Shown: one piece after another, positions 1-64,000 of the stretch
Position numbering within the stretch: the stretch's first letter is position 1
Layout of the letters: each line of letters begins with the position of its first letter
Assembly: GCF_001021385.1 (NCBI RefSeq)
Contig: NZ_CP011773.1
Span: 4,154,001-4,218,000, forward strand
Reading direction: 5' to 3'
DNA length: 64,000 nt
Source: Mycobacterium sp. EPa45
GTDB taxonomy: Bacteria > Actinomycetota > Actinomycetes > Mycobacteriales > Mycobacteriaceae
The notes under the pieces: model-generated
Seen by the model: only the letters and a program-made list of their open reading frames with translations
Database searches by the model: none
What the model was told of the DNA's origin: nothing
Position numbers and translations under genes: made by a program

Positions 1-22
1 GCCCGGCCCGATCCGGCCTGAC

Positions 23-775
23 TCAGCTGCTCGACCACCGCTCGGTGAGGACGCCGAGCGCACCAAGCGCCACCGCGGCGGCGGTTGTGGTGCGCAGCAC
101 CGTGGGGCCGAGCCGGACGGCCGTCGCACCTGCATCGGCGAGTCGGGCGAGTTCGGTGTCGCTGATCCCGCCTTCGGGGCCCACGATCAACATGATCGAA
201 TCCGCTTGCGCCACCGGCAGTTCCGCGAGTGGACGGTCAGCTGACTCGTGCAGCGCGAGGATCAGTCCACCGGCAGCCGCCCGCTCGGCGACCTCGCCCG
301 CCAGAGCCGCTGTCGTCATCGGTCCGTCGATGTCCGGGATGTAGGCGCGCCGCGACTGCCGGGCCGCCGAACGGGCGACGGCACGCCAACGGCGCAGGCC
401 CTTCTCCGCGCGCTCACCGTCCCAGCGCGCCACGCACCGGTCGGCCTGCCAGGCAATGAAGTCGTCGGCGCCGGCCTCGGTGGCCAATTCGATCGCCAGC
501 TCAGAACGCTCGGATTTCGGAATGCCCTGCGCGATCGTCACCGGCGGATGCGGGCGCGTAGCCGTCCACCGCTGCAGCACCTGAGCCGAGAACCCGCGCT
601 TGGTGGTCTCGTCGACCTCGCAGCGGGCCAGGGTGCCCGCGCCGTCGGAAAGGACCAGTCGCTCCCCGGGCCGGATGCGCCGGACCGTGGCGGCGTGGAA
701 ACCCTCGTCGCCGTCGACGACAGCACACTGACCGACCGCCGGGATGGCGTCGGCGTAGAACAGCGTGTCGGCCAA
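23..775 (-). CDS. rsmE: 16S rRNA (uracil-1498-N3)-methyltransferase RsmE
   Basis: 250 aa, the usual RsmE length. It methylates N3 of U1498 in the 30S decoding region using SAM. The family signature [19 protein letters not shown] lies near residues 86-105. The SPOUT trefoil-knot segment is near the C-terminus: [11 protein letters not shown], then [13 protein letters not shown]. The start is a TTG only 3 nt after the dnaJ stop, which fits translational coupling in a hrcA-dnaJ-rsmE operon, the same order as Rv2374c-Rv2372c. The start codon is inferred from the position of the PUA-like N-terminal domain. The stop lies 22 nt inside the window edge. Confidence 0.95.
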
Positions 776-778
776 CGC

Positions 779-1921
779 CTAACGGCCGCTGAATGTCTCG
801 CGCAGCCGGCTGAACAGTCCGCCGGCATTGCCGGCCACGGCGTGCGTGGATTTGACCTCGGGTTCGGCGTGGCTGCGGGCTTTGAACTCGCCGAGCAGTT
901 CCTTGGCACGCGCATCGAGCTTGCCGGGCACCGTGACCTCGATGTGCGCGTGCAGGTCACCCCGCACACCCGAACGCAGATGCGGCATGCCGTGCCCGCG
1001 CAACGTCGTCACCGAGCCGGGTTGGGTCCCCGGCGGGATGGTGATCTCGGTCAGTCCGTCGAGGATGCCGTCGACGGTGACCGAGGTGCCGAGCGCGGCG
1101 TCGACCATCGGCACCGACACGGTGCAGTGCAGGTCGTCGCCATCGCGGACGAAGACGTCGTGTTGCTGCTCGTGAACCTCGACATAGAGGTCGCCTGCCG
1201 GACCGCCGCCCGGGCCGACCTCGCCCTGCGCAGCCAGCCGGACCCGCATGCCGTCACCGACCCCGGCCGGGATCTTCACGCTGATCTCGCGGCGGGCACG
1301 CACCCGTCCGTCACCGGCGCACCGGTGGCACGGGTCGGGGATGACCTCTCCGACACCGCGGCAGGTCGGACACGGTCGCGACGTCATGACCTGCCCCAGC
1401 AGGGAACGCTGCACCGACTGCACCTCGCCGCGCCCGCCGCAGGTGTCGCAGGCCACCGGGCTGGAGTTGCCGTGGGTTCCCTTGCCCTGGCACACATCAC
1501 AGAGCACTGCGGTGTCGACGGTGACCTGCTTGGTGACTCCGGTCGCGCACTCCGCCAGGTCCAGCCGCATCCGCAGCAGTGAATCCGAGCCGGGCCGCAC
1601 CCGGCCGATCGGACCGCGCGATCCGCCGCCACCGCCGAAGAACGCCTCGAACACGTCACCCAGACCGCCGAAGCCGCTGAATCCGTTGGCGGCCGACGCG
1701 GCGCCTTCCAACGGGTCGCCGCCCAGGTCGACGATCCGCCGCTTCTCCGGATCGGACAGCACCTCGTACGCGGCGCTGATCTCCTTGAACTTGTGCTGCG
1801 CTTCCTCGTCCGGATTGACGTCGGGATGGTATTCGCGGGCCAGCTTTCGATAGGCGCGCTTGATCTCCTGATCACTGGCGCCCTTGCTCACCCCGAGCAA
1901 GCCGTAGTAGTCCCGTGCCAC
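779..1921 (-). CDS. dnaJ2: Chaperone DnaJ (DnaJ2)
   Basis: 380 aa type I Hsp40 co-chaperone of DnaK. The J domain covers residues 1-70 with the HPD triad at 32-34. It is followed by a Gly/Phe linker (about 77-105), four CxxCxGxG zinc-binding repeats ([32 protein letters not shown]; about 140-210) and the C-terminal substrate-binding region. It lies directly downstream of hrcA, as Rv2373c does in M. tuberculosis. That makes it the second, HrcA-linked mycobacterial DnaJ rather than DnaJ1 of the dnaK operon. It is probably co-regulated with hrcA through the CIRCE-like site upstream. Confidence 0.96.
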
Positions 1922-1947
1922 TCTTGACCTTTCGAATTCCCCGGCGG

Positions 1948-2985
1948 CTAGCCGGCTCGGTGTCCTAGGACATCGCCGATATACATCGCAACCGCCGCGA
2001 CATTGGCGATAGTTCCCGGATAGTCCATTCTGGTGGGTCCCAAAACACCCATTCCGCCGTACACGGTGCCCGAGCTGCCGTAGGTCGTGCTGATCACCGA
2101 CGTTCCGGCCATCTGTTCAGCCTCGGTTTCCTGGCCGATACGTACCGTGACCTTACCCGCTTCCTGGGACGCGGCCAGCAGCCGAAGCACCACCACCTGT
2201 TCCTCGAGGGCCTCCAGGATCGAGCGCAGCGACCCGCCGAAGTCGGCGGTGTTGCGGGTCAGGTTGGCGGTGCCACCCATCAGGAGACGTTCCTCGTTGT
2301 GCTCGACCAACGACTCCAGCAGCACGGTCGCCGAGCGGCCGACCGCATCGCCCAATCCGCCCGACCCATCAAGTCGCGCGGCCAGGTCAGCCACCGCGAC
2401 CGAGGCCGCCGCCAGGCGTTTGCCTTCCAGCGCCTGGCCGAGCAACTCCCGCAACTGGGACAGCTGATGCTCGTCGATGGTGTCGCCCAGCTCGACGATG
2501 CGCTGGTCGACCCGGCCGGAATCGGTGATCACCACCATCAGCAACCGGGCCGGCGTCAGGGCCACGATCTCGAGATGCCGCACCGTGGAGGTCGACAGCG
2601 TCGGGTACTGGACGATCGCCACCTGACGGGTCAGCTGCGCGAGCAGCTTCACCGCACGTCGGAGCACGTCATCGAGGTCGACACCCGACTCCAGGAACTC
2701 CAGGATCGCCCGGCGCTCGGAACCCGACAGGGGCTTGACCTCGTCGATGCGGTCGACGAACTCGCGATAGCCCTTCTCGGTGGGCACCCGCCCGGAGCTC
2801 GTGTGGGGCTGGGTGATGTATCCCTCGGCCTCGAGAACCGCCATGTCGTTGCGCACGGTGGCGCTGGAAACGCCCAGGTTGTGGCGGTCGACGAGGGCCT
2901 TGGATCCGATCGGCTCCTTGGTCGCAACAAAGTCGGCGACGATGGCGCGGAGCACCTCGAAACGACGGTCGTCAGCACTTCCCAT
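1948..2985 (-). CDS. hrcA: Heat-inducible transcription repressor HrcA
   Basis: 345 aa from the preferred ATG ([16 protein letters not shown]). That start has a GGAGG Shine-Dalgarno 7 nt upstream; an in-frame start 15 nt further out lacks one. The N-terminal winged helix includes [20 protein letters not shown] and the [18 protein letters not shown] segment typical of HrcA, followed by the GAF-like dimerisation core. HrcA represses groE/dnaJ-type genes by binding CIRCE and is stabilised by GroEL. A degenerate CIRCE with the canonical 9-nt spacer lies about 50 nt upstream, so autoregulation is likely. Confidence 0.95.
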
Positions 2986-3033
2986 CCGGTACACCTCCAA
3001 TTCGTCTCCATTTTACGGACATAATCAGCACAA

Positions 3034-3060
3034 TTAGCACCCACGCACCCCGAGTGCCAC
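3034..3060. promoter_or_regulatory. CIRCE-like HrcA operator upstream of hrcA
   Basis: TTAGCACCC, then a 9-nt spacer, then GAGTGCCAC. The CIRCE consensus is TTAGCACTC-N9-GAGTGCTAA. The left arm matches 8 of 9 positions, the right arm matches 7 of 9, and the spacer is exactly 9. It sits between hrcA (minus) and the 3136/3180 genes (plus), just upstream of a TAAAAT -10-like hexamer for hrcA at about 3009-3014. Confidence 0.75.
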
Positions 3061-3122
3061 CGCGCGGGTGCGCGCAGGCGCACGGATGTTCGCCCAGCGC
3101 TGACGTTCCGGCGACCAGCGAC

Positions 3123-3128
3123 TAGCCT
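3123..3128 (+). promoter_or_regulatory. -10 element of a leaderless promoter
   Basis: TAGCCT (TANNNT) is followed by exactly 7 nt and then the ATG at 3136. This is the spacing at which mycobacterial transcription starts at the A of the start codon. No convincing -35 is seen, which is normal for such promoters. Confidence 0.55.
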
Positions 3129-3135
3129 TGCTCGA

Positions 3136-3183
3136 ATGGTGATGCGGGTTCGGGCGGGTGGCGCCGGGACGACGGCCCGATGA
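3136..3183 (+). CDS. 15-aa leaderless upstream ORF coupled to the next gene
   Basis: This 15-codon ORF encodes MVMRVRAGGAGTTAR. It begins 7 nt after a TANNNT -10 element, so its mRNA is probably leaderless. Its TGA overlaps the ATG of the following gene as ATGA (3180-3183). That gene has no Shine-Dalgarno of its own, so this peptide may exist mainly to deliver ribosomes to it. No known peptide is recognised. It is too short for family assignment, and the support is purely positional. Confidence 0.5.
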   Translation: MVMRVRAGGAGTTAR

Positions 3184-3503
3184 TCTTCAAAGGCGTTCGG
3201 GACGGCAAGCCATATCCCGAGCACAACCTGTCCTACCGCGACTGGTCGCAGATTCCGCCACGACAGATCCGCCTCGACGAGTTGGTCACCACGACCACGG
3301 TCCTGGCGCTGGACCGCCTGCTGTCCGAAGATTCCACCTTCTACGGAGATCTGTTCCCGCACGCAGTCCGCTGGCGGGGCGTGATCTACCTCGAGGACGG
3401 CCTGCACCGGGCGGTGCGAGCCGCCCTGCGCAATCGCACGGTCCTGCACGCACGGGTCTACGACATGGACGGCAGCGAGGCCGACCAGTTCTCGGCCAGC
3501 TGA
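3180..3503 (+). CDS. Conserved mycobacterial hypothetical protein (Rv2375-like, possible VapB-family protein)
   Basis: 107 aa, soluble, without signal peptide or membrane segment. Position next to hrcA and length match Rv2375 (about 105 aa). Such proteins are sometimes grouped with VapB-type antitoxins, but no cognate PIN-domain toxin is adjacent and I see no clear DNA-binding motif, so that label is weak. The central segment DELVTTTTVLALDRLLSEDSTFYGDLFPHAVRWRG looks like the conserved core. There is no Shine-Dalgarno; the start overlaps the stop of a 15-aa leaderless ORF. The 3' end overlaps the convergent histidine kinase gene by 46 bp. Confidence 0.8.
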   Translation: MIFKGVRDGKPYPEHNLSYRDWSQIPPRQIRLDELVTTTTVLALDRLLSEDSTFYGDLFPHAVRWRGVIYLEDGLHRAVRAALRNRTVLHARVYDMDGSEADQFSAS

Positions 3504-4984
3504 CCGGCCGCCGGCAGCCGCACCCTGAATTGCGTTCTGCCCGGACCTGATTGCGCGCTGACGGTCCCGCCGTGCGCCTCGACGATCGACAACACGATCG
3601 CCAACCCGAGGCCGCTGCAACCCAGGTCTCGCGACCGCGACTTGTCGGCTCGGACGAACCGGCCGAACAGATTCGGCATGATCTCCTCGGGGATGCCGGG
3701 CCCGTCGTCACTGACGACCAGTTCTACTTGCCCGTCGCGGCCCGTGGTGAGCGACGTACTGACGGTGACTCCGGCGGGGGTGTGCACCCGGGCGTTGCCG
3801 AGCAGGTTCGCCAACAGCTGGTGCAGCCGGGCCCGGTCACCGCGAACCCAGATCGCGCGCTCGGGCAGGTCGAGCATGAAGTGGTGATCGGGCGCGGTCA
3901 CCGCGGCGTCGTTGACCGCATCGGCGACCACATCGCACAGATCGAGGTCCTCGAGCTCGAGGTCGCCGCCCTCGTCGAGCCGCGACAGCAGCAGCAGATC
4001 GGCCACCAGCGAGGTCATCCGCCGTGACTCCGCCTCGATCCGGGCCAACGCGTATTCGGTGGTCGGCGGCAGCACCTCGCTGTCCTGGCGGGTCAGTTCC
4101 GCATACCCGAGGATCGCCGCCAGCGGGGTGCGCAGCTCGTGGCTGGCGTCGGTGAGGAACTGGCGGGTCCGGCGGTCGGACGCGGCAATCTCGCCCAGCG
4201 CGGAGTCGACGTTGGCCAGCAGCCGGTTGAGGGTGTGGCCGACGACGCCGATCTCGCTGCGGCGGTCGGTGTCGGCCGGGCTGACGCGGGCGGTGATCCG
4301 GTAGTCAGTGGCATCGAGCGGCAGCGCGGCGACCTGTCCGGCGACATCGGCAACGCGCCGCAGCGGCCGCAAGGCGTAATTCACCACGATCATCGTCCCG
4401 ATCGCGGTCACCGCGACGGCGAGGATCACCAGCACCGCCACGGTCAGGCCCTTGCCGGCGACGGTCTTGTTCGCCAGATCCAGAGACACTGCCGACACCA
4501 GCCGTTCGCCGCCGGGGAAATCCCGGTGCCCCACCCGATGCGAACCCATGCTGGCGAGGTCGACGGTCTGCGGGTCGCCCTTGCGCCAGTCGATCGTCTC
4601 CAACGCCCGCAGGACGTCCGACGGGGCGGGGACGGGTTCACCGTCGGTGAATGCACTGCCGTACACCGCGCGGTCGTCGCGCAGCATCGCGATCACGGTG
4701 CCCGGCCCCTGGCCAGGGAACTCATTCAGGTCGCTATGGCCACCGTCTGCGGCAGGTTGTTCGATCTCCCCGTACCGCTTGGCCTTTGCGTACGAATAGC
4801 TAAAGGCGGCAAGCGAATTGGACACCTGACTGTTGGCAAGGCTGACCGCCTCGTCGCGCAGGCTCATCACCGCAACCGCGCCGATGCCGATCATCGCGAT
4901 GCTGCTGATCGCCGATACCCAGATCACCAAGCGCCGACGCAGCGAGCGCGGATGCCACCGCCTCGTGTCGTTGGTCTGCCTCAC
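3458..4984 (-). CDS. Two-component sensor histidine kinase
   Basis: 508 aa membrane kinase. TM1 is at about 19-41, an extracytoplasmic sensor domain spans 42-178, TM2 is at about 180-204, and HAMP is at 205-265. The HisKA H-box SHELRTP places the phospho-accepting His at 282. HATPase_c follows with an N-box (LLGNARVHTP), G1 DDGPGIP and G2 GLGLAI. It is complete and catalytically intact. It overlaps the response-regulator stop by 4 nt, so the pair is coupled. Size and partner resemble the TrcS class of M. tuberculosis, but I cannot confirm orthology. The signal sensed is unknown. Confidence 0.93.
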   Translation of the reverse strand: MRQTNDTRRWHPRSLRRRLVIWVSAISSIAMIGIGAVAVMSLRDEAVSLANSQVSNSLAAFSYSYAKAKRYGEIEQPAADGGHSDLNEFPGQGPGTVIAMLRDDRAVYGSAFTDGEPVPAPSDVLRALETIDWRKGDPQTVDLASMGSHRVGHRDFPGGERLVSAVSLDLANKTVAGKGLTVAVLVILAVAVTAIGTMIVVNYALRPLRRVADVAGQVAALPLDATDYRITARVSPADTDRRSEIGVVGHTLNRLLANVDSALGEIAASDRRTRQFLTDASHELRTPLAAILGYAELTRQDSEVLPPTTEYALARIEAESRRMTSLVADLLLLSRLDEGGDLELEDLDLCDVVADAVNDAAVTAPDHHFMLDLPERAIWVRGDRARLHQLLANLLGNARVHTPAGVTVSTSLTTGRDGQVELVVSDDGPGIPEEIMPNLFGRFVRADKSRSRDLGCSGLGLAIVLSIVEAHGGTVSAQSGPGRTQFRVRLPAAGQLAENWSASLPSMS

Positions 4985-5760
4985 CGCTCTGGCCGCAGCA
5001 TGTAGCCGACGCCGCGCACCGTGTGGATCATCGGTTCACGTCCGGCGTCGACCTTGCGGCGCAGATAGGAGATGTAGAGGTCGACGATGCTGGACCGGCC
5101 GCCGAAGCCGTAGTTCCATACCCGGTCCAGGATCTCGGCGCGGGTCACCGCGCGGCGCGGGTTGCGCATCAGATAGCGCAGTAACTCGAACTCGGTGGTG
5201 GTCAACGAAATCGGTTCGTCACCGCGGGTGACCTCACGGCTCGGACCGTCGAGCACCAGATCCCCCACCTTCAGCACCTCGTCCTCGGGTGCGGTGGTGG
5301 CCTTCGAACGCCGCAGCAGGCCGCGCAACCGGGCTACCAACTCCTCGAGGCTGAACGGCTTGGTCAGGTAGTCGTCGGCACCCGCGGTCAGCCCGGTCAC
5401 CCGGTCCATCACCGAGTCGCGGGCCGTCAGGAACAGCGTCGGCGTGTACCCGTCTGCCTCTCGGGTCATCTTGAGGATCTGCAGTCCGTCGGTGTCGGGC
5501 AGCATGATGTCCAGCACCAGCAGGTCCGGCTCGAAGTCCCGGAACTTCGTCAACGCGTCGCGGCCGTCACCGGCTGTTTCCACTTCCCAGCCCTCATAGT
5601 GGAGGGCCATCTTGACCAGATTCGTGAGCGCAGGCTCATCGTCGACGAGCAGCACGCGGATGGGCGAGCCGTCTGCTCGGGAGATGCGCGGAAGCTGACC
5701 GAGGATGGCCTGACGGGGGCGGAGTGGACGGGAGGAAGACGGTGCGACCGGTATAGCCAT
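4981..5760 (-). CDS. OmpR/PhoP-family response regulator
   Basis: 259 aa from the ATG at MAIPVAPSSS; an alternative GTG lies 24 nt upstream. An unusually long, basic N-terminal extension of about 37 residues precedes the receiver domain (RVLLVDDEP; phospho-accepting Asp in LLVLDIMLPD; conserved Lys in YLTKPFSLEEL). A winged-helix DNA-binding domain ends in VDLYISYLRRKVDAG and HTVRGVGYML. It is co-transcribed with the kinase at 3458-4984. TrcR- or PhoP-like by overall layout; specific orthology not claimed. GATATGG motifs in the upstream intergenic region are candidate binding sites. Confidence 0.92.
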   Translation of the reverse strand: MAIPVAPSSSRPLRPRQAILGQLPRISRADGSPIRVLLVDDEPALTNLVKMALHYEGWEVETAGDGRDALTKFRDFEPDLLVLDIMLPDTDGLQILKMTREADGYTPTLFLTARDSVMDRVTGLTAGADDYLTKPFSLEELVARLRGLLRRSKATTAPEDEVLKVGDLVLDGPSREVTRGDEPISLTTTEFELLRYLMRNPRRAVTRAEILDRVWNYGFGGRSSIVDLYISYLRRKVDAGREPMIHTVRGVGYMLRPER

Positions 5761-6081
5761 ACTTCGATTCTGGTGAAAACACACGAATCTGTCATGGACC
5801 CCATATCTGTTTCATATTTTGGCCGGTCGTAGCACTTACGCAGACGTCGACGAATTGCGTTCGGAGCCATGGCTTTCCGCGATTCGCTGTTAGGCGCGAC
5901 ACATTTTCGTCACGACTCGACGACGCTGGGTGCGGGTAGATATGGATCCGATATGGATTCCTTGAAGGCGGCCTGACACCACACCTACTGTCGCGCTTGT
6001 GAATTCGTGCCGCATCGGCGGCCCGATCCGTGAATCGACTGTCAATCACACGATCTCGCATATGCAGACAGGAGTCTGGCC
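5761..6081. promoter_or_regulatory. 321-bp divergent intergenic region with GATATGG repeats
   Basis: This region separates the response regulator (minus) from the SulP-carbonic anhydrase gene (plus) and is AT-richer than its flanks. It holds no supported gene. GATATGGAT occurs twice in direct orientation at 5939-5947 and 5950-5958, an 11-bp period. GATATGG occurs a third time on the minus strand at 5801-5807, near the regulator gene. Direct repeats with 11-bp period are typical of PhoP/OmpR-type binding sites. Confidence 0.4.
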
Positions 6082-8355
6082 TTGCAGCGTTCAACCGCGC
6101 CAATCGAGGGTTCTGACGACCCGGGCAGGATGTCCAGGATCCTGCGCTACGACCTACCGGCGTCGCTGGTGGTCTTCCTGGTGGCCCTGCCACTGTCTTT
6201 GGGCATCGCCATCGCCTCCGACGCACCGGTGCTGGCGGGCCTGATCGCGGCGATCGTCGGCGGTGTGGTCGCCGGCGCCCTGGGCGGATCGCCGCTGCAG
6301 GTCAGCGGTCCCGCCGCCGGCCTGACCGTGATCGTCGCGGGCCTGGTGGCTGAATTCGGCTGGGCGGTGACCTGCGCAATCACGGTCTGCGCGGGCATCC
6401 TGCAGGTACTGCTGGGCGTCAGCCGGGTGGGGCGCGCGGCGCTGGCGATCTCGCCGATGGTCGTGCACGCCATGCTGGCCGGCATCGGCGTCACGATCGC
6501 GCTCCAGCAGGTCCACGTCCTGCTGGGCGGCAGCTCCGAGAGCTCGGCCTGGCGCAATATCACCGAACTTCCCGGCCAGCTGCTCGCCGCCGATCACGCC
6601 GGATTGGCCGTCGGGCTGCTGGTGATCGCAATACTGGTGACCTGGCGCTGGGTGCCAACACCGATTCGCAAGGTGCCCGGCCCGCTGGTCGCGATCGTCG
6701 TCGCCAGCGCAGTGTCGCTGCTCTTCGCGATGACTGTGCCCCGCATTCAGCTCAACGGTTCCCTGCTCGATGCGCTGCAACCGCCCGGCCTCCCGGACGG
6801 CAACTGGGGTGCGTTCGCGACGGGCGTAATCACCGTCGCGCTCATCGCCAGCGTCGAGAGCTTGCTCACCGCGGTCGCGGTGGATCGCATGCAGGACGGC
6901 CCGCGGTCGAACCTGAACCGCGAACTGGTGGGCCAGGGCGCCGCCAACGTCGTATCGGGTGCGGTCGGCGGCCTACCGATCACGGGTGTGATCGTGCGCA
7001 GTTCGGCCAACGTCACCGCCGGTGCAAAGACCCGCGCCTCGGCGATCCTGCACGGCGTGTGGGTTCTGGTCTTCGCGCTGCCGTTCGCCGGCCTGGCCCA
7101 GCAGATCCCGACGGCGGCACTGGCCGGGCTGCTGATCGTCATCGGGATCCAGCTGGTCAAGCTCAGCCACATCAAGACGGCTCGGCGGACCGGCGATATA
7201 GCGGTGTACCTGGTGACGATTACCGGAGTGGTCTTCCTCAACCTCCTCGAGGGCGTTCTGCTGGGGTTGGCCCTGGCGATCGCGTTGACCGTGTGGCGGG
7301 TGGCGCGCGCGAGGATCCATGCCGCGCCGGCCGATGACGACGCGGGCAACGATGACTGGCGGGTCGCGGTGGAAGGGTCGGCCACGTTCCTGTCCCTTCC
7401 CCAGCTGCACAAGACGCTGGCGTCGGTACCTCCCGGCGTGCGGGTAACGCTGGAGATCTCCGTCGACTTCATCGACCACGCCGCACACCAGGTCATCGAG
7501 GACTGGCAGCGGCAGCATGAGGCTTCCGGCGGAAGCGTGCTGGTGCAGGAGGTCGGCTCGGTCGAACTTCGCAGTGCGCTTGACGGGCCGCCGCAGCGCG
7601 CCTTTTCCCTGATCGACAAGCGGCTCGGAATGGTGCCGTGGAGTTCCTGGCAGGACCCGCACACGACCAACGGCCGGGAACGGCACGACACCCCACCAAA
7701 GTCGGTTCTCGACGGCCTGGAGGTCTACCACCGCAGGACCGCCCCCCAAATACGTTCCCACATGCAAAAATTGGCTCACGCCCACCAAGCCGAGACGCTG
7801 TTCATCACCTGCACCGACGCCCGGATCGTGCCCCATGCGATCACCACCAGCGGGCCCGGCGACCTGTTCACGGTGCGCAACGTCGGCAACCTGGTGCCGG
7901 CCGAACAGCTCGATCAATCGGTGGAAGCGGCGATTGCGTATGCGGTCGGCAGGCTGAAGGTGTCCTCGATCGTTGTGTGCGGCCATTCCGCCTGCGGCGC
8001 AATGCATGCCGCACTGCGGGAGCAGGGAGTCGCGGGCGATGGGCTGCCCGGAGAGGAACATCTGCGATCGTGGCTGAAGTACGCCCAGCCGGCTCTGGAT
8101 GCCTTCGATGAAGGCCGGCATCCCATCGCGCAGTCGGCCGCCGAGCAGGGCTTCGACATCGCGGACCAGCTGAGCATGGTCAGCGTGGCGGTCGGAGTAG
8201 ACACTCTGGTGCGGCACCCGTTGATCCTTGACCAGCACCAGCAAGGCCGACTCAAGGTCGTCGGATTGTTCTACGACATCGCCAGTGCCAAAGTGCTGCA
8301 CGTCGAGCCGACGGCTGCCGCAGCATTGCAGACCAACGGGTTCACTGTCCGATAA
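6082..8355 (+). CDS. SulP-family transporter fused to beta-carbonic anhydrase
   Basis: 757 aa. Residues about 20-415 form a polytopic SulP/SLC26 transporter core (LVVFLVALPLSLGIAIASDAP; GLLIVIGIQLVKL). A STAS-like stretch follows (about 430-510), then a soluble beta-class carbonic anhydrase domain (about 540-757) with the zinc motifs CTDARIVPH and CGHSACGAM. The domain order matches M. tuberculosis Rv3273 (764 aa). It probably couples bicarbonate (or sulfate) uptake to CO2/bicarbonate interconversion at the inner membrane face. A TTG start is chosen because AGGAG lies 7 nt upstream; a later in-frame ATG (6130) would trim 16 residues. Confidence 0.92.
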   Translation: MQRSTAPIEGSDDPGRMSRILRYDLPASLVVFLVALPLSLGIAIASDAPVLAGLIAAIVGGVVAGALGGSPLQVSGPAAGLTVIVAGLVAEFGWAVTCAITVCAGILQVLLGVSRVGRAALAISPMVVHAMLAGIGVTIALQQVHVLLGGSSESSAWRNITELPGQLLAADHAGLAVGLLVIAILVTWRWVPTPIRKVPGPLVAIVVASAVSLLFAMTVPRIQLNGSLLDALQPPGLPDGNWGAFATGVITVALIASVESLLTAVAVDRMQDGPRSNLNRELVGQGAANVVSGAVGGLPITGVIVRSSANVTAGAKTRASAILHGVWVLVFALPFAGLAQQIPTAALAGLLIVIGIQLVKLSHIKTARRTGDIAVYLVTITGVVFLNLLEGVLLGLALAIALTVWRVARARIHAAPADDDAGNDDWRVAVEGSATFLSLPQLHKTLASVPPGVRVTLEISVDFIDHAAHQVIEDWQRQHEASGGSVLVQEVGSVELRSALDGPPQRAFSLIDKRLGMVPWSSWQDPHTTNGRERHDTPPKSVLDGLEVYHRRTAPQIRSHMQKLAHAHQAETLFITCTDARIVPHAITTSGPGDLFTVRNVGNLVPAEQLDQSVEAAIAYAVGRLKVSSIVVCGHSACGAMHAALREQGVAGDGLPGEEHLRSWLKYAQPALDAFDEGRHPIAQSAAEQGFDIADQLSMVSVAVGVDTLVRHPLILDQHQQGRLKVVGLFYDIASAKVLHVEPTAAAALQTNGFTVR

Positions 8356-8503
8356 TCGAGTCCGATTGGCATTCAATAGATTTGATGTTGACATGAAAAC
8401 AGTGACCAGCTCCGAATCGCCGCATAGAGTGAAGTTATCGGGCAGATCACCGAAACCTACACTCCCGCAACGGTTTCTCTCCCGACACAGGAAAGGACGA
8501 TCA

Positions 8504-8737
8504 ATGACGATCAAACTCCGCCAACTCGCCCCGCTCGTCGCCGCCGGCGCCGCAGCGCTGGCCGTCAGCCTCGCGCCGAGCGCCGGCGCGACGCCCAACC
8601 CGGTCGACTGCCTGGACAAGGGCGGTGCGACCATGTGCCAGAAGAACGGGCACGCGCGGATTCACGCCACACCTCCTGCCACGTCACCACAGCAGTCGTT
8701 CGGGTTCAACGGAATCCCGATGTGGGTGCTTGGCTAA
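8504..8737 (+). CDS. Small secreted protein, two cysteines
   Basis: 77 aa. The start ATG follows a GAAAGGA Shine-Dalgarno. A Sec signal peptide (KLRQLAPLVAAGAAALAVSLAPSAGA, about residues 4-29) gives a mature peptide of about 48 residues beginning TPNPVDCLDKGGATMCQKNG. The two Cys could form a disulfide. The remainder is short and Pro/Gly-containing. It resembles small exported actinobacterial proteins of unknown function; I do not recognise a named family. A strong hairpin downstream suggests a monocistronic transcript. Confidence 0.8.
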   Translation: MTIKLRQLAPLVAAGAAALAVSLAPSAGATPNPVDCLDKGGATMCQKNGHARIHATPPATSPQQSFGFNGIPMWVLG

Positions 8738-8752
8738 CCGGCAGGTCCGCAG

Positions 8753-8800
8753 GCAAGGTCGCGGGAAGCGCCTACCCCCCAAGGCTCCCCGCGGCCTTGC
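8753..8800 (+). terminator. Strong hairpin, likely intrinsic terminator
   Basis: Arms 8753-8765 and 8788-8800 form a 13-bp stem with one G-U pair around a 22-nt loop. It starts 15 nt after the stop of the small secreted protein gene. There is no U-tract, as is common for mycobacterial terminators. Confidence 0.6.
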
Positions 8801-8940
8801 CGTATCCGCACCAGCTGGTCGCCGGCACAGATTGATTCAACTGATTTCACCGAGAGCACCCAACGGCGACCACGGCCCGGTTACTCTGCGTCTCGGCAGT
8901 GCCCTTCGATATCCCAACGACCGGCAACCGGAGCCCGCAA

Positions 8941-9693
8941 TTGGCAACCTCGATCTTCCACGACATGAAAAGAGAAGGACCGCTCTACGCGTTGTTTCTC
9001 AACTGTTCACTCAAGAGCTCTCCCGAGACATCGAACACCGACGCACTCTGCGATCTGCTCATCGAGCGGTTGCGGGCCCACGAACCCGACATCGAGACCG
9101 AGGTCGTCCGCGTCGTCGATTACAACGTCAAGCCTGGCGTCAGCAACGACGAGGGTGACGGCGACGAATGGCCGCAGATCCTGGAGAAAGTCAAGCGCTG
9201 CAACATCATCGTGCCGGCGATGCCGATCTGGATGGGTGTGCGTTCCTCGGTGATGCAACGGGTCATCGAAAGGCTCGACGGCACAACCAAGACGGTGATG
9301 TGCGAGAAGACCGGACAGTTTCCGCTGTACGGGACAGTGGCAGGCTGTGTGGTCACCGGCAACGAGGACGGCAGCCACGACTGCGTGGCGAACACCTTCG
9401 CGAACCTGCTGCACTTCGGTGTGACCGTCCCGCCCAACACCGACCTCTATTGGGTCGGAGACGCCGGGCCGGGCGCTAGTTACATCGAGGCGGGTGGCGA
9501 GTTGTCGCCCTATGTCCGGCGCAACGCCGAATTGACCGCCATCAACCTCCTCTTCGGGGCGAAACTGTTGCGCGACAACCCGTATCAGATCAACATCGCC
9601 GAGCTCAACGCGACGATGATGCGCCGTAACAAAGTCAAGGCGGATGCGATGAACCTCGCCATCAACTACATGCGCGAGCACATGCCCGACTGA
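8941..9693 (+). CDS. Flavodoxin/NADPH-dependent FMN reductase-like protein
   Basis: 250 aa from a TTG with GGAG 7 nt upstream. Alternatives are a GTG at 8899 and an ATG at 8965 (MKREGPLYALFLNCSLK). The flavodoxin-like fold is indicated by the N-terminal beta strand with a phosphate-binding-type loop (ALFLNCSLKSSPETSNTDAL), the NIIVPAMPIWMGVRSSVMQRVIERLDG segment, and GTVAGCVVTGNEDGSHDCVANTF. It is a probable FMN-dependent oxidoreductase of unknown substrate. The next gene follows 29 nt downstream on the same strand, so the two may form an operon. Confidence 0.8.
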   Translation: MATSIFHDMKREGPLYALFLNCSLKSSPETSNTDALCDLLIERLRAHEPDIETEVVRVVDYNVKPGVSNDEGDGDEWPQILEKVKRCNIIVPAMPIWMGVRSSVMQRVIERLDGTTKTVMCEKTGQFPLYGTVAGCVVTGNEDGSHDCVANTFANLLHFGVTVPPNTDLYWVGDAGPGASYIEAGGELSPYVRRNAELTAINLLFGAKLLRDNPYQINIAELNATMMRRNKVKADAMNLAINYMREHMPD

Positions 9694-9722
9694 TCGCCTG
9701 AATCGAAAGGTTGGAACCGGCC

Positions 9723-10382
9723 ATGCAGCTGCCAGAACTGGTTGAGGGCCTCGGCGTCGCCGACGTCGTCGACGCCATGGAGATGCAGCACCCCCATCGC
9801 GCTCACATCATCGAGCTCGCCAGTCCGGACCCGTCGCGAGTGCTCGTGGGTCGGGCGGTGACCGTCTCGTTTCTGCCGGTGCGCGCCGACCTCATGGACC
9901 CGCAGAAGCACAGTCTCGGTCCGGCGATATACCGGGCCGTCGCCGGGCACGATCCGGCCGGCGCCGTACTCGTGATGGCGGCGAACGGCTATCACGCGAC
10001 GTCGCTGGGTGGCGGCACGAAGCTCAGCCGCGTCGAGAACCTGGGTATGGCGGGCATTCTCGCCGACGGCATGCTCCGCGACTTCGAGGAGCTGCGAACC
10101 TACAACTTCGCGACCTACTGTCGCGGGGAGACGGTCCGCGCCGGCGGCAACGAAATCCAGCCGTACCTGGCCGACGTTCCCGTTGCGGTCGGGGGCGTCA
10201 CCGTCGTCCCCGGAGACGTCATCTTCGCGAAAGGCTCCACGGCCGTGGTGATCCCCGGCGCCGAGGCCGAACAGATCTTGACCAACGCCCGGGTCGTCAT
10301 GACGAAGATGGATCAGGCCAAAGAAGCCCTCAAGACCGAGGACCCGCAGGCTGTCCTGAGGCAGGGAAGCGGCGAACTTTAA
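9723..10382 (+). CDS. RraA-family protein
   Basis: 219 aa. It shows the RraA/4-hydroxy-4-methyl-2-oxoglutarate aldolase-like signature: GGTKLSRVENLGMAGILADGMLRDFEEL, with the DG-x-x-RD element lining the metal site, and a downstream PVAVGGVTVVPGDVIFA segment. The family includes class II pyruvate aldolases, oxaloacetate decarboxylases and the RNase E regulator RraA, so the exact reaction is open. The ATG is preceded by GAAAGG at 12 nt; a TTG 12 nt upstream is possible. It converges with hemW, the two stop codons overlapping by 4 bp. Confidence 0.8.
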   Translation: MQLPELVEGLGVADVVDAMEMQHPHRAHIIELASPDPSRVLVGRAVTVSFLPVRADLMDPQKHSLGPAIYRAVAGHDPAGAVLVMAANGYHATSLGGGTKLSRVENLGMAGILADGMLRDFEELRTYNFATYCRGETVRAGGNEIQPYLADVPVAVGGVTVVPGDVIFAKGSTAVVIPGAEAEQILTNARVVMTKMDQAKEALKTEDPQAVLRQGSGEL

Positions 10383-11554
10383 TCGTCGAGCAGGTCGCGC
10401 ACCACCGCGTCGGCCAGCAAGCGGCCCCTGTCGGTGAGCACCAGCCGATCCCCGACACCGCTCAACAAACCCTCCGCCACCGCCCGGCCGGCGCGCGCCC
10501 GTTCGGATTCCGTCAACACCGATACCGGCAGCCCACCGCCCAACCGAATCCCCAACAGCACGCTCTCGATGTGGCGGGCGTGAGCGTCGAGGCGCTCGAA
10601 ATCGGCCACCGGCAGCCGGCCCTCGGCGAGCTGCTCGGCATAAGCGCTCGGGTGCTTGACATTCCACCACCGGGTGTCGCCGACGAACCCGTGGGCTCCG
10701 GGCCCCGCGCCCCACCACTGCCCGCCGTTCCAGTAGCCGATGTTGTGCCGGCACTCCCCGCCGAGCCGGCTCCAGTTGGACACCTCGTACCAGTCCAGGC
10801 CGGCCGCCGACAGCCGCTTGTCGATCAGTTCGTAACGGTGGGCGAGCACGTCGTCGTCGGGCGCGCTGATCTCGCCCCGGCGCACCCGGCGTGCCAGCGC
10901 GGTGCCCTCCTCGACGACCAGTGCGTAGGCCGAGACGTGGTCGACGCCGGCGGTCAGCGCGGCGTCAAGCGAGCGCATGAGGTCGTCATCGGACTCCCCC
11001 GGCGTGCCGTAGATGAGGTCGAGGTTGAGGTGGTCGAAACCCGCGGCCGTCGCCTCGGCAGCGGCCTGCACCGCGCGGCCCGGGGAATGGGTCCGGTCCA
11101 GCACCGCCAGCACCCGTGGCGCAGTCGACTGCATGCCCAGCGACACCCGGGTGAAGCCGGCGGCCCGGATCTGCTCGAAGAACTCCGGCGATGTCGACTC
11201 CGGGTTGGCCTCGGTGGTCACTTCCGCCCCGTCGGCCAGCACGAAGTTGTCCCGCACAGCGCCCAGCACCTGGGTCAGGCCCGCACCCCCGAGCAGCGAC
11301 GGGGTGCCGCCGCCGACGAAGACCGTATCGACTGCCACCTCGCCCAGCAGTTCGGCAGTCAGTTCCAGCTCGGTGCGCAGTGCCGTCAGCCAGCCCTGCG
11401 GTGAGGCACCGCCCAGCTCGCCGGCCGTGTAGGTGTTGAAGTCGCAGTACCCGCAACGCGTGGCGCAGAACGGCACATGGACATAGACCCCGAACGCCGT
11501 GCCGGGCGTGAGGGCCAGTTCCGGTAGGGCGGTCGGTGCGGGACGGACCGACAT
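10379..11554 (-). CDS. hemW: HemW, radical SAM heme chaperone (formerly HemN-like)
   Basis: 391 aa. The radical SAM motif CxxxCxxC is at C30-C34-C37 (VPFCATRCGYC), followed by the extra Phe-Asn (CDFNTY) typical of HemW/HemN. GGGTPSLL and a HemN C-terminal domain (LGIRLGGGLP...) follow. Mycobacterial members of this branch are heme chaperones rather than true coproporphyrinogen dehydrogenases. It corresponds to Rv2388c next to sirA. The ATG chosen begins MSVRPAPTAL; in-frame extension upstream is possible but would run into the sirA leader region. Confidence 0.9.
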   Translation of the reverse strand: MSVRPAPTALPELALTPGTAFGVYVHVPFCATRCGYCDFNTYTAGELGGASPQGWLTALRTELELTAELLGEVAVDTVFVGGGTPSLLGGAGLTQVLGAVRDNFVLADGAEVTTEANPESTSPEFFEQIRAAGFTRVSLGMQSTAPRVLAVLDRTHSPGRAVQAAAEATAAGFDHLNLDLIYGTPGESDDDLMRSLDAALTAGVDHVSAYALVVEEGTALARRVRRGEISAPDDDVLAHRYELIDKRLSAAGLDWYEVSNWSRLGGECRHNIGYWNGGQWWGAGPGAHGFVGDTRWWNVKHPSAYAEQLAEGRLPVADFERLDAHARHIESVLLGIRLGGGLPVSVLTESERARAGRAVAEGLLSGVGDRLVLTDRGRLLADAVVRDLLDD

Positions 11555-11638
11555 GCTTCCAGTGTCGCAGAGCGGACTTTTACTCACGGCGAGCCAAAAT
11601 TTGGCCCGGTTAGAGCTATCGACGGGGTTCGTGGCAGA

Positions 11639-11740
11639 ATGGCCCGCATGACAGCCCCCCAGACCCTGCGCAGCCCTGCGCTGGTGGTGCGGCGGCATGT
11701 CGATTTCAAGCGCGTCTGTACCTGTTGTTGTCTGGCTTGA
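11639..11740 (+). CDS. Polycysteine leader peptide (uORF) upstream of sirA
   Basis: 33 codons from ATG 11639 (second in-frame ATG at 11648). The peptide ends VCTCCCLA: four Cys codons within the last seven residues, three of them consecutive TGT. Such polycysteine upstream ORFs have been described in mycobacteria as cysteine-responsive attenuators: ribosome progress through the Cys run reports Cys-tRNA supply. The stop lies 121 nt before the sirA ATG. No clear Shine-Dalgarno precedes the ORF, so a very short leader or leaderless initiation is likely. The ORF is too short for standard gene callers. Confidence 0.8.
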   Translation: MARMTAPQTLRSPALVVRRHVDFKRVCTCCCLA

Positions 11741-11834
11741 CGCCGTAGACCCGCCCACCTGTACTTCAGCTGGCCGACCGGATCTGCGCCGCCGGAACAC
11801 AGCTCACCGGTGGATTAGCGCGATTCGAACGCCA

Positions 11835-11854
11835 GCTCCTTGACCTTGAGGAGC
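11835..11854 (+). promoter_or_regulatory. Hairpin masking the sirA Shine-Dalgarno
   Basis: GCTCCT (11835-11840) and AGGAGC (11849-11854) form a perfect 6-bp stem with an 8-nt loop. The 3' arm is the sirA ribosome binding site (AGGAG, 8 nt before ATG 11862). This is the off-state expected of a translational attenuator controlled by the polycysteine uORF. Confidence 0.65.
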
Positions 11855-11861
11855 ACATTTC

Positions 11862-13535
11862 ATGAGTCAGCCGACAACGGCCGCGCCGAAGAAGCGCAGT
11901 GAGGGCCAGTGGGCCCTCGGCGAACGCGAGCCACTCAATCCCAACGAGCAGTTCAAGCAGGATGACGACGCACTCAACGTGCGCGCACGAATCCTCGACA
12001 CGTACTCCAAGCAGGGCTTCGACAGCATCGACAAGACCGATCTGCGGGGCCGGATGCGCTGGATGGGCCTCTACACCCAGCGTGAGCAGGGCTACGACGG
12101 CACCTTCACCGGCGACGAGAACGCCGAGCTGCTGGAAGCCAAGTACTTCATGATGCGGGTGCGCTGCGACGGCGGGGCGCTGTCGGCCGCCGCGCTGCGC
12201 ACCATCGGTGAGATCTCCACCGAGTTTGCCCGCGACACCGCCGACATCTCCGACCGCGAGAACGTCCAGTACCACTGGATTCGGATCGAGGACGTCCCGC
12301 AGATCTGGGAGCGGCTGGCCGCGGTGGGGCTGCAGACCACCGAAGCGTGCGGCGACTGCCCGCGCGTGGTGCTGGGCGGCCCGCTCAACGGCGAATCGGT
12401 CGACGAGGTGTTGGATCCATCCTGGGCGGTCGACGAGATCGTGCGCCGCTACATCGGCAACCCGTCGTTTTCCAACCTGCCGCGTAAGTACAAGACCGCG
12501 ATCTCGGGTCTGCAGGACGTCGCGCACGAGGTCAACGACATCGCGTTCATCGGGGTCAACCATCCCGAGCACGGTCCTGGCCTGGACATCTGGGTCGGCG
12601 GCGGGCTGTCCACCAATCCGATGCTCGCCCAGCGCCTGGGCGCGTGGGTGCCGCTGGACGAGGTGCCCGAGGTGTGGGAGGCCGTCACCTCGGTGTTCCG
12701 TGACTACGGCTATCGCCGGCTGCGCAGCAAGGCGCGGCTGAAGTTCCTCATCAAAGACTGGGGCGTAGAGAAGTTCAGGGAAGTTCTCGAAACGGAGTAC
12801 CTGGGTCGCAAGCTGATCGACGGCCCCGCGCCGGAGCCGCTGAAGCACCCGATCGACCACGTCGGCGTCCAGAAGCAGAAAAACGGGCTCAACGCCGTCG
12901 GCGTCGCGCCGATCGCGGGCCGCGTGACGGGCACGATCTTGACCAAGGTCGCCGACCTCGCGGAGGCCGCGGGCTCCGACCGGATCCGGCTCACGCCGTA
13001 TCAGAAGCTGGTCATCCTCGATGTCGCCGATGAAAAATTGGCCAGGCTGACCGAAGAACTGGACGCGCTGGGGCTGCCGTCGCGGCCGTCGTCGTGGCGC
13101 AAGAATCTGATGGCCTGCACGGGCATCGAGTACTGCAAGCTGTCGTTCGCCGAGACCCGCAACCGCGCTCAGGTACTGGTACCCGAACTCGAGCAGCGTT
13201 TGGAGGATCTCAACGCCCAGCTCGATGTACCCGTGACGGTCAACATCAACGGCTGCCCGAACTCCTGCGCCCGCATTCAGGTCGCCGACATCGGTTTCAA
13301 GGGCCAGATGGTCGACGACGGCGACGGTGACTCGGTGGAGGGCTTCCAGGTGCATCTGGGGGGCAGCCTGGGCCTGGACAGCGGTTTCGGACGCAAACTG
13401 CGCCAGCACAAGGTCACCAGCGAAGAGCTCGGTGACTACATCGAGCGGGTGGTCCGCAACTTCGTGAAACAAAGGAACGACGGAGAGCGTTTCGCCCAGT
13501 GGGCCGTACGGGCACAGGAAGAAGAGTTGCGATGA
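11862..13535 (+). CDS. sirA: Ferredoxin-dependent sulfite reductase SirA
   Basis: 557 aa, siroheme/[4Fe-4S] enzyme reducing sulfite to sulfide with six electrons from ferredoxin. Cluster ligands are visible as C419-x5-C425 (CTGIEYC) and C465-x3-C469 (CPNSC). Two ferrite-type half-repeats precede them. It is the orthologue of Rv2391, formerly called nirA. It has a strong AGGAG site, sequestered in a hairpin. It is followed by cysH with an ATGA overlap and then a siroheme chelatase, so substrate, enzyme and cofactor steps are in one operon. Confidence 0.95.
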   Translation: MSQPTTAAPKKRSEGQWALGEREPLNPNEQFKQDDDALNVRARILDTYSKQGFDSIDKTDLRGRMRWMGLYTQREQGYDGTFTGDENAELLEAKYFMMRVRCDGGALSAAALRTIGEISTEFARDTADISDRENVQYHWIRIEDVPQIWERLAAVGLQTTEACGDCPRVVLGGPLNGESVDEVLDPSWAVDEIVRRYIGNPSFSNLPRKYKTAISGLQDVAHEVNDIAFIGVNHPEHGPGLDIWVGGGLSTNPMLAQRLGAWVPLDEVPEVWEAVTSVFRDYGYRRLRSKARLKFLIKDWGVEKFREVLETEYLGRKLIDGPAPEPLKHPIDHVGVQKQKNGLNAVGVAPIAGRVTGTILTKVADLAEAAGSDRIRLTPYQKLVILDVADEKLARLTEELDALGLPSRPSSWRKNLMACTGIEYCKLSFAETRNRAQVLVPELEQRLEDLNAQLDVPVTVNINGCPNSCARIQVADIGFKGQMVDDGDGDSVEGFQVHLGGSLGLDSGFGRKLRQHKVTSEELGDYIERVVRNFVKQRNDGERFAQWAVRAQEEELR

Positions 13536-14245
13536 GTATTGGGGTGGAGCGAGTGACCGAGGCTGAGCTGCGGGAGCTTGCAGAACGTGGCGCCGCCGAA
13601 CTCGAGGGCGCCAGTGCGTTGGAGTTGTTGGCCTGGACCGACAAGCATTTCGGCGGTGAATACGTGGTGGCCTCCAATATGCAGGACGCGGTGCTGGTCG
13701 ATATGGCCGCCAAGGTGCGCCCCGGCGTGGACGTGCTGTTCCTGGATACCGGCTATCACTTCGCCGAGACGATCGGCACCCGCGACGCGGTCGAGGCGGT
13801 GTACGACATCCACGTCGTGAACGTCACACCCGAGCAGACTGTGGCCGAGCAGGACCAGCTGCTGGGTAAGGACCTCTTCGCCAGCAACCCGACCGAGTGC
13901 TGCCGGCTACGCAAGGTGGTACCGCTGAGCAAGGCTCTTCAGGGTTACACCGCCTGGGTCACCGGTATCCGCCGCGTCGAGGCGCCCACCCGCGCCAACG
14001 CGCCGCTCATCAGCTTCGACGAAGGCTTCAAGCTGGTGAAGATCAACCCGCTCGCTGCATGGAGCGACGAGGACATGGATGCCTACATCCAGGCCAACGG
14101 TGTGCTGGTGAATCCCCTTGTCGAAGAAGGGTATCCGTCGATCGGCTGCGCCCCGTGCACAGCGAAGCCGGTCGAGGGCGCCGATCCGCGCAGCGGACGC
14201 TGGCAGGGTTTGGCGAAAACAGAATGCGGCCTTCACGTTTCGTGA
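13532..14245 (+). CDS. cysH: Assimilatory adenylylsulfate (APS) reductase CysH
   Basis: 237 aa. It reduces activated sulfate to sulfite using thioredoxin. C123-C124 and C206-x2-C209 are the four ligands of the [4Fe-4S] cluster that distinguishes bacterial APS reductases from PAPS reductases of E. coli type. The catalytic Cys is C232 in the C-terminal ECGLH motif. LDTGYHF and TGIRRVEAPTRA bind the nucleotide/sulfate. The start overlaps the sirA stop (ATGA), indicating coupling. Confidence 0.95.
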   Translation: MSIGVERVTEAELRELAERGAAELEGASALELLAWTDKHFGGEYVVASNMQDAVLVDMAAKVRPGVDVLFLDTGYHFAETIGTRDAVEAVYDIHVVNVTPEQTVAEQDQLLGKDLFASNPTECCRLRKVVPLSKALQGYTAWVTGIRRVEAPTRANAPLISFDEGFKLVKINPLAAWSDEDMDAYIQANGVLVNPLVEEGYPSIGCAPCTAKPVEGADPRSGRWQGLAKTECGLHVS

Positions 14246-14946
14246 GGCTCATCCTCACCGCGCACGGCAGTGCCGATCCGCGCTCGGCGGTCACCACATA
14301 CGCGGTGGCCGAGCATGTCCGCGCGCTGCGGCCCGGGCTCGACGTGCGAGTGGCGTTCTGCGAGAAGCACGCCCCCAATCTCGGTGATGTCCTGCGCACA
14401 CTTGACGGCCCGGGGGTGGTCGCGCCGCTGCTGTTGGCGAGCGCGTATCACGCCCGCGTCGACATCCCGGCGATGATCGCCGATGCGGGTGTCGACGTGC
14501 TCCAAGCCGACACCCTGGGCGAAGATCTCCGCCTGTTGGCGGTCATGCGGGAACGCTTGGCGGAGTACCACATTCATCAGTTCGAGCGGGGGCTCGGCGT
14601 GCTCGTGGTGGCGGTCGGCTCGTCGCATGCCGCAGCCAACGCACGCACCGCGGCGCTCGCCGACACGTTGGGCCGCGGCACCCGCTGGTCGGGAGTCCAG
14701 GTCGCCTATGCGACCGGGCCGCAGCCCTCGGTGCAGGACGGCATCGAGCTGCTGCGTCAGCGTGGCGCGCGTCGGATCGTCGTGGCGCCGTGGTTCATCG
14801 CGCCGGGCCGCATCACCGACCGGGTGGCCGCGATCGCCGACGCCGCAGGCCTTCTCATGGTCGAGCCGTTGGGCGCGCATCGGCTGGTCGCCGAGACGGT
14901 GCTCGACCGCTTTGATCAGGCGTCAGCCTCCAGGGTCGCGGCCTAA
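14224..14946 (+). CDS. che1: Sirohydrochlorin ferrochelatase-like protein (CbiX/SirB family)
   Basis: 240 aa from ATG 14224; a GTG at 14242 overlapping the cysH stop (GTGA) is equally possible. There are two CbiX-like halves, each opening with a strand ending in a catalytic-type loop ([26 protein letters not shown]). The first keeps the His of the chelatase HG motif. [17 protein letters not shown] carries the second conserved His. It most likely inserts Fe(II) into sirohydrochlorin to supply siroheme to SirA. It corresponds to Rv2393 (che1). It converges with cysA, overlapping by 4 bp. Confidence 0.88.
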
Positions 14947-15965
14947 CTGGCCGCGACCTGGACCTCACCGGCGATCGGCGGCACCCGGGTGGCCCGCACG
15001 TACACACTGTCGCCCTCCTTGAGCCCCAGCGCCTCGGCGTCACCGCGGGTGATCTGCGCGGTGAACGGCGCCCCATTGGTGGCGCTGGTCAACTCCACGC
15101 GCACCTCGAAGCCCAGATAGACGACCCGGTCGATGGTGGCGCGCACGACGCCGGTCGATTCTGCCGTGCCGTCGCCGGCTGCGATCGCCATCTCGGGGTT
15201 GCGGCCCACGCGAATGTCGTGCGGGCGCACCAGTATTCCGTTGAGCGACGACACCGTGCCGAGGAACGACATCACGAACGCGTTGGCCGGGCTGTCGTAG
15301 ACCTCGGTCGGTGTGCCGACCTGCTCTACCTGTCCCTTGTTCAGGACGGCGATCCGGTCGGCAACGTCGAGTGCCTCGGCCTGGTCATGGGTGACGAGCA
15401 CCGTCGTGACATGCACCTCGTCGTGCAGGCGACGCAGCCAGGCCCGCAGATCCTCGCGGACCTTGGCGTCCAGCGCGCCGAACGGTTCGTCGAGCAGCAG
15501 TACCTCGGGATCGACGGCCAGCGCGCGAGCCAACGCCATCCGCTGGCGCTGGCCTCCGGAAAGCTGGTTGGGATAGCGGGTTTGGAACCCCGCCAGCCCG
15601 ACGACCTCGAGCAGGTTATCCACCTTGTCCTTGATCTCGGCCTTCGGCTTCTTGCGGATCTTGAGTCCGAACGCGACGTTGTCCCGCACCGTCAGGTGCT
15701 TGAACGCGGCGTAGTGCTGGAACACGAAGCCGATTCCACGCCGCTGCGGGGGCACGTTGGTGACGTCGCGCCCGTTGATCGTGATCTTGCCGGTGTCGGG
15801 TTGGTCCAATCCGGCGATGGCGCGCAGCAGCGTCGACTTCCCCGATCCGCTGGGGCCCAGCAGCGCGGTCAGCGAGCCGGCAGGCACCACGAAATCGACG
15901 TTGTCGAGGGCGGCGAAGTCGCCATAGCGCTTGTTGGCGCCGGTGACGGTGATGGCATTGGTCAT
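14943..15965 (-). CDS. cysA: Sulfate/thiosulfate ABC importer ATPase CysA
   Basis: 340 aa. It energises sulfate import. Walker A is GPSGSGKST, the signature is [16 protein letters not shown], Walker B is [12 protein letters not shown], and the H-loop His is in [12 protein letters not shown]-terminal TOBE-type regulatory domain follows (about 240-340). The ATG ([15 protein letters not shown]) was chosen over an in-frame upstream start lacking family similarity. It is the last gene of subI-cysT-cysW-cysA, 22 nt after cysW. Confidence 0.95.
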
Positions 15966-15987
15966 GAAAGACGTTCTCCTAGTCGGA

Positions 15988-16800
15988 TTACTCGCTCGCC
16001 TTGGCCCGCCGGGCATCCAGGATCACCTGGACGACCAGGACCAGTACCGCGACGGCCATCAGCAGCGTCGAGACGGCATAGGCGCCGTATTCGGCGCCGC
16101 GGCTGTAACGATCGGAAACCAGCAAGGTCATGGTTTGGGATGTGCCGGGCAGGTTGGAGGACACCATGATCACCGCCCCGTACTCACCCAGGGTTCGGGC
16201 GACGGTGAGCACGATGCCGTAGGTCAGTCCCCACCGGATCGAAGGCAGGGTGATCCGCCAGAAGGTCTGCCACCAGCTGGATCCCAGGGTGGCCGCCGCC
16301 TGCTCCTGATCGGTGCCGAGCTCGTGCAGGACCGGCTCGACCTCGCGGATCACGAAGGGAACGGTGACGAAGATGCTGGCCAATACGATGCCGGGAAAGC
16401 CGAAGATGATCTTCAGGCCGAGGTTGTTCTCGACGAATCCGAACAACCCCGCGCTTCCCCACAGCAGGATCAAGGCCACACCGACGACCACCGGCGACAC
16501 CGCGAACGGCAGGTCGATCACGGCCTGCAGCGCCGACTTGCCCCGGAACTTGTTGCGCGCCAGCACCAGCGCCGTCGGCACCCCGAAGATCACGTTGAGC
16601 GGCACCACGATCGCCACCACGAGCAGTGACAACTCCAGTGCCGAGATCGCGGCGGGCGTGCTGATGGACGCGACGAACGCGCCGAAGCCCGGCGCGAATG
16701 TCCGCCACAGAATCAGCCCGACCGGCACCAGAACGAGCACCAGGATGTAGGCCAGCGCGACATAGCGGAGCAGGAAGCGCACCAGGGGGGACAGGATCAT
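15988..16800 (-). CDS. cysW: Sulfate ABC importer permease CysW
   Basis: 270 aa with six predicted membrane helices and the EAA-type cytoplasmic loop ([23 protein letters not shown]) that contacts CysA. ATGA overlap with cysT. One of the two permease subunits of the sulfate/thiosulfate transporter. Confidence 0.94.
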
Positions 16801-17678
16801 ACCGACAACTCCTCCCGCTTGGCGGCGCGCGAACCGATCGCCCGCAAGATGAACAAGACGATGAACGAGAGCACTAGCAGCACAATCGAAATGGCGGCCG
16901 CGCCGGTGCGGTCGTCGTTCTCGATCAGCGTGCGGATCCACTGTGAGGAGACCTCGGTCTCCCCCGGCACCGCACCACCGATCAGCACCACCGAGCCGAA
17001 CTCACCGATCGCGCGGGAGAACGCCAGCCCGGCGCCCGACAGCAGGGAGGGTAGCAACGCGGGCAGCACCACTTTGGTGAAGATGACGAAATTCGTCGCA
17101 CCCAGCGACGCCGCTGCTTCCTCGACCTCCCGGTCGAGTTCGAGCAGCACCGGCTGAACCGAACGCACCACGAACGGCAGCGTGACGAACAGGAGCGCAA
17201 CGCCCACACCCCATTTGGTGTGCTGCAGGTGCAGGTCGATCGGGCTGTTGGGCCCGTAGAGCGCAAGCATGACCAGGCTCGCCACGATGGTGGGCAGTGC
17301 GAACGGCAGGTCGATCACCGCGTCGACCAGACGCTTACCCGGAAAGTCGTCGCGGGTGAGCACCCAGGCGACCAGCAGCCCGAACACCGCGTTGATCAGT
17401 GTGACCCCGACCGAGATGGTCAGCGTCACCCGGAACGACTCCAGCGCGGCGTTCGAGCTGACCGTCAGCCAGAAGGCGTGCCAACCGCCTTTGGCCGACT
17501 GCCACACGATCGCGGCGAGTGGCAGCAGGACGATGACGCTCAGCCAGATCGACGCGGCACCGACCCGCAGGCTCGTGGTGCCGTGCCTGCGGGTCAGGAA
17601 GCCGGACGGCCCGCCCGGCTCACTCGGGGTGAGCTCGGGCCGGACCGCCTGTGGATTTGGCTCGATAGCTGCTGTCAT
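16797..17678 (-). CDS. cysT: Sulfate ABC importer permease CysT
   Basis: 293 aa, six membrane helices. The EAA loop is EEAAASLGATNFVIFTKVVLPAL, followed by LAFSRAIGEFGSVV, characteristic of CysT/CysU. Its start overlaps the subI stop by 4 nt, and its own stop overlaps the cysW start. Confidence 0.94.
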   Translation of the reverse strand: MTAAIEPNPQAVRPELTPSEPGGPSGFLTRRHGTTSLRVGAASIWLSVIVLLPLAAIVWQSAKGGWHAFWLTVSSNAALESFRVTLTISVGVTLINAVFGLLVAWVLTRDDFPGKRLVDAVIDLPFALPTIVASLVMLALYGPNSPIDLHLQHTKWGVGVALLFVTLPFVVRSVQPVLLELDREVEEAAASLGATNFVIFTKVVLPALLPSLLSGAGLAFSRAIGEFGSVVLIGGAVPGETEVSSQWIRTLIENDDRTGAAAISIVLLVLSFIVLFILRAIGSRAAKREELSV

Positions 17679-18715
17679 CCAGTGGCCTGCTTGTAGATCT
17701 TCGTAATGGTGCCATTCTCCTTATCGAAGAGGGCGGGATCCACCTTGCTCCAGCCGCCGAGGTCGGCGATTGTCCACAATTTCTGCGGCGTCGGGAAGTC
17801 GGTGGCGAAATCGACGGCCACCGCCGGGTCGACCGGACGGAACCCGGCCTGGGCCCAGATCTTCTGTCCCTCGGCTGTATAGAGGTAGTTGTTCAGCGCG
17901 GTCGCCTTGTCCACGTGAGCGCTGGTGGTCACCACTGCCACCGGGTTCTCGATCTTGAACGTCTGCGGCGGATTGATGTGCTCGACCGGCTTGCCCTGAC
18001 GCTCGGTGTTGATGGCCTCGTTCTCGTAGCTGATCAGAACGTCACCGGTGCCCTGCAGGAACACGTCGGTGGCCTCCCGGCCCGAACCCGGTCGCGTCTT
18101 GACGTGCTCGGCCACCAGCTTGGTCACGAAGTCCAGGCCGGCCTGCTCGTCCTGACCGCCGTTGCTCTTGGCGGCGTACGGCGCCAACAGGTTCCACTTG
18201 GCCGAGCCGGAACTCAGCGGACTGGGCGTGACCACCTCGATGCCGGGCTGCAGCAGGTCGTCCCAGTCCTTGATGTTCTTCGGGTTGCCCTTGCGGACGA
18301 CCAACGTCACCACCGAGCCGAACGGGATGCCCTTGGTGGCGGACTTGTTCCAGTCGGCGGACACCTTGTTGGCCTTCACCAGACGGGTGACGTCCGGCTC
18401 GACCGAGAAGTTCACGATGTCGGCAGGCTTGCCGTCGACCACACCGCGCGACTGGTCACCGGAGGCGCCGTAGGAGGTCGTCACCGCGACACCCTTGCCC
18501 TCGGGGGTGGCCGCGAACGCCGGGATGATCTTGCTCCAGCCTGGCTCGGGCACGGCGTAGGCCACCAGCGTCAGCGTGGTGTCAGCCTTGGGCTGGTTTC
18601 CACCGCCGGCGACATCGCTCGAGCCGCCGCCACCGCAGGCGGCGAGCACCGTAGCGGTCGTCGCTAACGCGACGGCTGTACTCCACCGACGGACGGGAAT
18701 GTGGATCTTGGGCAT
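17675..18715 (-). CDS. subI: Sulfate-binding lipoprotein SubI
   Basis: 346 aa. The lipoprotein signal peptide has lipobox LAAC at about residues 24-27, followed by a Gly-rich linker and a periplasmic sulfate-binding fold (TLTLVAYAVPEPGWSKIIPAF; TSYGASGDQSRGV; GTGDVLISYENEA). It delivers sulfate to CysTW. GAAAGG 8 nt before the ATG. First gene of the importer operon. A 30-aa ORF ending in Cys-Cys-Arg precedes it by 119 nt. Confidence 0.94.
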   Translation of the reverse strand: MPKIHIPVRRWSTAVALATTATVLAACGGGGSSDVAGGGNQPKADTTLTLVAYAVPEPGWSKIIPAFAATPEGKGVAVTTSYGASGDQSRGVVDGKPADIVNFSVEPDVTRLVKANKVSADWNKSATKGIPFGSVVTLVVRKGNPKNIKDWDDLLQPGIEVVTPSPLSSGSAKWNLLAPYAAKSNGGQDEQAGLDFVTKLVAEHVKTRPGSGREATDVFLQGTGDVLISYENEAINTERQGKPVEHINPPQTFKIENPVAVVTTSAHVDKATALNNYLYTAEGQKIWAQAGFRPVDPAVAVDFATDFPTPQKLWTIADLGGWSKVDPALFDKENGTITKIYKQATG

Positions 18716-18834
18716 TGCTTGCCTTTCTCATTGCGGGTTACGGGCGAATCGAGCCCCGTCGCAACGGAATGGCGATGTTCGACAAACGAATGCCATGACA
18801 ATCACCGACACCAGACCGAGGACGGGTAAGGGTG

Positions 18835-18927
18835 TCAGCGACAACATGCAACATCAGCAACGGCCAACGCACCGACGGCAATGAGAGCCAGAATGTGGCC
18901 CTCGCCGTAGCCGGTCGCCGATTGCAT
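18835..18927 (-). CDS. Leaderless uORF ending in Cys-Cys upstream of subI
   Basis: 30 aa beginning MQSATGYGEGHI and ending ADVACCR. Two consecutive TGT codons lie immediately before the last sense codon. Its ATG is exactly 7 nt after a TANNNT -10 hexamer, so initiation is probably leaderless. The distance from stop to the subI start (119 nt) is nearly the same as from the polycysteine uORF to sirA (121 nt). This strongly suggests a second cysteine-responsive attenuator, controlling sulfate import. I did not find a perfect Shine-Dalgarno hairpin here. CCCGTC and GACGGG segments downstream of the stop could pair. Confidence 0.7.
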   Translation of the reverse strand: MQSATGYGEGHILALIAVGALAVADVACCR

Positions 18928-18934
18928 GGCGCGA

Positions 18935-18940
18935 AGCTTA
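18935..18940 (-). promoter_or_regulatory. -10 element of the leaderless subI-operon promoter
   Basis: On the minus strand TAAGCT lies 7 nt before ATG 18927. The spacing places the transcription start on the A of the uORF start codon. Confidence 0.6.
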
Positions 18941-18971
18941 ACAGAGAATCAGCGGACGACCAGTCGACCCA

Positions 18972-19049
18972 TCAGCGGTTTACCAGCCACAGCACGACGA
19001 CCAATACCAGCAGTGCTACCAGGGCGAGCGTGACGCGTGATCGGGGCAT
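18972..19049 (-). CDS. 25-aa single-span membrane peptide
   Basis: The peptide is MPRSRV followed by a continuous hydrophobic run (TLALVALLVLVVVLWLV) and NR, a positive-inside single-helix membrane peptide. AGGAG lies 8 nt before its ATG and overlaps the last codon and stop of the 64-aa gene upstream (19055-19249), with only 5 nt between stop and start. The tight spacing and ideal ribosome site support translation. No family is recognised. It may pair with the 64-aa membrane protein. Confidence 0.65.
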   Translation of the reverse strand: MPRSRVTLALVALLVLVVVLWLVNR

Positions 19050-19054
19050 CCCGT

Positions 19055-19249
19055 TCACTCCTGCGGCCGGTCAGCGTGACGCACCCGGCGCAACAGCCGG
19101 ATGCCGTTGCCCAGGATGGCGTCGATGACGAGCGCGATGAGATAGGCGAGCACCAGGACGACGGGCATGACGATGATCGTCTGGACGACGAAACCCAGGC
19201 CCGACAACCACAGTTCGACGCCGTCCCACCAACTCAGCAGTCCCTGCAT
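19055..19249 (-). CDS. Small membrane protein (Rv2401A-like)
   Basis: 64 aa. A hydrophobic helix at about 20-47 (VVQTIIVMPVVLVLAYLIALVI) and a basic C-terminus (RLLRRVRHADR) are visible; an amphipathic Trp-rich N-terminus precedes the helix. Position between the sulfate importer and the trehalase matches Rv2401A. Function unknown. It is followed by a 25-aa membrane peptide whose ribosome site overlaps this gene's end. Confidence 0.75.
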   Translation of the reverse strand: MQGLLSWWDGVELWLSGLGFVVQTIIVMPVVLVLAYLIALVIDAILGNGIRLLRRVRHADRPQE

Positions 19250-19359
19250 CGCACCAGCGTATGCCGCGGCCGCCGCCGACTACTTGCCGGTGGTAACAGC
19301 AAAGCCACGGATCAAGGCATAAGTGGACGCCAAGCGGCTCCGCGGTCGATGATGTCCCC

Positions 19360-21372
19360 ATGGTTCTGCAAGCCCAGCCGGCCGGAGAGAACACCGACAC
19401 CGTGCGCGTCCAGACGCCCCCGCCGTTGTCCGTGACGGCCCCGGTACCGTATGCCTCGCCCGCTGCGCTGCGCAACCCTTTTCCGCCGATCGCGGACTAC
19501 GGTTTCCTCTCCGACTGCGAGAACACCTGCCTGATCTCGTCGGCGGGCGCCGTGGAATGGCTGTGCGTTCCCCGCCCTGACTCCCCCAGCGTTTTCGGGG
19601 CGATTCTGGACCGCGGCGCCGGGCACTTCCGGTTGGGGCCCTACGGGGTCTCGGTTCCGGCGGCCCGCCGCTATCTGCCCGGCAGTCTCATCCTCGAGAC
19701 GACCTGGCAGACCCACACCGGCTGGCTGATCGTGCGGGAGGCCCTCGTGATGGGTCCGTGGCACGACATCGAGGCGCGGTCCAGGACGCACCGGCGCACC
19801 CCGATGGACTGGGATGCCGAGCACATCCTGCTGCGCACCGTGCGCTGTGTGAGCGGCACTGTCGAGGTGGTGATGAACTGCGAGCCCTCGTTCGACTACG
19901 GCCGGGTCAACGCCACCTGGGAGTACTCCGCCAATGCCTACGGCGAGGCGATCGCACGGGCCCGCAAGGATCCGGACGCCAACCCCACACTGCGGCTGAC
20001 CACCAATCTGCGCATCGGTCTCGAGGGCCGGGAAGCACGCGCGCGTACCCGCCTCAAGGAGGGCGACAACGTCTTCGTCGCCCTGTCCTGGTCGAAGCAT
20101 CCGTCGCCGCAGACCTACGAAGAAGCCGCCGACAAGATGTGGCAGACCAGCGAGGCGTGGCGACAGTGGATCAACATCGGCGACTTCCCCGACCACCCGT
20201 GGCGGTCCTACCTCCAGCGCAGTGCGCTCACCCTCAAGGGGCTGACGTATTCGCCGACCGGCGCACTGCTCGCCGCCTCAACCACATCTCTGCCCGAGAC
20301 TCCGCAGGGCGAACGCAACTGGGACTATCGCTACGCCTGGGTGCGTGACTCGACGTTCGCGTTGTGGGGCCTCTACACCCTCGGCCTGGATCGCGAGGCC
20401 GACGATTTCTTCGCCTTCATCGCCGATGTGTCGGGCGCCAACAACGGTGAACGGCATCCGCTGCAGGTGATGTACGCCGTCGGCGGCGAGCGTGAACTCG
20501 TCGAAGAAGAACTGCACCACCTTTCCGGCTACGACAATGCCCGGCCGGTGCGCATCGGCAACGGCGCGTACAACCAGATGCAGCACGACATCTGGGGCAC
20601 CATGCTCGACTCGGTGTACCTGCACGCGAAGTCACGCGAGCAGATCTCCGATCAGCTCTGGCCGGTGCTCAAGGAGCAGGTCGAAGAGGCGATCAAGCAC
20701 TGGAAGGAGCCCGACCGCGGGATCTGGGAGGTGCGCGGCGAACCGCAGCACTTCACCTCGTCGAAGGTGATGTGCTGGGTGGCGCTGGATCGCGGCTCCA
20801 AGCTGGCCGAGCTGGTCGGCGAGAAGAGTTACGCACAGCAGTGGCGGGCGATCGCCGAGGAGATCAAGGCCGACATCCTGACGCACGGGGTCGACCAGCG
20901 CGGGGTGCTCACCCAGCGCTACGGCGATGACGCCCTGGACGCATCACTGCTGCTGGTCCCGTTGGTGCGGTTCCTGCCGTCGGACGACCCGCGGGTGCGG
21001 GCCACCGTGCTGGCGATCGCCGACGAGCTCACCGAGGACGGGTTGGTGTTGCGCTACCGCGTCGAGGAGACCGACGACGGCCTCTCCGGCGAGGAAGGCT
21101 CGTTCACGATCTGTTCGTTCTGGCTGGTGTCGGCGCTGGTCGAGATCGGCGAGGTGAGCCGGGCCCGGCATCTGTGCGAGCGGCTGCTGTCGTTCGCCAG
21201 CCCGCTGCATCTGTACGCCGAGGAAATCGAGCCGCGGACCGGCCGGCACCTGGGCAACTTCCCGCAGGCATTCACCCACCTGGCGTTGATCAACGCGGTG
21301 GTGCACGTGATCCGCGCCGAGGAAGAAGCCGACAGCACCGGAGGGTTCCAGCCGGCGAACGCGCCGATGTAG
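19360..21372 (+). CDS. Glycoside hydrolase family 15 protein, probable trehalase
   Basis: 670 aa, cytosolic. The (alpha/alpha)6 GH15 domain shows NWDYRYAWVRDSTFALWGLYTLG (about 325-347) and, in the C-terminal half, the catalytic-type RGIWEVRGEPQHFTSSKVMCWVALDRG and EEGSFTICSFWLVSALVEIG. It corresponds to Rv2402; mycobacterial members of this branch hydrolyse trehalose and need phosphate and Mg2+. The N-terminal about 40 residues are a low-complexity Pro/Ala extension, so a later start cannot be excluded. Confidence 0.88.
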   Translation: MVLQAQPAGENTDTVRVQTPPPLSVTAPVPYASPAALRNPFPPIADYGFLSDCENTCLISSAGAVEWLCVPRPDSPSVFGAILDRGAGHFRLGPYGVSVPAARRYLPGSLILETTWQTHTGWLIVREALVMGPWHDIEARSRTHRRTPMDWDAEHILLRTVRCVSGTVEVVMNCEPSFDYGRVNATWEYSANAYGEAIARARKDPDANPTLRLTTNLRIGLEGREARARTRLKEGDNVFVALSWSKHPSPQTYEEAADKMWQTSEAWRQWINIGDFPDHPWRSYLQRSALTLKGLTYSPTGALLAASTTSLPETPQGERNWDYRYAWVRDSTFALWGLYTLGLDREADDFFAFIADVSGANNGERHPLQVMYAVGGERELVEEELHHLSGYDNARPVRIGNGAYNQMQHDIWGTMLDSVYLHAKSREQISDQLWPVLKEQVEEAIKHWKEPDRGIWEVRGEPQHFTSSKVMCWVALDRGSKLAELVGEKSYAQQWRAIAEEIKADILTHGVDQRGVLTQRYGDDALDASLLLVPLVRFLPSDDPRVRATVLAIADELTEDGLVLRYRVEETDDGLSGEEGSFTICSFWLVSALVEIGEVSRARHLCERLLSFASPLHLYAEEIEPRTGRHLGNFPQAFTHLALINAVVHVIRAEEEADSTGGFQPANAPM

Positions 21373-21801
21373 TCAGGCGAGGCGGTCGGCCATCAACGCC
21401 GCCTCGATCCGCTCGAGCAGGGCGGCGGCAGCCGCAGCGCCCTGCCGGTCGCCGCCGAGGGCGCTTTGGATCTGCTCGGCCCACTGCCGCCGCAGGCGTT
21501 TGAGATTTTCGGCGGCCCGATCCGTAGGAAACAGATTCACCCCGCGGGCGTCGTGCGGATCGGTGCGGCGCTCGACGAAGCCGCGGCGTTCCAAGGTTCG
21601 AAGCGCGGTGGACATATTGCTACGTTGCAGACCGGTCGCCCGCGCGAGGTCACTGGGCGTGACGCCCGGGTGGTGATCGATATGCCGCATCACATTGGCC
21701 TCCGACGGCGTCAACTCGACGACGTCGGCATAGCGGCGAAGCCGAAGCTCCCGCCCGACGCCGATGATCGCCTCGGCGAAATCGGCCAGCTCACCATCCA
21801 T
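21373..21801 (-). CDS. MarR-family transcriptional regulator
   Basis: 142 aa from ATG 21801 (TTG 6 nt upstream possible). Winged helix-turn-helix: DLARATGLQRSNMSTALRTLERRGFVERRTDPHDARGVNLFPTDRA, with the D-x-R wing motif conserved. It is divergent from an MFS drug transporter 70 nt away. The gap carries inverted repeats that are probably its own operators, so it likely represses the transporter and itself until a ligand binds. Confidence 0.9.
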   Translation of the reverse strand: MDGELADFAEAIIGVGRELRLRRYADVVELTPSEANVMRHIDHHPGVTPSDLARATGLQRSNMSTALRTLERRGFVERRTDPHDARGVNLFPTDRAAENLKRLRRQWAEQIQSALGGDRQGAAAAAALLERIEAALMADRLA

Positions 21802-21809
21802 GGACAAAT

Positions 21810-21853
21810 ACTAGCGCACTAGTTATGGTTTAATAGTTATTATCTCATAACTA
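21810..21853. promoter_or_regulatory. Operator repeats between marR-like gene and MFS transporter
   Basis: ACTAG-cgca-CTAGT (21810-21823) overlaps TAGTTAT (21820-21826). TAGTTAT recurs at 21834-21840, and its reverse complement ATAACTA is at 21847-21853 with a 6-nt gap. This AT-rich palindromic array sits between the divergent start codons. Confidence 0.65.
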
Positions 21854-21870
21854 CCTGATCGAGGACTTTG

Positions 21871-23085
21871 ATGACGACCGCCACCCAGGCCGCCCAGGCA
21901 CCCCAGCGCGACGGCATCTCGCCGTGGCTCCTCGTGGTGCTCGCTCTGCTGAATGCGGTCGCACCGGTGGCCACCGATCTCTACCTCCCCGCATTCCCGG
22001 AGATGACCGCGGAGCTGCAGGCCAGCGCCACCGCCGTGCAACTCACCCTGACGGCCTTCCTGCTCGGGCTGACCTTCGGGCAGTTGTTGTTCGGTCCGCT
22101 GTCCGACCGCCTCGGCCGGCGCGGGCCGCTGATCGTCGGCGCGGTGCTGTGCGTACTCGCCAGCGTGATCGCCGCTACCGCCCCGACCATCGGCGTCCTC
22201 ATCGCGGCCCGGTTCGCCCAGGGGTTCACCGGCGCGGCCGGCATGGTGATCGGTCGCGCGGTGATCTCCGACCTGGCTGCCGGGAAGGCCGCGGGGCGGG
22301 CATTCAGCCTGATGATGATCGTCGGCGGTGTCGCGCCGGTGGTCGCGCCGTTCGCCGGTGGACTGCTCGTCGGCCCCGTCGGGTGGCGAGGGATCCTCTG
22401 GGTGGTCTGCGCCATCACGGTCGCCATGCTGGTCGCATCCGTGGCCGTCGTAAGCGAATCCCACCCGGCACATCGGCGCGCTGAAATGAAAGCTACTGCC
22501 GCACAAGGTAACTCGCCGTGGCAGGCACTGTGTTCTCGGGCGTACATCGCCAACACGCTGGCGTTCGCGTTCGGCTTCGCGGTGATGATGGCCTACATTT
22601 CGGCCTCGCCGTTCGTCTATCAGGTGATGGTGGGCCTCACCCCGGCCCAATATGGCATCGCGTTCGGCGTCAACGCGCTGGGCATCGTCACCGTCAGCTC
22701 ACTGTCGGCGCGGCTGAACCGGAGCATCTCCACCGCCACGTTGCTCGGAATCGGCTTGGTACTGACCATGATCGCGACGCTGAGCCTGCTCGCGCTGGTC
22801 CTCACCGGGGCCCCGACCTGGCTGCTCCCCATCCCGATCTTCGTGGCCGTCGCAAGCCAGGGATTGATCCTCGGTAACGCCACCGCGCTCGCGCTGGGCG
22901 CCGTCCCCCGCGCAGCAGGTTCGGGATCGGCCGGGCTGGGCGCGCTGCAATTCGGCCTGGGCGCCGCCGTTTCACCACTGGTCAGCCTTGGCGGCGAGCA
23001 CACCGCCTTACCCCTCGCCCTGGTCATGGTGACACTGGCGGTGCTGGCGCTGACCGCCTTCCTCGCCGGGCGACGAGTCAGCTGA
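21871..23085 (+). CDS. MFS drug-resistance transporter, Bcr/CflA family
   Basis: 404 aa with 12 predicted membrane helices. The MFS motif A is GPLSDRLGRRGPLIVG after TM2, and the early sequence PVATDLYLPAFPEM is characteristic of the Bcr/CflA (14-alpha) subfamily. It probably exports a small toxic molecule with proton antiport. The ATG has GAGGA 5 nt upstream. It is under likely control of the divergent MarR protein. Confidence 0.9.
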   Translation: MTTATQAAQAPQRDGISPWLLVVLALLNAVAPVATDLYLPAFPEMTAELQASATAVQLTLTAFLLGLTFGQLLFGPLSDRLGRRGPLIVGAVLCVLASVIAATAPTIGVLIAARFAQGFTGAAGMVIGRAVISDLAAGKAAGRAFSLMMIVGGVAPVVAPFAGGLLVGPVGWRGILWVVCAITVAMLVASVAVVSESHPAHRRAEMKATAAQGNSPWQALCSRAYIANTLAFAFGFAVMMAYISASPFVYQVMVGLTPAQYGIAFGVNALGIVTVSSLSARLNRSISTATLLGIGLVLTMIATLSLLALVLTGAPTWLLPIPIFVAVASQGLILGNATALALGAVPRAAGSGSAGLGALQFGLGAAVSPLVSLGGEHTALPLALVMVTLAVLALTAFLAGRRVS

Positions 23086-23131
23086 CCAACGCCGGCTTGC
23101 GGTCGCTAGCAGCTACTGCCCTTGGTTGCGC

Positions 23132-24127
23132 TCAGGGCGAGGAGAGCAAGGGCTTGGTGCCGTGATGCAGCTCGGCGACATCCGGGTGGGCGCGGGTACG
23201 GGACTTCCACGCGTTTTCACCGTAGGTGTTGAAGATCGGATTGTCCGGATCCGCTTCAACCCCGCGGGAGCGGGCCGCAAGCTCGGGCGGCAGGGCGATG
23301 ATCGGGATCGTCGCGTCCAGCGCCGGATTGACGAAGTACGGAATCGACACCCGGTCGGTGCCCGGGGGTGGCGTCAGGACCCGGTGCCGGGTAGCCCGCA
23401 GATATCCCCCGGTCGCCACCTCGAGCAGCTCGCCGATGTTGACGACGAACGCGCCGGCCAGCGGCGGCGCGTCGAGCCATCCCCCGTCGGCCGATTCCAC
23501 CTGCAGCCCGGTTGAGTCGGGCTCGAGCAACAGCAGAGTCAGCACACCGGAATCCTTATGGGCGCCAACGCCTTGCGCGTAGTCGCCCCGCCCCGGATAG
23601 CGGACGACTTTGATCAGAGTGGCGGGCTTGTCGGCGAAAGCGGCGTCGAAGGTGTCGTCCGAGGCGCCCAGGGACACCGCCCAGTGCCGCAGCAGGCGCA
23701 CACCCACCTTGGACAGCGCGGCATCCCAGCGCTCGAAGGCGGCGCGAAAACCGGCTGGGGTGGCCGGCCACAAGTTCGGTCCCTGCAGTCGCCAGTATCC
23801 GGCCGCGTCCTCGATGACGGGGCGCTGGGGCCCGATGTCGATCTGTTCGCGCCAGTCCACCTTGCCGTTGGTGAGCTCTCCCCCGACCCGCGAGTAGCCC
23901 CGGAACTGCGGGCTTTTCAGCTGGCTGATCTCGTTCTTGGCTGCCGGCGGAAGCGCGAAGAAGGTCCGGGCCAGCGTCAGCACCTCGTCGATCTGAGCGT
24001 CCCGCACCCCGTGGCCGACCAGATAGAAGAATCCGATGTCGTGGGCGGCCTCGCGCAGCCGCGAGCGGAAGATGTCTGCGTTCCGGTCGGCTTCGGCGAG
24101 GTCGAGTACGGGAAGCACGAGTGTCAT
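23132..24127 (-). CDS. 2-oxoglutarate-dependent Fe(II) oxygenase (isopenicillin N synthase family)
   Basis: 331 aa from ATG (MTLVLPVLDLAEADRN). N-terminal DIOX_N-type region, then the double-stranded beta-helix with HKD (GVGAHKDSG, about 215-220), the distal His in RATRHRVL, and the Arg of RVSIPYF that binds 2OG. The iron triad and cosubstrate residues are intact. The substrate is unknown; homologues act on secondary metabolites, ethylene precursors and amino-acid derivatives. It is convergent with the MFS gene and divergent from the ANTAR-like gene. Confidence 0.88.
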   Translation of the reverse strand: MTLVLPVLDLAEADRNADIFRSRLREAAHDIGFFYLVGHGVRDAQIDEVLTLARTFFALPPAAKNEISQLKSPQFRGYSRVGGELTNGKVDWREQIDIGPQRPVIEDAAGYWRLQGPNLWPATPAGFRAAFERWDAALSKVGVRLLRHWAVSLGASDDTFDAAFADKPATLIKVVRYPGRGDYAQGVGAHKDSGVLTLLLLEPDSTGLQVESADGGWLDAPPLAGAFVVNIGELLEVATGGYLRATRHRVLTPPPGTDRVSIPYFVNPALDATIPIIALPPELAARSRGVEADPDNPIFNTYGENAWKSRTRAHPDVAELHHGTKPLLSSP

Positions 24128-24244
24128 TGTGCGGCAGTGGCGTGCCGCCGCGCCACGGGTGTTCACCTGAACTGCAGGGCTGTGAAGCAATCACGGTGCT
24201 TCGATCTCTTGCCTGCGGTGACCGTCGCGCCGACGATGGATCCC

Positions 24245-24511
24245 ATGAGCTATCACACCGTCAGCACGTCGCGCCGGGAAATCGACTTGGCCACCGGCAT
24301 TCTGGTGGGTCTGCGTGGCTGCACGGAGAGGGATGCGTTCGCCGAGCTGGTGGCCGTGGTGCAGCGCACCGGGGTCAGCCTGGGCGGCATCGCGCGGGCA
24401 CTGGTGGCGATCGCCGGACCGTCCGACGCCTCGGTTCCGCATCAGGCCGAGGCATTCGACGCGTGGGCTGACCTGCTCGCCGCGCGTGCGATCACGGTCT
24501 CCGCGCAGTAG
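24245..24511 (+). CDS. ANTAR-domain-like protein
   Basis: 88 aa (ATG 24236 also possible, adding MDP). Most of it is an ANTAR-type three-helix RNA-binding pattern: EIDLATGILVGLRGCTERDAFAELVAVVQRTGVSLGGIARALVAIA. ANTAR proteins bind dual-hexaloop RNA to prevent termination. There is no attached sensor (GAF/PAS) or receiver domain, and the match is inferred by eye, so the call is moderate. It has no obvious operon partner. Confidence 0.65.
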   Translation: MSYHTVSTSRREIDLATGILVGLRGCTERDAFAELVAVVQRTGVSLGGIARALVAIAGPSDASVPHQAEAFDAWADLLAARAITVSAQ

Positions 24512-24705
24512 ATATGACGACGGTGGCGGACAGATTCAGTGCCCATCCGATTCCAGCTCGCTGCAACGAGATGCGCTCGAACTGAAGCCTCACCGATTAC
24601 TCGACTGGCCCGGGACAAAAATCCACGGTGAGCAGAACTAGGTGACGCCCGAGCGCACCGGGGTATTGGAGTACCAGACAACGCATCCATAACAAGGAGC
24701 GAGCC

Positions 24706-25296
24706 ATGGGCGTACCGGGCGCGGGCACCGTCAGTCCGCACGAACTGCAGAATCGGCTCGGCTCACCGGCACCGCCCCGTCTGCTGGACGTCCGCACGCC
24801 CGGCGAATTCGAGACGGCCCATATTCCCGGCGCGTACAACGTTCCGCTCGACGTCGTACGCGAACACACCTCGGAGGTCGTCGGCCGGCTCGATGGTGAT
24901 GTCGTCTTCGTCTGCCGGTCCGGTCAGCGGGCCACCCAGGCCGCGGAGCTGTTGCACGATGCCGGTCTGACCACCGGCTCGGTACTCGAAGGTGGGATTC
25001 TCGGTTGGGAAGGCCATGGCCTCGACGTCGACCGCGGTGCCGCGCACTGGGAGATCGAGCGGCAGGTGCGAATGGTGGCCGGATCGATCGTTCTCACCTC
25101 TGTTGTGGGCAGCATCGCGATCCCGAAACTCAAGTGGCTGGCTGCCGGCATCGGTGCGGGCCTCACCTATGCAGCCCTCAGCAACACCTGTGCGATGGGG
25201 ACCGCGTTGTCCAAGCTGCCCTACAACCGCACACCGTCCGCAGACGCTTCGCGGATCGTCAGACGGCTCGGGCACACCCGCGCCGACGGTGGTTGA
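24706..25296 (+). CDS. Rhodanese-like protein with DUF2892-type membrane tail
   Basis: 196 aa. The N-terminal rhodanese domain (about 10-108) has the persulfide-forming Cys in VCRSGQRA. The C-terminal half (about 120-180) has two hydrophobic helices (VAGSIVLTSVVGSIAIP; WLAAGIGAGLTYAALS) followed by a NTCAMG motif, the layout of YgaP-type membrane rhodaneses. It moves sulfane sulfur at the membrane. AAGGAG lies 5 nt before the ATG. First of three plus-strand genes, the third being a CstB-like fusion. Confidence 0.88.
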   Translation: MGVPGAGTVSPHELQNRLGSPAPPRLLDVRTPGEFETAHIPGAYNVPLDVVREHTSEVVGRLDGDVVFVCRSGQRATQAAELLHDAGLTTGSVLEGGILGWEGHGLDVDRGAAHWEIERQVRMVAGSIVLTSVVGSIAIPKLKWLAAGIGAGLTYAALSNTCAMGTALSKLPYNRTPSADASRIVRRLGHTRADGG

Positions 25297-25343
25297 GCTT
25301 GGCACCCGACACGACGCCGCCGAAATCTACCTATCATCACCCG

Positions 25344-26801
25344 GTGTCGATACTGGGATCCGGCCATTCGCCGACGCGGCGGTCACGGCCCGGCCGCATC
25401 GTGGTCGTCGGCGGCGGTTTCAGTGGCACGATGGCCGCGGTCAACATCGCCCGGCTGACCGAATACCCGGTCAAGATAACCGTGGTCAACAACCACGGCC
25501 CGGTGGGACGCGGAGTCGCCTACGGACTGCGCCGCCCGGAGTATCTGCTCAACGTCGCGGCCCGGAACATGTCCGCGTTCCCTCATGAGCCGAACCACTT
25601 CCTGGACTGGCTGCGCACCCGCTCGGAATTCGAACGCACGCCCGAAATCGAGCTACGAGAGCAGTTCGTGTCCCGCCAGATCTATGGCGATTACGTGCGG
25701 TCCATCGCCCAGCATCATCTGCAGAGCCCGGGTGAAGGCACTTTCGCGTCATCGACGTTGGTCGACGGTGAAGTGGTCGACCTCGAGCCCGGCGTCACCG
25801 GGTGCGTCGTCCGCTTGGCGGACGGAACGGCGATCGAAGCCGACCGCGTCGTCTTGGCCACCGGCAACGAGCCACCTGCACCCCTGCCCGGCTCGGAGCG
25901 ACTGTCCGGCCACCCGGCCTGGGTCGAAAATCCATGGCGGGCATGGGAACAACACCTACCACACGACGGCAGCGTCGTCCTACTCGGCACCGGACTGACA
26001 TCCGTCGACGCCATCATCACGCTGCGTGCGTTGGGGTGGCTGGGCACCATTCATGCCATCTCCCGGCACGGCTGGTTCCCCCACGCGCACTTCCGCGGAA
26101 TCGAATACCCGGAATTCCCGCCTGCCGGTGTCGATCTGGCCGAGTTGGGACTCGAGCAGCTGGTTGTGCTCATCGAAAGCCACTGCGCGACGCTGCACGA
26201 GCTCGACGCCAACCCGGCCATCATCGTGGACAAACTACGGCCCCACACGCAACGAATCTGGGGTGGCTTCAGCCGGGAAGAGCGCATCACGTTCGCGAAG
26301 CGGTACGCGGCTCGCTGGAATGTGTTCCGGCACCGCATCGCGCCGGACATCCATGCGCAGATCACCAGTTCCCAGCTCACCGGTCAGCTCCAGGTGCACG
26401 CCGCTTCGATCACCGAGCTCGTCCCGGCTGGTAACCGCGTCCGCGTCGAGCTCGCCGACGACGAACCAGTCCTTGGTGATCTGGTGATCAATGCCACCGG
26501 CCCTTCGACGCGGTTCACCGCCACCCGGTCAGCGTTATTGCAGAACCTGTTGCGCCGCGGTGCCATTGCTCCCGACGACACCGATATGGGCGCGGCCGTC
26601 GACCCCGACCACACGGCGGTGACCGTTACCGGTGAGCGTTCTCCGTGGCTCCTCGCGCTCGGGCCGCTGCTGCGCGGCACCTACTGGGAAACCATCGCCG
26701 TACCGGAATTGCGTGTGCAAGCCAGGCGCGTCGCCGAGACGATCCTGGGCAGCGTGCGCGCCGAACAGGAAAGCCAGCTGCAGCTGGAATACATGATCTG
26801 A
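25344..26801 (+). CDS. FAD/NAD(P)-binding oxidoreductase
   Basis: 485 aa from GTG 25344; a TTG at 25299, 2 nt after the previous stop, would add 15 residues. An N-terminal dinucleotide fold (RIVVVGGGFSGTMAAVNIARL) and a second one (VVLLGTGLTSVDAIITLRALG, about 205-230) indicate FAD plus NAD(P)H binding, as in the NAD_binding_9 family. FSREERITFAKRYAARWNVFRHR is typical of this group. Substrate unknown. Position between a rhodanese and a persulfide-type enzyme suggests a role in sulfane-sulfur redox chemistry. Confidence 0.82.
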   Translation: MSILGSGHSPTRRSRPGRIVVVGGGFSGTMAAVNIARLTEYPVKITVVNNHGPVGRGVAYGLRRPEYLLNVAARNMSAFPHEPNHFLDWLRTRSEFERTPEIELREQFVSRQIYGDYVRSIAQHHLQSPGEGTFASSTLVDGEVVDLEPGVTGCVVRLADGTAIEADRVVLATGNEPPAPLPGSERLSGHPAWVENPWRAWEQHLPHDGSVVLLGTGLTSVDAIITLRALGWLGTIHAISRHGWFPHAHFRGIEYPEFPPAGVDLAELGLEQLVVLIESHCATLHELDANPAIIVDKLRPHTQRIWGGFSREERITFAKRYAARWNVFRHRIAPDIHAQITSSQLTGQLQVHAASITELVPAGNRVRVELADDEPVLGDLVINATGPSTRFTATRSALLQNLLRRGAIAPDDTDMGAAVDPDHTAVTVTGERSPWLLALGPLLRGTYWETIAVPELRVQARRVAETILGSVRAEQESQLQLEYMI

Positions 26802-26838
26802 CAGGCCAAGTCGGGGATGAGGAGAGGAGCCGGCAAGA

Positions 26839-28185
26839 ATGGACGTGTCGATCGTCGAGACCTCTGGACTAGGTGACCGCAGCTACCTGATCAGTGTCGC
26901 CGACACTGCGGTCGTCATCGACCCGCAGCGCGATATCGACCGGGTACTGGCCGTCGCCGGCGAGCGCGGGGTGCGCATCACGCATGTGCTGGAGACCCAT
27001 ATTCACAATGACTACGTGACCGGAGGGCTCGAACTGGCCCGTGTCACCGGTGCCGAGTATGTGCTGCCCGCCGGGGAGGACGTCCACTATTCGCGACGCC
27101 CGATCAGCGACGGCGAGATCGTGGACGCCGGCCCGATTCGATTGCGCGCCATCCACACTCCCGGCCACACCCATCACCACGTGAGTTATGCGCTCTTGGA
27201 CGACGCGTCGGACGCGGCGGCGGTCTTTACCGGTGGTTCGCTGCTGCACGGCAGCACCGGGCGGACCGATCTGCTCGGCCCCGAGCACACCGAGGAGCTC
27301 AGTCACGCGCAGTTCCATTCAGCCCGCCGACTCGTCGACGAGCTGCCCGCCGAGGCCGCCGTCTACCCCACCCACGGTTTCGGCAGCTTCTGCTCGGCGG
27401 CGCCCACCACCGGCGACTCGTCGACGATCGGTGAACAGCGACAGACCAATCCGGCGCTCACTCAGGACGAGCAGACCTACGTCGCTGAGCTTCTTGCCGG
27501 TCTTGCGGCCTATCCGGCGTATTACACACACATGGGCGTCATCAACCGAACGGGACCCGCCCCGCTAGACCTATCCCCACCCGAGCCGGTCGAGCCGGCC
27601 GAACTGCGGCGCCGGATCGACGCCGGGGAGTGGGTCATCGACCTGAGGCACCGGACGGCTTTCGCCGCCGGTCACCTCGGTGGCTCACTCGGATTCGAGC
27701 TGTCCGGATCGTTCGTCGCCTACGTCGGCTGGCTCTACACGTGGGGCGCTCCGCTGACCCTCATCGGTGACAGCGAGGACGACATCGCCGACGCACAGCG
27801 AGAACTCGTCCGCATCGGCATCGACCGCATCACCGGCGCGAGCAGTAAGCCGGTGGACGTCTTGGCCGACGGACACGCCCTGCGGTCCTACCGAGTGGCA
27901 GACTTCACCGAGTTGGCAACCGCGCGCAGCGGCGACAACGAGATCGTCGTCGTCGACGTGCGCCAGCCCCACGAGCATCAGGCCGGCCACGTGCGAGGCG
28001 CCCTCAACATCGCGGTCCACGAGCTCGCCGACCGGATCGAAGAACTACCGGCCGGCGAGGTGTGGGTGCACTGCGCGACGGGATACCGCGCATCCATCGC
28101 GGCGTCGCTGCTCGACGCACGGGGCCGCGACGTCGTTCTGGTCGACGACGAGTTCGAGAACGCGGCAGATCCGATACTCGAGTGA
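26839..28185 (+). CDS. Metallo-beta-lactamase/rhodanese fusion, CstB-like
   Basis: 448 aa. MBL-fold domain 1-230, a first rhodanese homology domain without a catalytic Cys (about 250-345) and a second rhodanese with active Cys in VWVHCATGYRAS (about 355-445). This is the CstB-type order for persulfide oxidation. The metal motif reads THIHNDY (Tyr where classical enzymes have His), and the usual FTGD Asp ligand is replaced by Gly (FTGGSLL). Persulfide dioxygenase activity is therefore uncertain, and this may be a distinct subfamily. GAGGAG precedes the ATG. It is the last gene of a rhodanese-flavoprotein-CstB-like cluster. Confidence 0.85.
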   Translation: MDVSIVETSGLGDRSYLISVADTAVVIDPQRDIDRVLAVAGERGVRITHVLETHIHNDYVTGGLELARVTGAEYVLPAGEDVHYSRRPISDGEIVDAGPIRLRAIHTPGHTHHHVSYALLDDASDAAAVFTGGSLLHGSTGRTDLLGPEHTEELSHAQFHSARRLVDELPAEAAVYPTHGFGSFCSAAPTTGDSSTIGEQRQTNPALTQDEQTYVAELLAGLAAYPAYYTHMGVINRTGPAPLDLSPPEPVEPAELRRRIDAGEWVIDLRHRTAFAAGHLGGSLGFELSGSFVAYVGWLYTWGAPLTLIGDSEDDIADAQRELVRIGIDRITGASSKPVDVLADGHALRSYRVADFTELATARSGDNEIVVVDVRQPHEHQAGHVRGALNIAVHELADRIEELPAGEVWVHCATGYRASIAASLLDARGRDVVLVDDEFENAADPILE

Positions 28186-28207
28186 CACCCGGCCGTGCGG
28201 CGAGCGC

Positions 28208-29443
28208 CTAGTTCCCCTGGCCCCCGCGTCCGAGTGAAGCCAGGTCGGCAACTGGGTCAGCGCTGTTGATCAGCCAGTCGCCGATGATGCGTGCCTTGTA
28301 GACGCGCGGATTGTGCGATGCCAGCGTTCGGGCGTTCTTCCAATGCCTGTCCAGGCCCCGCTTCTCCGACACCCCGGAGGCACCGAGCGCATCGAAGATC
28401 CGGGTGGTGGCTGACAGGGCCGCCTCGATGATCACCAGCTGAGCCTGGTCGACGGCGACCGCCGCATCGATGAGTCTGCGCCGCGCGCCCGGTTCGTCAC
28501 CGGCGAGTCGGCCCTCGACGATCCGATCCAGCGTGGCGGTGCTGCGCGCCAACGCCGCCTCTGCGGCGAACACATCAGCCGACACCTCGCCGATCACCTG
28601 CAGCAGCTGCGGATCGACCGCGGGTACCGTCGTGAGCCCCTGCGGGTAATTGCGGATTCGCTCGGCCAGAGCGATTGAGCCATCGCGCAGAGCGGCTTTC
28701 GTGATCCCGGTGAGCACCGCATGCATGGCGGTCTGATAGAAGTGCGCCTGATAGCCGAAGCGGTCGGTCGCCGGGAACACGTCGCCGCGGTCAGCGCGGG
28801 CCCGCTCATAGCGGGCGGTACCGCTTGCGGTCGTGCGCTGGCCGAAACCCTCCCAGTCGTCGACGAGGGTCACCCCCGCGTCGTCTCGACGGACCAGCGC
28901 CGTCAGCAACTCGCCGTCATCGCCACGTCCGAGCACATCGAGCCAGTCTGCGTAAAGGCTGCCGGTGGCATAGTATTTCGCACCGCTGACCACCCAGTGG
29001 TCACCTTCGGCTTTGATGCTCGTGGTCAGGTTGGCCAAGGTCACGTTATTGGCCTCGGTCCACCCACCGCCGACGAATTCACCGTCCCGGAATCGTTTGA
29101 TCCACGTGTCACCTGCGTCCGAGCGGGGCGCGTTGAGCCGATCCTCCACGAAAGCCAGGTGGTTGCGCCAGATGTGCGCGACGTTGGGGTCGGCCTGCGC
29201 CAGTTCGGCCAGCAGAGCGAACGTCTGCTCCAGTGACGCCCCGAATCCACCATGGACAGTTGGGATTCGGAGCAAGCCGAAGTCTGCGTCGACCAGCCAG
29301 CGCACCTGCTCGTGCGGGAACACCCGGTCTCGTTCCCGTTCGAGGTTGCCTTGGGCGATCTTGTCGAACACCGGCCTGAATACGGAGAACAGCCCGTCGT
29401 CGGAGGCGGTCGGCTCGGCCAGATACGTCGTCGGTGTGCTCAT
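28208..29443 (-). CDS. Acyl-CoA dehydrogenase-like flavin monooxygenase (SfnB/DszC type)
   Basis: 411 aa with acyl-CoA dehydrogenase fold. N-terminal helical domain, then the beta domain WTEANNVTLANLTTSIKAEGDHWVVSGAKYYATGS, and a C-terminal helical bundle (IEAALSATTRIFDALGASGVSEKRGLDRHWKNARTLASHN). It lacks the catalytic Glu context of true dehydrogenases and resembles SfnB/DszC, which use reduced flavin and O2 on organosulfur compounds. ATGA overlap with the GNAT gene. It is the terminal gene of a six-gene operon. Confidence 0.85.
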   Translation of the reverse strand: MSTPTTYLAEPTASDDGLFSVFRPVFDKIAQGNLERERDRVFPHEQVRWLVDADFGLLRIPTVHGGFGASLEQTFALLAELAQADPNVAHIWRNHLAFVEDRLNAPRSDAGDTWIKRFRDGEFVGGGWTEANNVTLANLTTSIKAEGDHWVVSGAKYYATGSLYADWLDVLGRGDDGELLTALVRRDDAGVTLVDDWEGFGQRTTASGTARYERARADRGDVFPATDRFGYQAHFYQTAMHAVLTGITKAALRDGSIALAERIRNYPQGLTTVPAVDPQLLQVIGEVSADVFAAEAALARSTATLDRIVEGRLAGDEPGARRRLIDAAVAVDQAQLVIIEAALSATTRIFDALGASGVSEKRGLDRHWKNARTLASHNPRVYKARIIGDWLINSADPVADLASLGRGGQGN

Positions 29444-30429
29444 TGTCCCGGCCCTGCCGCGTCGATCCGATAGGAGTACTGCTCCTCGACCGCGACGTAC
29501 CCGAGGCGGCGATAGAGAAGATGAGCCTTGCTGCGGTTGTTGATATCGGTGCCCAGCGAGGCGACGGTCAGCCCGCGCCGCAACGCAGCGAGCCAGGTCT
29601 TCTTCAGCAGCAGTTCCCCCAGCCCGTGCCTGCGCAGGTCCGGTCGCACACCGATGTAATCGGTATGCGCACTGATCTCCTGCGCGCCCGCGACTCCCGA
29701 CGTGAACGTCGAGCCGAGCACATACCCGACAACCTCGCCCGACTCGTCGAGTGCGGCATTGCTGAAGTCGGGCGTGAACGCCCGGCTGGTTATGTGGTGC
29801 TCCCAGTCCTCCGGGCTCTTGGACATGTTTCCGAAGTGCTCTTCGAAAGTGCTGTGCTGCAACCGGCGGACCTGTTCACCCAGGCCCCTTTTCGTGACTT
29901 CCGGCCAGCTGATCACGGTGATCCCGGGTGCGCCGGCCCGTTCCAGCGCCCCGCGGTCCTCACCGTGCAGGGGCTTGCGGGTGCGGATGAATTCGGCTTC
30001 GCGGACCGCACCGCGGCGGGTGAGCGCATCGATCGCCGCGGGCTGGTTGGCCCCGATGATCACCCGCAGGTACGCGCCGGGAAGGTTTGCCGACTCACGG
30101 TGAAACCGGTCCACCACCGTCGCGACGACGTCGTCGATGATGTCGGACGGGACGCCGGGATCGATCACGATGTCGCCGATGACCTCACGCTCGCCGCCAT
30201 GTGGGTGATGGACCGCGGCGTAGCCGCGCACCCGTCGGAGACCATCGCGCAGCACCGTCGCCTCGAACGCCGAGGCGAGTTGCTCGGCGACGTCGCGGGA
30301 GTCGGCGCCGAACTTGCGGCCACTCAGCCCGTGGGTGGTGGCGAGGAAATCCGCGATCGGTGGATGGTCGATGGTGTCGACCGGTGTCACCGACCAGTGT
30401 CCGGTGTCGCGGGTAACGAGCACGGTCAT
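29440..30429 (-). CDS. GNAT-family N-acetyltransferase, tandem-domain
   Basis: 329 aa with two GNAT-like halves. The C-terminal one has an acetyl-CoA loop (GVRPDLRRHGLGELLLKKTW) and a typical ending (NNRSKAHLLYRRLGYVAVEE); the N-terminal one is degenerate. The layout recalls mycothiol synthase, but context differs. In an operon with a permease and C-S monooxygenases, N-acetylation of an S-modified amino acid is a reasonable role (inference). Overlaps by ATGA both with the following SfnB-like gene and with the 53-aa ORF before it. Confidence 0.85.
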   Translation of the reverse strand: MTVLVTRDTGHWSVTPVDTIDHPPIADFLATTHGLSGRKFGADSRDVAEQLASAFEATVLRDGLRRVRGYAAVHHPHGGEREVIGDIVIDPGVPSDIIDDVVATVVDRFHRESANLPGAYLRVIIGANQPAAIDALTRRGAVREAEFIRTRKPLHGEDRGALERAGAPGITVISWPEVTKRGLGEQVRRLQHSTFEEHFGNMSKSPEDWEHHITSRAFTPDFSNAALDESGEVVGYVLGSTFTSGVAGAQEISAHTDYIGVRPDLRRHGLGELLLKKTWLAALRRGLTVASLGTDINNRSKAHLLYRRLGYVAVEEQYSYRIDAAGPGQ

Positions 30430-30587
30430 CGGTTACTCCTTGGTGGCGGCACCGAAATACCGACCAGCGTCGCCTCGTTCAGCCACGTCAGTGCGAACTC
30501 AGACCGTGCCGAGCCGGCTACGGCCGGTGTGCTCGCCCGGACCAAGCCGGCGCGAAGCATCGAGGCGAGTCGTCCCAGCCGTCTCAT
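30426..30587 (-). CDS. 53-aa protein coupled on both sides within the organosulfur operon
   Basis: The protein starts MRRLGRLASMLRAGLVRAS and ends ISVPPPRSNR. Its ATG overlaps the TGA of the permease gene (ATGA at 30584-30587), and its TGA overlaps the ATG of the GNAT gene (ATGA at 30426-30429). This double coupling, in a gap that would otherwise be 154 bp of noncoding DNA, strongly supports translation. The N-terminal half is basic and amphipathic; no membrane segment, cysteine or known domain is seen. Function unknown. It could be an accessory subunit or simply maintain ribosome flow. Confidence 0.65.
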   Translation of the reverse strand: MRRLGRLASMLRAGLVRASTPAVAGSARSEFALTWLNEATLVGISVPPPRSNR

Positions 30588-32104
30588 GGCGCCACCGCCT
30601 CCTTGTCGCGGTCCGGCTGCACGGCCTCGTGGCTGAGCACGTCGAGGATTCCCTCGTCGATGAGCCGCTGCTGCTCGGCCTCCGACAGCGTCTGGATGCT
30701 GCCGAGCCGGGCCGCGACCTCCGGGCGGGTCTTACGCAGGTACCAGTACCAGAGCAGACCGACGAACAGCAGCCCGAAGAAGACGAACGGCAATATGTTG
30801 AACGGGAATTCGGGCACCGGATAGAAGTTGGAAAAGATCACGTAGCCGATCCCCAGCGTGGCGGCGACCGATACGACCAATCGAGTCGTGTTCAGCGCCT
30901 TGATCTTTCGCAGCCAGATCGGGGTGGCGATGACAACCAGCAGGTAGCTCACCAGGAAGCCCCAGTTTGCGACGTAGCCACCGTAGACGTCGAATACCAG
31001 CCGGCCCACCGAGCTGAAGGTGGCTGTCACCGAGAACACCAACGCCAGTCCGCCAACCAGCACGATGCCCACCCAGGGGGTCTTGTGCTTGGCGTGCACT
31101 CTGGTCAGCGCCTTCGGCAGCGCTCCTTCGTGCGCCAGGGTGAACAATGAGCGGGCGGCCGCGGTGGTGACCGCGGTGACGAACACGATGAATGCGATGG
31201 CCACTGCCGCACTGACCAGGTAGTTGACCCACGGCACCCCGGTCACGTCGGCCAGCTGTGGCAGCACCGCCTTGTCACCGTCGATGTCACCGAAGTGCAG
31301 GATCTGCGGGTAGGTAGCGAAGATGTAGAGCACACCGATCAGCAGCACGACCCGCAGCAGGGACCGGGCGATGTTCTGATGCGCGTTCTTGGCTTCCGCG
31401 CCCAGCGAGGCGACACTCTCGAAGCCCGCATAGGAGCCGACCGCGGTGACCGCGGCGATGAAGGTCGTGCTCGACCCCAGGTGTGCCAGGTTGAACTGCT
31501 CGGTGTCGATGTGGAACCCGTAGCTGATGTAGGAGGCAACGATGATCACCAGGATCGAGGCGATCGCCAGCACCTCGAAGGCCAGCTCGTATTTGGCGGC
31601 GATCGCGACACCGCGGAACGGGAGATACGTCGCTGCGGCCACCACCGCGATTACCAGCAGCAGGCGGAACCACGTTGCCTGCGTGCCCAATCCGAGGGAT
31701 TCCAGGAATGAGTCGAGGTACAGTACGCCGCCGAGGGTGCCGGTGATCGCGAAGCCGATGTAGCCGAGCAGCAGGCTGAAGCCCGCCGCATAGGCGAAGC
31801 CCGGTCCCAGACCGTTACCGGTGTAAGTGCCCAGCGAGCCCGACGACACGGTCCGCTTGGCCTGAAAGCTGATCGTCGTCGCGATCAGGATGGTCAGCGC
31901 CAATCCCACGAGGACCGCCCAGGAGGCACCCTTGCCGGCAGCGACGAACAGCGAGTACGGGACGACGGCCACGGCAACGCTCGGCGCCGCCGCTGCCAGG
32001 CCCTGGGCAAAAACGCCCCACGGCCCCAATGCTTCTCGCTCCAGGCCGGTCGAATCCGCCGACGTCAATGAGCGGCCACCGAGGCCGAGTTGTGGTGTGG
32101 ACAT
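30584..32104 (-). CDS. APC-family amino acid permease
   Basis: 506 aa, about 12 membrane helices. The consensus amino acid-polyamine-organocation core is visible (GVFAQGLAAAAPSVAVAVVPYSLFVAAGKGASWAVL; FESVASLGAEAKNAHQNIARSLLRV). The ATG (MSTPQLGLGG) has AGGAAGG 5 nt upstream; an in-frame ATG 42 nt earlier is less likely. It probably imports the amino acid, perhaps S-substituted, used by the downstream enzymes. 109 nt separate it from the preceding LLM gene, so an internal promoter is possible. Confidence 0.9.
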   Translation of the reverse strand: MSTPQLGLGGRSLTSADSTGLEREALGPWGVFAQGLAAAAPSVAVAVVPYSLFVAAGKGASWAVLVGLALTILIATTISFQAKRTVSSGSLGTYTGNGLGPGFAYAAGFSLLLGYIGFAITGTLGGVLYLDSFLESLGLGTQATWFRLLLVIAVVAAATYLPFRGVAIAAKYELAFEVLAIASILVIIVASYISYGFHIDTEQFNLAHLGSSTTFIAAVTAVGSYAGFESVASLGAEAKNAHQNIARSLLRVVLLIGVLYIFATYPQILHFGDIDGDKAVLPQLADVTGVPWVNYLVSAAVAIAFIVFVTAVTTAAARSLFTLAHEGALPKALTRVHAKHKTPWVGIVLVGGLALVFSVTATFSSVGRLVFDVYGGYVANWGFLVSYLLVVIATPIWLRKIKALNTTRLVVSVAATLGIGYVIFSNFYPVPEFPFNILPFVFFGLLFVGLLWYWYLRKTRPEVAARLGSIQTLSEAEQQRLIDEGILDVLSHEAVQPDRDKEAVAP

Positions 32105-32213
32105 ATTGGGACCTTCCTGCCCGCGTGCACCAGCAAGACCATGCATTCGCTTGGCGCACAGGGATTTAACGTGTGTATCGGATACGGTGCCGGAAACTTG
32201 CGTCCGGCGTCAG

Positions 32214-33599
32214 TTATCGGATCGCGGAGATTCTTTTCCGCGGAGCCGCACCGGGGTGCTCGTCGGGCAGCAGCGCCGAGCCGGTGGGAAACAGCCGCTG
32301 CCGAAGAGTGCCCGCCTGCTCGGTGCCGGCCAGCCCGCGGCGCCGCAACTCGGGAATGAGATGATCGACGACGTCGGCGAAGCTGCCTGGCGTCACGTGA
32401 TAGGCGATGTTGAAGCCGTCGATGCCGGTGCGCTCAGCGAAGTCGGTCAGACCGTCGGCAACGGTCGCAGCATCACCGATGAACAGCGGGCCGCCGAAAC
32501 CACCGAGCCGACCGACGTAGTCGCGCAGGGTGATCCGCCGCCGAAGCCCATCGGAGTCGTCCACGGTGGCCAGGATGGATTGTGAGGCCTCGGTCTCGAA
32601 CTGCTCGATCGGACGGTCCACACCGTAGGTGGACCAGTCCACACCGCTCAGCGCGGACAGCAGCACCAGGCCGCCTTCCAGATCGGTGTAGCGCGACAAT
32701 TCGTCCGCCTTGGCTTGCGCGGCGCGCTGCGTGCTGTCGACGACGATCTCGACCGAGCTCAGGAACCGCACCGAGTCCGGGCTGCGTCCGTGCTCGACCG
32801 CCCGGCGGCGCACATCGTCCACCCGGGCCCGCACGACGGTGGGCCGTGGGTCCGATACGAACACGATCTCGGCGTTGCGGGCCGCGAATTCCCGGCCAGA
32901 GGTCGATGATCCGGCCTGGAAAAGAACCGGTGTCCGCTGAGGCGACGGCTCTACCAGATGCGCGCCCGGCACACTGAAATACCGGCCCTCGTGGCCGATC
33001 GGGTGCACCTTGGTCGCATCGGTGAACACCCCGGCCGCGCGGTCGCGCACCACGGCGCCGTCCTCCCAGGAGCCCTCCCACAGCTTGTAGGTGACGTCGA
33101 GGAATTCCTGGGCGATGGCGTAGCGCTCGTCGTGCGGGATCTGGCGCTGCCGGCCGATGATGTTGCGGGCAGCGCTGTCCAGTAGCGAGGTGACGATGTT
33201 CCAGCCGATCCGCCCGCCGGTGAGATGGTCGAGCGTGCTGAACTTCCGGGCCAGCAGGTAGGGACTCTCGTAGGTGGTGGAAACCGTGATCCCGAAGCCC
33301 AGCCGCCGGGTCGCGGCAGCCATCGCCGACACGGCGAGCAACGGGTCGGTCACCGGGGTCTGCACGCCGTGGGTGAGGGCGGCATCCGCGCTGCCGCCGA
33401 ACACGTCGAGCTGGCCGACCGCGTCGGCGATGAACAGCAGGTCAAATCCACCCTCGTCGAGCAGTCGCGCCAGGTCGACCCAATACCGCAGGCTGGTGTA
33501 CTGCGCGGTGCGGTCCTCGGGATGGCGCCACAGGCCGAAGTTGCCGTGCGACACCGTCGACATCGAGAACGCCGACAGGATGAACGGTGACCGGGTCAT
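32214..33599 (-). CDS. LLM flavin-dependent monooxygenase (NtaA/SnaA/DszA family), copy 1
   Basis: 461 aa TIM-barrel monooxygenase using FMNH2 and O2. Family marks: GNFGLWRHPEDRTAQYTSLRYW, FDLLFIADAVGQLDVFGG, DHLTGGRIGWNIVTSLLDSAARN, and VLFQAGSSTSGREFAARNAEIVFVSDP. Such enzymes cleave C-S or C-N bonds. It overlaps the preceding LLM gene by 4 nt, which fixes the start at MTRSPFILSAF. It is about 25 residues longer than copy 2 and clearly divergent from it, so the two probably act on different intermediates. Confidence 0.9.
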   Translation of the reverse strand: MTRSPFILSAFSMSTVSHGNFGLWRHPEDRTAQYTSLRYWVDLARLLDEGGFDLLFIADAVGQLDVFGGSADAALTHGVQTPVTDPLLAVSAMAAATRRLGFGITVSTTYESPYLLARKFSTLDHLTGGRIGWNIVTSLLDSAARNIIGRQRQIPHDERYAIAQEFLDVTYKLWEGSWEDGAVVRDRAAGVFTDATKVHPIGHEGRYFSVPGAHLVEPSPQRTPVLFQAGSSTSGREFAARNAEIVFVSDPRPTVVRARVDDVRRRAVEHGRSPDSVRFLSSVEIVVDSTQRAAQAKADELSRYTDLEGGLVLLSALSGVDWSTYGVDRPIEQFETEASQSILATVDDSDGLRRRITLRDYVGRLGGFGGPLFIGDAATVADGLTDFAERTGIDGFNIAYHVTPGSFADVVDHLIPELRRRGLAGTEQAGTLRQRLFPTGSALLPDEHPGAAPRKRISAIR

Positions 33600-34903
33600 G
33601 CCGACAGCTCCTGACGTTGCGGGACCGGCAGTCCGAGATGCGCCCGCAGCGTCGCGCCGGTGTACTCGTGGCGAAACAGCCCGCGCTTGCGAAGGACCGG
33701 GACCACCTGCTCGACGAAATCGGTGAGCTGTCCGGGCAGCCCGGAGTCGGTCAACACGAAACCGTCGGCCGCGTTCGATTCGAACCACGCCTCGATCTCG
33801 TCGGCGATCTGTTCGGGTGTGCCGATGACCTGGGCACCCCAGCCATTGATGGTGCGGTACAGGAACTCCCGCACCGTCGGGTTGCCGTCCCGGGCCAACG
33901 CTCGGTAACCCGCCAGCGCGGTCTGGTGTGTTTCGGTGTTGTCGGGAAACGCCGAATCGGGCACCGGACCATCCAGATCGGCACCGACCACGTCGACATC
34001 CACCTCGAGCAGCCAGCCGGCCTGGTACTCGGGACTGAAGTATTCGAACGCCGATCGCTCGATCCGGCGAACCTCATCCTCAGTCGAGCCGACGAGGAAC
34101 CGCAGCGACGGGGTGATCAGTGGCGCCGGGCGCTCGGCCCGAGCGGCCTCGGCGTGGACCTGGCGGTAGAACTCCTGCGCGCGGGCGATGGTGCCCTGCC
34201 CGGTGAAGATGACTTCGGCGTGCCGCGCGGCAAACTGCGTTCCCCGCGGGGAGGATCCCGCCTGGAAGATCACCGGCCGGCCCTGCGCCGACCGGGCCGC
34301 GCCGATCGGTCCGGCGACATCGAAGTACGTGCCGTGGTGGTTGGCGACCTGAATCGCATTGATGTCGTTGAAGATTCCCCTTACACGATCCTCAATGATG
34401 GTGTCTGGGCCCCAGCCGTCCCACAACTTCTTCACCAACTCGATCGCCTCGTCGGCGATCTCGTAGCGGATATCGTGCTCGATCACTCCCCTGTCGCTGA
34501 AGTTGGCCGCCGCCGCGGCGGCGAAGCTGGTGACCAGGTTCCACCCGGCCCGGCCGCCGCTGAGGTGGTCAAGCGACAACAGCTGCCGGGCAAGGTGATA
34601 CGGATGTGCCAGGGTCGCCGAGCCGGTGACGACCAAGCCGATGTGGTCGGTCACCGACGACAGCGCCGCCGTCGCCGTCAGCGGTTCGAAGTCCTCAGTT
34701 GTCTTGTACGGCCACGTTTCCGGTGGGCCGAAGTTGAGACCGTCGGAGAAGAACAGCGCGTCGAAGGTTCCCTTCTCCGCGATCCGGGCACGCTCGATCA
34801 GCCGCCGGCGCACGGCCGCGGTGCTGTTGTCGATGTCCGGGTGTCGCCACGGACCCGCAGAGCGGGTGCTGCCGAAAGCCAGGAGGTGCACTTCACGGGC
34901 CAC
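33596..34903 (-). CDS. LLM flavin-dependent monooxygenase (NtaA/SnaA/DszA family), copy 2
   Basis: 435 aa. Same fold as its neighbour: FDALFFSDGLNFGPPETWPYKTTEDFEPLTATAAL, DHLSGGRAGWNLVTSFAAAAAANF, VIFQAGSSPRGTQFAARHAEVIFTGQG. It is the first gene of the minus-strand operon. The GTG start lies 6 nt downstream of a TANNNT hexamer and lacks a Shine-Dalgarno, so the operon mRNA may be leaderless. Predicted to oxidise a C-S bond in an imported organosulfur compound. Confidence 0.9.
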   Translation of the reverse strand: MAREVHLLAFGSTRSAGPWRHPDIDNSTAAVRRRLIERARIAEKGTFDALFFSDGLNFGPPETWPYKTTEDFEPLTATAALSSVTDHIGLVVTGSATLAHPYHLARQLLSLDHLSGGRAGWNLVTSFAAAAAANFSDRGVIEHDIRYEIADEAIELVKKLWDGWGPDTIIEDRVRGIFNDINAIQVANHHGTYFDVAGPIGAARSAQGRPVIFQAGSSPRGTQFAARHAEVIFTGQGTIARAQEFYRQVHAEAARAERPAPLITPSLRFLVGSTEDEVRRIERSAFEYFSPEYQAGWLLEVDVDVVGADLDGPVPDSAFPDNTETHQTALAGYRALARDGNPTVREFLYRTINGWGAQVIGTPEQIADEIEAWFESNAADGFVLTDSGLPGQLTDFVEQVVPVLRKRGLFRHEYTGATLRAHLGLPVPQRQELSA

Positions 34904-34909
34904 CCAGGC

Positions 34910-34915
34910 AGCCTA
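34910..34915 (-). promoter_or_regulatory. -10 element for the organosulfur operon
   Basis: TAGGCT on the minus strand, 6 nt before GTG 34903. The spacing suits leaderless transcription from the G of the start codon. Confidence 0.5.
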
Positions 34916-34989
34916 GGACCGGTCCGCCCCCGCACACACCGATTAAACCCGCGCCGAATTGAATTGCCGCCCAGGGGGAAGCAGGAAGA

Positions 34990-35703
34990 CTACTTCTTCT
35001 TGGCCGCGTTCTTCATCATGTCCGACGCGATCACCCTTGCCTCATCGGCAATCGAGTCGCTACACGCCCACGCTTCGATGACCACGTTGGACGCCGTGGT
35101 GAGCGCGTGCTGGCACCCCCATCCGCCGGCGTTGCGCTGGGTGGAAACCTGGGTCAGGATGTCGCCGCCCGCATCAGGCTGGTCGATCTTCCAGGTGGAG
35201 TGGACGTCGGAGTTGTCGATGTCGATCGAGGTGCCGCCGCACTTCTGCCAGATGGTGCGGGACTTGTCGACGAACGCATTCGCCTTCTCGGTCGACGGGA
35301 AGAGCACCGCGATCTGTTCGACCCAGTGAGCATTGTCGCCGGAGGGCTCCTGGAGCACTTCATCGCGTAGAGCGGACCAACCACTGCCCTGGTAGACCAA
35401 CTGTTCGGCGCCATAGATCGCGCCGAGGCAGTCGACATCCGAGACCCCGTCGGAGTTGTCGCTCATGTTCTGCGAGGACGCGGTCACCCGGATCCCGGTG
35501 GCACCCATGACCCCGTTCACCTCGCCTGCCGTGAGCAGCACCCGGTCGAGGTCGGATTCGGTGAGTATGGGGACGCCAGAAGAGGCAGGGCTCGCGGGCT
35601 CCCCGCGCAATGCCGTGCCGCCCACAGTGGACACACATCCCGATAACGTCGCGCCGACCAGTACGGCGGTGCAGAACACGGACGCGCAGCTCACGGTCGA
35701 CAT
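34990..35703 (-). CDS. Lipoprotein with PknH-type extracytoplasmic sensor domain
   Basis: 237 aa. The signal peptide ends in lipobox LSGC (Cys at about 23). The remainder matches the PknH_C-like sensor pattern: LTESDLDRVLLTAGEVNGVMG near the N-terminus, four to five spaced Cys (DCLGA, QKCGG, WGCQH, WACSD) that likely form disulfides, and a C-terminal helix. It probably binds a ligand outside the membrane; no kinase domain is attached. LppR (Rv2403c) occupies the equivalent place beside lepA in M. tuberculosis. Paralogous to the next upstream gene. Confidence 0.82.
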   Translation of the reverse strand: MSTVSCASVFCTAVLVGATLSGCVSTVGGTALRGEPASPASSGVPILTESDLDRVLLTAGEVNGVMGATGIRVTASSQNMSDNSDGVSDVDCLGAIYGAEQLVYQGSGWSALRDEVLQEPSGDNAHWVEQIAVLFPSTEKANAFVDKSRTIWQKCGGTSIDIDNSDVHSTWKIDQPDAGGDILTQVSTQRNAGGWGCQHALTTASNVVIEAWACSDSIADEARVIASDMMKNAAKKK

Positions 35704-35742
35704 TGTCCCCCGGCATGCCCGTCCCGGGGGCTCAACGGCGGA

Positions 35743-36444
35743 TCATCGACCGTGAGTGATCTTCTCCAGCATGGTCCTGGCCAGGCCGGCAGCGCGGCCC
35801 ATGGCGCGCCGCTGGCCGCCGGTGACGGCGGCGTCCACGTCGACGACGCAGTCGGCGGCCAGCCCGATGGCCCGCTCGGTGGGGAAGGTGGCGTCCCCTT
35901 GGTTGTCGGAGTTGATCACCGTCGCCGACAACACGGGACCATCGACTCTCACGTCGGTGATCTTCTGGCGCATTTCGGCGCCTGCCGGGCCGGGTAGTGC
36001 CGAGCGCACCGTCTTGCCTTCGCACGCCTTCCATTGGCTGACGAAAGCACCGAACATTCGTTGCGCTTCGGTATCGGACGCGAATTGGACAACACCGGCA
36101 TCCATGCTGGAAACGGTCTGGCCGCCGCCAAAGTTCGAGAATTCCTGCCAGGCGGCCCGGCGCACATCACCCACCTCGTACACCACGCGCATGAATGGCG
36201 TGGCGGGTCCCAGACATTCGATGGGGTTGGCGGCGGCGTCGTCGCGAATTCCGTTGGGCAGGACGTCGATCCCTCCGACAGTGGGAGATTCACTGTCGGA
36301 CAACTGGTTTCCCGCTGCTCGACTGGCCTCTGCACCAGTGGGCAACACCTCGGTGAGATCGCGCAGTACAACGTTCTGGTCTGGCCGCGCCGCGGAGCCG
36401 TCGACCGTGCTGGAACAACTCGCCAGCACAGCGATGGCCATCAC
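35743..36444 (-). CDS. Putative lipoprotein, PknH-type sensor domain, short N-terminus
   Basis: 233 aa from GTG 36444 (ATG 3 nt later). Lipobox-like VLASC appears only about 10 residues in, so the signal peptide is too short from any ATG/GTG/TTG in frame. In-frame codons upstream encode a good Arg-containing n-region (TRDHAVVRGRSIAGA) preceded by ATC at 36490-36492, itself 4 nt after a G-rich stretch that overlaps the lepA stop. The rest has the paralogous sensor pattern (LRDLTEVLP, ECLGP, WKACEGK). Either a non-canonical start or a non-lipidated form. Confidence 0.7.
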   Translation of the reverse strand: MMAIAVLASCSSTVDGSAARPDQNVVLRDLTEVLPTGAEASRAAGNQLSDSESPTVGGIDVLPNGIRDDAAANPIECLGPATPFMRVVYEVGDVRRAAWQEFSNFGGGQTVSSMDAGVVQFASDTEAQRMFGAFVSQWKACEGKTVRSALPGPAGAEMRQKITDVRVDGPVLSATVINSDNQGDATFPTERAIGLAADCVVDVDAAVTGGQRRAMGRAAGLARTMLEKITHGR

Positions 36445-36500
36445 GGCACCGGCAATCGATCGCCCCCGAACGACAGCGTGGTCGCGTGTGATGAAGCCCC

Positions 36501-38432
<1,932 letters not shown>

Positions 38433-38464
38433 AATCGCGCGCCACGGGCCGGTCGCGTTCCGCC

Positions 38465-38470
38465 TATGCT
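38465..38470 (+). promoter_or_regulatory. -10 element of a leaderless promoter for the PemK-like gene
   Basis: TATGCT (TANNNT) is followed by exactly 7 nt and ATG 38478. No Shine-Dalgarno is present. Confidence 0.6.
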
Positions 38471-38477
38471 GTCGAGA

Positions 38478-39074
38478 ATGGCGTCGCAGTGGAGGACGTT
38501 CCAGAGGATCGCAGAGCACCTCGTGTTCAACGAGGCGCCCAAGTTCATTCGGCAGCTGCCGATACCGCAGGCCGTGCCGCGGACCATCCAGCAGGGCCTC
38601 AGATTGGGCATCGAAGTGCTGGCAGCCAGCACCGTCGCCCCCGATCAGCCCGCCGCGATCACCGCAGGCCGGCCGGTGACCAACAACAGCGTCCCCACCG
38701 CGCACCGCGCCCGCCGGCTGGTCTATGCGCCCGATCTCGACGGTCGTGCCGACCCCGGCGAGGTGGTCTGGACCTGGGTGGTCTACGAGGATGACCCCAC
38801 CAGGGGCAAGGACCGCCCGGTGCTGGTGGTCGGCCGGGACCGACGCACGCTGCTGGGCCTGATGCTGTCCAGCCAGGACCACCACGCAGGAGACCGGAAC
38901 TGGATCGCGATCGGCACGGGCGGCTGGGATTACGACGGCCGCCCCAGCTGGGTGCGGCTGGACCGCGTGCTCGACGTTCCCGAGGAGGGCATCCGTCGCG
39001 AGGGCGCGATCCTGGACCGCCCGACGTTCGAGCTCGTCGCAGCCCGGCTGCGCGCCGAATACTCCTGGAGCTAG
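38478..39074 (+). CDS. PemK/MazF-like protein (Rv2405-type)
   Basis: 198 aa. The C-terminal about 120 residues resemble the PemK/MazF fold ([60 protein letters not shown]). The N-terminal about 70 residues (helical, [23 protein letters not shown]) form an extension absent from classical MazF toxins. No antitoxin gene is adjacent, and the gene is conserved beside lepA as Rv2405, so an ordinary toxin-antitoxin role is doubtful. Probably leaderless. Confidence 0.8.
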
Positions 39075-39129
39075 CCGCCGCCGTGGCGCCGATGCGGGCG
39101 GAGTGTGCGGAGCCCGAGGAGAAGCGCGG

Positions 39130-39564
39130 CTAACCGCCTTGGGTGATGTAGGCCTGCAGTTGCTGCTGCTCGGCCTGCAGCTGTTCCATCCGGTTCTTCA
39201 CCACGTCGCCGATGCTGACGATGCCGGCCAGCTTCCCGCCCTGCATCACCGGCACGTGCCGGACGCGGTTGTTCGTCATCAGGGCGCTCAGATCGTCGAT
39301 TGGGTCGTCGGGTGAGCACGTCACCAGGACCTTGCTCATGATGTCCGCGACGGGACTGCGAAGCAGGTCAGGGCCGTGGTCGTGCAGTTTGCGCACGACA
39401 TCGCGCTCCGAGACGATGCCCACCACGCCGCCGTCGGGGCCGACCACGACCATCGCGCCGATGTTGTGGATGACCAGCTCGGCCAACAGGCCGGTGACCG
39501 TGGTGGTCTCGGTGACCGTGGCCACCGTCGCTCCCTTGCCGCGAAGGATGTCGGCGATACGCAT
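39130..39564 (-). CDS. CBS-domain pair protein (Rv2406c-like)
   Basis: 144 aa consisting of two CBS motifs (about 5-60 and 72-128; [24 protein letters not shown] and [23 protein letters not shown]) plus a Gln-rich helical tail ([13 protein letters not shown]). Such stand-alone Bateman modules bind adenine nucleotides and regulate partners. The ATG is chosen because AGGAGG lies 5 nt upstream; a GTG 6 nt earlier overlaps that site. Conserved next to the PemK-like gene. Confidence 0.9.
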
Positions 39565-39628
39565 CGCCACCTCCTTGTGATGGATGTCACACCAGGCTAA
39601 AGCTTATTTCACCGGCGGGGAAGCAAAC

Positions 39629-39641
39629 CGCAACGGTTGCG
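39629..39641. promoter_or_regulatory. Palindrome upstream of aldo/keto reductase
   Basis: CGCAAC-G-GTTGCG, a perfect 6+1+6 inverted repeat 34 nt before the reductase start. Possible operator; the protein that binds is unknown (the convergent TetR-type gene is one candidate). Confidence 0.35.
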
Positions 39642-39675
39642 TTGGGACAGAACAGGCCGAGACGAAAGGTATGGA

Positions 39676-40680
39676 ATGGGCACGCTGCCGAAGACGGAGT
39701 TGGGCGACGGTTTGACGGTCAGCGCGATCGGGTTCGGCGGGATGGCGCTGACCCCGGTGTACGGCGCGGTCGACGACGCGGAATCGCTGGCGACGCTGAA
39801 CCACTGCCTGGACGTCGGCATGACGTTCATCGATACCGCCAACGTCTACGGCGGCGGCGCCAACGAGCGGCTGATCGGCCAGGTGCTGGCTGACCGCCGC
39901 GATGAGGTCACGCTGGCGACGAAGTTCGGGATCGACGGCGACCCGACGACCGGCAAGCTCAGGGCCCGCGGCGACGCCGAGTACGTGCAGCGCTGCGTCG
40001 ACGAGAGCCTGGGCCGGCTCGGCACCGACGTGATCGACCTCTATTACATGCATCGGCGCGACGTCTCGCTGCCGATCGAGGAGACTGTCGGGGCCATGGC
40101 CGAATTGGTCGCCGCAGGCAAGGTGCGCCATCTGGGGCTGTCGGAGGTGACTGCCGACGAGTTGCGTGCTGCGACGGCCGTGCACCCGATCGCCGCGGTG
40201 CAGAGTGAATGGTCGATCTGGAGCCGTGATGTCGAACGCAACGTGGTGCCGGCCGCCGCCGAGCTGGGCGTCGGCTTCGTGCCCTATTCGCCGCTCGGTC
40301 GCGGATTCCTCACCGGCACGATCCGGTCGGCCGCCGATCTCAAGGGGGCCGGCGACTTCCGTAGCCGCATCCCCCGCTTCGCCGACGAAGCGCTGGACGC
40401 CAATCTCGCTGTCGTGCACGTAGTTTCCTCGATCGCCGAGGAGGTGGGCGCGACGCCGGCTCAGGTGGCGCTGGCGTGGTTGCGGCAGCGCGCCGAGGCC
40501 CTCGGCGTGGCGTCGGTGCCGATCCCGGGCACCCGGCGCGCCGCGCGCGTCGACGAGAACGCCGCGTCGTTGTCGGTGCAGCTCAATCCCGATCAGGTGA
40601 TCGCGCTGGAGACCGCCGGCGCGAGCGTGTCGGGTCACCGGTCGATCGATCCGAACTGGGTGTCCTCGGCACGGGAGTGA
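39676..40680 (+). CDS. Aldo/keto reductase
   Basis: 334 aa NADPH-dependent TIM-barrel oxidoreductase. The catalytic tetrad is visible: Asp in FIDTANVYG, Tyr in the same motif, Lys in LATKFG, and His in YYMHRRD. The cofactor segment ends in IPIPGTRRAARVDENAASL. AKR13-like by layout (YSPLGRGFLTG). GAAAGG lies 6 nt before the ATG. The substrate is not predictable. The 3' end overlaps the convergent TetR-type gene by 98 bp. Confidence 0.9.
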   Translation: MGTLPKTELGDGLTVSAIGFGGMALTPVYGAVDDAESLATLNHCLDVGMTFIDTANVYGGGANERLIGQVLADRRDEVTLATKFGIDGDPTTGKLRARGDAEYVQRCVDESLGRLGTDVIDLYYMHRRDVSLPIEETVGAMAELVAAGKVRHLGLSEVTADELRAATAVHPIAAVQSEWSIWSRDVERNVVPAAAELGVGFVPYSPLGRGFLTGTIRSAADLKGAGDFRSRIPRFADEALDANLAVVHVVSSIAEEVGATPAQVALAWLRQRAEALGVASVPIPGTRRAARVDENAASLSVQLNPDQVIALETAGASVSGHRSIDPNWVSSARE

Positions 40681-41398
40681 GCCCGGCCGATCGAGATTCC
40701 GGCGGCGACTGGCTCACCTGCAAGGCAATCGCGGCGTCGTCGAATTGGGCGGCCTGTGCGGTGATCCGGCCGATGTCGCCGGGCCGTTTGAGCAGACCGC
40801 GAACCGCGATGACCGCAACCTGTTCGCCGACCTTGATCGCCTCGGCGACGCGGTCGGAAGAGTCGGTGTGTAGGCGGGTGCGCTTCTGGGCGCCTTCGTC
40901 GAAGTTCAACAGCAATCCGGCCGTTTCGTCCCGGTCGCAGTCGATGAACTTTCCCTCGGCGATCGCCGCGCCGATGAGATCGGACACCCAGTCCCTGAGC
41001 CGCTCATAGTCGGTCCAGAACTGGTGGAAATCGGCGCGCTGGTCGTGGGCGATGCGCTGAATCTCATTGAAATCGATCGGTGACAGCGCCAGTTGAATGG
41101 TGTCGAACCGCAGCAGCCGGTAGAGCTTGACCGCCGGCGGCCCCGAACCGGCACCGACCTCGGCGATGAACTTCAGCGGTGCGCGGTTCACCAGCAGCGT
41201 CTCCCCCAGCAGCTGTTCCTTGCTGCGGAACCAGTAGTACAGCGACGACTGCTGCAGCCCGGCCGCACGCGCGATGTCGCTCATTGTGGTTTGCGCATAA
41301 CCTTTTTCGGAGAACAGCCGCGTCGCGGCGTTGACGATGCCGGTGCGCGGCGGTAACTTCACCGCCGACTCGGCATCGTTGCGGGGGCGTCCGATCAC
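40583..41398 (-). CDS. TetR-family transcriptional regulator
   Basis: 271 aa from GTG 41398, with GAGGAG just upstream and only 7 nt after the creatininase stop; a GTG 30 nt earlier would overlap that gene. N-terminal HTH: GIVNAATRLFSEKGYAQTTMSDIARAAGLQQSSLYYWFRSKEQL. The ligand domain follows. The last about 40 residues are Arg/Pro/Ser-rich and encoded opposite the aldo/keto reductase 3' end, unusual for the family. Likely controls the glnT-creatininase operon in which it sits. Confidence 0.88.
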   Translation of the reverse strand: MIGRPRNDAESAVKLPPRTGIVNAATRLFSEKGYAQTTMSDIARAAGLQQSSLYYWFRSKEQLLGETLLVNRAPLKFIAEVGAGSGPPAVKLYRLLRFDTIQLALSPIDFNEIQRIAHDQRADFHQFWTDYERLRDWVSDLIGAAIAEGKFIDCDRDETAGLLLNFDEGAQKRTRLHTDSSDRVAEAIKVGEQVAVIAVRGLLKRPGDIGRITAQAAQFDDAAIALQVSQSPPESRSAGLTPVPRTPSSDRSTGDPTRSRRRSPARSPDRD

Positions 41399-41405
41399 TG
41401 TCTCC

Positions 41406-42149
41406 TCATCCCAGTGGTGGATCCTCACTGTGCGCGCGTTCGACCACGTTACGCGCGGCGGCCACGACGTCGGCCCACAGCTGCAGGCCGACCACCTTCG
41501 ATGCGCGCGACGGGTACCCGGTCACCCCGTTCGTGGAGACCTGGTGGACGGGATAGCGGAACACCGTACCCGCGGTGCGGTCGGGATCGTCGGCCTCATG
41601 CATCGCATCGATGTCCACCAGCTCGGGCCGGACCGCCAGCATCAGTGACGTTTCCGCGGCGTTGGCGTGCCAGTCGTCGGCGTCCTCGGTGGCGCGTCGG
41701 GCGATGTCGGGGGTCAGGTCCCACCACTGCATCGCCCCGATCCGCCGGTCGGGGTGCCGCCTGCGAAACCGGTCGCAGGCCAACCACAATGGCGCGTTGT
41801 TGCCGACGTGGCCGTTGACGAACATGATGCGGCGCACGCCGGAGTCCACGCACGCCTCGGCGACGCGAACTGCCGCCGCCGCCGTGTCCTCCCCGTCGAA
41901 CGCGACGGTGCCGGGCAACGTCGTCCCGTGAAAGAAGCTGGCGCCGAACGCGAGTGCGGGCAAGACCAGGGCGAGGTCGGCGGCCGCCGCCTCCGCCACG
42001 GCGGTGGCCATGATCGTGTCGGTGCCGACCGGCAGGTGTGGGCCGTGCTGCTCGGTGGCGCCGACCGGAATCAGGGCCACAGTGTCGGGATCGGTGGCCA
42101 GCCGCTGGGCGATCTGCACCGAGCTGAGGTCTTCCCAGCGCTGGCTCAT
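41406..42149 (-). CDS. Creatininase-family amidohydrolase
   Basis: 247 aa metal-dependent amidohydrolase. Metal-binding signature: VGATEQHGPHLPVGTD, with FVNGHVGNNAP and the Glu in NAAETSLML. Family members include creatininase, formamide hydrolases and MftE of mycofactocin maturation; no other mycofactocin gene is here. Its start overlaps the glnT stop by one base (TGATG), so the two are coupled and probably act in one pathway on a gamma-glutamyl or amide intermediate (inference). Confidence 0.88.
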   Translation of the reverse strand: MSQRWEDLSSVQIAQRLATDPDTVALIPVGATEQHGPHLPVGTDTIMATAVAEAAAADLALVLPALAFGASFFHGTTLPGTVAFDGEDTAAAAVRVAEACVDSGVRRIMFVNGHVGNNAPLWLACDRFRRRHPDRRIGAMQWWDLTPDIARRATEDADDWHANAAETSLMLAVRPELVDIDAMHEADDPDRTAGTVFRYPVHQVSTNGVTGYPSRASKVVGLQLWADVVAAARNVVERAHSEDPPLG

Positions 42150-43519
42150 CAGAAGAACCGCAAGTAGCGCTCGGACTCCCACGACGAGACGTGAGCGTTG
42201 TACGACTCCCACTCGAGCTTCTTCTCCGCGATGAACGACTCGCACATCGTCGCGCCGAAGACGCTGCGCACCAGCGGGTCTGCCTCGATCGCTTCGATGG
42301 CCTCGCCGAGTGAACGGGGCAGCCAGGTGATACCGCGCTCGATCAGGTCCGGTTCGGAGAGCCGGTAGAGGTTGTCGCGGTTGGGCTCACCCGGGTCGAG
42401 CCCCTCCCGGATCCCTTCCAGTCCGGCAGCCAGCATCAGGGCGGCGCCCAGGTAGGGATTGTTGGCGCTGTCAGCGGCGCGGCATTCGACCCGGCCGCCG
42501 CCCCGAGGGATCCGCAGCATGTTGGTTCGGTTGTTGTCCCCGTAGCAGGCGAAGATCGGCGCCCACGTCAGTCCGGACATGCTCCCCTGCTTGACGAGTC
42601 GCTTGTAACTGTTGACCGTCGGCGCGATCACCGCACAGATCGCCGGTGCATGGCGCAGCACACCGGCGATGAACTGGTAACCCAGGTTGGAGAGCCCGCA
42701 TCCACGCGGGTCGTCGTCGGCGGCGAAGAGGTTGGTCCCGTCGGTGCCGGCCAACGACATGTTGTAGTGCGCCCCGCTACCCGTGCGATCGGCGAACGGC
42801 TTGGGCATCCACGACGCGAACAACCCGTGTTTGCGGGCGATCTCCCCGACCATCATCCGGAAGAAGACGAACCGGTCAGCCATCGACACCGCGTTGGTGT
42901 AAGTGAAGTCCGTCTCGAACTGACCGTTGCCGTCCTCGTGGTCGAAAGAGTAGACGTCCCAACCGAGTTCGTTCATGGCCGAGACGATGTCGTCGACAAC
43001 GCCGAAGTTGTGCAGCATGCCGCGCAGGTCGTAGCAGGGTTTGTCGAGGTTGTCGTCGGAACTGGCCGGCTCCGGGACCCCGGTCTGGTCCGACAGCAGG
43101 AAGAACTCGGTCTCGATCCCGAGGTTGAAGGTGTAACCCAAGGCAGCCGCCTCGGCGGTCACCCGCTTGAGGATCTGCCGGCTACACGGCTCGAACGGAT
43201 TGTCGCCGATGAAGAGGTCGCCGGGAAACCAGGCGATCTCGCGGTTGAACGGCATGACGATCACGCCGTCGAGGTCCGGGTGGGGTGCGACCTCGTCGTC
43301 GTTGACGTCCTGCGGCACTCCGTCCAGCGCGGCCCCGGTGAACATCTCCGATCCATTCGCCGCCTGCGCCAAGTGGGCCAGCGGGACCATCTTGGCCTTC
43401 GGCTTACCGTGCATGTCGACGAAGCTGATCGCCGCGTAGCGGACACCCGCCGCCGCCAGCCTTTCGGTGACTTCGCGGACGTCGGTGCTCGGTGCCTGCC
43501 CGTTGAGCGTGGTGGTCAT
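42149..43519 (-). CDS. GlnT-type glutamine synthetase family ligase
   Basis: 456 aa. Glutamine synthetase fold with beta-grasp N-terminus (VRYAAISFVDMHGKPKAKMVPL), metal/Glu motifs LGIETEFFLL and YSFDHEDGNGQFETDFTY, the NRTNMLRIPRGGGRVECRAAD active-site region, and no adenylylation-tyrosine signature of GlnA. This matches GlnT/type III or gamma-glutamylmethylamide-synthetase-like enzymes that join glutamate to ammonia or an amine. AAAGGG precedes the ATG. First gene of glnT-creatininase-tetR. Confidence 0.9.
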   Translation of the reverse strand: MTTTLNGQAPSTDVREVTERLAAAGVRYAAISFVDMHGKPKAKMVPLAHLAQAANGSEMFTGAALDGVPQDVNDDEVAPHPDLDGVIVMPFNREIAWFPGDLFIGDNPFEPCSRQILKRVTAEAAALGYTFNLGIETEFFLLSDQTGVPEPASSDDNLDKPCYDLRGMLHNFGVVDDIVSAMNELGWDVYSFDHEDGNGQFETDFTYTNAVSMADRFVFFRMMVGEIARKHGLFASWMPKPFADRTGSGAHYNMSLAGTDGTNLFAADDDPRGCGLSNLGYQFIAGVLRHAPAICAVIAPTVNSYKRLVKQGSMSGLTWAPIFACYGDNNRTNMLRIPRGGGRVECRAADSANNPYLGAALMLAAGLEGIREGLDPGEPNRDNLYRLSEPDLIERGITWLPRSLGEAIEAIEADPLVRSVFGATMCESFIAEKKLEWESYNAHVSSWESERYLRFF

Positions 43520-43758
43520 CTGTTCCCTTTCAGCCGATCGACGCCACGCTAGCCACGCTCTGTAACCAGGCCGTTTCCGATCAGTAAATGACCTATTGAA
43601 AACTCTCGTATGTAGATGCCGATGAACACCGAAGATAGCGGCGGATCCGATTGGATCGTGTCAATAGGCCATTGAAAATTCCGGGCGTCGCGACACCGTG
43701 TCGTGCTGCGGGCCAATCACCTCCCGACAGCTTCCCGAGCAGGGTAGTAATTAACGCC
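43520..43758. promoter_or_regulatory. 239-bp divergent regulatory region with inverted repeats
   Basis: Between glnT (minus) and RNase Z (plus). CCTATTGAAAA at 43592-43602 is echoed by CAATAGG (43662-43668) and CCATTGAAAA just after it, giving both inverted and imperfect direct repeats. GATCC-gatt-GGATC lies between them. AT-rich islands here suggest binding sites for a nitrogen or TetR-type regulator. No gene is seen in it. Confidence 0.4.
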
Positions 43759-44589
43759 ATGATCGACATCACGCTGCTCGGCACCGGAAGTCCGATGATC
43801 GACCCGAACCGGGCCGGACCGTCGACTTTGGTCAAAGCCGGGGACTCGGTGTTCCTGGTGGACTGCGGTCGCGGCGTGCTGATGCGCGCGGCGGCGGCGG
43901 GCGTCGGCGCGGCCAACATCACCGCGCTACTGCTCACCCATCTGCACAGCGACCACATCACCGATCTGTCTGATGTCATCACCACCCGCTGGGTGACGAC
44001 GTTCGTGCGGACACCGCTGCCTATCATCGGCCCGCCCGGCACCAAGGCCGTGGTTGACGCGACGCTGGCGGCGTTGGCACCTGACATCTCCTACCGCATC
44101 CACCATCACGCCGACATCACCGAACCACCCGCGATTGAGGTACACGAATACACCGACGGCCAGGTGTGGGACGACGGCGGCGTGCAGATCACCGCGGCGC
44201 CCACCGACCACCGCCCTGTCGAACCGACGCTCGGCTTCCGCGTCGAACACGGCGGCGCCTCGGTGGTACTGGCCGGCGACACGGTGCCCTGCGCCGGCCT
44301 GGACGAGCTTGCCAAGGGAGCAAATGCCTTGGTGCACACCGTGATCCGTGCGGACCTGGTGCAACAGATGCCGGTTCAGCGGATCCGGGACATCCTCGAC
44401 TACCACTCGTCGGTCGAGCAGGCCGCTGCCACAGCCGCGCGCGCCGGGGTCGGCACACTGGTGCTCACGCACTACGTACCGCCGCTGGTGCCCGGGCAGG
44501 AGGATCAGTGGCGCGCCCAGGCGGCGACCGAGTTCAGCGGCCCGGTCGAGATCGGCAACGACCTGCTCCACGTGCCGGTCGGGAACTAA
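43759..44589 (+). CDS. rnz: Ribonuclease Z-like MBL-fold hydrolase
   Basis: 276 aa. Metallo-beta-lactamase fold with the zinc motif [11 protein letters not shown], further ligands in TDHRP and AGDTVP, and the final His in LTHYVPP, plus the GTGSP start typical of ElaC/RNase Z. It corresponds to Rv2407. Expected to process tRNA 3' ends, although some related enzymes act on small molecules. The ATG ([10 protein letters not shown]) is preferred; longer in-frame starts add no homologous sequence. Confidence 0.88.
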
Positions 44590-44616
44590 GCCAGGCCATC
44601 GCCCGACCTATGGGCG

Positions 44617-46170
44617 ATGACGACGACGGAAACCCCCACCCGCCGCGGTGATGCGGCTGTCCTGCGCCGGATCTGGCGGCTGCATTTCTGGGTCGGGCTG
44701 TTCGCCGCCCCAGTGCTGGTGGTGCTGGCCTGCAGCGGTCTGGTGATCCTCTACAGCCAGCCCTTGGACGCCCTGCTCAACCGGCATCTCCTCGTGGTCG
44801 AACAGGGCCCGCAGACCGTGCCGCTCGACACGCAGGTGGCCACCGCCAGGCAGCATGTCGGTGCGGGCGATTCCCTGGAGGCCGTCACCCCGCCGGACGG
44901 CCCGCACTCCTCGACCCGGGTGGACTTCTCCGCCGCCGACACCGAGGGTTACCCGCAGGCCGAAGCCAACGTCATCCAGGTATTCGTCGATCCCTACACC
45001 GGCGCCTATCTGGGGCAGCGCGATCAACTCTCCGGCTTGGTCGGCTGGGCGAATCAGCTGCACCGGATGTTCGGCAACGACGGGCCGCACATTCAGCTGC
45101 CGTCGTTGGGACACCTGATCGACCCGTCCGCGTATCCGCAATCCAGCATCCCGGTCGGCGTCGGCAACCTCTGGATGGAGATGACCGCGACCTGGATCCT
45201 GGTCCTCCTGGCCAGCGGGATCTATCTGTGGTGGCCGCGCGCCATCGAAGCAGGAAAACCGCTGTTGACAGTGCGGTGGCGCGAAGGCGGCCGAATCCGT
45301 TGGCGCGACGTGCATGCCCTGACCGGCGTGGTGATCGCGGTCATCTTGATCTGCTACATCCTGTCGGGGATGACGTGGACGCGGTATTGGGGCGAGAACT
45401 GGCGCGCGGTGACCGCAACGCTGACCCCATCGACCGCAATCGACGCTCCCTCAACGCCGGCGAAGCTCGGCGACTACGACCGGCTGGGCCGTCGTATCGC
45501 CTGGGCTAGCACCGACGACCCCATCTACGCCTCGCAACCCACCGAGGGCGCGGCCCGGCTGTCCTACAACGACATTGACCGGATCGCCAAGGACGAGCAC
45601 ATGGTGCCCGGTTATGCGATCTTCCCGCCGTCGGATTCGACCCGGGACGGCACCACGACGTACGGCAGCTACACGGTGGTCAACCGCTGGCCGCAGCGGG
45701 TGTCCGAACAGCGCACGCTGTATCTGAACCAGTTCACCGGCACCACCATCACCACCGCGACCGCCGCCCAGGACGGGGCGCTGTCGAAGTTGACGAGTTT
45801 CGGGATCGCCTTGCACATGGGCAACCAAATGGGTTGGCTCACCCGCATTTCCGCCACCATCGCCTGCCTCGGGGTCCTGCTCAGTGTGGCGACCGGATTG
45901 CTGATGTGGTGGAAGCGGCGCCCGGCAGGGCGCAGTGGGCTGCCCGGCCCGACCGGTGATACCACCCGGGCGAACACACCGAAGAAGGCGATGCTCGTGG
46001 TGACCGCCGCGGCGGTCGTTCTCGGAATCCTCTTCCCGGCCTTCGGTATATCGCTACTCGTCGTGCTCGTGGTCGAGGGGATCATCTCCGCCCGTCGGCC
46101 GCCGCCCGATCAGGCCAGCCTGGTGACCTCGACCACCACGTCGAGATCGGTGGAGCCCTCGCCGGAGTAG
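44617..46170 (+). CDS. PepSY-associated membrane protein (PiuB-like)
   Basis: 517 aa. An N-terminal membrane helix (FWVGLFAAPVLVVLACSGLVILY), a long extracytoplasmic PepSY-containing region, and further helices at about 190-210, 235-255, 405-425 and 450-480. The first helix is preceded by the conserved RIWRLHFWVGL. Such proteins occur with iron/heme or copper uptake and respiration genes; the function is not settled. The 3' end overlaps the convergent transglutaminase gene by 61 bp. Confidence 0.82.
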   Translation: MTTTETPTRRGDAAVLRRIWRLHFWVGLFAAPVLVVLACSGLVILYSQPLDALLNRHLLVVEQGPQTVPLDTQVATARQHVGAGDSLEAVTPPDGPHSSTRVDFSAADTEGYPQAEANVIQVFVDPYTGAYLGQRDQLSGLVGWANQLHRMFGNDGPHIQLPSLGHLIDPSAYPQSSIPVGVGNLWMEMTATWILVLLASGIYLWWPRAIEAGKPLLTVRWREGGRIRWRDVHALTGVVIAVILICYILSGMTWTRYWGENWRAVTATLTPSTAIDAPSTPAKLGDYDRLGRRIAWASTDDPIYASQPTEGAARLSYNDIDRIAKDEHMVPGYAIFPPSDSTRDGTTTYGSYTVVNRWPQRVSEQRTLYLNQFTGTTITTATAAQDGALSKLTSFGIALHMGNQMGWLTRISATIACLGVLLSVATGLLMWWKRRPAGRSGLPGPTGDTTRANTPKKAMLVVTAAAVVLGILFPAFGISLLVVLVVEGIISARRPPPDQASLVTSTTTSRSVEPSPE

Positions 46171-46949
46171 ATCCCCTTCAGCGGGGTGACATCGGCATAG
46201 TCCCGGCCGACACCGACACTGATGTACTGCTCGTTGATCTCTTTGTCGTTGGTCGGGTCGTAGTTCCACCAGCCGCCGGTCCACGCCTGGATCCAGGCGT
46301 GACTCTGCCCGTCGATGGTGTCACCGATCACGGCATTGCGCTTGGGGTGTAGATAGCCCGAGACGTACCGAGCCGGAATTCCCATGCCCCGCAACAAGAT
46401 CAGTGTCAGATGGGCGTAGTCCTGGCAGACACCCTTACCTTCGCGCAGCGCGTCGAGACCAGACGAGTGCACGCCGGTGGTTCCGGGAACGTAATTCAGT
46501 TCGCTGTGCGCCCACCGGGCGGCGGCGATCACGGCCTGCTGCGGATCGTGCTCTTTGATGATGCGCTTGCCGACGCGCTGGATCCGCCTGCTCACCGGCG
46601 TGTAGTGCGTGGGTCCGAGCACCTCGTCGAAGCGGTCCCGTACCGCCTCGGAAGCCAGTTCCTCCCACGAGACGTCCTCGGTCGGGGCTTCCGGTTTGTC
46701 GGTCTCGACTACCGAGGATGCGGTCACCTCCAGCTCGGTGTGCGGCGCGTGCAGGTCGAAAGCCGTTACGGCCGTGCCCCAGTAGTCGACGTAGCGGTAG
46801 GACCGGGTGGCCGGGATGGTCTCCACGCGGTTGAGGATGACGTTCTGCCGGGAGTCCGAGCGCGGTGTCAGCCGAGCTTCGTTATAGGAGGCGGTGACCG
46901 GCGACTTGTAGGCGTACCCCGTGGCATGCACGACCCGCATCCGCCACAT
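46110..46949 (-). CDS. Transglutaminase-like cysteine protease family protein
   Basis: 279 aa, same length as Rv2409c. N-terminal beta domain (VVHATGYAYKSPVTASYNEARLTPR), then the papain-like core with catalytic triad C175 (GVCQDYAH), H217 (SHAWIQAW) and D231 (NYDPTND). It belongs to a conserved three-gene unit with an alpha-E protein and a circularly permuted ATP-grasp enzyme, proposed from comparative genomics to make and cleave peptide-like amide bonds. Start overlaps the previous stop (TGATG). Confidence 0.92.
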   Translation of the reverse strand: MWRMRVVHATGYAYKSPVTASYNEARLTPRSDSRQNVILNRVETIPATRSYRYVDYWGTAVTAFDLHAPHTELEVTASSVVETDKPEAPTEDVSWEELASEAVRDRFDEVLGPTHYTPVSRRIQRVGKRIIKEHDPQQAVIAAARWAHSELNYVPGTTGVHSSGLDALREGKGVCQDYAHLTLILLRGMGIPARYVSGYLHPKRNAVIGDTIDGQSHAWIQAWTGGWWNYDPTNDKEINEQYISVGVGRDYADVTPLKGIYSGEGSTDLDVVVEVTRLA

Positions 46950-47926
46950 CAGATCTCTCCTTCCTCGATGACCAGCTCGCCGTTCTGCCCGGCGTCGGAC
47001 CAGGCGACCCACGGCGCGGAGTGGAAGTACTGCAGTGCCACCGCTTCTCCGACGTCGCGACAGGTTTCCTGCAGGCCGGCGAGGCGCTCCTCCAGCGACT
47101 CGAGCAGTACACCGGGCCGGATGAATTCCAGCTCGCTGCGGGCACGCCCGAGCAGCCGCTGCGCCTCGGCGGTCGACCCGAGCCGGTTGTGCGGTCGGTG
47201 CATGAGTTCGTCGAGGCTGTGTTCGGCCAGTCTGAGCGAGTAGTAGATCGATCGCGGAAAAAGCCGGTCCAGCAACATGAATTCGACGACCCGGCTGGCG
47301 TCGAGCACGCCCCGGTAGGTGCGCAGGTAGGTGTCGTGGGCGCCGGCCGAACGCAACACCGTCACCCAGGCCGGCGAGGAGGCACTGTCCCCGACCCGGG
47401 ACAGCAGCAGTCGCACCGTCATGTCGACCCGTTCAACGGCGCGGCCCAGAACCAGGAACCGGTAGCCGTCATCGCGCGACAGTGTGGAGTCGGCCAGGCC
47501 GGCGAACATCGCCGCCCGACCTTCGATGAAGCTGAAGAACTCGTGCGGGCCCAGCCGGCGAGCCGCGCGCTCGCGTTCGGCCAGCGCGTTGTAGGTCGTG
47601 TTCAGGCACTCCCACATGTCACTGGACGTGACTTCCCGTGCGGAGCGGGCGTTTTCGCGTGCCGCCGAGATCGCGTCGACGATCGAGCAACCACCTGTCA
47701 GTCCGCGGTCGAACGCCACCAGATCGGTCAACGACCACAGGTCGAGTTGATGCTCGGGCGGCTCGATACCCAGCACCTGCAACAGGATTCGGGACGTCTG
47801 ATCCGGGTCGACGCTGGAGTCCTCGAGCAGCTGGTGGACCGTCACGTCGAGAATGCGGGCGGTGTCGTCGGCGCGCTCGACGTAGCGTCCGATCCAGTAG
47901 AGCGCCTCGGCGTTGCGGGCCAACAT
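46949..47926 (-). CDS. Alpha-E domain protein (DUF403)
   Basis: 325 aa all-helical protein, identical in length to Rv2410c. Opens MLARNAEALYWIGRYVERADDTARILDVT, the alpha-E signature. It has repeated R/E-rich helices and no catalytic motif. Always found with the ATP-grasp and transglutaminase partners, so it is probably a scaffold or substrate carrier. One-base overlaps (TGATG) join it to both neighbours. Confidence 0.93.
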   Translation of the reverse strand: MLARNAEALYWIGRYVERADDTARILDVTVHQLLEDSSVDPDQTSRILLQVLGIEPPEHQLDLWSLTDLVAFDRGLTGGCSIVDAISAARENARSAREVTSSDMWECLNTTYNALAERERAARRLGPHEFFSFIEGRAAMFAGLADSTLSRDDGYRFLVLGRAVERVDMTVRLLLSRVGDSASSPAWVTVLRSAGAHDTYLRTYRGVLDASRVVEFMLLDRLFPRSIYYSLRLAEHSLDELMHRPHNRLGSTAEAQRLLGRARSELEFIRPGVLLESLEERLAGLQETCRDVGEAVALQYFHSAPWVAWSDAGQNGELVIEEGEI

Positions 47927-49599
47927 CAGCGCATCACCGCCTGCTGCTGTTGCTGGCTCTGCTGCTGCTGACCCTGCTGCTGACTGGACGTCTGGTCGGC
48001 GGCCTTCTCGGCGGGCGCCGCCTTGGCCGGTTTGGGAAGCTTGCGCACCACCTCGGCGTCGCCGAGTTCGCGGGCCGCGCCCGACGTTCGAGAGGCCAGC
48101 ACCCAGGTGTCCTTGGAACCGCCGCCCTGGCTGGAGTTGACCACCAGCGATCCCTCGGTGAGCGCGACGCGGGTCAGTCCGCCGGGCAGCACCCAGACGT
48201 CCTCGCCGTCGTTGACCGCGAACGGTCGCAGGTCGACGTGGCGGGGAGCAAGGGCGTCACCGACTTTCGTGGGCACCGTCGACAGCTGCACAACTGGCTG
48301 GGCGATCCAGCCGCGGGGGTCGGCGATGACCTTTCTGCGGATGGTGGCCAGCTCCTTCTCGGAAGCGTCCGGCCCGAATACGATCCCGTAGCCGCCGGAG
48401 CCCTCGACCGGCTTGATCACCAGCTCGTCGATCCGGTCGAGCACCTCTTCGCGCTCGTCGTCGAGCCAACAGCGCATCGTGTCCACGTTGGCCAGCAGCG
48501 GCTTCTCGCCGAGGTAGTACTCGATGATCGTCGGCACGTAGGTGTAGACCAGCTTGTCGTCACCGACGCCGTTACCGACCGCGCTGGAGATCACGACGTT
48601 GCCGGCCCGGGCGGCATTGAGCAGGCCTGCCACGCCGAGCACTGAGTCGGGGCGGAACTGCATGGGGTCGAGGAAATCGTCGTCGATCCGGCGATAGATG
48701 ACGTCGACCTGGCGCTCCCCCTCGGTGGTGCGCATGTAGACGACGTTGTCGCGGCAGAACAGGTCGCGGCCCTCGACGAGCTCCACACCCATCTGGCGGG
48801 CCAGCAGAGAATGCTCGAAGTAGGCGGAGTTGAACGGGCCCGGGGTGAGGACCACGACCGTCGGGTCGGCCTCATTGGTCGCTGCGGCGTTGCGCAGTGC
48901 CCGCAGCAGATGAGAGGAATAGTCGCCGACCGCGCGCACGCGGTGGGTGGCGAACAGGTTCGGGAAGACCCGCGCCATGGTGCGCCGGTTCTCCATGACG
49001 TAGGAGACCCCCGACGGGGACCGCAGGTTGTCCTCGAGCACGCGGAACGTGCCCTGGGCGTCACGGACCAAGTCGATGCCGGCGACGTGGATGCGCACCC
49101 CGTTCGGTGGGTTGATCCCGGCCGCCTGCCGGTGGAAGTGCTCGCAGGACGTCACAAGGCGGCGTGGGATCACCCCGTCGCGCAGGATCTCCTGGTCGCC
49201 GTAGATGTCGTCGAGGTACATCTCCAGTGCCTTGACTCGCTGGGTGATGCCGCGTTCGAGCCGCGACCACTCGGCGGCGGAGATGACCCGCGGAACCAGA
49301 TCGAGCGGGAAAGGCCGCTCCTGACCGGACAGCGAGAACGTGATGCCCTGGTCGATGAACGCCCGGCCCAGCGCCTCGGCCCTGGCCTCGAGTTCGTCGG
49401 CGTCGGACGGCGACAGTTCAGCAAAGATTCCCTTGTACGGCCCGCGGACGTTGCCCTGGCTGTCGAACATCTCGTCGAAGGCCTTGGCATAGGAGCCCAG
49501 CTTGTTGTAGCCGCCGAAGATATGGTCGTGGCGCCGCGGTTGTCGCGAACCGTTGCGCGACGACCGGCTGGTTTCCGAAGGCAGGGTACGAAGACTCAC
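47926..49599 (-). CDS. Circularly permuted ATP-grasp protein with poly-Gln tail
   Basis: 557 aa (Rv2411c is about 551). DUF404/407-type ATP-grasp: HDHIFGGYNKLGSYAKAFDEMFD, DLVRDAQGTFRVLEDNLRSPSGVSYVMENR, YRRIDDDFLDP, and LVIKPVEGSGGYGIVFGPDAS bind ATP/Mg and substrate. Likely forms an amide or peptide bond. The last about 25 residues are almost pure Gln/Ser (SSQQQGQQQQSQQQQQ), a low-complexity tail. GTG start; no strong Shine-Dalgarno. First gene of the trio. Confidence 0.92.
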   Translation of the reverse strand: MSLRTLPSETSRSSRNGSRQPRRHDHIFGGYNKLGSYAKAFDEMFDSQGNVRGPYKGIFAELSPSDADELEARAEALGRAFIDQGITFSLSGQERPFPLDLVPRVISAAEWSRLERGITQRVKALEMYLDDIYGDQEILRDGVIPRRLVTSCEHFHRQAAGINPPNGVRIHVAGIDLVRDAQGTFRVLEDNLRSPSGVSYVMENRRTMARVFPNLFATHRVRAVGDYSSHLLRALRNAAATNEADPTVVVLTPGPFNSAYFEHSLLARQMGVELVEGRDLFCRDNVVYMRTTEGERQVDVIYRRIDDDFLDPMQFRPDSVLGVAGLLNAARAGNVVISSAVGNGVGDDKLVYTYVPTIIEYYLGEKPLLANVDTMRCWLDDEREEVLDRIDELVIKPVEGSGGYGIVFGPDASEKELATIRRKVIADPRGWIAQPVVQLSTVPTKVGDALAPRHVDLRPFAVNDGEDVWVLPGGLTRVALTEGSLVVNSSQGGGSKDTWVLASRTSGAARELGDAEVVRKLPKPAKAAPAEKAADQTSSQQQGQQQQSQQQQQAVMR

Positions 49600-49651
49600 G
49601 GGTCACACTCTGCCTGACCTTCGACATTTCGGCAGGCCAGTGACCTTCGTT

Positions 49652-49681
49652 TTGGGCGTTCAGGACGCTGGCTGGTACCCT
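49652..49681 (+). promoter_or_regulatory. SigA-type promoter for rpsT
   Basis: TTGGGC (49652-49657), 18-nt spacer, TACCCT (49676-49681). A short GGGCC/GGCCC hairpin lies in the leader, followed by GAGGA before the GTG at 49757. Confidence 0.55.
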
Positions 49682-49756
49682 GAACAGTCGCTGCCCGAGG
49701 GCCCTACGGCCCCGGCGAGACCGAGACCCCCAAGCTTGAAGACGAGGAACTAACGC

Positions 49757-50017
49757 GTGGCCAACATCAAGTCGCAGGAAAAGCGCATCCGCACCAACGA
49801 GCGGCGCCGGGTGCGCAACAAGTCGGTGAAGAGTGCGCTGCACACGGCGATCCGCGGGTTCCGTACCGCTGCTGCCGAGGGCGACAAGGACAAGGCCGCC
49901 GAGCTGCTCGTGGTGACCAGCCGCAAACTGGACAAGGCCGCCAGCAAGGGCGTCATTCACAAGAACCAGGCGGCCAACAAGAAGTCCGCGCTGGCTCAGG
50001 CCTTCAACAAGATCTGA
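49757..50017 (+). CDS. rpsT: 30S ribosomal protein S20
   Basis: 86 aa, highly basic; [30 protein letters not shown] is the S20 N-terminus. It binds the 5' domain of 16S rRNA early in 30S assembly. GTG start with GAGGA upstream. It converges with holA, 1 nt between stops. Confidence 0.97.
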
Positions 50018-50018
50018 T

Positions 50019-50993
50019 TCAGTCCCGGCCGCTTCCGGCGGCCAACTGCGCGACCTTGCGCACCGCATCTTCCAGCACGTAATCGGCGTCCGCCGCTGCC
50101 CCCTTGACGTCGGCGTTCAACGCCGCAACCAGCCGCATCGCCGTCGCCACCTTGTCGCGTGACCAGCGCCGCGACTGCTTCTGCGCCTTCTGGATCTTCC
50201 ACGGCGGCATCCCCAGCTCAGATGCCAACCGGTACGGGTCACCGGAGACCGGGCCCACCCGCGCGATGGTGTGAACCGCCTCGGCGAGCGCGTCGGCCAG
50301 CACGACGTGTGGAACACCGCGCAGCATCGCCCACCGCAGTGCCTCGGCCGAACCGGCGACATCCCCGACCACGGCCTTGTCGGCGATGTCGAAGCCGGAG
50401 ACCTCCGCCTTACCGCTGTGATAGCGCCGCACGGCAACTGCGTCGACATGCCCGCCGGTGTCAGCCACCAGCTGTGAGCATGCCGATGCGAGTTCCCGGA
50501 TGTCGGAGCCGACGGCATCGAGCAGCACGCTGACCGTGTTGTCGTCGACCTTGACCTTCTGTCGGCGGAACTCAGCGCGCACGAAGTCGGCGCGCTCGGC
50601 GGCCTTGGTTATCTTGGCGCACGGGTGGACCTGGGCGCCGAGCTTCTTCAGCTGATCGGCCAGCGCCTTGGCGCGACCGCCACCGGAGTGCGCGACCGCC
50701 AGCACGGTGCCGGGCGGCAGATCGGCGGCCGCCGTGGCGATCAGGTCGACCGCCTCCTTGCCCGCCTCGGCCGCGGACTCGAGCACCACCACCCGCTCGT
50801 CGGCGAACAGCGACGGACTGAGCAGTTCGGCCAGCTCGTTGACCGACACGTCGCCGGCGCGCAGCCGGTCCACCGGAACGTCGACGCTGCCCGCCGCGTC
50901 ACGGGCCTGCCGCAGCACCTCGGAGACAGCACGGTCGACCAGCAGCTCCTCATCACCCAGGATCAGATGCAGGCCGTCCACTGTCGCGCTCAC
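50019..50993 (-). CDS. holA: DNA polymerase III delta subunit
   Basis: 324 aa clamp-loader subunit that opens the beta clamp. [48 protein letters not shown], and the C-terminal helical domain ([47 protein letters not shown]) match HolA. It corresponds to Rv2413c. GTG start, overlapping the comEC 3' end by 41 bp. Confidence 0.94.
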
Positions 50994-52485
50994 CGAACGA
51001 TCGTTTCATGACCGGCCGACACCGGCTGACACCGACCTTGACCCCGCGCCACAGCACCACCGCGGCCAGCGTCGCTGCCGCCACTGATGCCACCCCGCCG
51101 ACTCCGGACGGCACGGTCAGTGCGGCACCGGGCACGTCCGCGGCGGTGGATGCGACGCGCAGCAGCCACCACAGCTCCGGACCGGTGAACCGGATCAGCA
51201 GCCCGGCCGCGGATGGCAGCACCCAGCACAGCGCGGCTGCCGCGGTGCCCAAAACGGTAATCGGCGCAATGACTACGGCGACAGCCAGGTTGGCGAGCAC
51301 ACCGATCACGCTGAACTTGCCTGATATCGCGGCGACCAACGGCGCGGTGACCAGCTGGGCGGCCAGTGCGATACAGAACGCCTCGGCCAGCGGCTTGGGC
51401 CAGCCATGGGCGATCAGCCGGGCCGACCACCCGGGTGCCAGCACGATGAGTGCGGCGGTCGCGGAGACTGACAGCGCGAAACCGGCGTCGACCGCCAATT
51501 GCGGTGCCACGATCAGCAATCCGAGCACGGTGGCCGCCAGCACCGGAACCGCCTGACGCCTGCGGGCGCTCACGATGGCCACCAGCGCGATGGCCCCCAT
51601 GACCGCGGCGCGCAGCACACTGGCCGTCGGCTGCACGACGATGACGAACGCCACCAGCGCGACGGTGGCCAAGCCCACGGCGACGCGCGGTCCGACCAAC
51701 CCCGCCGACAGCAGCACCGCGCCGCAGACGATCGTGACGTTGGCGCCCGACACCGCAGTGAGATGGGTCAGCCCAGCAGCTTTGAATTCGTTTGTGGTGC
51801 CGGCTGATACGGCCGACGTGTCACCCAGCACCAGCCCCGGCAGGACCGCGGCCTGATCGGGCGGCAGCACGTCGCGAGCCACCCGCGCGAAGCGGGTGCG
51901 CACCGACCTGGCCGCGCGCTGCAGGGGCGACGCCCGCCCAAGGGTGGGTTCGCCGGATGCGTTGAGAACGGCCACCGTCAAGTCGCGCCGAGTCGGCCTG
52001 CCGATGCGGGCCTTGAAGCGAACCGGCTGGCCGGCCATCAGCTCGCCGAAGCCCTGCGCCGAAGCGAAGACCACCACGCGGCCGGACATCTCGGCGCCGT
52101 CCAGCTGCGAGAGGGTGCCGCGCAACATCAGCCGTCCGTTGCCCAGGGGCCGCGGGTCCTCCGCCGGTGTCACCGTCACGCGCGCCACCGCGCCGAACCG
52201 CTCTCCGATGGGATGCTCACGGACCGCGTCACTGCGCATCGCGGCCGCCAGCGCGAAACCCGTACCGACGACGGCCGCCCCGATGACAGCGACGCTGGTC
52301 GCGCGCAGCGTCGGGTGACTCTCCCCGAGCCAGCGCACCAGCGCCGCCCAACCCAGCCCGACCACCGCGCACCCGACGGCCAGGAGGAACCCGACCGCCC
52401 ACGTGATGCCAGCTGCCGTCACGGCCCAGGCGGTGAGCGTGGCGGGCACCAGCCGCAGATCCAGGCGGGCACCGGCATCGGTCAA
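50953..52485 (-). CDS. comEC: ComEC/Rec2-type DNA-uptake channel, without MBL domain
   Basis: 510 aa. N-terminal OB-like region, then the Competence membrane domain with about ten helices ([42 protein letters not shown] is the hallmark). The C-terminal metallo-beta-lactamase nuclease domain of longer ComEC proteins is absent, as in Rv2414c. TTG start overlaps the comEA stop. Predicted single-strand DNA channel; competence has not been shown for most mycobacteria. Confidence 0.9.
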
Positions 52486-53285
52486 ATCCGCACCAGCGCC
52501 CGCAGCTTGTCGAGCCGGGCCGGCCCGATGCCGTCGACGTCTCCGAGCTGATCGACGCTGCTGAACTTTCCGTGCGCATCACGCCAGGCAACGATCGCGG
52601 CGGCTGTCACCGGTCCCACTCCGGGCAGCGCGTCGAGCTGCTCGACGGTGGCGGTGTTCAGATTCACCGGCTCGGCGGCCGGCCCCTTCCCGGGAGCCAC
52701 CGACGGAGTGGGCGCGGTGGGTGGCCCGCCGCTGACCGAACTGCCCAGTGCGGTCGGTTGACCAGCCGGGGTACCGATGCCGACGACGATCTGTTCGCCG
52801 TCGGTGAGGTGACGGGCCATGTTGAGCCCGAGTGTGTCGGCGCCGTTGAGTGCACCCCCGGCGGCCGATACCGCGTCGGCGATACGGGCGTCGGGCGCCA
52901 GTGTCACCAGGCCGGGCTTGGTGACAAGTCCGACGACGCTGACGACCACCGGCTGATTGGGATCCGGCCCGGGTCGCGCCGCGGCCGAGGACACCATCTC
53001 CACCGGCGGCAGCTTGGCCGAGACGACGGGCGGCGGCTCGTCGCGCATCAGGGCGAACACCGTGATGAGCACGGCGACAACGGCGATCACCACCAGTGCG
53101 ATGCCGCCGGAGCGGCCAGGGTCGGCACGGATGGCGGCCAGCCAGCTCCTGCCCTGATCGGTGCGTCCGTCGGGAATCCAACTGGGCACCGGGATCTCGT
53201 CGTCATCGTCGTCGTCGGGCTCGTCCGTGGCGTCGTGCGGGCGCAGGCGGCGGTGCAGATTGGCCAGCGGTAGCTCGGTTCGCAT
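52482..53285 (-). CDS. comEA: ComEA-type DNA-binding protein
   Basis: 267 aa. Cytoplasmic acidic N-terminus (DEPDDDDDDEIPVPSW), one membrane helix (GIALVVIAVVAVLITVFAL, about 60-78), a SLBB-type domain (VVVSVVGLVTKPGLVTLAPDARIADAVSAAGG) and a C-terminal double helix-hairpin-helix (VNLNTATVEQLDALPGVGPVTAAAIVAWRDAHGKF) that binds DNA. It forms a pair with comEC, as Rv2415c does. Confidence 0.92.
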   Translation of the reverse strand: MRTELPLANLHRRLRPHDATDEPDDDDDDEIPVPSWIPDGRTDQGRSWLAAIRADPGRSGGIALVVIAVVAVLITVFALMRDEPPPVVSAKLPPVEMVSSAAARPGPDPNQPVVVSVVGLVTKPGLVTLAPDARIADAVSAAGGALNGADTLGLNMARHLTDGEQIVVGIGTPAGQPTALGSSVSGGPPTAPTPSVAPGKGPAAEPVNLNTATVEQLDALPGVGPVTAAAIVAWRDAHGKFSSVDQLGDVDGIGPARLDKLRALVRI

Positions 53286-53364
53286 GTCGCGACCGTATGA
53301 CTCGCCGGTCACCCGAATCCGCTGTGCGGGACGTCCGGTGGCGAACCTGTGGATGAATCCGGAA

Positions 53365-53376
53365 CTGTGTACACAG
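53365..53376. promoter_or_regulatory. Perfect 12-bp palindrome CTGTGTACACAG
   Basis: Lies 23 nt before the ATG of the NAD(P)-dependent reductase gene (53400) and 79 nt from the divergent comEA start. Fully self-complementary, typical of a TetR-like operator. Confidence 0.5.
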
Positions 53377-53399
53377 CGTCTAGCCAGGGAGGACCGCCC

Positions 53400-54458
53400 A
53401 TGACCGCCATCACCGACCGCCCCATCCGGGTCATCCAGTGGACCACCGGAAACATCGGCCGCCGGTCGCTGCACGCGATCATCAGCCGGCCAGACCTGGA
53501 ACTGGTCGGGGTCTACGCGCACGGCGCCGACAAGCTCGGTGTCGACGCCGCCGAGCTGTCCGGCTGGCCCGAACCCACCGGCGTCGCTGCGACCAACGAC
53601 ATCGATGCGCTGCTGGCGGCGAAGCCGGACGCCTGCTGCTACAACCCGTTGTGGCCGAACGTCGACGAGTTGGTGCGGTTGTTGGAGGCCGGGGTCAACG
53701 TCTGCTCGTCGGCGGCCTGGATCACCGGCGGGAAGCAGACACCCGAGGATCGTGCCCGCATCGAAAAGGCCTGCGCACAGGGTAATTCGACAATTTTCGG
53801 CAGTGGGGCGCATCCCGGCATGACCAACATGGTCGGCATGGTGCTCTCCGGCGCCTGCGAACGCGTCGACGAAATCCGCATCACCGAGTCGGTGGACTGT
53901 TCGAGCTACGAGTCGGCAGGCACCCAGTCCGCGATGGGCTTCGGCTGCGACCCCGACACCGAGGGCTTGGCCGAGAGTGTGCGGGTGGAGAGCGAGGTGT
54001 TCGCCGAATCCGCGGCGATGATGGCCGACGCCATCGGCGCGAAGCTGGACCGGATGACGTTCGATGTCACGTTCACCACCGCCACCGGAGACAGCGACCT
54101 CGGGTTCATGACGATCCCAGAAGGCACCGTCGGCGGGGTGTACGGCTACCACCGAGGGTGGGTGGGGACGCGCAATGTGGTCAGCGTCGGCTTCAACTGG
54201 ATCATGGGCAGCCACGTCGTGCCGCCCAAACCGCTCGAGCACGGCCATGTCATCCAGGTGTTCGGCGTGCCCAACATGCGCACGGTGCTGCACTGCCTGC
54301 CGCCGAAGAACTGGCCCGAGGAGGGCTTCATGGGTCTGGGCATGATCTACACCGCCATGCCGGTGACCAATGCTGTGCCGGCCGTCGTCGCCGCACGACC
54401 CGGCATTGTCACCCTGGCTGACCTGCCGCCGGTGACCGGGCGATTCAGCCCGTCCTAG
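53400..54458 (+). CDS. Dihydrodipicolinate reductase-like NAD(P)-dependent oxidoreductase
   Basis: 352 aa. N-terminal Rossmann fold (IRVIQWTTGNIGRRSLHAIISRPDLELVGVYAHG), a DapB-like alpha/beta domain, and GSGAHPGMTNMVGMVLSGAC. Members are frequent in mycobacteria and related to 2,4-diaminopentanoate dehydrogenase, but true DapB is elsewhere, so the substrate is unknown. GGAGG lies 6 nt before the ATG. The promoter region contains a perfect palindrome. Confidence 0.85.
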   Translation: MTAITDRPIRVIQWTTGNIGRRSLHAIISRPDLELVGVYAHGADKLGVDAAELSGWPEPTGVAATNDIDALLAAKPDACCYNPLWPNVDELVRLLEAGVNVCSSAAWITGGKQTPEDRARIEKACAQGNSTIFGSGAHPGMTNMVGMVLSGACERVDEIRITESVDCSSYESAGTQSAMGFGCDPDTEGLAESVRVESEVFAESAAMMADAIGAKLDRMTFDVTFTTATGDSDLGFMTIPEGTVGGVYGYHRGWVGTRNVVSVGFNWIMGSHVVPPKPLEHGHVIQVFGVPNMRTVLHCLPPKNWPEEGFMGLGMIYTAMPVTNAVPAVVAARPGIVTLADLPPVTGRFSPS

Positions 54459-54475
54459 ACCGCGCGGGAATTAAT

Positions 54476-54491
54476 CCGGACCACGGTCCGG
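54476..54491. promoter_or_regulatory. CCGGACC-AC-GGTCCGG operator upstream of yceI-like gene
   Basis: Perfect 7-bp arms with 2-nt centre, 58 nt before the YceI-family start, in the only gap between that gene and its upstream neighbour. Probable TetR- or MarR-type repressor site. Confidence 0.6.
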
Positions 54492-54549
54492 TTAGTCCTT
54501 GGTGACGCGCCGCGCACAGGCACGGCGCACCTATCAAGGAGCATCCACC

Positions 54550-55098
54550 ATGACCGCACCGGCGCAGACCACCGATCTCACTGGAACCTGGGCTATCGAC
54601 CCCGTTCATTCGTCGATCAGCTTTTCGGTACGTCACCTCGTGGTCAGTAAGGTCCGCGGCACCTTCGGTGCGTTCAGCGGTGCGGTGACCGTCGCGGCCG
54701 ACGGTACCCCGACGGTGTCCGCGGAGATCGATGTTGCCTCTGTGCACACCGGCAACGAGCAGCGCGATGCCCACCTCCGCGCGGCCGATTTCTTCGATGT
54801 CGAGAAGTACCCCACCGCCACATTCGTATCGACGTCGGTGACCTCCGACGGTGAGGGCTACCAGGTCGAGGGCGATTTCACGCTCAAGGGCGTGACACGC
54901 CGGATCAGCCTGCCTGTGGAATTCAACGGCGTGAACCCCGGCATGGGGCACGGCGCGGTGGCGGGATTCGAGGCGTCGGTGGTGTTGAATCGCAAGGACT
55001 TCGGCATCGATATCGACATGCCGCTGGAGACCGGCGGGGCGGTCGTCGGCGACAAGGTCACCATCACCCTGGAGATCGAAGCTCTCAAGCAGGCGTGA
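54550..55098 (+). CDS. YceI-family polyisoprenoid-binding-like protein
   Basis: 182 aa with no signal peptide. Lipocalin-like beta barrel marks: TWAIDPVHSSISFSVRHLVVSKVRGTFGAFSG at the N-terminus and DFTLKGVTRRISLPVEF, VLNRKDFGIDIDMPLETGG at the C-terminus. Family members bind isoprenoid or amphipathic lipids and are stress linked. AAGGAG lies 8 nt before the ATG. Overlaps the convergent degV gene by 14 bp. Confidence 0.92.
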   Translation: MTAPAQTTDLTGTWAIDPVHSSISFSVRHLVVSKVRGTFGAFSGAVTVAADGTPTVSAEIDVASVHTGNEQRDAHLRAADFFDVEKYPTATFVSTSVTSDGEGYQVEGDFTLKGVTRRISLPVEFNGVNPGMGHGAVAGFEASVVLNRKDFGIDIDMPLETGGAVVGDKVTITLEIEALKQA

Positions 55099-55948
55099 GG
55101 CGATCCGGCGGGGTGGGGTCGAGGGCGACCACGATTCCCACCGCGCCGGTGCCGACGTGCACGCCGAGCACCGGACCCAGGTCCGTGACGACCGCGGCCC
55201 CGCAGCCCGGTAGGGCTGCGGCCAGCGTCGCGGCCAGTTCGCCTGCGGCGCCGGGATTGTCGATGTGGTGGACCGCGAGCGCGGCACGCCTCTCCCCCAC
55301 TACGTCGAGCACCTGCTCGATCATCGCCGCCTGCGCTTTGGATGCCGTGCGCACCCGCTGGGCGAGCACCAGCCGGCCCTGTTCATCGATGCGCAGCAGT
55401 GGCTTCAACGCGAGCGCGGTGCCCAGCCAGGAGGCGGCGGCGCCGATCCGGCCGCTGCGGCGCAGATTGTCCAGCCGCTGCACGACGATATAGGCCCGGA
55501 TCCGGGACACCGCTGATTCCGCCTCGGCGACAACGGCTTCCAAGTCGGCACCGGCGCACGCGGTGCGCGCGGCGGCCAGCGCGACAAAACCGGTACCCAT
55601 CGCCGTCGACTTCGAATCGACCACGCGCACGGCACCGCCGAACTCGCGCGCCGCGTATTCGGCGGCGCCCAGCGTGCTGGAGAGCGCACCGGAGATGTGC
55701 ACGGCCACGACACCGTCACCGCGGCTGTCGCGCAGGGCTTCCCGATAGGCTTCGGCGAGTTCGCTCGGGGTGGCCCCTGCCGTCGTCACGTGCCCGCGCT
55801 GGTAGAGATCCGCGGGGATCGGGTCGACGCCGTCGCGCAGGTCGGAGCCGTCGACCAGAATGTGTAGCGGCACAACGCGGATATCGCAGGCCCGGACGTC
55901 ATCGGTCCGCAGCCGCGCCGACGAATCGGTGACCACGACGACAGCCAT
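55085..55948 (-). CDS. DegV-family fatty-acid-binding protein
   Basis: 287 aa (Rv2417c about 280). MAVVVVTDSSARLRTDD, TAGATPSELAEAYREAL, VHISGALSSTLGAAEYAA and VDSKSTAMGTGFVALAAA are the DegV ligand pocket strands. In other bacteria DegV/FakB proteins present fatty acids to a FakA kinase; no FakA is nearby. Three nt after the octT-side operon boundary on the same strand, so probably co-transcribed. Confidence 0.92.
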   Translation of the reverse strand: MAVVVVTDSSARLRTDDVRACDIRVVPLHILVDGSDLRDGVDPIPADLYQRGHVTTAGATPSELAEAYREALRDSRGDGVVAVHISGALSSTLGAAEYAAREFGGAVRVVDSKSTAMGTGFVALAAARTACAGADLEAVVAEAESAVSRIRAYIVVQRLDNLRRSGRIGAAASWLGTALALKPLLRIDEQGRLVLAQRVRTASKAQAAMIEQVLDVVGERRAALAVHHIDNPGAAGELAATLAAALPGCGAAVVTDLGPVLGVHVGTGAVGIVVALDPTPPDRLTPA

Positions 55949-55951
55949 CGA

Positions 55952-56683
55952 TCAGTCTCGCAGGTTGCCGAGCGGGACGCCGGCTTCGGCGAGCGCTTTG
56001 AGCATCAGGTCGGCGACGCCGGAGTGCGCTTCGAAATTCCAGTGGATTCCGTCCGGATTGCCGCGCCCAGCCAGAACCTCTTCGGCCACTGCGGCTTTCA
56101 AGTCGACCACCGGAATGCTGTGCTGGGCCGCCCATTCATTGATCGCGGCGACCGTGCCTGGCCGCCCGCGATGGGACATGCCATAGGTGGGTGCGATGTG
56201 CACCGAGGGTACCGAGGCGACGATCGGAATCCCGGGACGGTTGAAGTCGATTGCACCACGGGTCATTTCGAGATACTCCACCGTCAGGTGAGGCGGCAAC
56301 GCCGGCCGTGCGATCGGCGAGAATCTCGGTTGGGCCCAGCCATACCCGTCCCGAACCCAGCGGCGCAGCCAAGGCGGCCGCACGTATCGGATGAGCTCAC
56401 GCAGCGCGGTGGGCAACGGCGAGGGCAGCGAGTCCATGCCACTGGTTGCGAAGATCACCGCACCGGCGCGCGGCAGTGCTGCCCACGCTCGCGGATCCTG
56501 GGTAGCTGCCCACCATACGTCGCGGCTGGTCCAGCCGATCCGACCGATCAGCTCGACATCCCAATCAAGTTGTCGGGCAACGATGTTGGGCCAGATCCGG
56601 GGGTCATCGGAGGGCAGGCCGCCCTGGGGTCCGTAGTAGGACAGGGAATCTGCGAAGATCAGCAGTGTCGGCCTAGAGGACAT
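55952..56683 (-). CDS. octT: Diglucosylglycerate octanoyltransferase (OctT-like, SGNH fold)
   Basis: 243 aa. SGNH/GDSL-type blocks: [12 protein letters not shown] (nucleophile Ser), a central [11 protein letters not shown], and the C-terminal [10 protein letters not shown] with the catalytic Asp/His pair. Orthologous in place to Rv2418c, which octanoylates diglucosylglycerate during methylglucose lipopolysaccharide (MGLP) synthesis. Its 5' end overlaps the 3' end of gpgP by 11 nt, an enzyme of the same pathway. The ATG ([13 protein letters not shown]) fixes the fold start. Confidence 0.9.
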
Positions 56684-57341
56684 CGTTGGCCACCTGTGCC
56701 GAAGCGTTCCAGACGTCGAGGCGCCAGCGGATCTCCGCGAATGCGGCGTCGTCGGCGCCATGCCCCGACAGCTGCGCCCAGCTGGCATTTCCCATGCCGC
56801 CCAGCACCGGCCACGTGTCCACCGGCAGCCCGAGCAGGCCCGCGCAGAGCGCAGCGATCAGCCCGCCGTGCGCCACCAGCACCAACGGCCGATCGGGGGC
56901 CTCGACGCCCCAATCCTGCTCGGCGGCAACCAGTTCAGCGACCAGTGGCACGCTTCGGGCGGCGACGTCGACCCGACTTTCGCCGCCGTGCGGGGCCCAG
57001 GTTGCGTCGTCGCGCCAGGCCAGCCGCGCGCCCGGCGAGACGGCGTCCACCTCGTGGTGGGTGAGCCCCTGCCAGTCGCCGAGGTGGGTTTCCCGAAGCC
57101 GGGTGTCGACCTCGACCCGTAGACCCGTCCGCTCCCCCAGCGCCACCGCAGTGTCGTAGGCGCGGTGCAGATCTGAGGAAACGATGCGCAGCGGCTGGCG
57201 CTTGGCCAGCACCTCGGCGGCGGCCACGGCCTGCGCGCGGCCCAGATCCGTGAGCTCGCTGTCGAGCTGACCCTGCATGCGACTGCCGGCGTTGTACTCC
57301 GTCTGGCCGTGGCGCAGCATGACCAGCCTGCGCACCCTCAC
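56673..57341 (-). CDS. gpgP: Glucosyl-3-phosphoglycerate phosphatase
   Basis: 222 aa histidine-phosphatase. Catalytic RHG at residues 10-12 ([12 protein letters not shown]), the acid/base Glu in [11 protein letters not shown], and second His in [11 protein letters not shown]. Orthologue of Rv2419c, which dephosphorylates glucosyl-3-phosphoglycerate in MGLP biosynthesis. Coupled by 4-nt overlap with rsfS and 11-nt overlap with octT. Confidence 0.93.
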
Positions 57342-57721
57342 GGAGCGTCCTCGACCTGAACGTCATCCAGATTCACCGTCAGGAAGGGGCAGTCGCGCCA
57401 CAGCCGGTCCAGGGCGTAGAAGTTGCGCTCCTCCTGATGCTGGATGTGCACCACGATGTCCACGTAGTCGAGCAGCACCCAGCGGCCTTCACGAGTGCCT
57501 TCCCGGCGCGCGGGCTTGTATCCGGCCAGCCGCATCTTCTCCTCGACCTCGTCGACGATCGCGTTGACCTGGCGCTCGTTGGACGCCGACGCGATCACGA
57601 AGCAGTCGGTGATCACCAGCTGGCCGGACACGTCGATGACGACGACGTCCTGTGCAAGCTTGGCGGCGGCGGCGCGCGCGGCCACTTCTGCCATCTGGAC
57701 GGCTTCGTCGGACGCGGTCAC
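57338..57721 (-). CDS. rsfS: Ribosomal silencing factor RsfS
   Basis: 127 aa. Binds L14 of the 50S subunit and blocks subunit joining on nutrient limitation. [41 protein letters not shown] and [30 protein letters not shown] are diagnostic. The GTG start overlaps the nadD stop (GTGA). It corresponds to Rv2420c. Confidence 0.95.
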
Positions 57722-58383
57722 GTGGTGGTCTCCTCGCTTGTGGTGACGGGCAGCCGGCCCGCCAGGCCCAGGTCGCGGTAGAGGCCGCGCTTGGATACGT
57801 ACTGCACGACGCCGTCGGGCACCAGGTACCAGATCGGCCGGTTCTTGGCCGCGCGGACGCGGCAGTCGGTGGACGAGATGGCCAGAGCCGGCACCGAGAC
57901 CAGGCTCAGCGCCTCTTCGGGCAACTGGTCGAATGCGGCGACTATGTGCTGGCCGTTGAGTTCGTAGCCGGGCCGGCTGACACCGACGAACTTGGCGAGC
58001 GCGAACAGCTCCTCCCAGTTCTGCCAGGACAGGATCGAGGCCAGCGCGTCGGCTCCGGTGATGAAGTACAGATCGGCGTCCGGGTTGAGGGCCCGCAGAT
58101 CGCGCAGGGTGTCGCTGGTGTAGGTAGGTCCGCCGCGATCGATGTCGACGCGGCTGACCGAGAACCGCGGATTCGAGGCCGTCGCGATGACCGTCATCAG
58201 GTAGCGGTCCTCGGGCGGGGTCACCTCCCGCGATTTCTGCCACGGCTGGCCGGTGGGGACGAACACGACCTCGTCGAGATCGAAGAGATCGGCCACCTCG
58301 CTGGCCGCGACCAGGTGGCCGTTGTGGATGGGATCGAACGTCCCACCCATCACGCCGAGCCTGCGTCGAGCCGAGGAAACCAC
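57718..58383 (-). CDS. nadD: Nicotinate-nucleotide adenylyltransferase
   Basis: 221 aa. Makes deamido-NAD from nicotinate mononucleotide and [15 protein letters not shown] at about 13-24 holds the nucleotidyltransferase HxGH motif; [11 protein letters not shown], and ISSTDCR near the C-terminus (usual ISST-x-x-R). GTG start. First gene of nadD-rsfS-gpgP-octT-degV. Confidence 0.95.
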
Positions 58384-58489
58384 GATTGACCAGCTTACGG
58401 GAGGCGCTCAGCCGTTTCCCGGCGCTCGTAGCCCGTCGCGGAGTCTCTGCTCTGGCAAAGGCGTATGAGGGATATCACTCCGGTTCAGG

Positions 58490-58495
58490 TACCAT
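58490..58495 (+). promoter_or_regulatory. -10 element upstream of the PE-PPE-domain gene
   Basis: TACCAT (TANNNT) about 38 nt before ATG 58534. It lies downstream of an earlier in-frame ATG at 58465, which argues against that longer start. Confidence 0.35.
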
Positions 58496-58533
58496 TTTGG
58501 GCGAGTCGAGTTATGCCGATCAGGGGGCCATTG

Positions 58534-59793
58534 ATGAAGAAGTTCGGTAGCCGACGTATGACTGCGCCTGTGACAACTGTGGCTGCTGTGGCCGCCGCTA
58601 TTGCGGTGGGGCTGACGCCGACGGTGTCCTCGGCGCCGGTGCTGACCGCCGCGACCGTAGATTACCTGCGCGGTACCAACATCGGCTGGACCCCCACCGA
58701 TCAGCAGTACCGCGACTTCATCTCGCGGGTGCTCGACGGCACCGGGCCGGACGCCGCGGCGCCCACCTCGTCCGGCAACATCGCCTACCCCGCCGGCTTC
58801 TGGCCATTTTCGAACCACTACATCTTCGATCCGACGTGGAATCAGTCCGTCGCCGCGGGCGTGCAGGCGGTCGAGGATCGCAATCCGTCGGGCGAGGTCC
58901 TTTTCGGGCTGTCGCAGGGCGCGGTCGTTCTCTCCCAATACAAGGCCGCACACCCGGAAGGAACGGGAAACACCTTCGTCCTCGTCGAGAACCCGAGCCG
59001 GCCCAACGGCGGGATCCTGGAGAGATTCGCCGGACTGTACATCCCGATTCTCGATATCAGCGTCAGCGGAGCCACCCCTGACAACGGCGATACGACGGTC
59101 GACGTGGCCCGCCAGTACGACGGTTGGGCCGACTTCCCGACCTATCCATTGAATGTGCTCGCGACGGTCAACGCGATCATGGGCATGGTCTACGTTCACG
59201 GGCCGACCCAGACCGAGCTCACCGCCGCCGATCTCGACGCCGCCAGGGCCGGCGGCAACATGTATTACCAGGAGCACGGCACCACGACGTACTACCTCGT
59301 CCGGACCCCGCTGGTGCCGTTGCTGATGCCGCTCAAGGGAATCGTGCCCGACCCGATCCTCGGCGCCATCGATCCGGTCTTGCGGACATTCATCGAAATG
59401 GGTTATGACCGAACCGATTACAGCCAGCCGACGAGGGCGAGGCTCTTCCCGGGAGTCAGCCTGCCCAGCTTCCCGAGCCTGCCCAGCCTCCCGAGCCTGC
59501 CCAGCCTGCCCGGCGCCACCGCCGCGCAGAAGGCCGTCACCCCGGCACCGGCGGTCAGCACCGCCACCGTCGCGGCGGCTGCTGAACCGCAGTCGGTGAG
59601 CACGCCGGAGGCCAGCAAGCCCGATGCGAGCACAGCGGCGGCCACCACGACGCCGAAGGCCGGCGCACCGAAGAAGAAGGCCACTGCCGGCGCGACGAAG
59701 AGCCCTGCGGCCCAGTCGGATTCCTCCAGCACTGACGCACCGAAGAAGTCGACCGGGGGAAGCGCGCGGCCGTCGGCGAAGAAGGCCGGCTAG
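58534..59793 (+). CDS. Exported PE-PPE-domain serine hydrolase with repeat tail
   Basis: 419 aa. A signal peptide (VTTVAAVAAAIAVGLTPTVSSA, about residues 10-33) replaces the PE/PPE leader. An alpha/beta-hydrolase PE-PPE domain follows, with nucleophile Ser in GLSQGAVVLSQY. After about residue 305 comes a tandem SLPSLP-type repeat (59461-59511) and an Ala/Pro/Lys tail of about 90 residues ending KKSTGGSARPSAKKAG, perhaps cell-wall spanning. AGGGGG precedes the start. Such proteins act as esterases of unknown lipid substrate. Confidence 0.87.
   Translation: MKKFGSRRMTAPVTTVAAVAAAIAVGLTPTVSSAPVLTAATVDYLRGTNIGWTPTDQQYRDFISRVLDGTGPDAAAPTSSGNIAYPAGFWPFSNHYIFDPTWNQSVAAGVQAVEDRNPSGEVLFGLSQGAVVLSQYKAAHPEGTGNTFVLVENPSRPNGGILERFAGLYIPILDISVSGATPDNGDTTVDVARQYDGWADFPTYPLNVLATVNAIMGMVYVHGPTQTELTAADLDAARAGGNMYYQEHGTTTYYLVRTPLVPLLMPLKGIVPDPILGAIDPVLRTFIEMGYDRTDYSQPTRARLFPGVSLPSFPSLPSLPSLPSLPGATAAQKAVTPAPAVSTATVAAAAEPQSVSTPEASKPDASTAAATTTPKAGAPKKKATAGATKSPAAQSDSSSTDAPKKSTGGSARPSAKKAG
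59461..59511 (+). repeat. Tandem Ser-Leu-Pro coding repeat
   Basis: About four copies of a 12-bp unit encoding SLPS/SLPSFP, within the PE-PPE hydrolase gene. Near-identical codons make it a likely site of slippage. Confidence 0.7.
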
Positions 59794-61235
59794 ACCGGCA
59801 GCAGCTGGTCGATCACCGCGGCAAGCTGTTTGGCCGAGCGGCACTCGTGCATGGTGATGACGTCTTCGTAACGCGGCACCGCCGAATCACCGCTGCCCCA
59901 CAGGTGCCGCGGCTCAGGGTTGAGCCAGTGCGCGTGCCGGCTCGAGGTCACCATGTGCGCCAGGATGTCAACGGCCGGGTTGCGGTAGTTGGTGCGACCA
60001 TCGCCGAGCACCAGCAACGAACTGCGCGGAGACAACACGTTGTGGAAGTTCTCGGTGAACGACACGAACGCATTGCCGTAGTCGGAATGCCCGTCGCGGG
60101 TGTACACCCCGGCTTCCCGGGTGATGCGCTGGATCGCGACCGCGAGATCGGCGTCCGGACCGAACAGGTGGGTCACCTCGTCGGTGGTGTCGATGAAGGC
60201 GAACACCCGCACGCGGGAGAACTGCTGACGTAGCGCATTGACCAGCAGCAGGGTGAAGTGGCTGAAGCCGGCGACGGATCCCGAGACATCGCACAGCACA
60301 ACGAGTTCCGGTCGTGCCGGACGCGGCTTGCGTAGCACGACGTCGATCGGCACACCGCCGGTGGACATCGACTTGCGCAGCGTCTTGCGCAGATCGATGG
60401 ACCCGGCGCGGGACCGGCGGCGGCGAGCCGCCAACCGGGTCGCCAACATCCGCGCCAGCGGGCCCACGACCTTGCGCATCTCGCGCAGCTGATCACCGGA
60501 TGCCCGCAGGAACTCCACGTTTTCGGCCAGCTGCGGGATGCCGTACATCTGGACGTGGTCGCGGCCGAGTTGTTCGGCGGTGCGCCGTTTGGTCTCGCTC
60601 TCCACCATCCGGCGCAGCTGCGCGATCTTCTGCGCGGCAAGCGCTTTGGCGATCTGCTCCTGGGTCGGTGTCGGGTCGTCGTCGTGCGGAGCCAGCAGGC
60701 CGGCCAACAGCCGGCCTTCCAGTTCGTCGAGGCCCATCGCTTTGAGCGCCTGAAACGACGAGTACGACGGGCCGCGACTGGAGGTGTAGCGGCCGTAGGC
60801 CTCGACGATCTGCGCGATCATCGCGACCAGGCGCTCATCCATGTCGCCGATGTCGGGGTTGTCGGCCAGCAGGTCCAGCAGCATTTCCCGCATCGCCTCG
60901 ATGTCCTCCGGCGGCAAGCCCTGCTGGGTCTCCTCGTCGGCGTCGTCGTCCTGCAGGACGGTCCGGCCGCCCAGCGCGGAGGGCCACCACAGGTCGAACA
61001 GCGCGTCATAGGTCTGCCGGTGGTCGGCGCGACGTAACACCGCACAGGCCAGCCCCTCGCGCAGCGCCTCGCGCTGCCCCAACCCCAGCACGGTCAGCAC
61101 CCGGCCCGCGTCGACGGTCTCCGACGGTCCCACCGATATCCCTTGGGCGCGTAGCGCTTCGACGAAGCCGACCAGATGGCCGGGTAGCCCATGCGGGGCA
61201 AGCGGCTGAGGGGGGCGCACCCTGCGGACGGCCAT
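59790..61235 (-). CDS. VWA-domain protein (CoxE-like)
   Basis: 481 aa, matching Rv2425c. C-terminal von Willebrand A domain with MIDAS DxSxS (CDVSGSVAGFSHF, about 312-325) and a metal Thr/Asp further on; the N-terminal two thirds is helical with an acidic insertion (DDDADEE). It works as the metal-chelatase-type partner of the MoxR ATPase that starts 4 nt upstream. Target unknown. Confidence 0.9.
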   Translation of the reverse strand: MAVRRVRPPQPLAPHGLPGHLVGFVEALRAQGISVGPSETVDAGRVLTVLGLGQREALREGLACAVLRRADHRQTYDALFDLWWPSALGGRTVLQDDDADEETQQGLPPEDIEAMREMLLDLLADNPDIGDMDERLVAMIAQIVEAYGRYTSSRGPSYSSFQALKAMGLDELEGRLLAGLLAPHDDDPTPTQEQIAKALAAQKIAQLRRMVESETKRRTAEQLGRDHVQMYGIPQLAENVEFLRASGDQLREMRKVVGPLARMLATRLAARRRRSRAGSIDLRKTLRKSMSTGGVPIDVVLRKPRPARPELVVLCDVSGSVAGFSHFTLLLVNALRQQFSRVRVFAFIDTTDEVTHLFGPDADLAVAIQRITREAGVYTRDGHSDYGNAFVSFTENFHNVLSPRSSLLVLGDGRTNYRNPAVDILAHMVTSSRHAHWLNPEPRHLWGSGDSAVPRYEDVITMHECRSAKQLAAVIDQLLPV

Positions 61236-61239
61236 CGAT

Positions 61240-62118
61240 CTAGTTCAGCCGCAGTTCGCCGGTCGCGCGCTGCTGGTCGGACTGGTGTTTGAGCACCACT
61301 CCCAGCGTCGCGGCGATGGTGGCGTCGTCGATGGTGTCCAGGCCGAGGGCCAGGATGGTGCGGCCCCAGTCGATGGTCTCGGCGACCGACGGCACCTTCT
61401 TGAGCTGCATGCCGCGCAGCACCCCGATGATGCGGACCAGTTCGGCGGCCAGCGATTCGGGCAGCTCGGGCACCCGGGACAGCAGGATGCGGCGCTCGAG
61501 GTCGGGGTCCGGGAAGTCGATGTGCAGGAACAGGCAGCGACGCTTGAGCGCCTCGGACAGCTCGCGGGTGGCGTTGGAGGTCAGCACCACGAATGGGGTA
61601 CGCGAGGCGGTGATGGTGCCCAATTCCGGGACGGTGACCGCGAAATCGCTGAGCACCTCGAGCAGTAGACCCTCGATCTCGATGTCGGCCTTATCGGTTT
61701 CGTCGATCAGCAGGACGGTCGGCTCGGTGCGCCGGATCGCGGTCAGCAGCGGGCGCGACAGCAGAAATTCCTCGCTGAAGATGTCGGACTTGGCCTGGTC
61801 CCAGTCATTCGACCCGGACTGCATCCGCAGAATCTGCTTGGCATGGTTCCACTCGTACAGCGCCCGGGCCTCGTCGACTCCCTCGTAGCACTGCAGGCGC
61901 ACCAGGCCCGACCCGGTGGTCTGGGCGACGGCGCGGGCCAGCTCGGTCTTACCGACACCGGCCGGCCCCTCGACCAGCAACGGCTTGCCCAGCCGGTCGG
62001 CGAGGAACACCGCTGTGGCGGTGGCGGTATCGGGCAGGTAGCCGGTCTCGGCCAGCCGCTTGGCGACATCGTCGATGTCGGTGAACAGCGGCGCCGGGCG
62101 GGCCGGAGTTTCAGTCAC
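61240..62118 (-). CDS. MoxR-family AAA+ ATPase
   Basis: 292 aa (Rv2426c 291). Walker A GPAGVGKTEL, Walker B VLLIDETDKAD, sensor 1 LTSNATRELSEALKRRC. MoxR/VWA pairs assemble or insert cofactors into partner complexes. Directly upstream of its VWA partner and 19 nt downstream of proA on the same strand. Confidence 0.93.
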   Translation of the reverse strand: MTETPARPAPLFTDIDDVAKRLAETGYLPDTATATAVFLADRLGKPLLVEGPAGVGKTELARAVAQTTGSGLVRLQCYEGVDEARALYEWNHAKQILRMQSGSNDWDQAKSDIFSEEFLLSRPLLTAIRRTEPTVLLIDETDKADIEIEGLLLEVLSDFAVTVPELGTITASRTPFVVLTSNATRELSEALKRRCLFLHIDFPDPDLERRILLSRVPELPESLAAELVRIIGVLRGMQLKKVPSVAETIDWGRTILALGLDTIDDATIAATLGVVLKHQSDQQRATGELRLN

Positions 62119-62137
62119 GGATTCTCCTGTTGTTGCG

Positions 62138-63388
62138 TCAGGCAGGTCGGGTTTGGCCGTCTCCCCAGACGATCCACTTGGTTGACGTCAATTCGGGCAA
62201 ACCCATCGGGCCGCGGGCATGCAGCTTCTGGGTGGAGATGCCGATCTCGGCTCCGAAGCCGAACTGCTCGCCGTCAGTGAACGCCGTCGAGGCATTGACC
62301 ATCACCGCGGCGGCATCGACGCGTTCGGTGAAGCGTTGCGCCGCTTCAAGATCGGTGGTGACGATGGCCTCGGTGTGCCCGGTGCCGTAGGTGTTGATGT
62401 GCTCGATGGCGGCGTCGAGTCCGTCGACGGTGGCCACCGCGATGTCCATCGACAGGAATTCCGCCCGCAGGTCGTCGTCCGTCGGGTTGTCGTGGACCGT
62501 GACACCCGCCTGCTGCAGGGCGGCAACCAGCCGGGGCAGCGCGGCCGCCGCGAGCGACTGGTCCACCAGCAGGGTCTCGGCAGCGTTGCAGACACTGGGC
62601 CGACGGGTCTTGGCGTTGAGGATGATTCGCTCGGCGACGTCGAGGTCGGCGGCGGAGTGGACGTAGACGTGACAGTTGCCGACGCCGGTCTCGATCGTCG
62701 GCACCGTGGCGTCGCGCACCACGGCGTCGATCAGGCCGGCGCCCCCGCGCGGGATCACCACGTCGACCAAGCCGCGGGCCTGGATGAGGTGGGTGACGCT
62801 GGAGCGGTCGGCGCTGGGCAACAGTTGCACCGCGTCTTCAGGAAGGCCTTCGCCGGCCAGGGCGCCGCGCAGTGCGGTGACCAGCGCGGCGTTGGAGTTG
62901 GCGGCCGACGAGCTGCCGCGCAGCAGCACGGCGTTGCCGGATTTGAGGGTGAGACCGAACGCGTCGACGGTGACGTTGGGCCGGCCCTCGTAGACGATTC
63001 CGACCACGCCGAGCGGAACCCGCTGCTGGCGCAGTTTCAGCCCGTTGGGCAGGGTGCGGCCGCGCAGCACCTCACCGATCGGGTCGGGCAACCCGGCGAC
63101 CTGGCGTAGGCCGGCGGCGATGCCGTCGATGCGCTGGGGGTTGAGCGCCAGGCGGTCCAGCATCGCTTCGGCCGTACCCGCGGCACGCGCGGCGTCGACG
63201 TCCGCGGCGTTGGCGGCCAGGATCTGGTGGGCGTGAGCGAGAACGGCGTCGGCGGCGGCGTGCAGGGCGCGGTCTTTGGCGGTGGTCGTCAGGGTTGCGA
63301 GGGTGCGCGAGGCGACCCGCGCCCGACGAGCGGCATCGTGGACCTGACCGCGCAAGCCCCGATCGAGGGACGGCGCTTCGACACTCAT
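62138..63388 (-). CDS. proA: Gamma-glutamyl phosphate reductase
   Basis: 416 aa. NADPH-dependent second step of proline synthesis. The catalytic Cys267 is in [31 protein letters not shown] and [11 protein letters not shown] bind cofactor; [12 protein letters not shown] is conserved. Orthologue of Rv2427c. Start ATG fits the family length. Confidence 0.96.
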
Positions 63389-63435
63389 CCCCTCAGGGTA
63401 TCGGTCTGCCTACCAACCGGCAGGTGGGGGCCGGT

Positions 63436-64000
63436 CTAGGCGGGCCCGGCGAGCGGGTCGTCGGGATGCCGGACGGCACCATTCGGGCCGCCGGCGGCCG
63501 CCGCGTACAGGGTCCGGGCATCGTCGGTGAGCGCGCGCTGGAACACCGAGAGGATCGGGGCGTGCAGTTTCGCCAGGATGTCGGTGATGACCCCGGAGTC
63601 CAGGCGGACGAATTCCTCGTTGCCGGACTCGTAGAAGCCGTCGAGGTCCAGGCCGAAGAACGGCCCGGGCTGGAAGGGCCGCCGGCGCAAATGCTGGGGC
63701 AGTGTCGCCGAGCCATTGGCGAACGCGCCATATTGCACATTGAGGCCGGCTCGCCCTCCGAGGTCGAACGCGGCGACCCCCTGGATGCCTCTGGACGGGA
63801 CGTGGTCGGGGGCGATCGCCAGTGGGCTGAGCAGGCTGCCATCGATCCAGGTGGCCCATCCGCGTGCGTCGGTCGGTGGTTGGGGCACCCTGATCTCGTC
63901 GATGTAGCGCAGGCCGATGCGTTGCAGTCCGGAGGCCACCTGCGCCTCGACCAGGGCGTTGCATCCGGCGGCGATGGCGGTGCGGATCGCGTCGGGGCCG
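63436..64000 (-). CDS. TIGR04255-type protein, partial (5' end outside window)
   Basis: At least 187 aa of coding sequence. The frame runs on past the window edge (GPDAIRTAIAAGCNALVEAQVASG), so the gene is cut. LQRIGLRYIDEIRVP, with later FFGLDLDGFY and a helical end, resembles TIGR04255-family proteins of unknown function (by eye). The stop is 47 nt downstream of the proA start on the same strand. Confidence 0.7.
   Translation of the reverse strand, partial: GPDAIRTAIAAGCNALVEAQVASGLQRIGLRYIDEIRVPQPPTDARGWATWIDGSLLSPLAIAPDHVPSRGIQGVAAFDLGGRAGLNVQYGAFANGSATLPQHLRRRPFQPGPFFGLDLDGFYESGNEEFVRLDSGVITDILAKLHAPILSVFQRALTDDARTLYAAAAGGPNGAVRHPDDPLAGPA

Follow-up and report, generated by a model that had tools for sequence, protein, structure and literature searches.

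The leader of sirA in Mycobacterium sp. EPa45 is very probably a translational attenuator that responds to cysteine and is orthologous to the Ms4527A leader of the literature. It is located in the window, the whole stretch of 64,000 nucleotides analyzed here, where a short upstream open reading frame (uORF) with a run of Cys codons near its end precedes sirA and cysH (Table 1). The ATG of cysH overlaps the stop codon of sirA, and the name sirA was adopted from the initial annotation of the sequence and from the gene order with cysH.

Table 1 Features of the sirA leader, the downstream genes, and the related leaders of the same genome.
Feature	Coordinates	Strand	Basis and remarks
-10-like element CAGAAT within GGCAGAAT	11635-11640	+	Conserved GGCANAAT, here 7 nt 5' of the ATG
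uORF, probably leaderless, 30 codons, MTAPQTLRSPALVVRRHVDFKRVCTCCCLA and stop	11648-11740	+	Ms4527A-type Cys-rich leader peptide; profile and coding selection
Cys sensor codons TGT ACC TGT TGT TGT	11717-11731	+	Cys at 11717-11719 and 11723-11731
Tract arm of a long-range helix predicted to form with sirA codons 2-7 (11866-11881)	11724-11741	+	16 pairs, two bulges
Predicted stem H1, CGTAGA:TCTGCG plus inner pairs	11744-11788	+	MFE structure; starts 4 nt past the uORF stop
Predicted long hairpin AGCTGGC...GCCAGCT	11768-11837	+	Alternative to H1; shares GCT 11835-11837 with the anti-SD arm
Hairpin of anti-SD GCTCCT (11835-11840) with SD AGGAGC (11849-11854)	11835-11854	+	Exact complements, 8-nt gap
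sirA, ferredoxin nitrite/sulfite reductase family (NirA/SirA)	11862-13535	+	NCBIfam nitrite/sulfite reductase matches, all under curated cut-offs
cysH, (phospho)adenylylsulfate reductase	13532-14245	+	NF002537, 274.4 bits (cut-off 154); TIGR02055, 252.3 bits (cut-off 235.3)
subI-like sulfate transporter gene	17678-18715		TIGR00971, 171 bits (cut-off 155.5)
Further Cys leader in the window, MQSATGYGEGHILALIAVGALAVADVACCR and stop	18835-18927	-	NF042937, Ms4533A family, 46.9 bits (above the cut-off of 31)
Ms5788A-family leader (NF042933)	G000:C1:5348472-5348549, same genome		53 bits (cut-off 45)

The Cys-rich uORF and its codons

A frame of 33 codons, whose peptide ends in RVCTCCCLA, was read directly from the plus strand at 11639-11740. 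The initial annotation had reported a 33-codon ORF with the ending VCTCCCLA; the frame is present as described, while its start was probably placed three codons too far upstream. Since 11639-11641 overlaps the conserved -10-like hexamer, the second ATG, at 11648, is most likely the true start, and the uORF of 30 codons that begins there is most likely leaderless. Among the relatives, GGCANAAT followed after 6 or 7 nt by RTG was found in 100/100 distinct leaders, and this RTG is in frame with the Cys codons in every one of the 100. The start codon chosen in this way, 6-7 nt after GGCANAAT, is GTG in 86 leaders and ATG in 14. A generic sigma-70 scan returned no promoter in 11500-12000. The pattern TGYTGYTGY-N6-TGA, which describes the end of the uORF, occurs twice in the window, against 0.04 occurrences expected.

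Judged by the substitutions in 16 core codons of the 100 leaders, the uORF frame is selected as protein-coding, with a pN/pS of 0.165, whereas the two alternative frames give 1.71 and 2.85. A second conserved ORF, at 11697-11843, was considered and rejected: by eye, indels shift its frame between leaders, and the +1 frame is open in just 13/28 and 34/57 leaders of the groups to which the window leader does not belong. The number of Cys codons varies, with three in 29 leaders, four in 60, five in 5, and six in 6 (n = 100), and the third position of the run C-x-C-C-C can be occupied by Ser, Arg, Ile, or Gly.

The end of the uORF is also marked by its codon choice. At 11717-11740, rare synonymous codons (TGT and CCT or GCT) are fixed at set positions across the 100 leaders. 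The last Cys codon is TGT in 95/100 leaders, and CCT or GCT precedes the stop codon in 84/100; in the sirA genes of the same loci, TGT accounts for 8.1% of the Cys codons, CCT for 2.7% of the Pro codons, and GCT for 3.4% of the Ala codons. When the stop codon is counted as -1, a third-base T is found at codons -4, -6, and -2 in 99, 95, and 88 of 100 leaders (5.8% in sirA) and at codon -5 in just 26/100, counts that are not independent since the leaders are kin sequences. This pattern could stem from rare codons or from RNA pairing. We read its position-specific nature, with codon -5 exempt, as favoring an RNA constraint, and the third-base T at the uORF end suggests selection at the nucleotide level.

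Family assignment and distribution

Against the NCBIfam family NF042936 ("Ms4527A family Cys-rich leader peptide"), the window peptide scores 43.2 bits (E-value 2.1e-11), 1.8 bits short of the curated cut-off of 45. The alignment covers profile positions 2-20 of 21, and the placement upstream of sirA/nirA is that of the family. In a six-frame search of the genome with this profile, the sirA locus was the sole match at E 0.01 (41.8 bits). Ten peptides of relatives, chosen from the 100, were tried, and all ten reach the cut-off, the lowest with 45.1 bits. Shell et al. (2015, PLoS Genet Fig 7C, PMC4633059) describe a conserved leaderless uORF upstream of nirA/Msmeg_4527 and propose cysteine-directed attenuation. 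The NF042936 match and this published uORF together mark the sirA leader as a known element in its known position. With the coding selection in the frame, these results bear out the initial proposal of a polycysteine uORF before sirA, from a family that has been described as a cysteine-responsive attenuator.

The trp and leu operons of enterobacteria are controlled by amino-acid attenuators. The polycysteine attenuator mechanism was reportedly tested in M. smegmatis by Canestrari et al. in 2020 (Mol Microbiol), and sirA/Ms4527A was reportedly among the loci that responded in that work. Attenuation through contiguous Cys codons is described in PMC9031893, the conservation of the cysteine attenuator in M. 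tuberculosis in PMC9094748, and the translation attenuation of several M. smegmatis cysteine genes in PMC13236596. These systems and the sirA leader are alike in having a short ORF, probably leaderless in the sirA leader, with contiguous Cys codons and a cysteine-metabolism operon downstream. The response was shown in M. smegmatis, another species, and the RNA partners in the lineage of the window may differ.

Compared with the Ms4527A family (PMC4633059), the downstream gene and the peptide core LVxRRHxDxKRVCxCxC are shared, and so are the probably leaderless start and the terminal Cys codons. On the other hand, the window uORF ends in LA, not LP, and starts with ATG, whereas 86/100 relatives start with GTG. 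In ilvB1 of M. tuberculosis, a uORF-governed transcription attenuator according to PMC13236596, and in the trp/leu attenuators, the operon downstream is controlled through sensor codons of a leader peptide, as is proposed here. These attenuators act via transcription termination, whereas no terminator-like site was found at the sirA leader (11500-12000).

The uORF motif was found in 77/80 loci fetched by the SirA protein and in 30/30 loci fetched by leader DNA, i.e., in 107/110 sirA loci. The former are the best 80 of 575 and are unbiased for the presence of the motif, while the latter (L001-L030) were picked by leader similarity. Some genomes occur in both sets, and after identical leaders were merged, the 107 motif-bearing loci yielded the 100 distinct leaders. 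The three loci without the motif (L081, L094, and L106) were dropped from later counts, and L009 was too short for the tree. Upstream of sirA in L081, similar leader DNA is seen, from which the in-frame motif is absent.

Across the order, a SirA match was obtained in 57/61 genomes, and 30 of these loci were opened. The motif was present in 5/5 loci of the same genus and 2/2 of the same family; in other families, a scan detected a related RREVDLVRV...CC peptide in 2/23 loci, and among five upstream stretches viewed by eye, that of L155, outside the family, carries a one-Cys version. The related RRxVDxxRV peptides noted before sirA in L155, L158, and L163, which belong to other families of the order, have one or two Cys codons and suggest that the leader family predates its polycysteine form.

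The Shine-Dalgarno hairpin and other predicted folds

The untranslated leader between the uORF and sirA is 121 nt long and largely conserved. The initial annotation had paired GCTCCT perfectly with AGGAGC at the ribosome site of sirA; this pairing was confirmed, and the predicted stem has a folding energy of -11.0 kcal/mol with one additional T.G pair. When the 32 nt upstream of the Shine-Dalgarno sequence (SD) of the window leader (L001) were shuffled, an equally long hairpin arose in 2.5% of 200 shuffles. Between the Cys codons and the hairpin lie ~100 nt, which are themselves conserved over much of their length.

At least five Watson-Crick pairs with the SD are formed in 42/100 leaders, comprising 38/49 of the HVDF type, 2/47 of the HIDL type, and 2/4 others. 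Judged by this occurrence, the SD-masking hairpin is limited to particular lineages, and a role as the generally conserved switch is not supported. An anti-SD hairpin as initially proposed is supported in the lineage of the window only. The mean local accessibility of the SD is 0.17 in the 42 hairpin leaders (0.41 in shuffles) and 0.48 in the 58 hairpin-less leaders (0.45 in shuffles). Of the stem registers in the 42 leaders, 19 are GGCTCC:GGAGCC, 14 are GCTCCT:AGGAGC, and 9 are others, with the core retained; the four core pairs are standard in 42/42 aligned leaders, three of which (L013, L019, and L086) seem out of register in alignment A2. Paired bases fill 85.7% of the cells of the SD stem, and both the paired cells and the covariation score lie above 500/500 shuffles, in tests that, like the other shuffle tests, ignore the relatedness of the leaders. 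Only one two-sided pair change was observed in the stem, which was matched by 433/500 shuffles, and a stem slid by -1 gave a higher covariation score than the real register. On the sirA tree of 99 leaders, the hairpin trait underwent at least eight changes.

Two further folds are predicted between the uORF and the SD hairpin. Stem H1 alone has a folding energy of -15.8 kcal/mol and 85.1% of its cells paired in the 42 leaders, among which it shows no double changes and a covariation score within that of the shuffles (469 of 500). The long hairpin alone reaches -33.2 kcal/mol; 94.9% of its cells are paired in the 42 leaders (94.5% in shuffles and 28-41% in slid versions), its covariation score was matched by 120/500 shuffles, and its two double changes by 37/500. 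A single consensus structure for all 100 leaders was rejected: the RNAalifold result was weak (-5.5 kcal/mol) and contained no double changes. Rfam gave no match at the gathering threshold.

The effect of a ribosome on these folds was modeled by equilibrium folding of the RNA beyond the ribosome edge. In the window leader, the SD accessibility was at most 0.07 while the edge covered the Cys codons or had just passed them, 0.22-0.46 with the edge 6-27 nt past the uORF stop, and ~0.5 once the anti-SD arm had itself been removed by the edge. For edges on or shortly after the Cys codons, the mean accessibility stayed at 0.11-0.13 in the group of the window (n = 13) and at 0.26-0.27 in the remaining hairpin leaders (n = 29), which does not support the initial claim that stalling on the Cys codons releases the hairpin. 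In the 58 hairpin-less leaders, the mean was 0.42-0.44 for edges -60 to -51, 0.36 for -30, and 0.46-0.47 for -6 to 0; in this model, the rise is small and non-monotonic. By simple folding, stall-release is thus weakly supported at most in the lineages that lack the hairpin and unsupported in that of the window.

Proposed mechanism, alternatives, and related leaders

In the proposed mechanism, the transcript would start at ATG 11648, placed by the conserved promoter-like element, and ribosomes would load on the leaderless uORF. When Cys-tRNA is sufficient, ribosomes would finish at 11740, the leader would fold, and sirA-cysH would be poorly translated. When Cys-tRNA is too scarce, ribosomes would stall on 11717-11731, the tract would be kept from its pairings, and the sirA start would open. 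In the lineage of the window, the SD of sirA sits in a predicted hairpin of 6-7 bp, and the candidate intermediates between the stall, ~100 nt upstream, and the opening of this hairpin are the long hairpin and the helix of the tract with the sirA codons. Since equilibrium folding did not open the SD at a Cys-codon stall, the switch step is putative here.

The SD hairpin could instead be a constitutive lid that keeps the basal rate of sirA low, with the cysteine response of this lineage exerted through base pairing between the Cys tract and the first codons of sirA; a stalled ribosome would block this pairing. We consider this arrangement conceivable but somewhat unlikely. The MFE structure of the window leader joins the tract to sirA codons 2-7 for ribosome edges -60 to -12, and in the group of the window the tract:sirA pairing is better than in synonymous variants (mean z -1.31; p < 0.05 in 4/13). 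However, the pairing in the window leader alone is not above the controls (p = 0.21 and 0.067), and the synonymous tests are adverse outside this group, with a mean z of +0.45 in the 29 other hairpin leaders (0/29 at p < 0.05) and +0.40 in the 58 hairpin-less leaders (1/58). A general helix between the tract and the TIR was rejected, as matched partners pair no better than mismatched ones across the 100 leaders (0.492 of the mismatched equal them); individually, this pairing reaches p < 0.05 in 13/100 leaders versus 3/100 in a control region. A general mask formed by the uORF end on the SD region was rejected as well, since in each of the three groups synonymous tails pair better with this region than the real ones (mean z of the real tails +1.52, +1.51, and +0.73; p < 0.05 in 0/13, 0/29, and 3/58). 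The pentamer ACAGC, which is complementary to the GCUGU of the tract, is present within the leader in 33/42 hairpin leaders and 17/58 hairpin-less leaders, and in sirA codons 1-8 of 39/58 hairpin-less leaders versus 2/42 hairpin leaders (background, 130/6234 windows). At sirA codon 3, the rare Thr codon ACA is used in 40/58 hairpin-less leaders (background, 2.5%), which also speaks for a role of the first sirA codons. Nevertheless, in the synonymous test of the hairpin-less leaders the ACA codon is not reflected in stronger overall pairing, and the tree leaves too few independent contrasts, with fewer than six informative independent pairs for the anti-correlation between the hairpin and ACAGC in sirA. 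Given the adverse synonymous tests outside the group of the window, it is unlikely, in our estimate, that a constant sensor peptide is combined with a masking RNA rebuilt between lineages. In the HVDF type, this mask would consist of a local SD hairpin and a long hairpin upstream that competes with it; in the HIDL type, the Cys tract would pair with the start of sirA via the rare ACA codon 3.

Control might also be exerted on transcription, through Rho- or structure-dependent termination in the untranslated leader, with read-through set by the ribosomes on the uORF. The 121 untranslated nucleotides and the precedent of ilvB1 in M. tuberculosis (PMC13236596) are in line with this possibility, whereas a scan for intrinsic terminators, which does not cover Rho sites, found no such site in 11500-12000, and the same source describes the cysteine leaders as translation attenuation; we regard transcriptional control as quite unlikely. 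Extremely improbable, in our view, is a +1 slip at hungry Cys codons, after which the ribosome would read to the TGA at 11841-11843 in the hairpin, melt it, and re-initiate at sirA. In 12/13 leaders of the window's group (44% in shuffles), which are close relatives, the +1 frame runs without a stop at least to within 30 nt of sirA, and it does so in 34/57 hairpin-less leaders (44% in shuffles) but in only 13/28 of the other hairpin group (49% in shuffles).

With a sirA leader that acts as a cysteine-responsive translational attenuator, this genome would join those with a published cysteine regulon. Leaders of the Ms4533A (NF042937) and Ms5788A (NF042933) families are both found in this genome and belong to the same presumed regulon, while their peptides and downstream genes differ from those of the sirA leader. 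The Ms4533A-type leader (18927-18835, minus strand) has only two adjacent Cys codons and lies 119 nt before subI, the sulfate transporter gene; TTAAGC is seen shortly upstream of the ATG of this leader. The Ms5788A-family leader (L174 1486-1587) ends in CCCCCCSC. The 100 aligned natural variants of the sirA attenuator, with Cys tracts of 3-6 codons and with or without the SD hairpin, would be suitable for testing what is displaced by a ribosome stalled on the Cys codons.

Of the 42 genomic sites with TGYTGYTGY-N6-TGA, 30 were inspected as possible uORFs, and by peptide only that of sirA fits; the leaderless test TA...T flagged none of these 30 loci, that of sirA included. The Ms5788A-family leader sits at one of the 12 uninspected sites and was detected by its profile. 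The pattern H[VIM]D[LF]xR gave two matches, the second of which was rejected because, by eye, it falls within an inverted repeat that follows another gene. Pfam gave no match for four leader peptides, and no tRNA was found in 9000-20000. Just past the window, TGTTGTTGCCGGAGTTGA occurs six times with a spacing of ~1.4 kb (G000:C1:4219108-4226201), probably as part of a tandem repeat of larger units.
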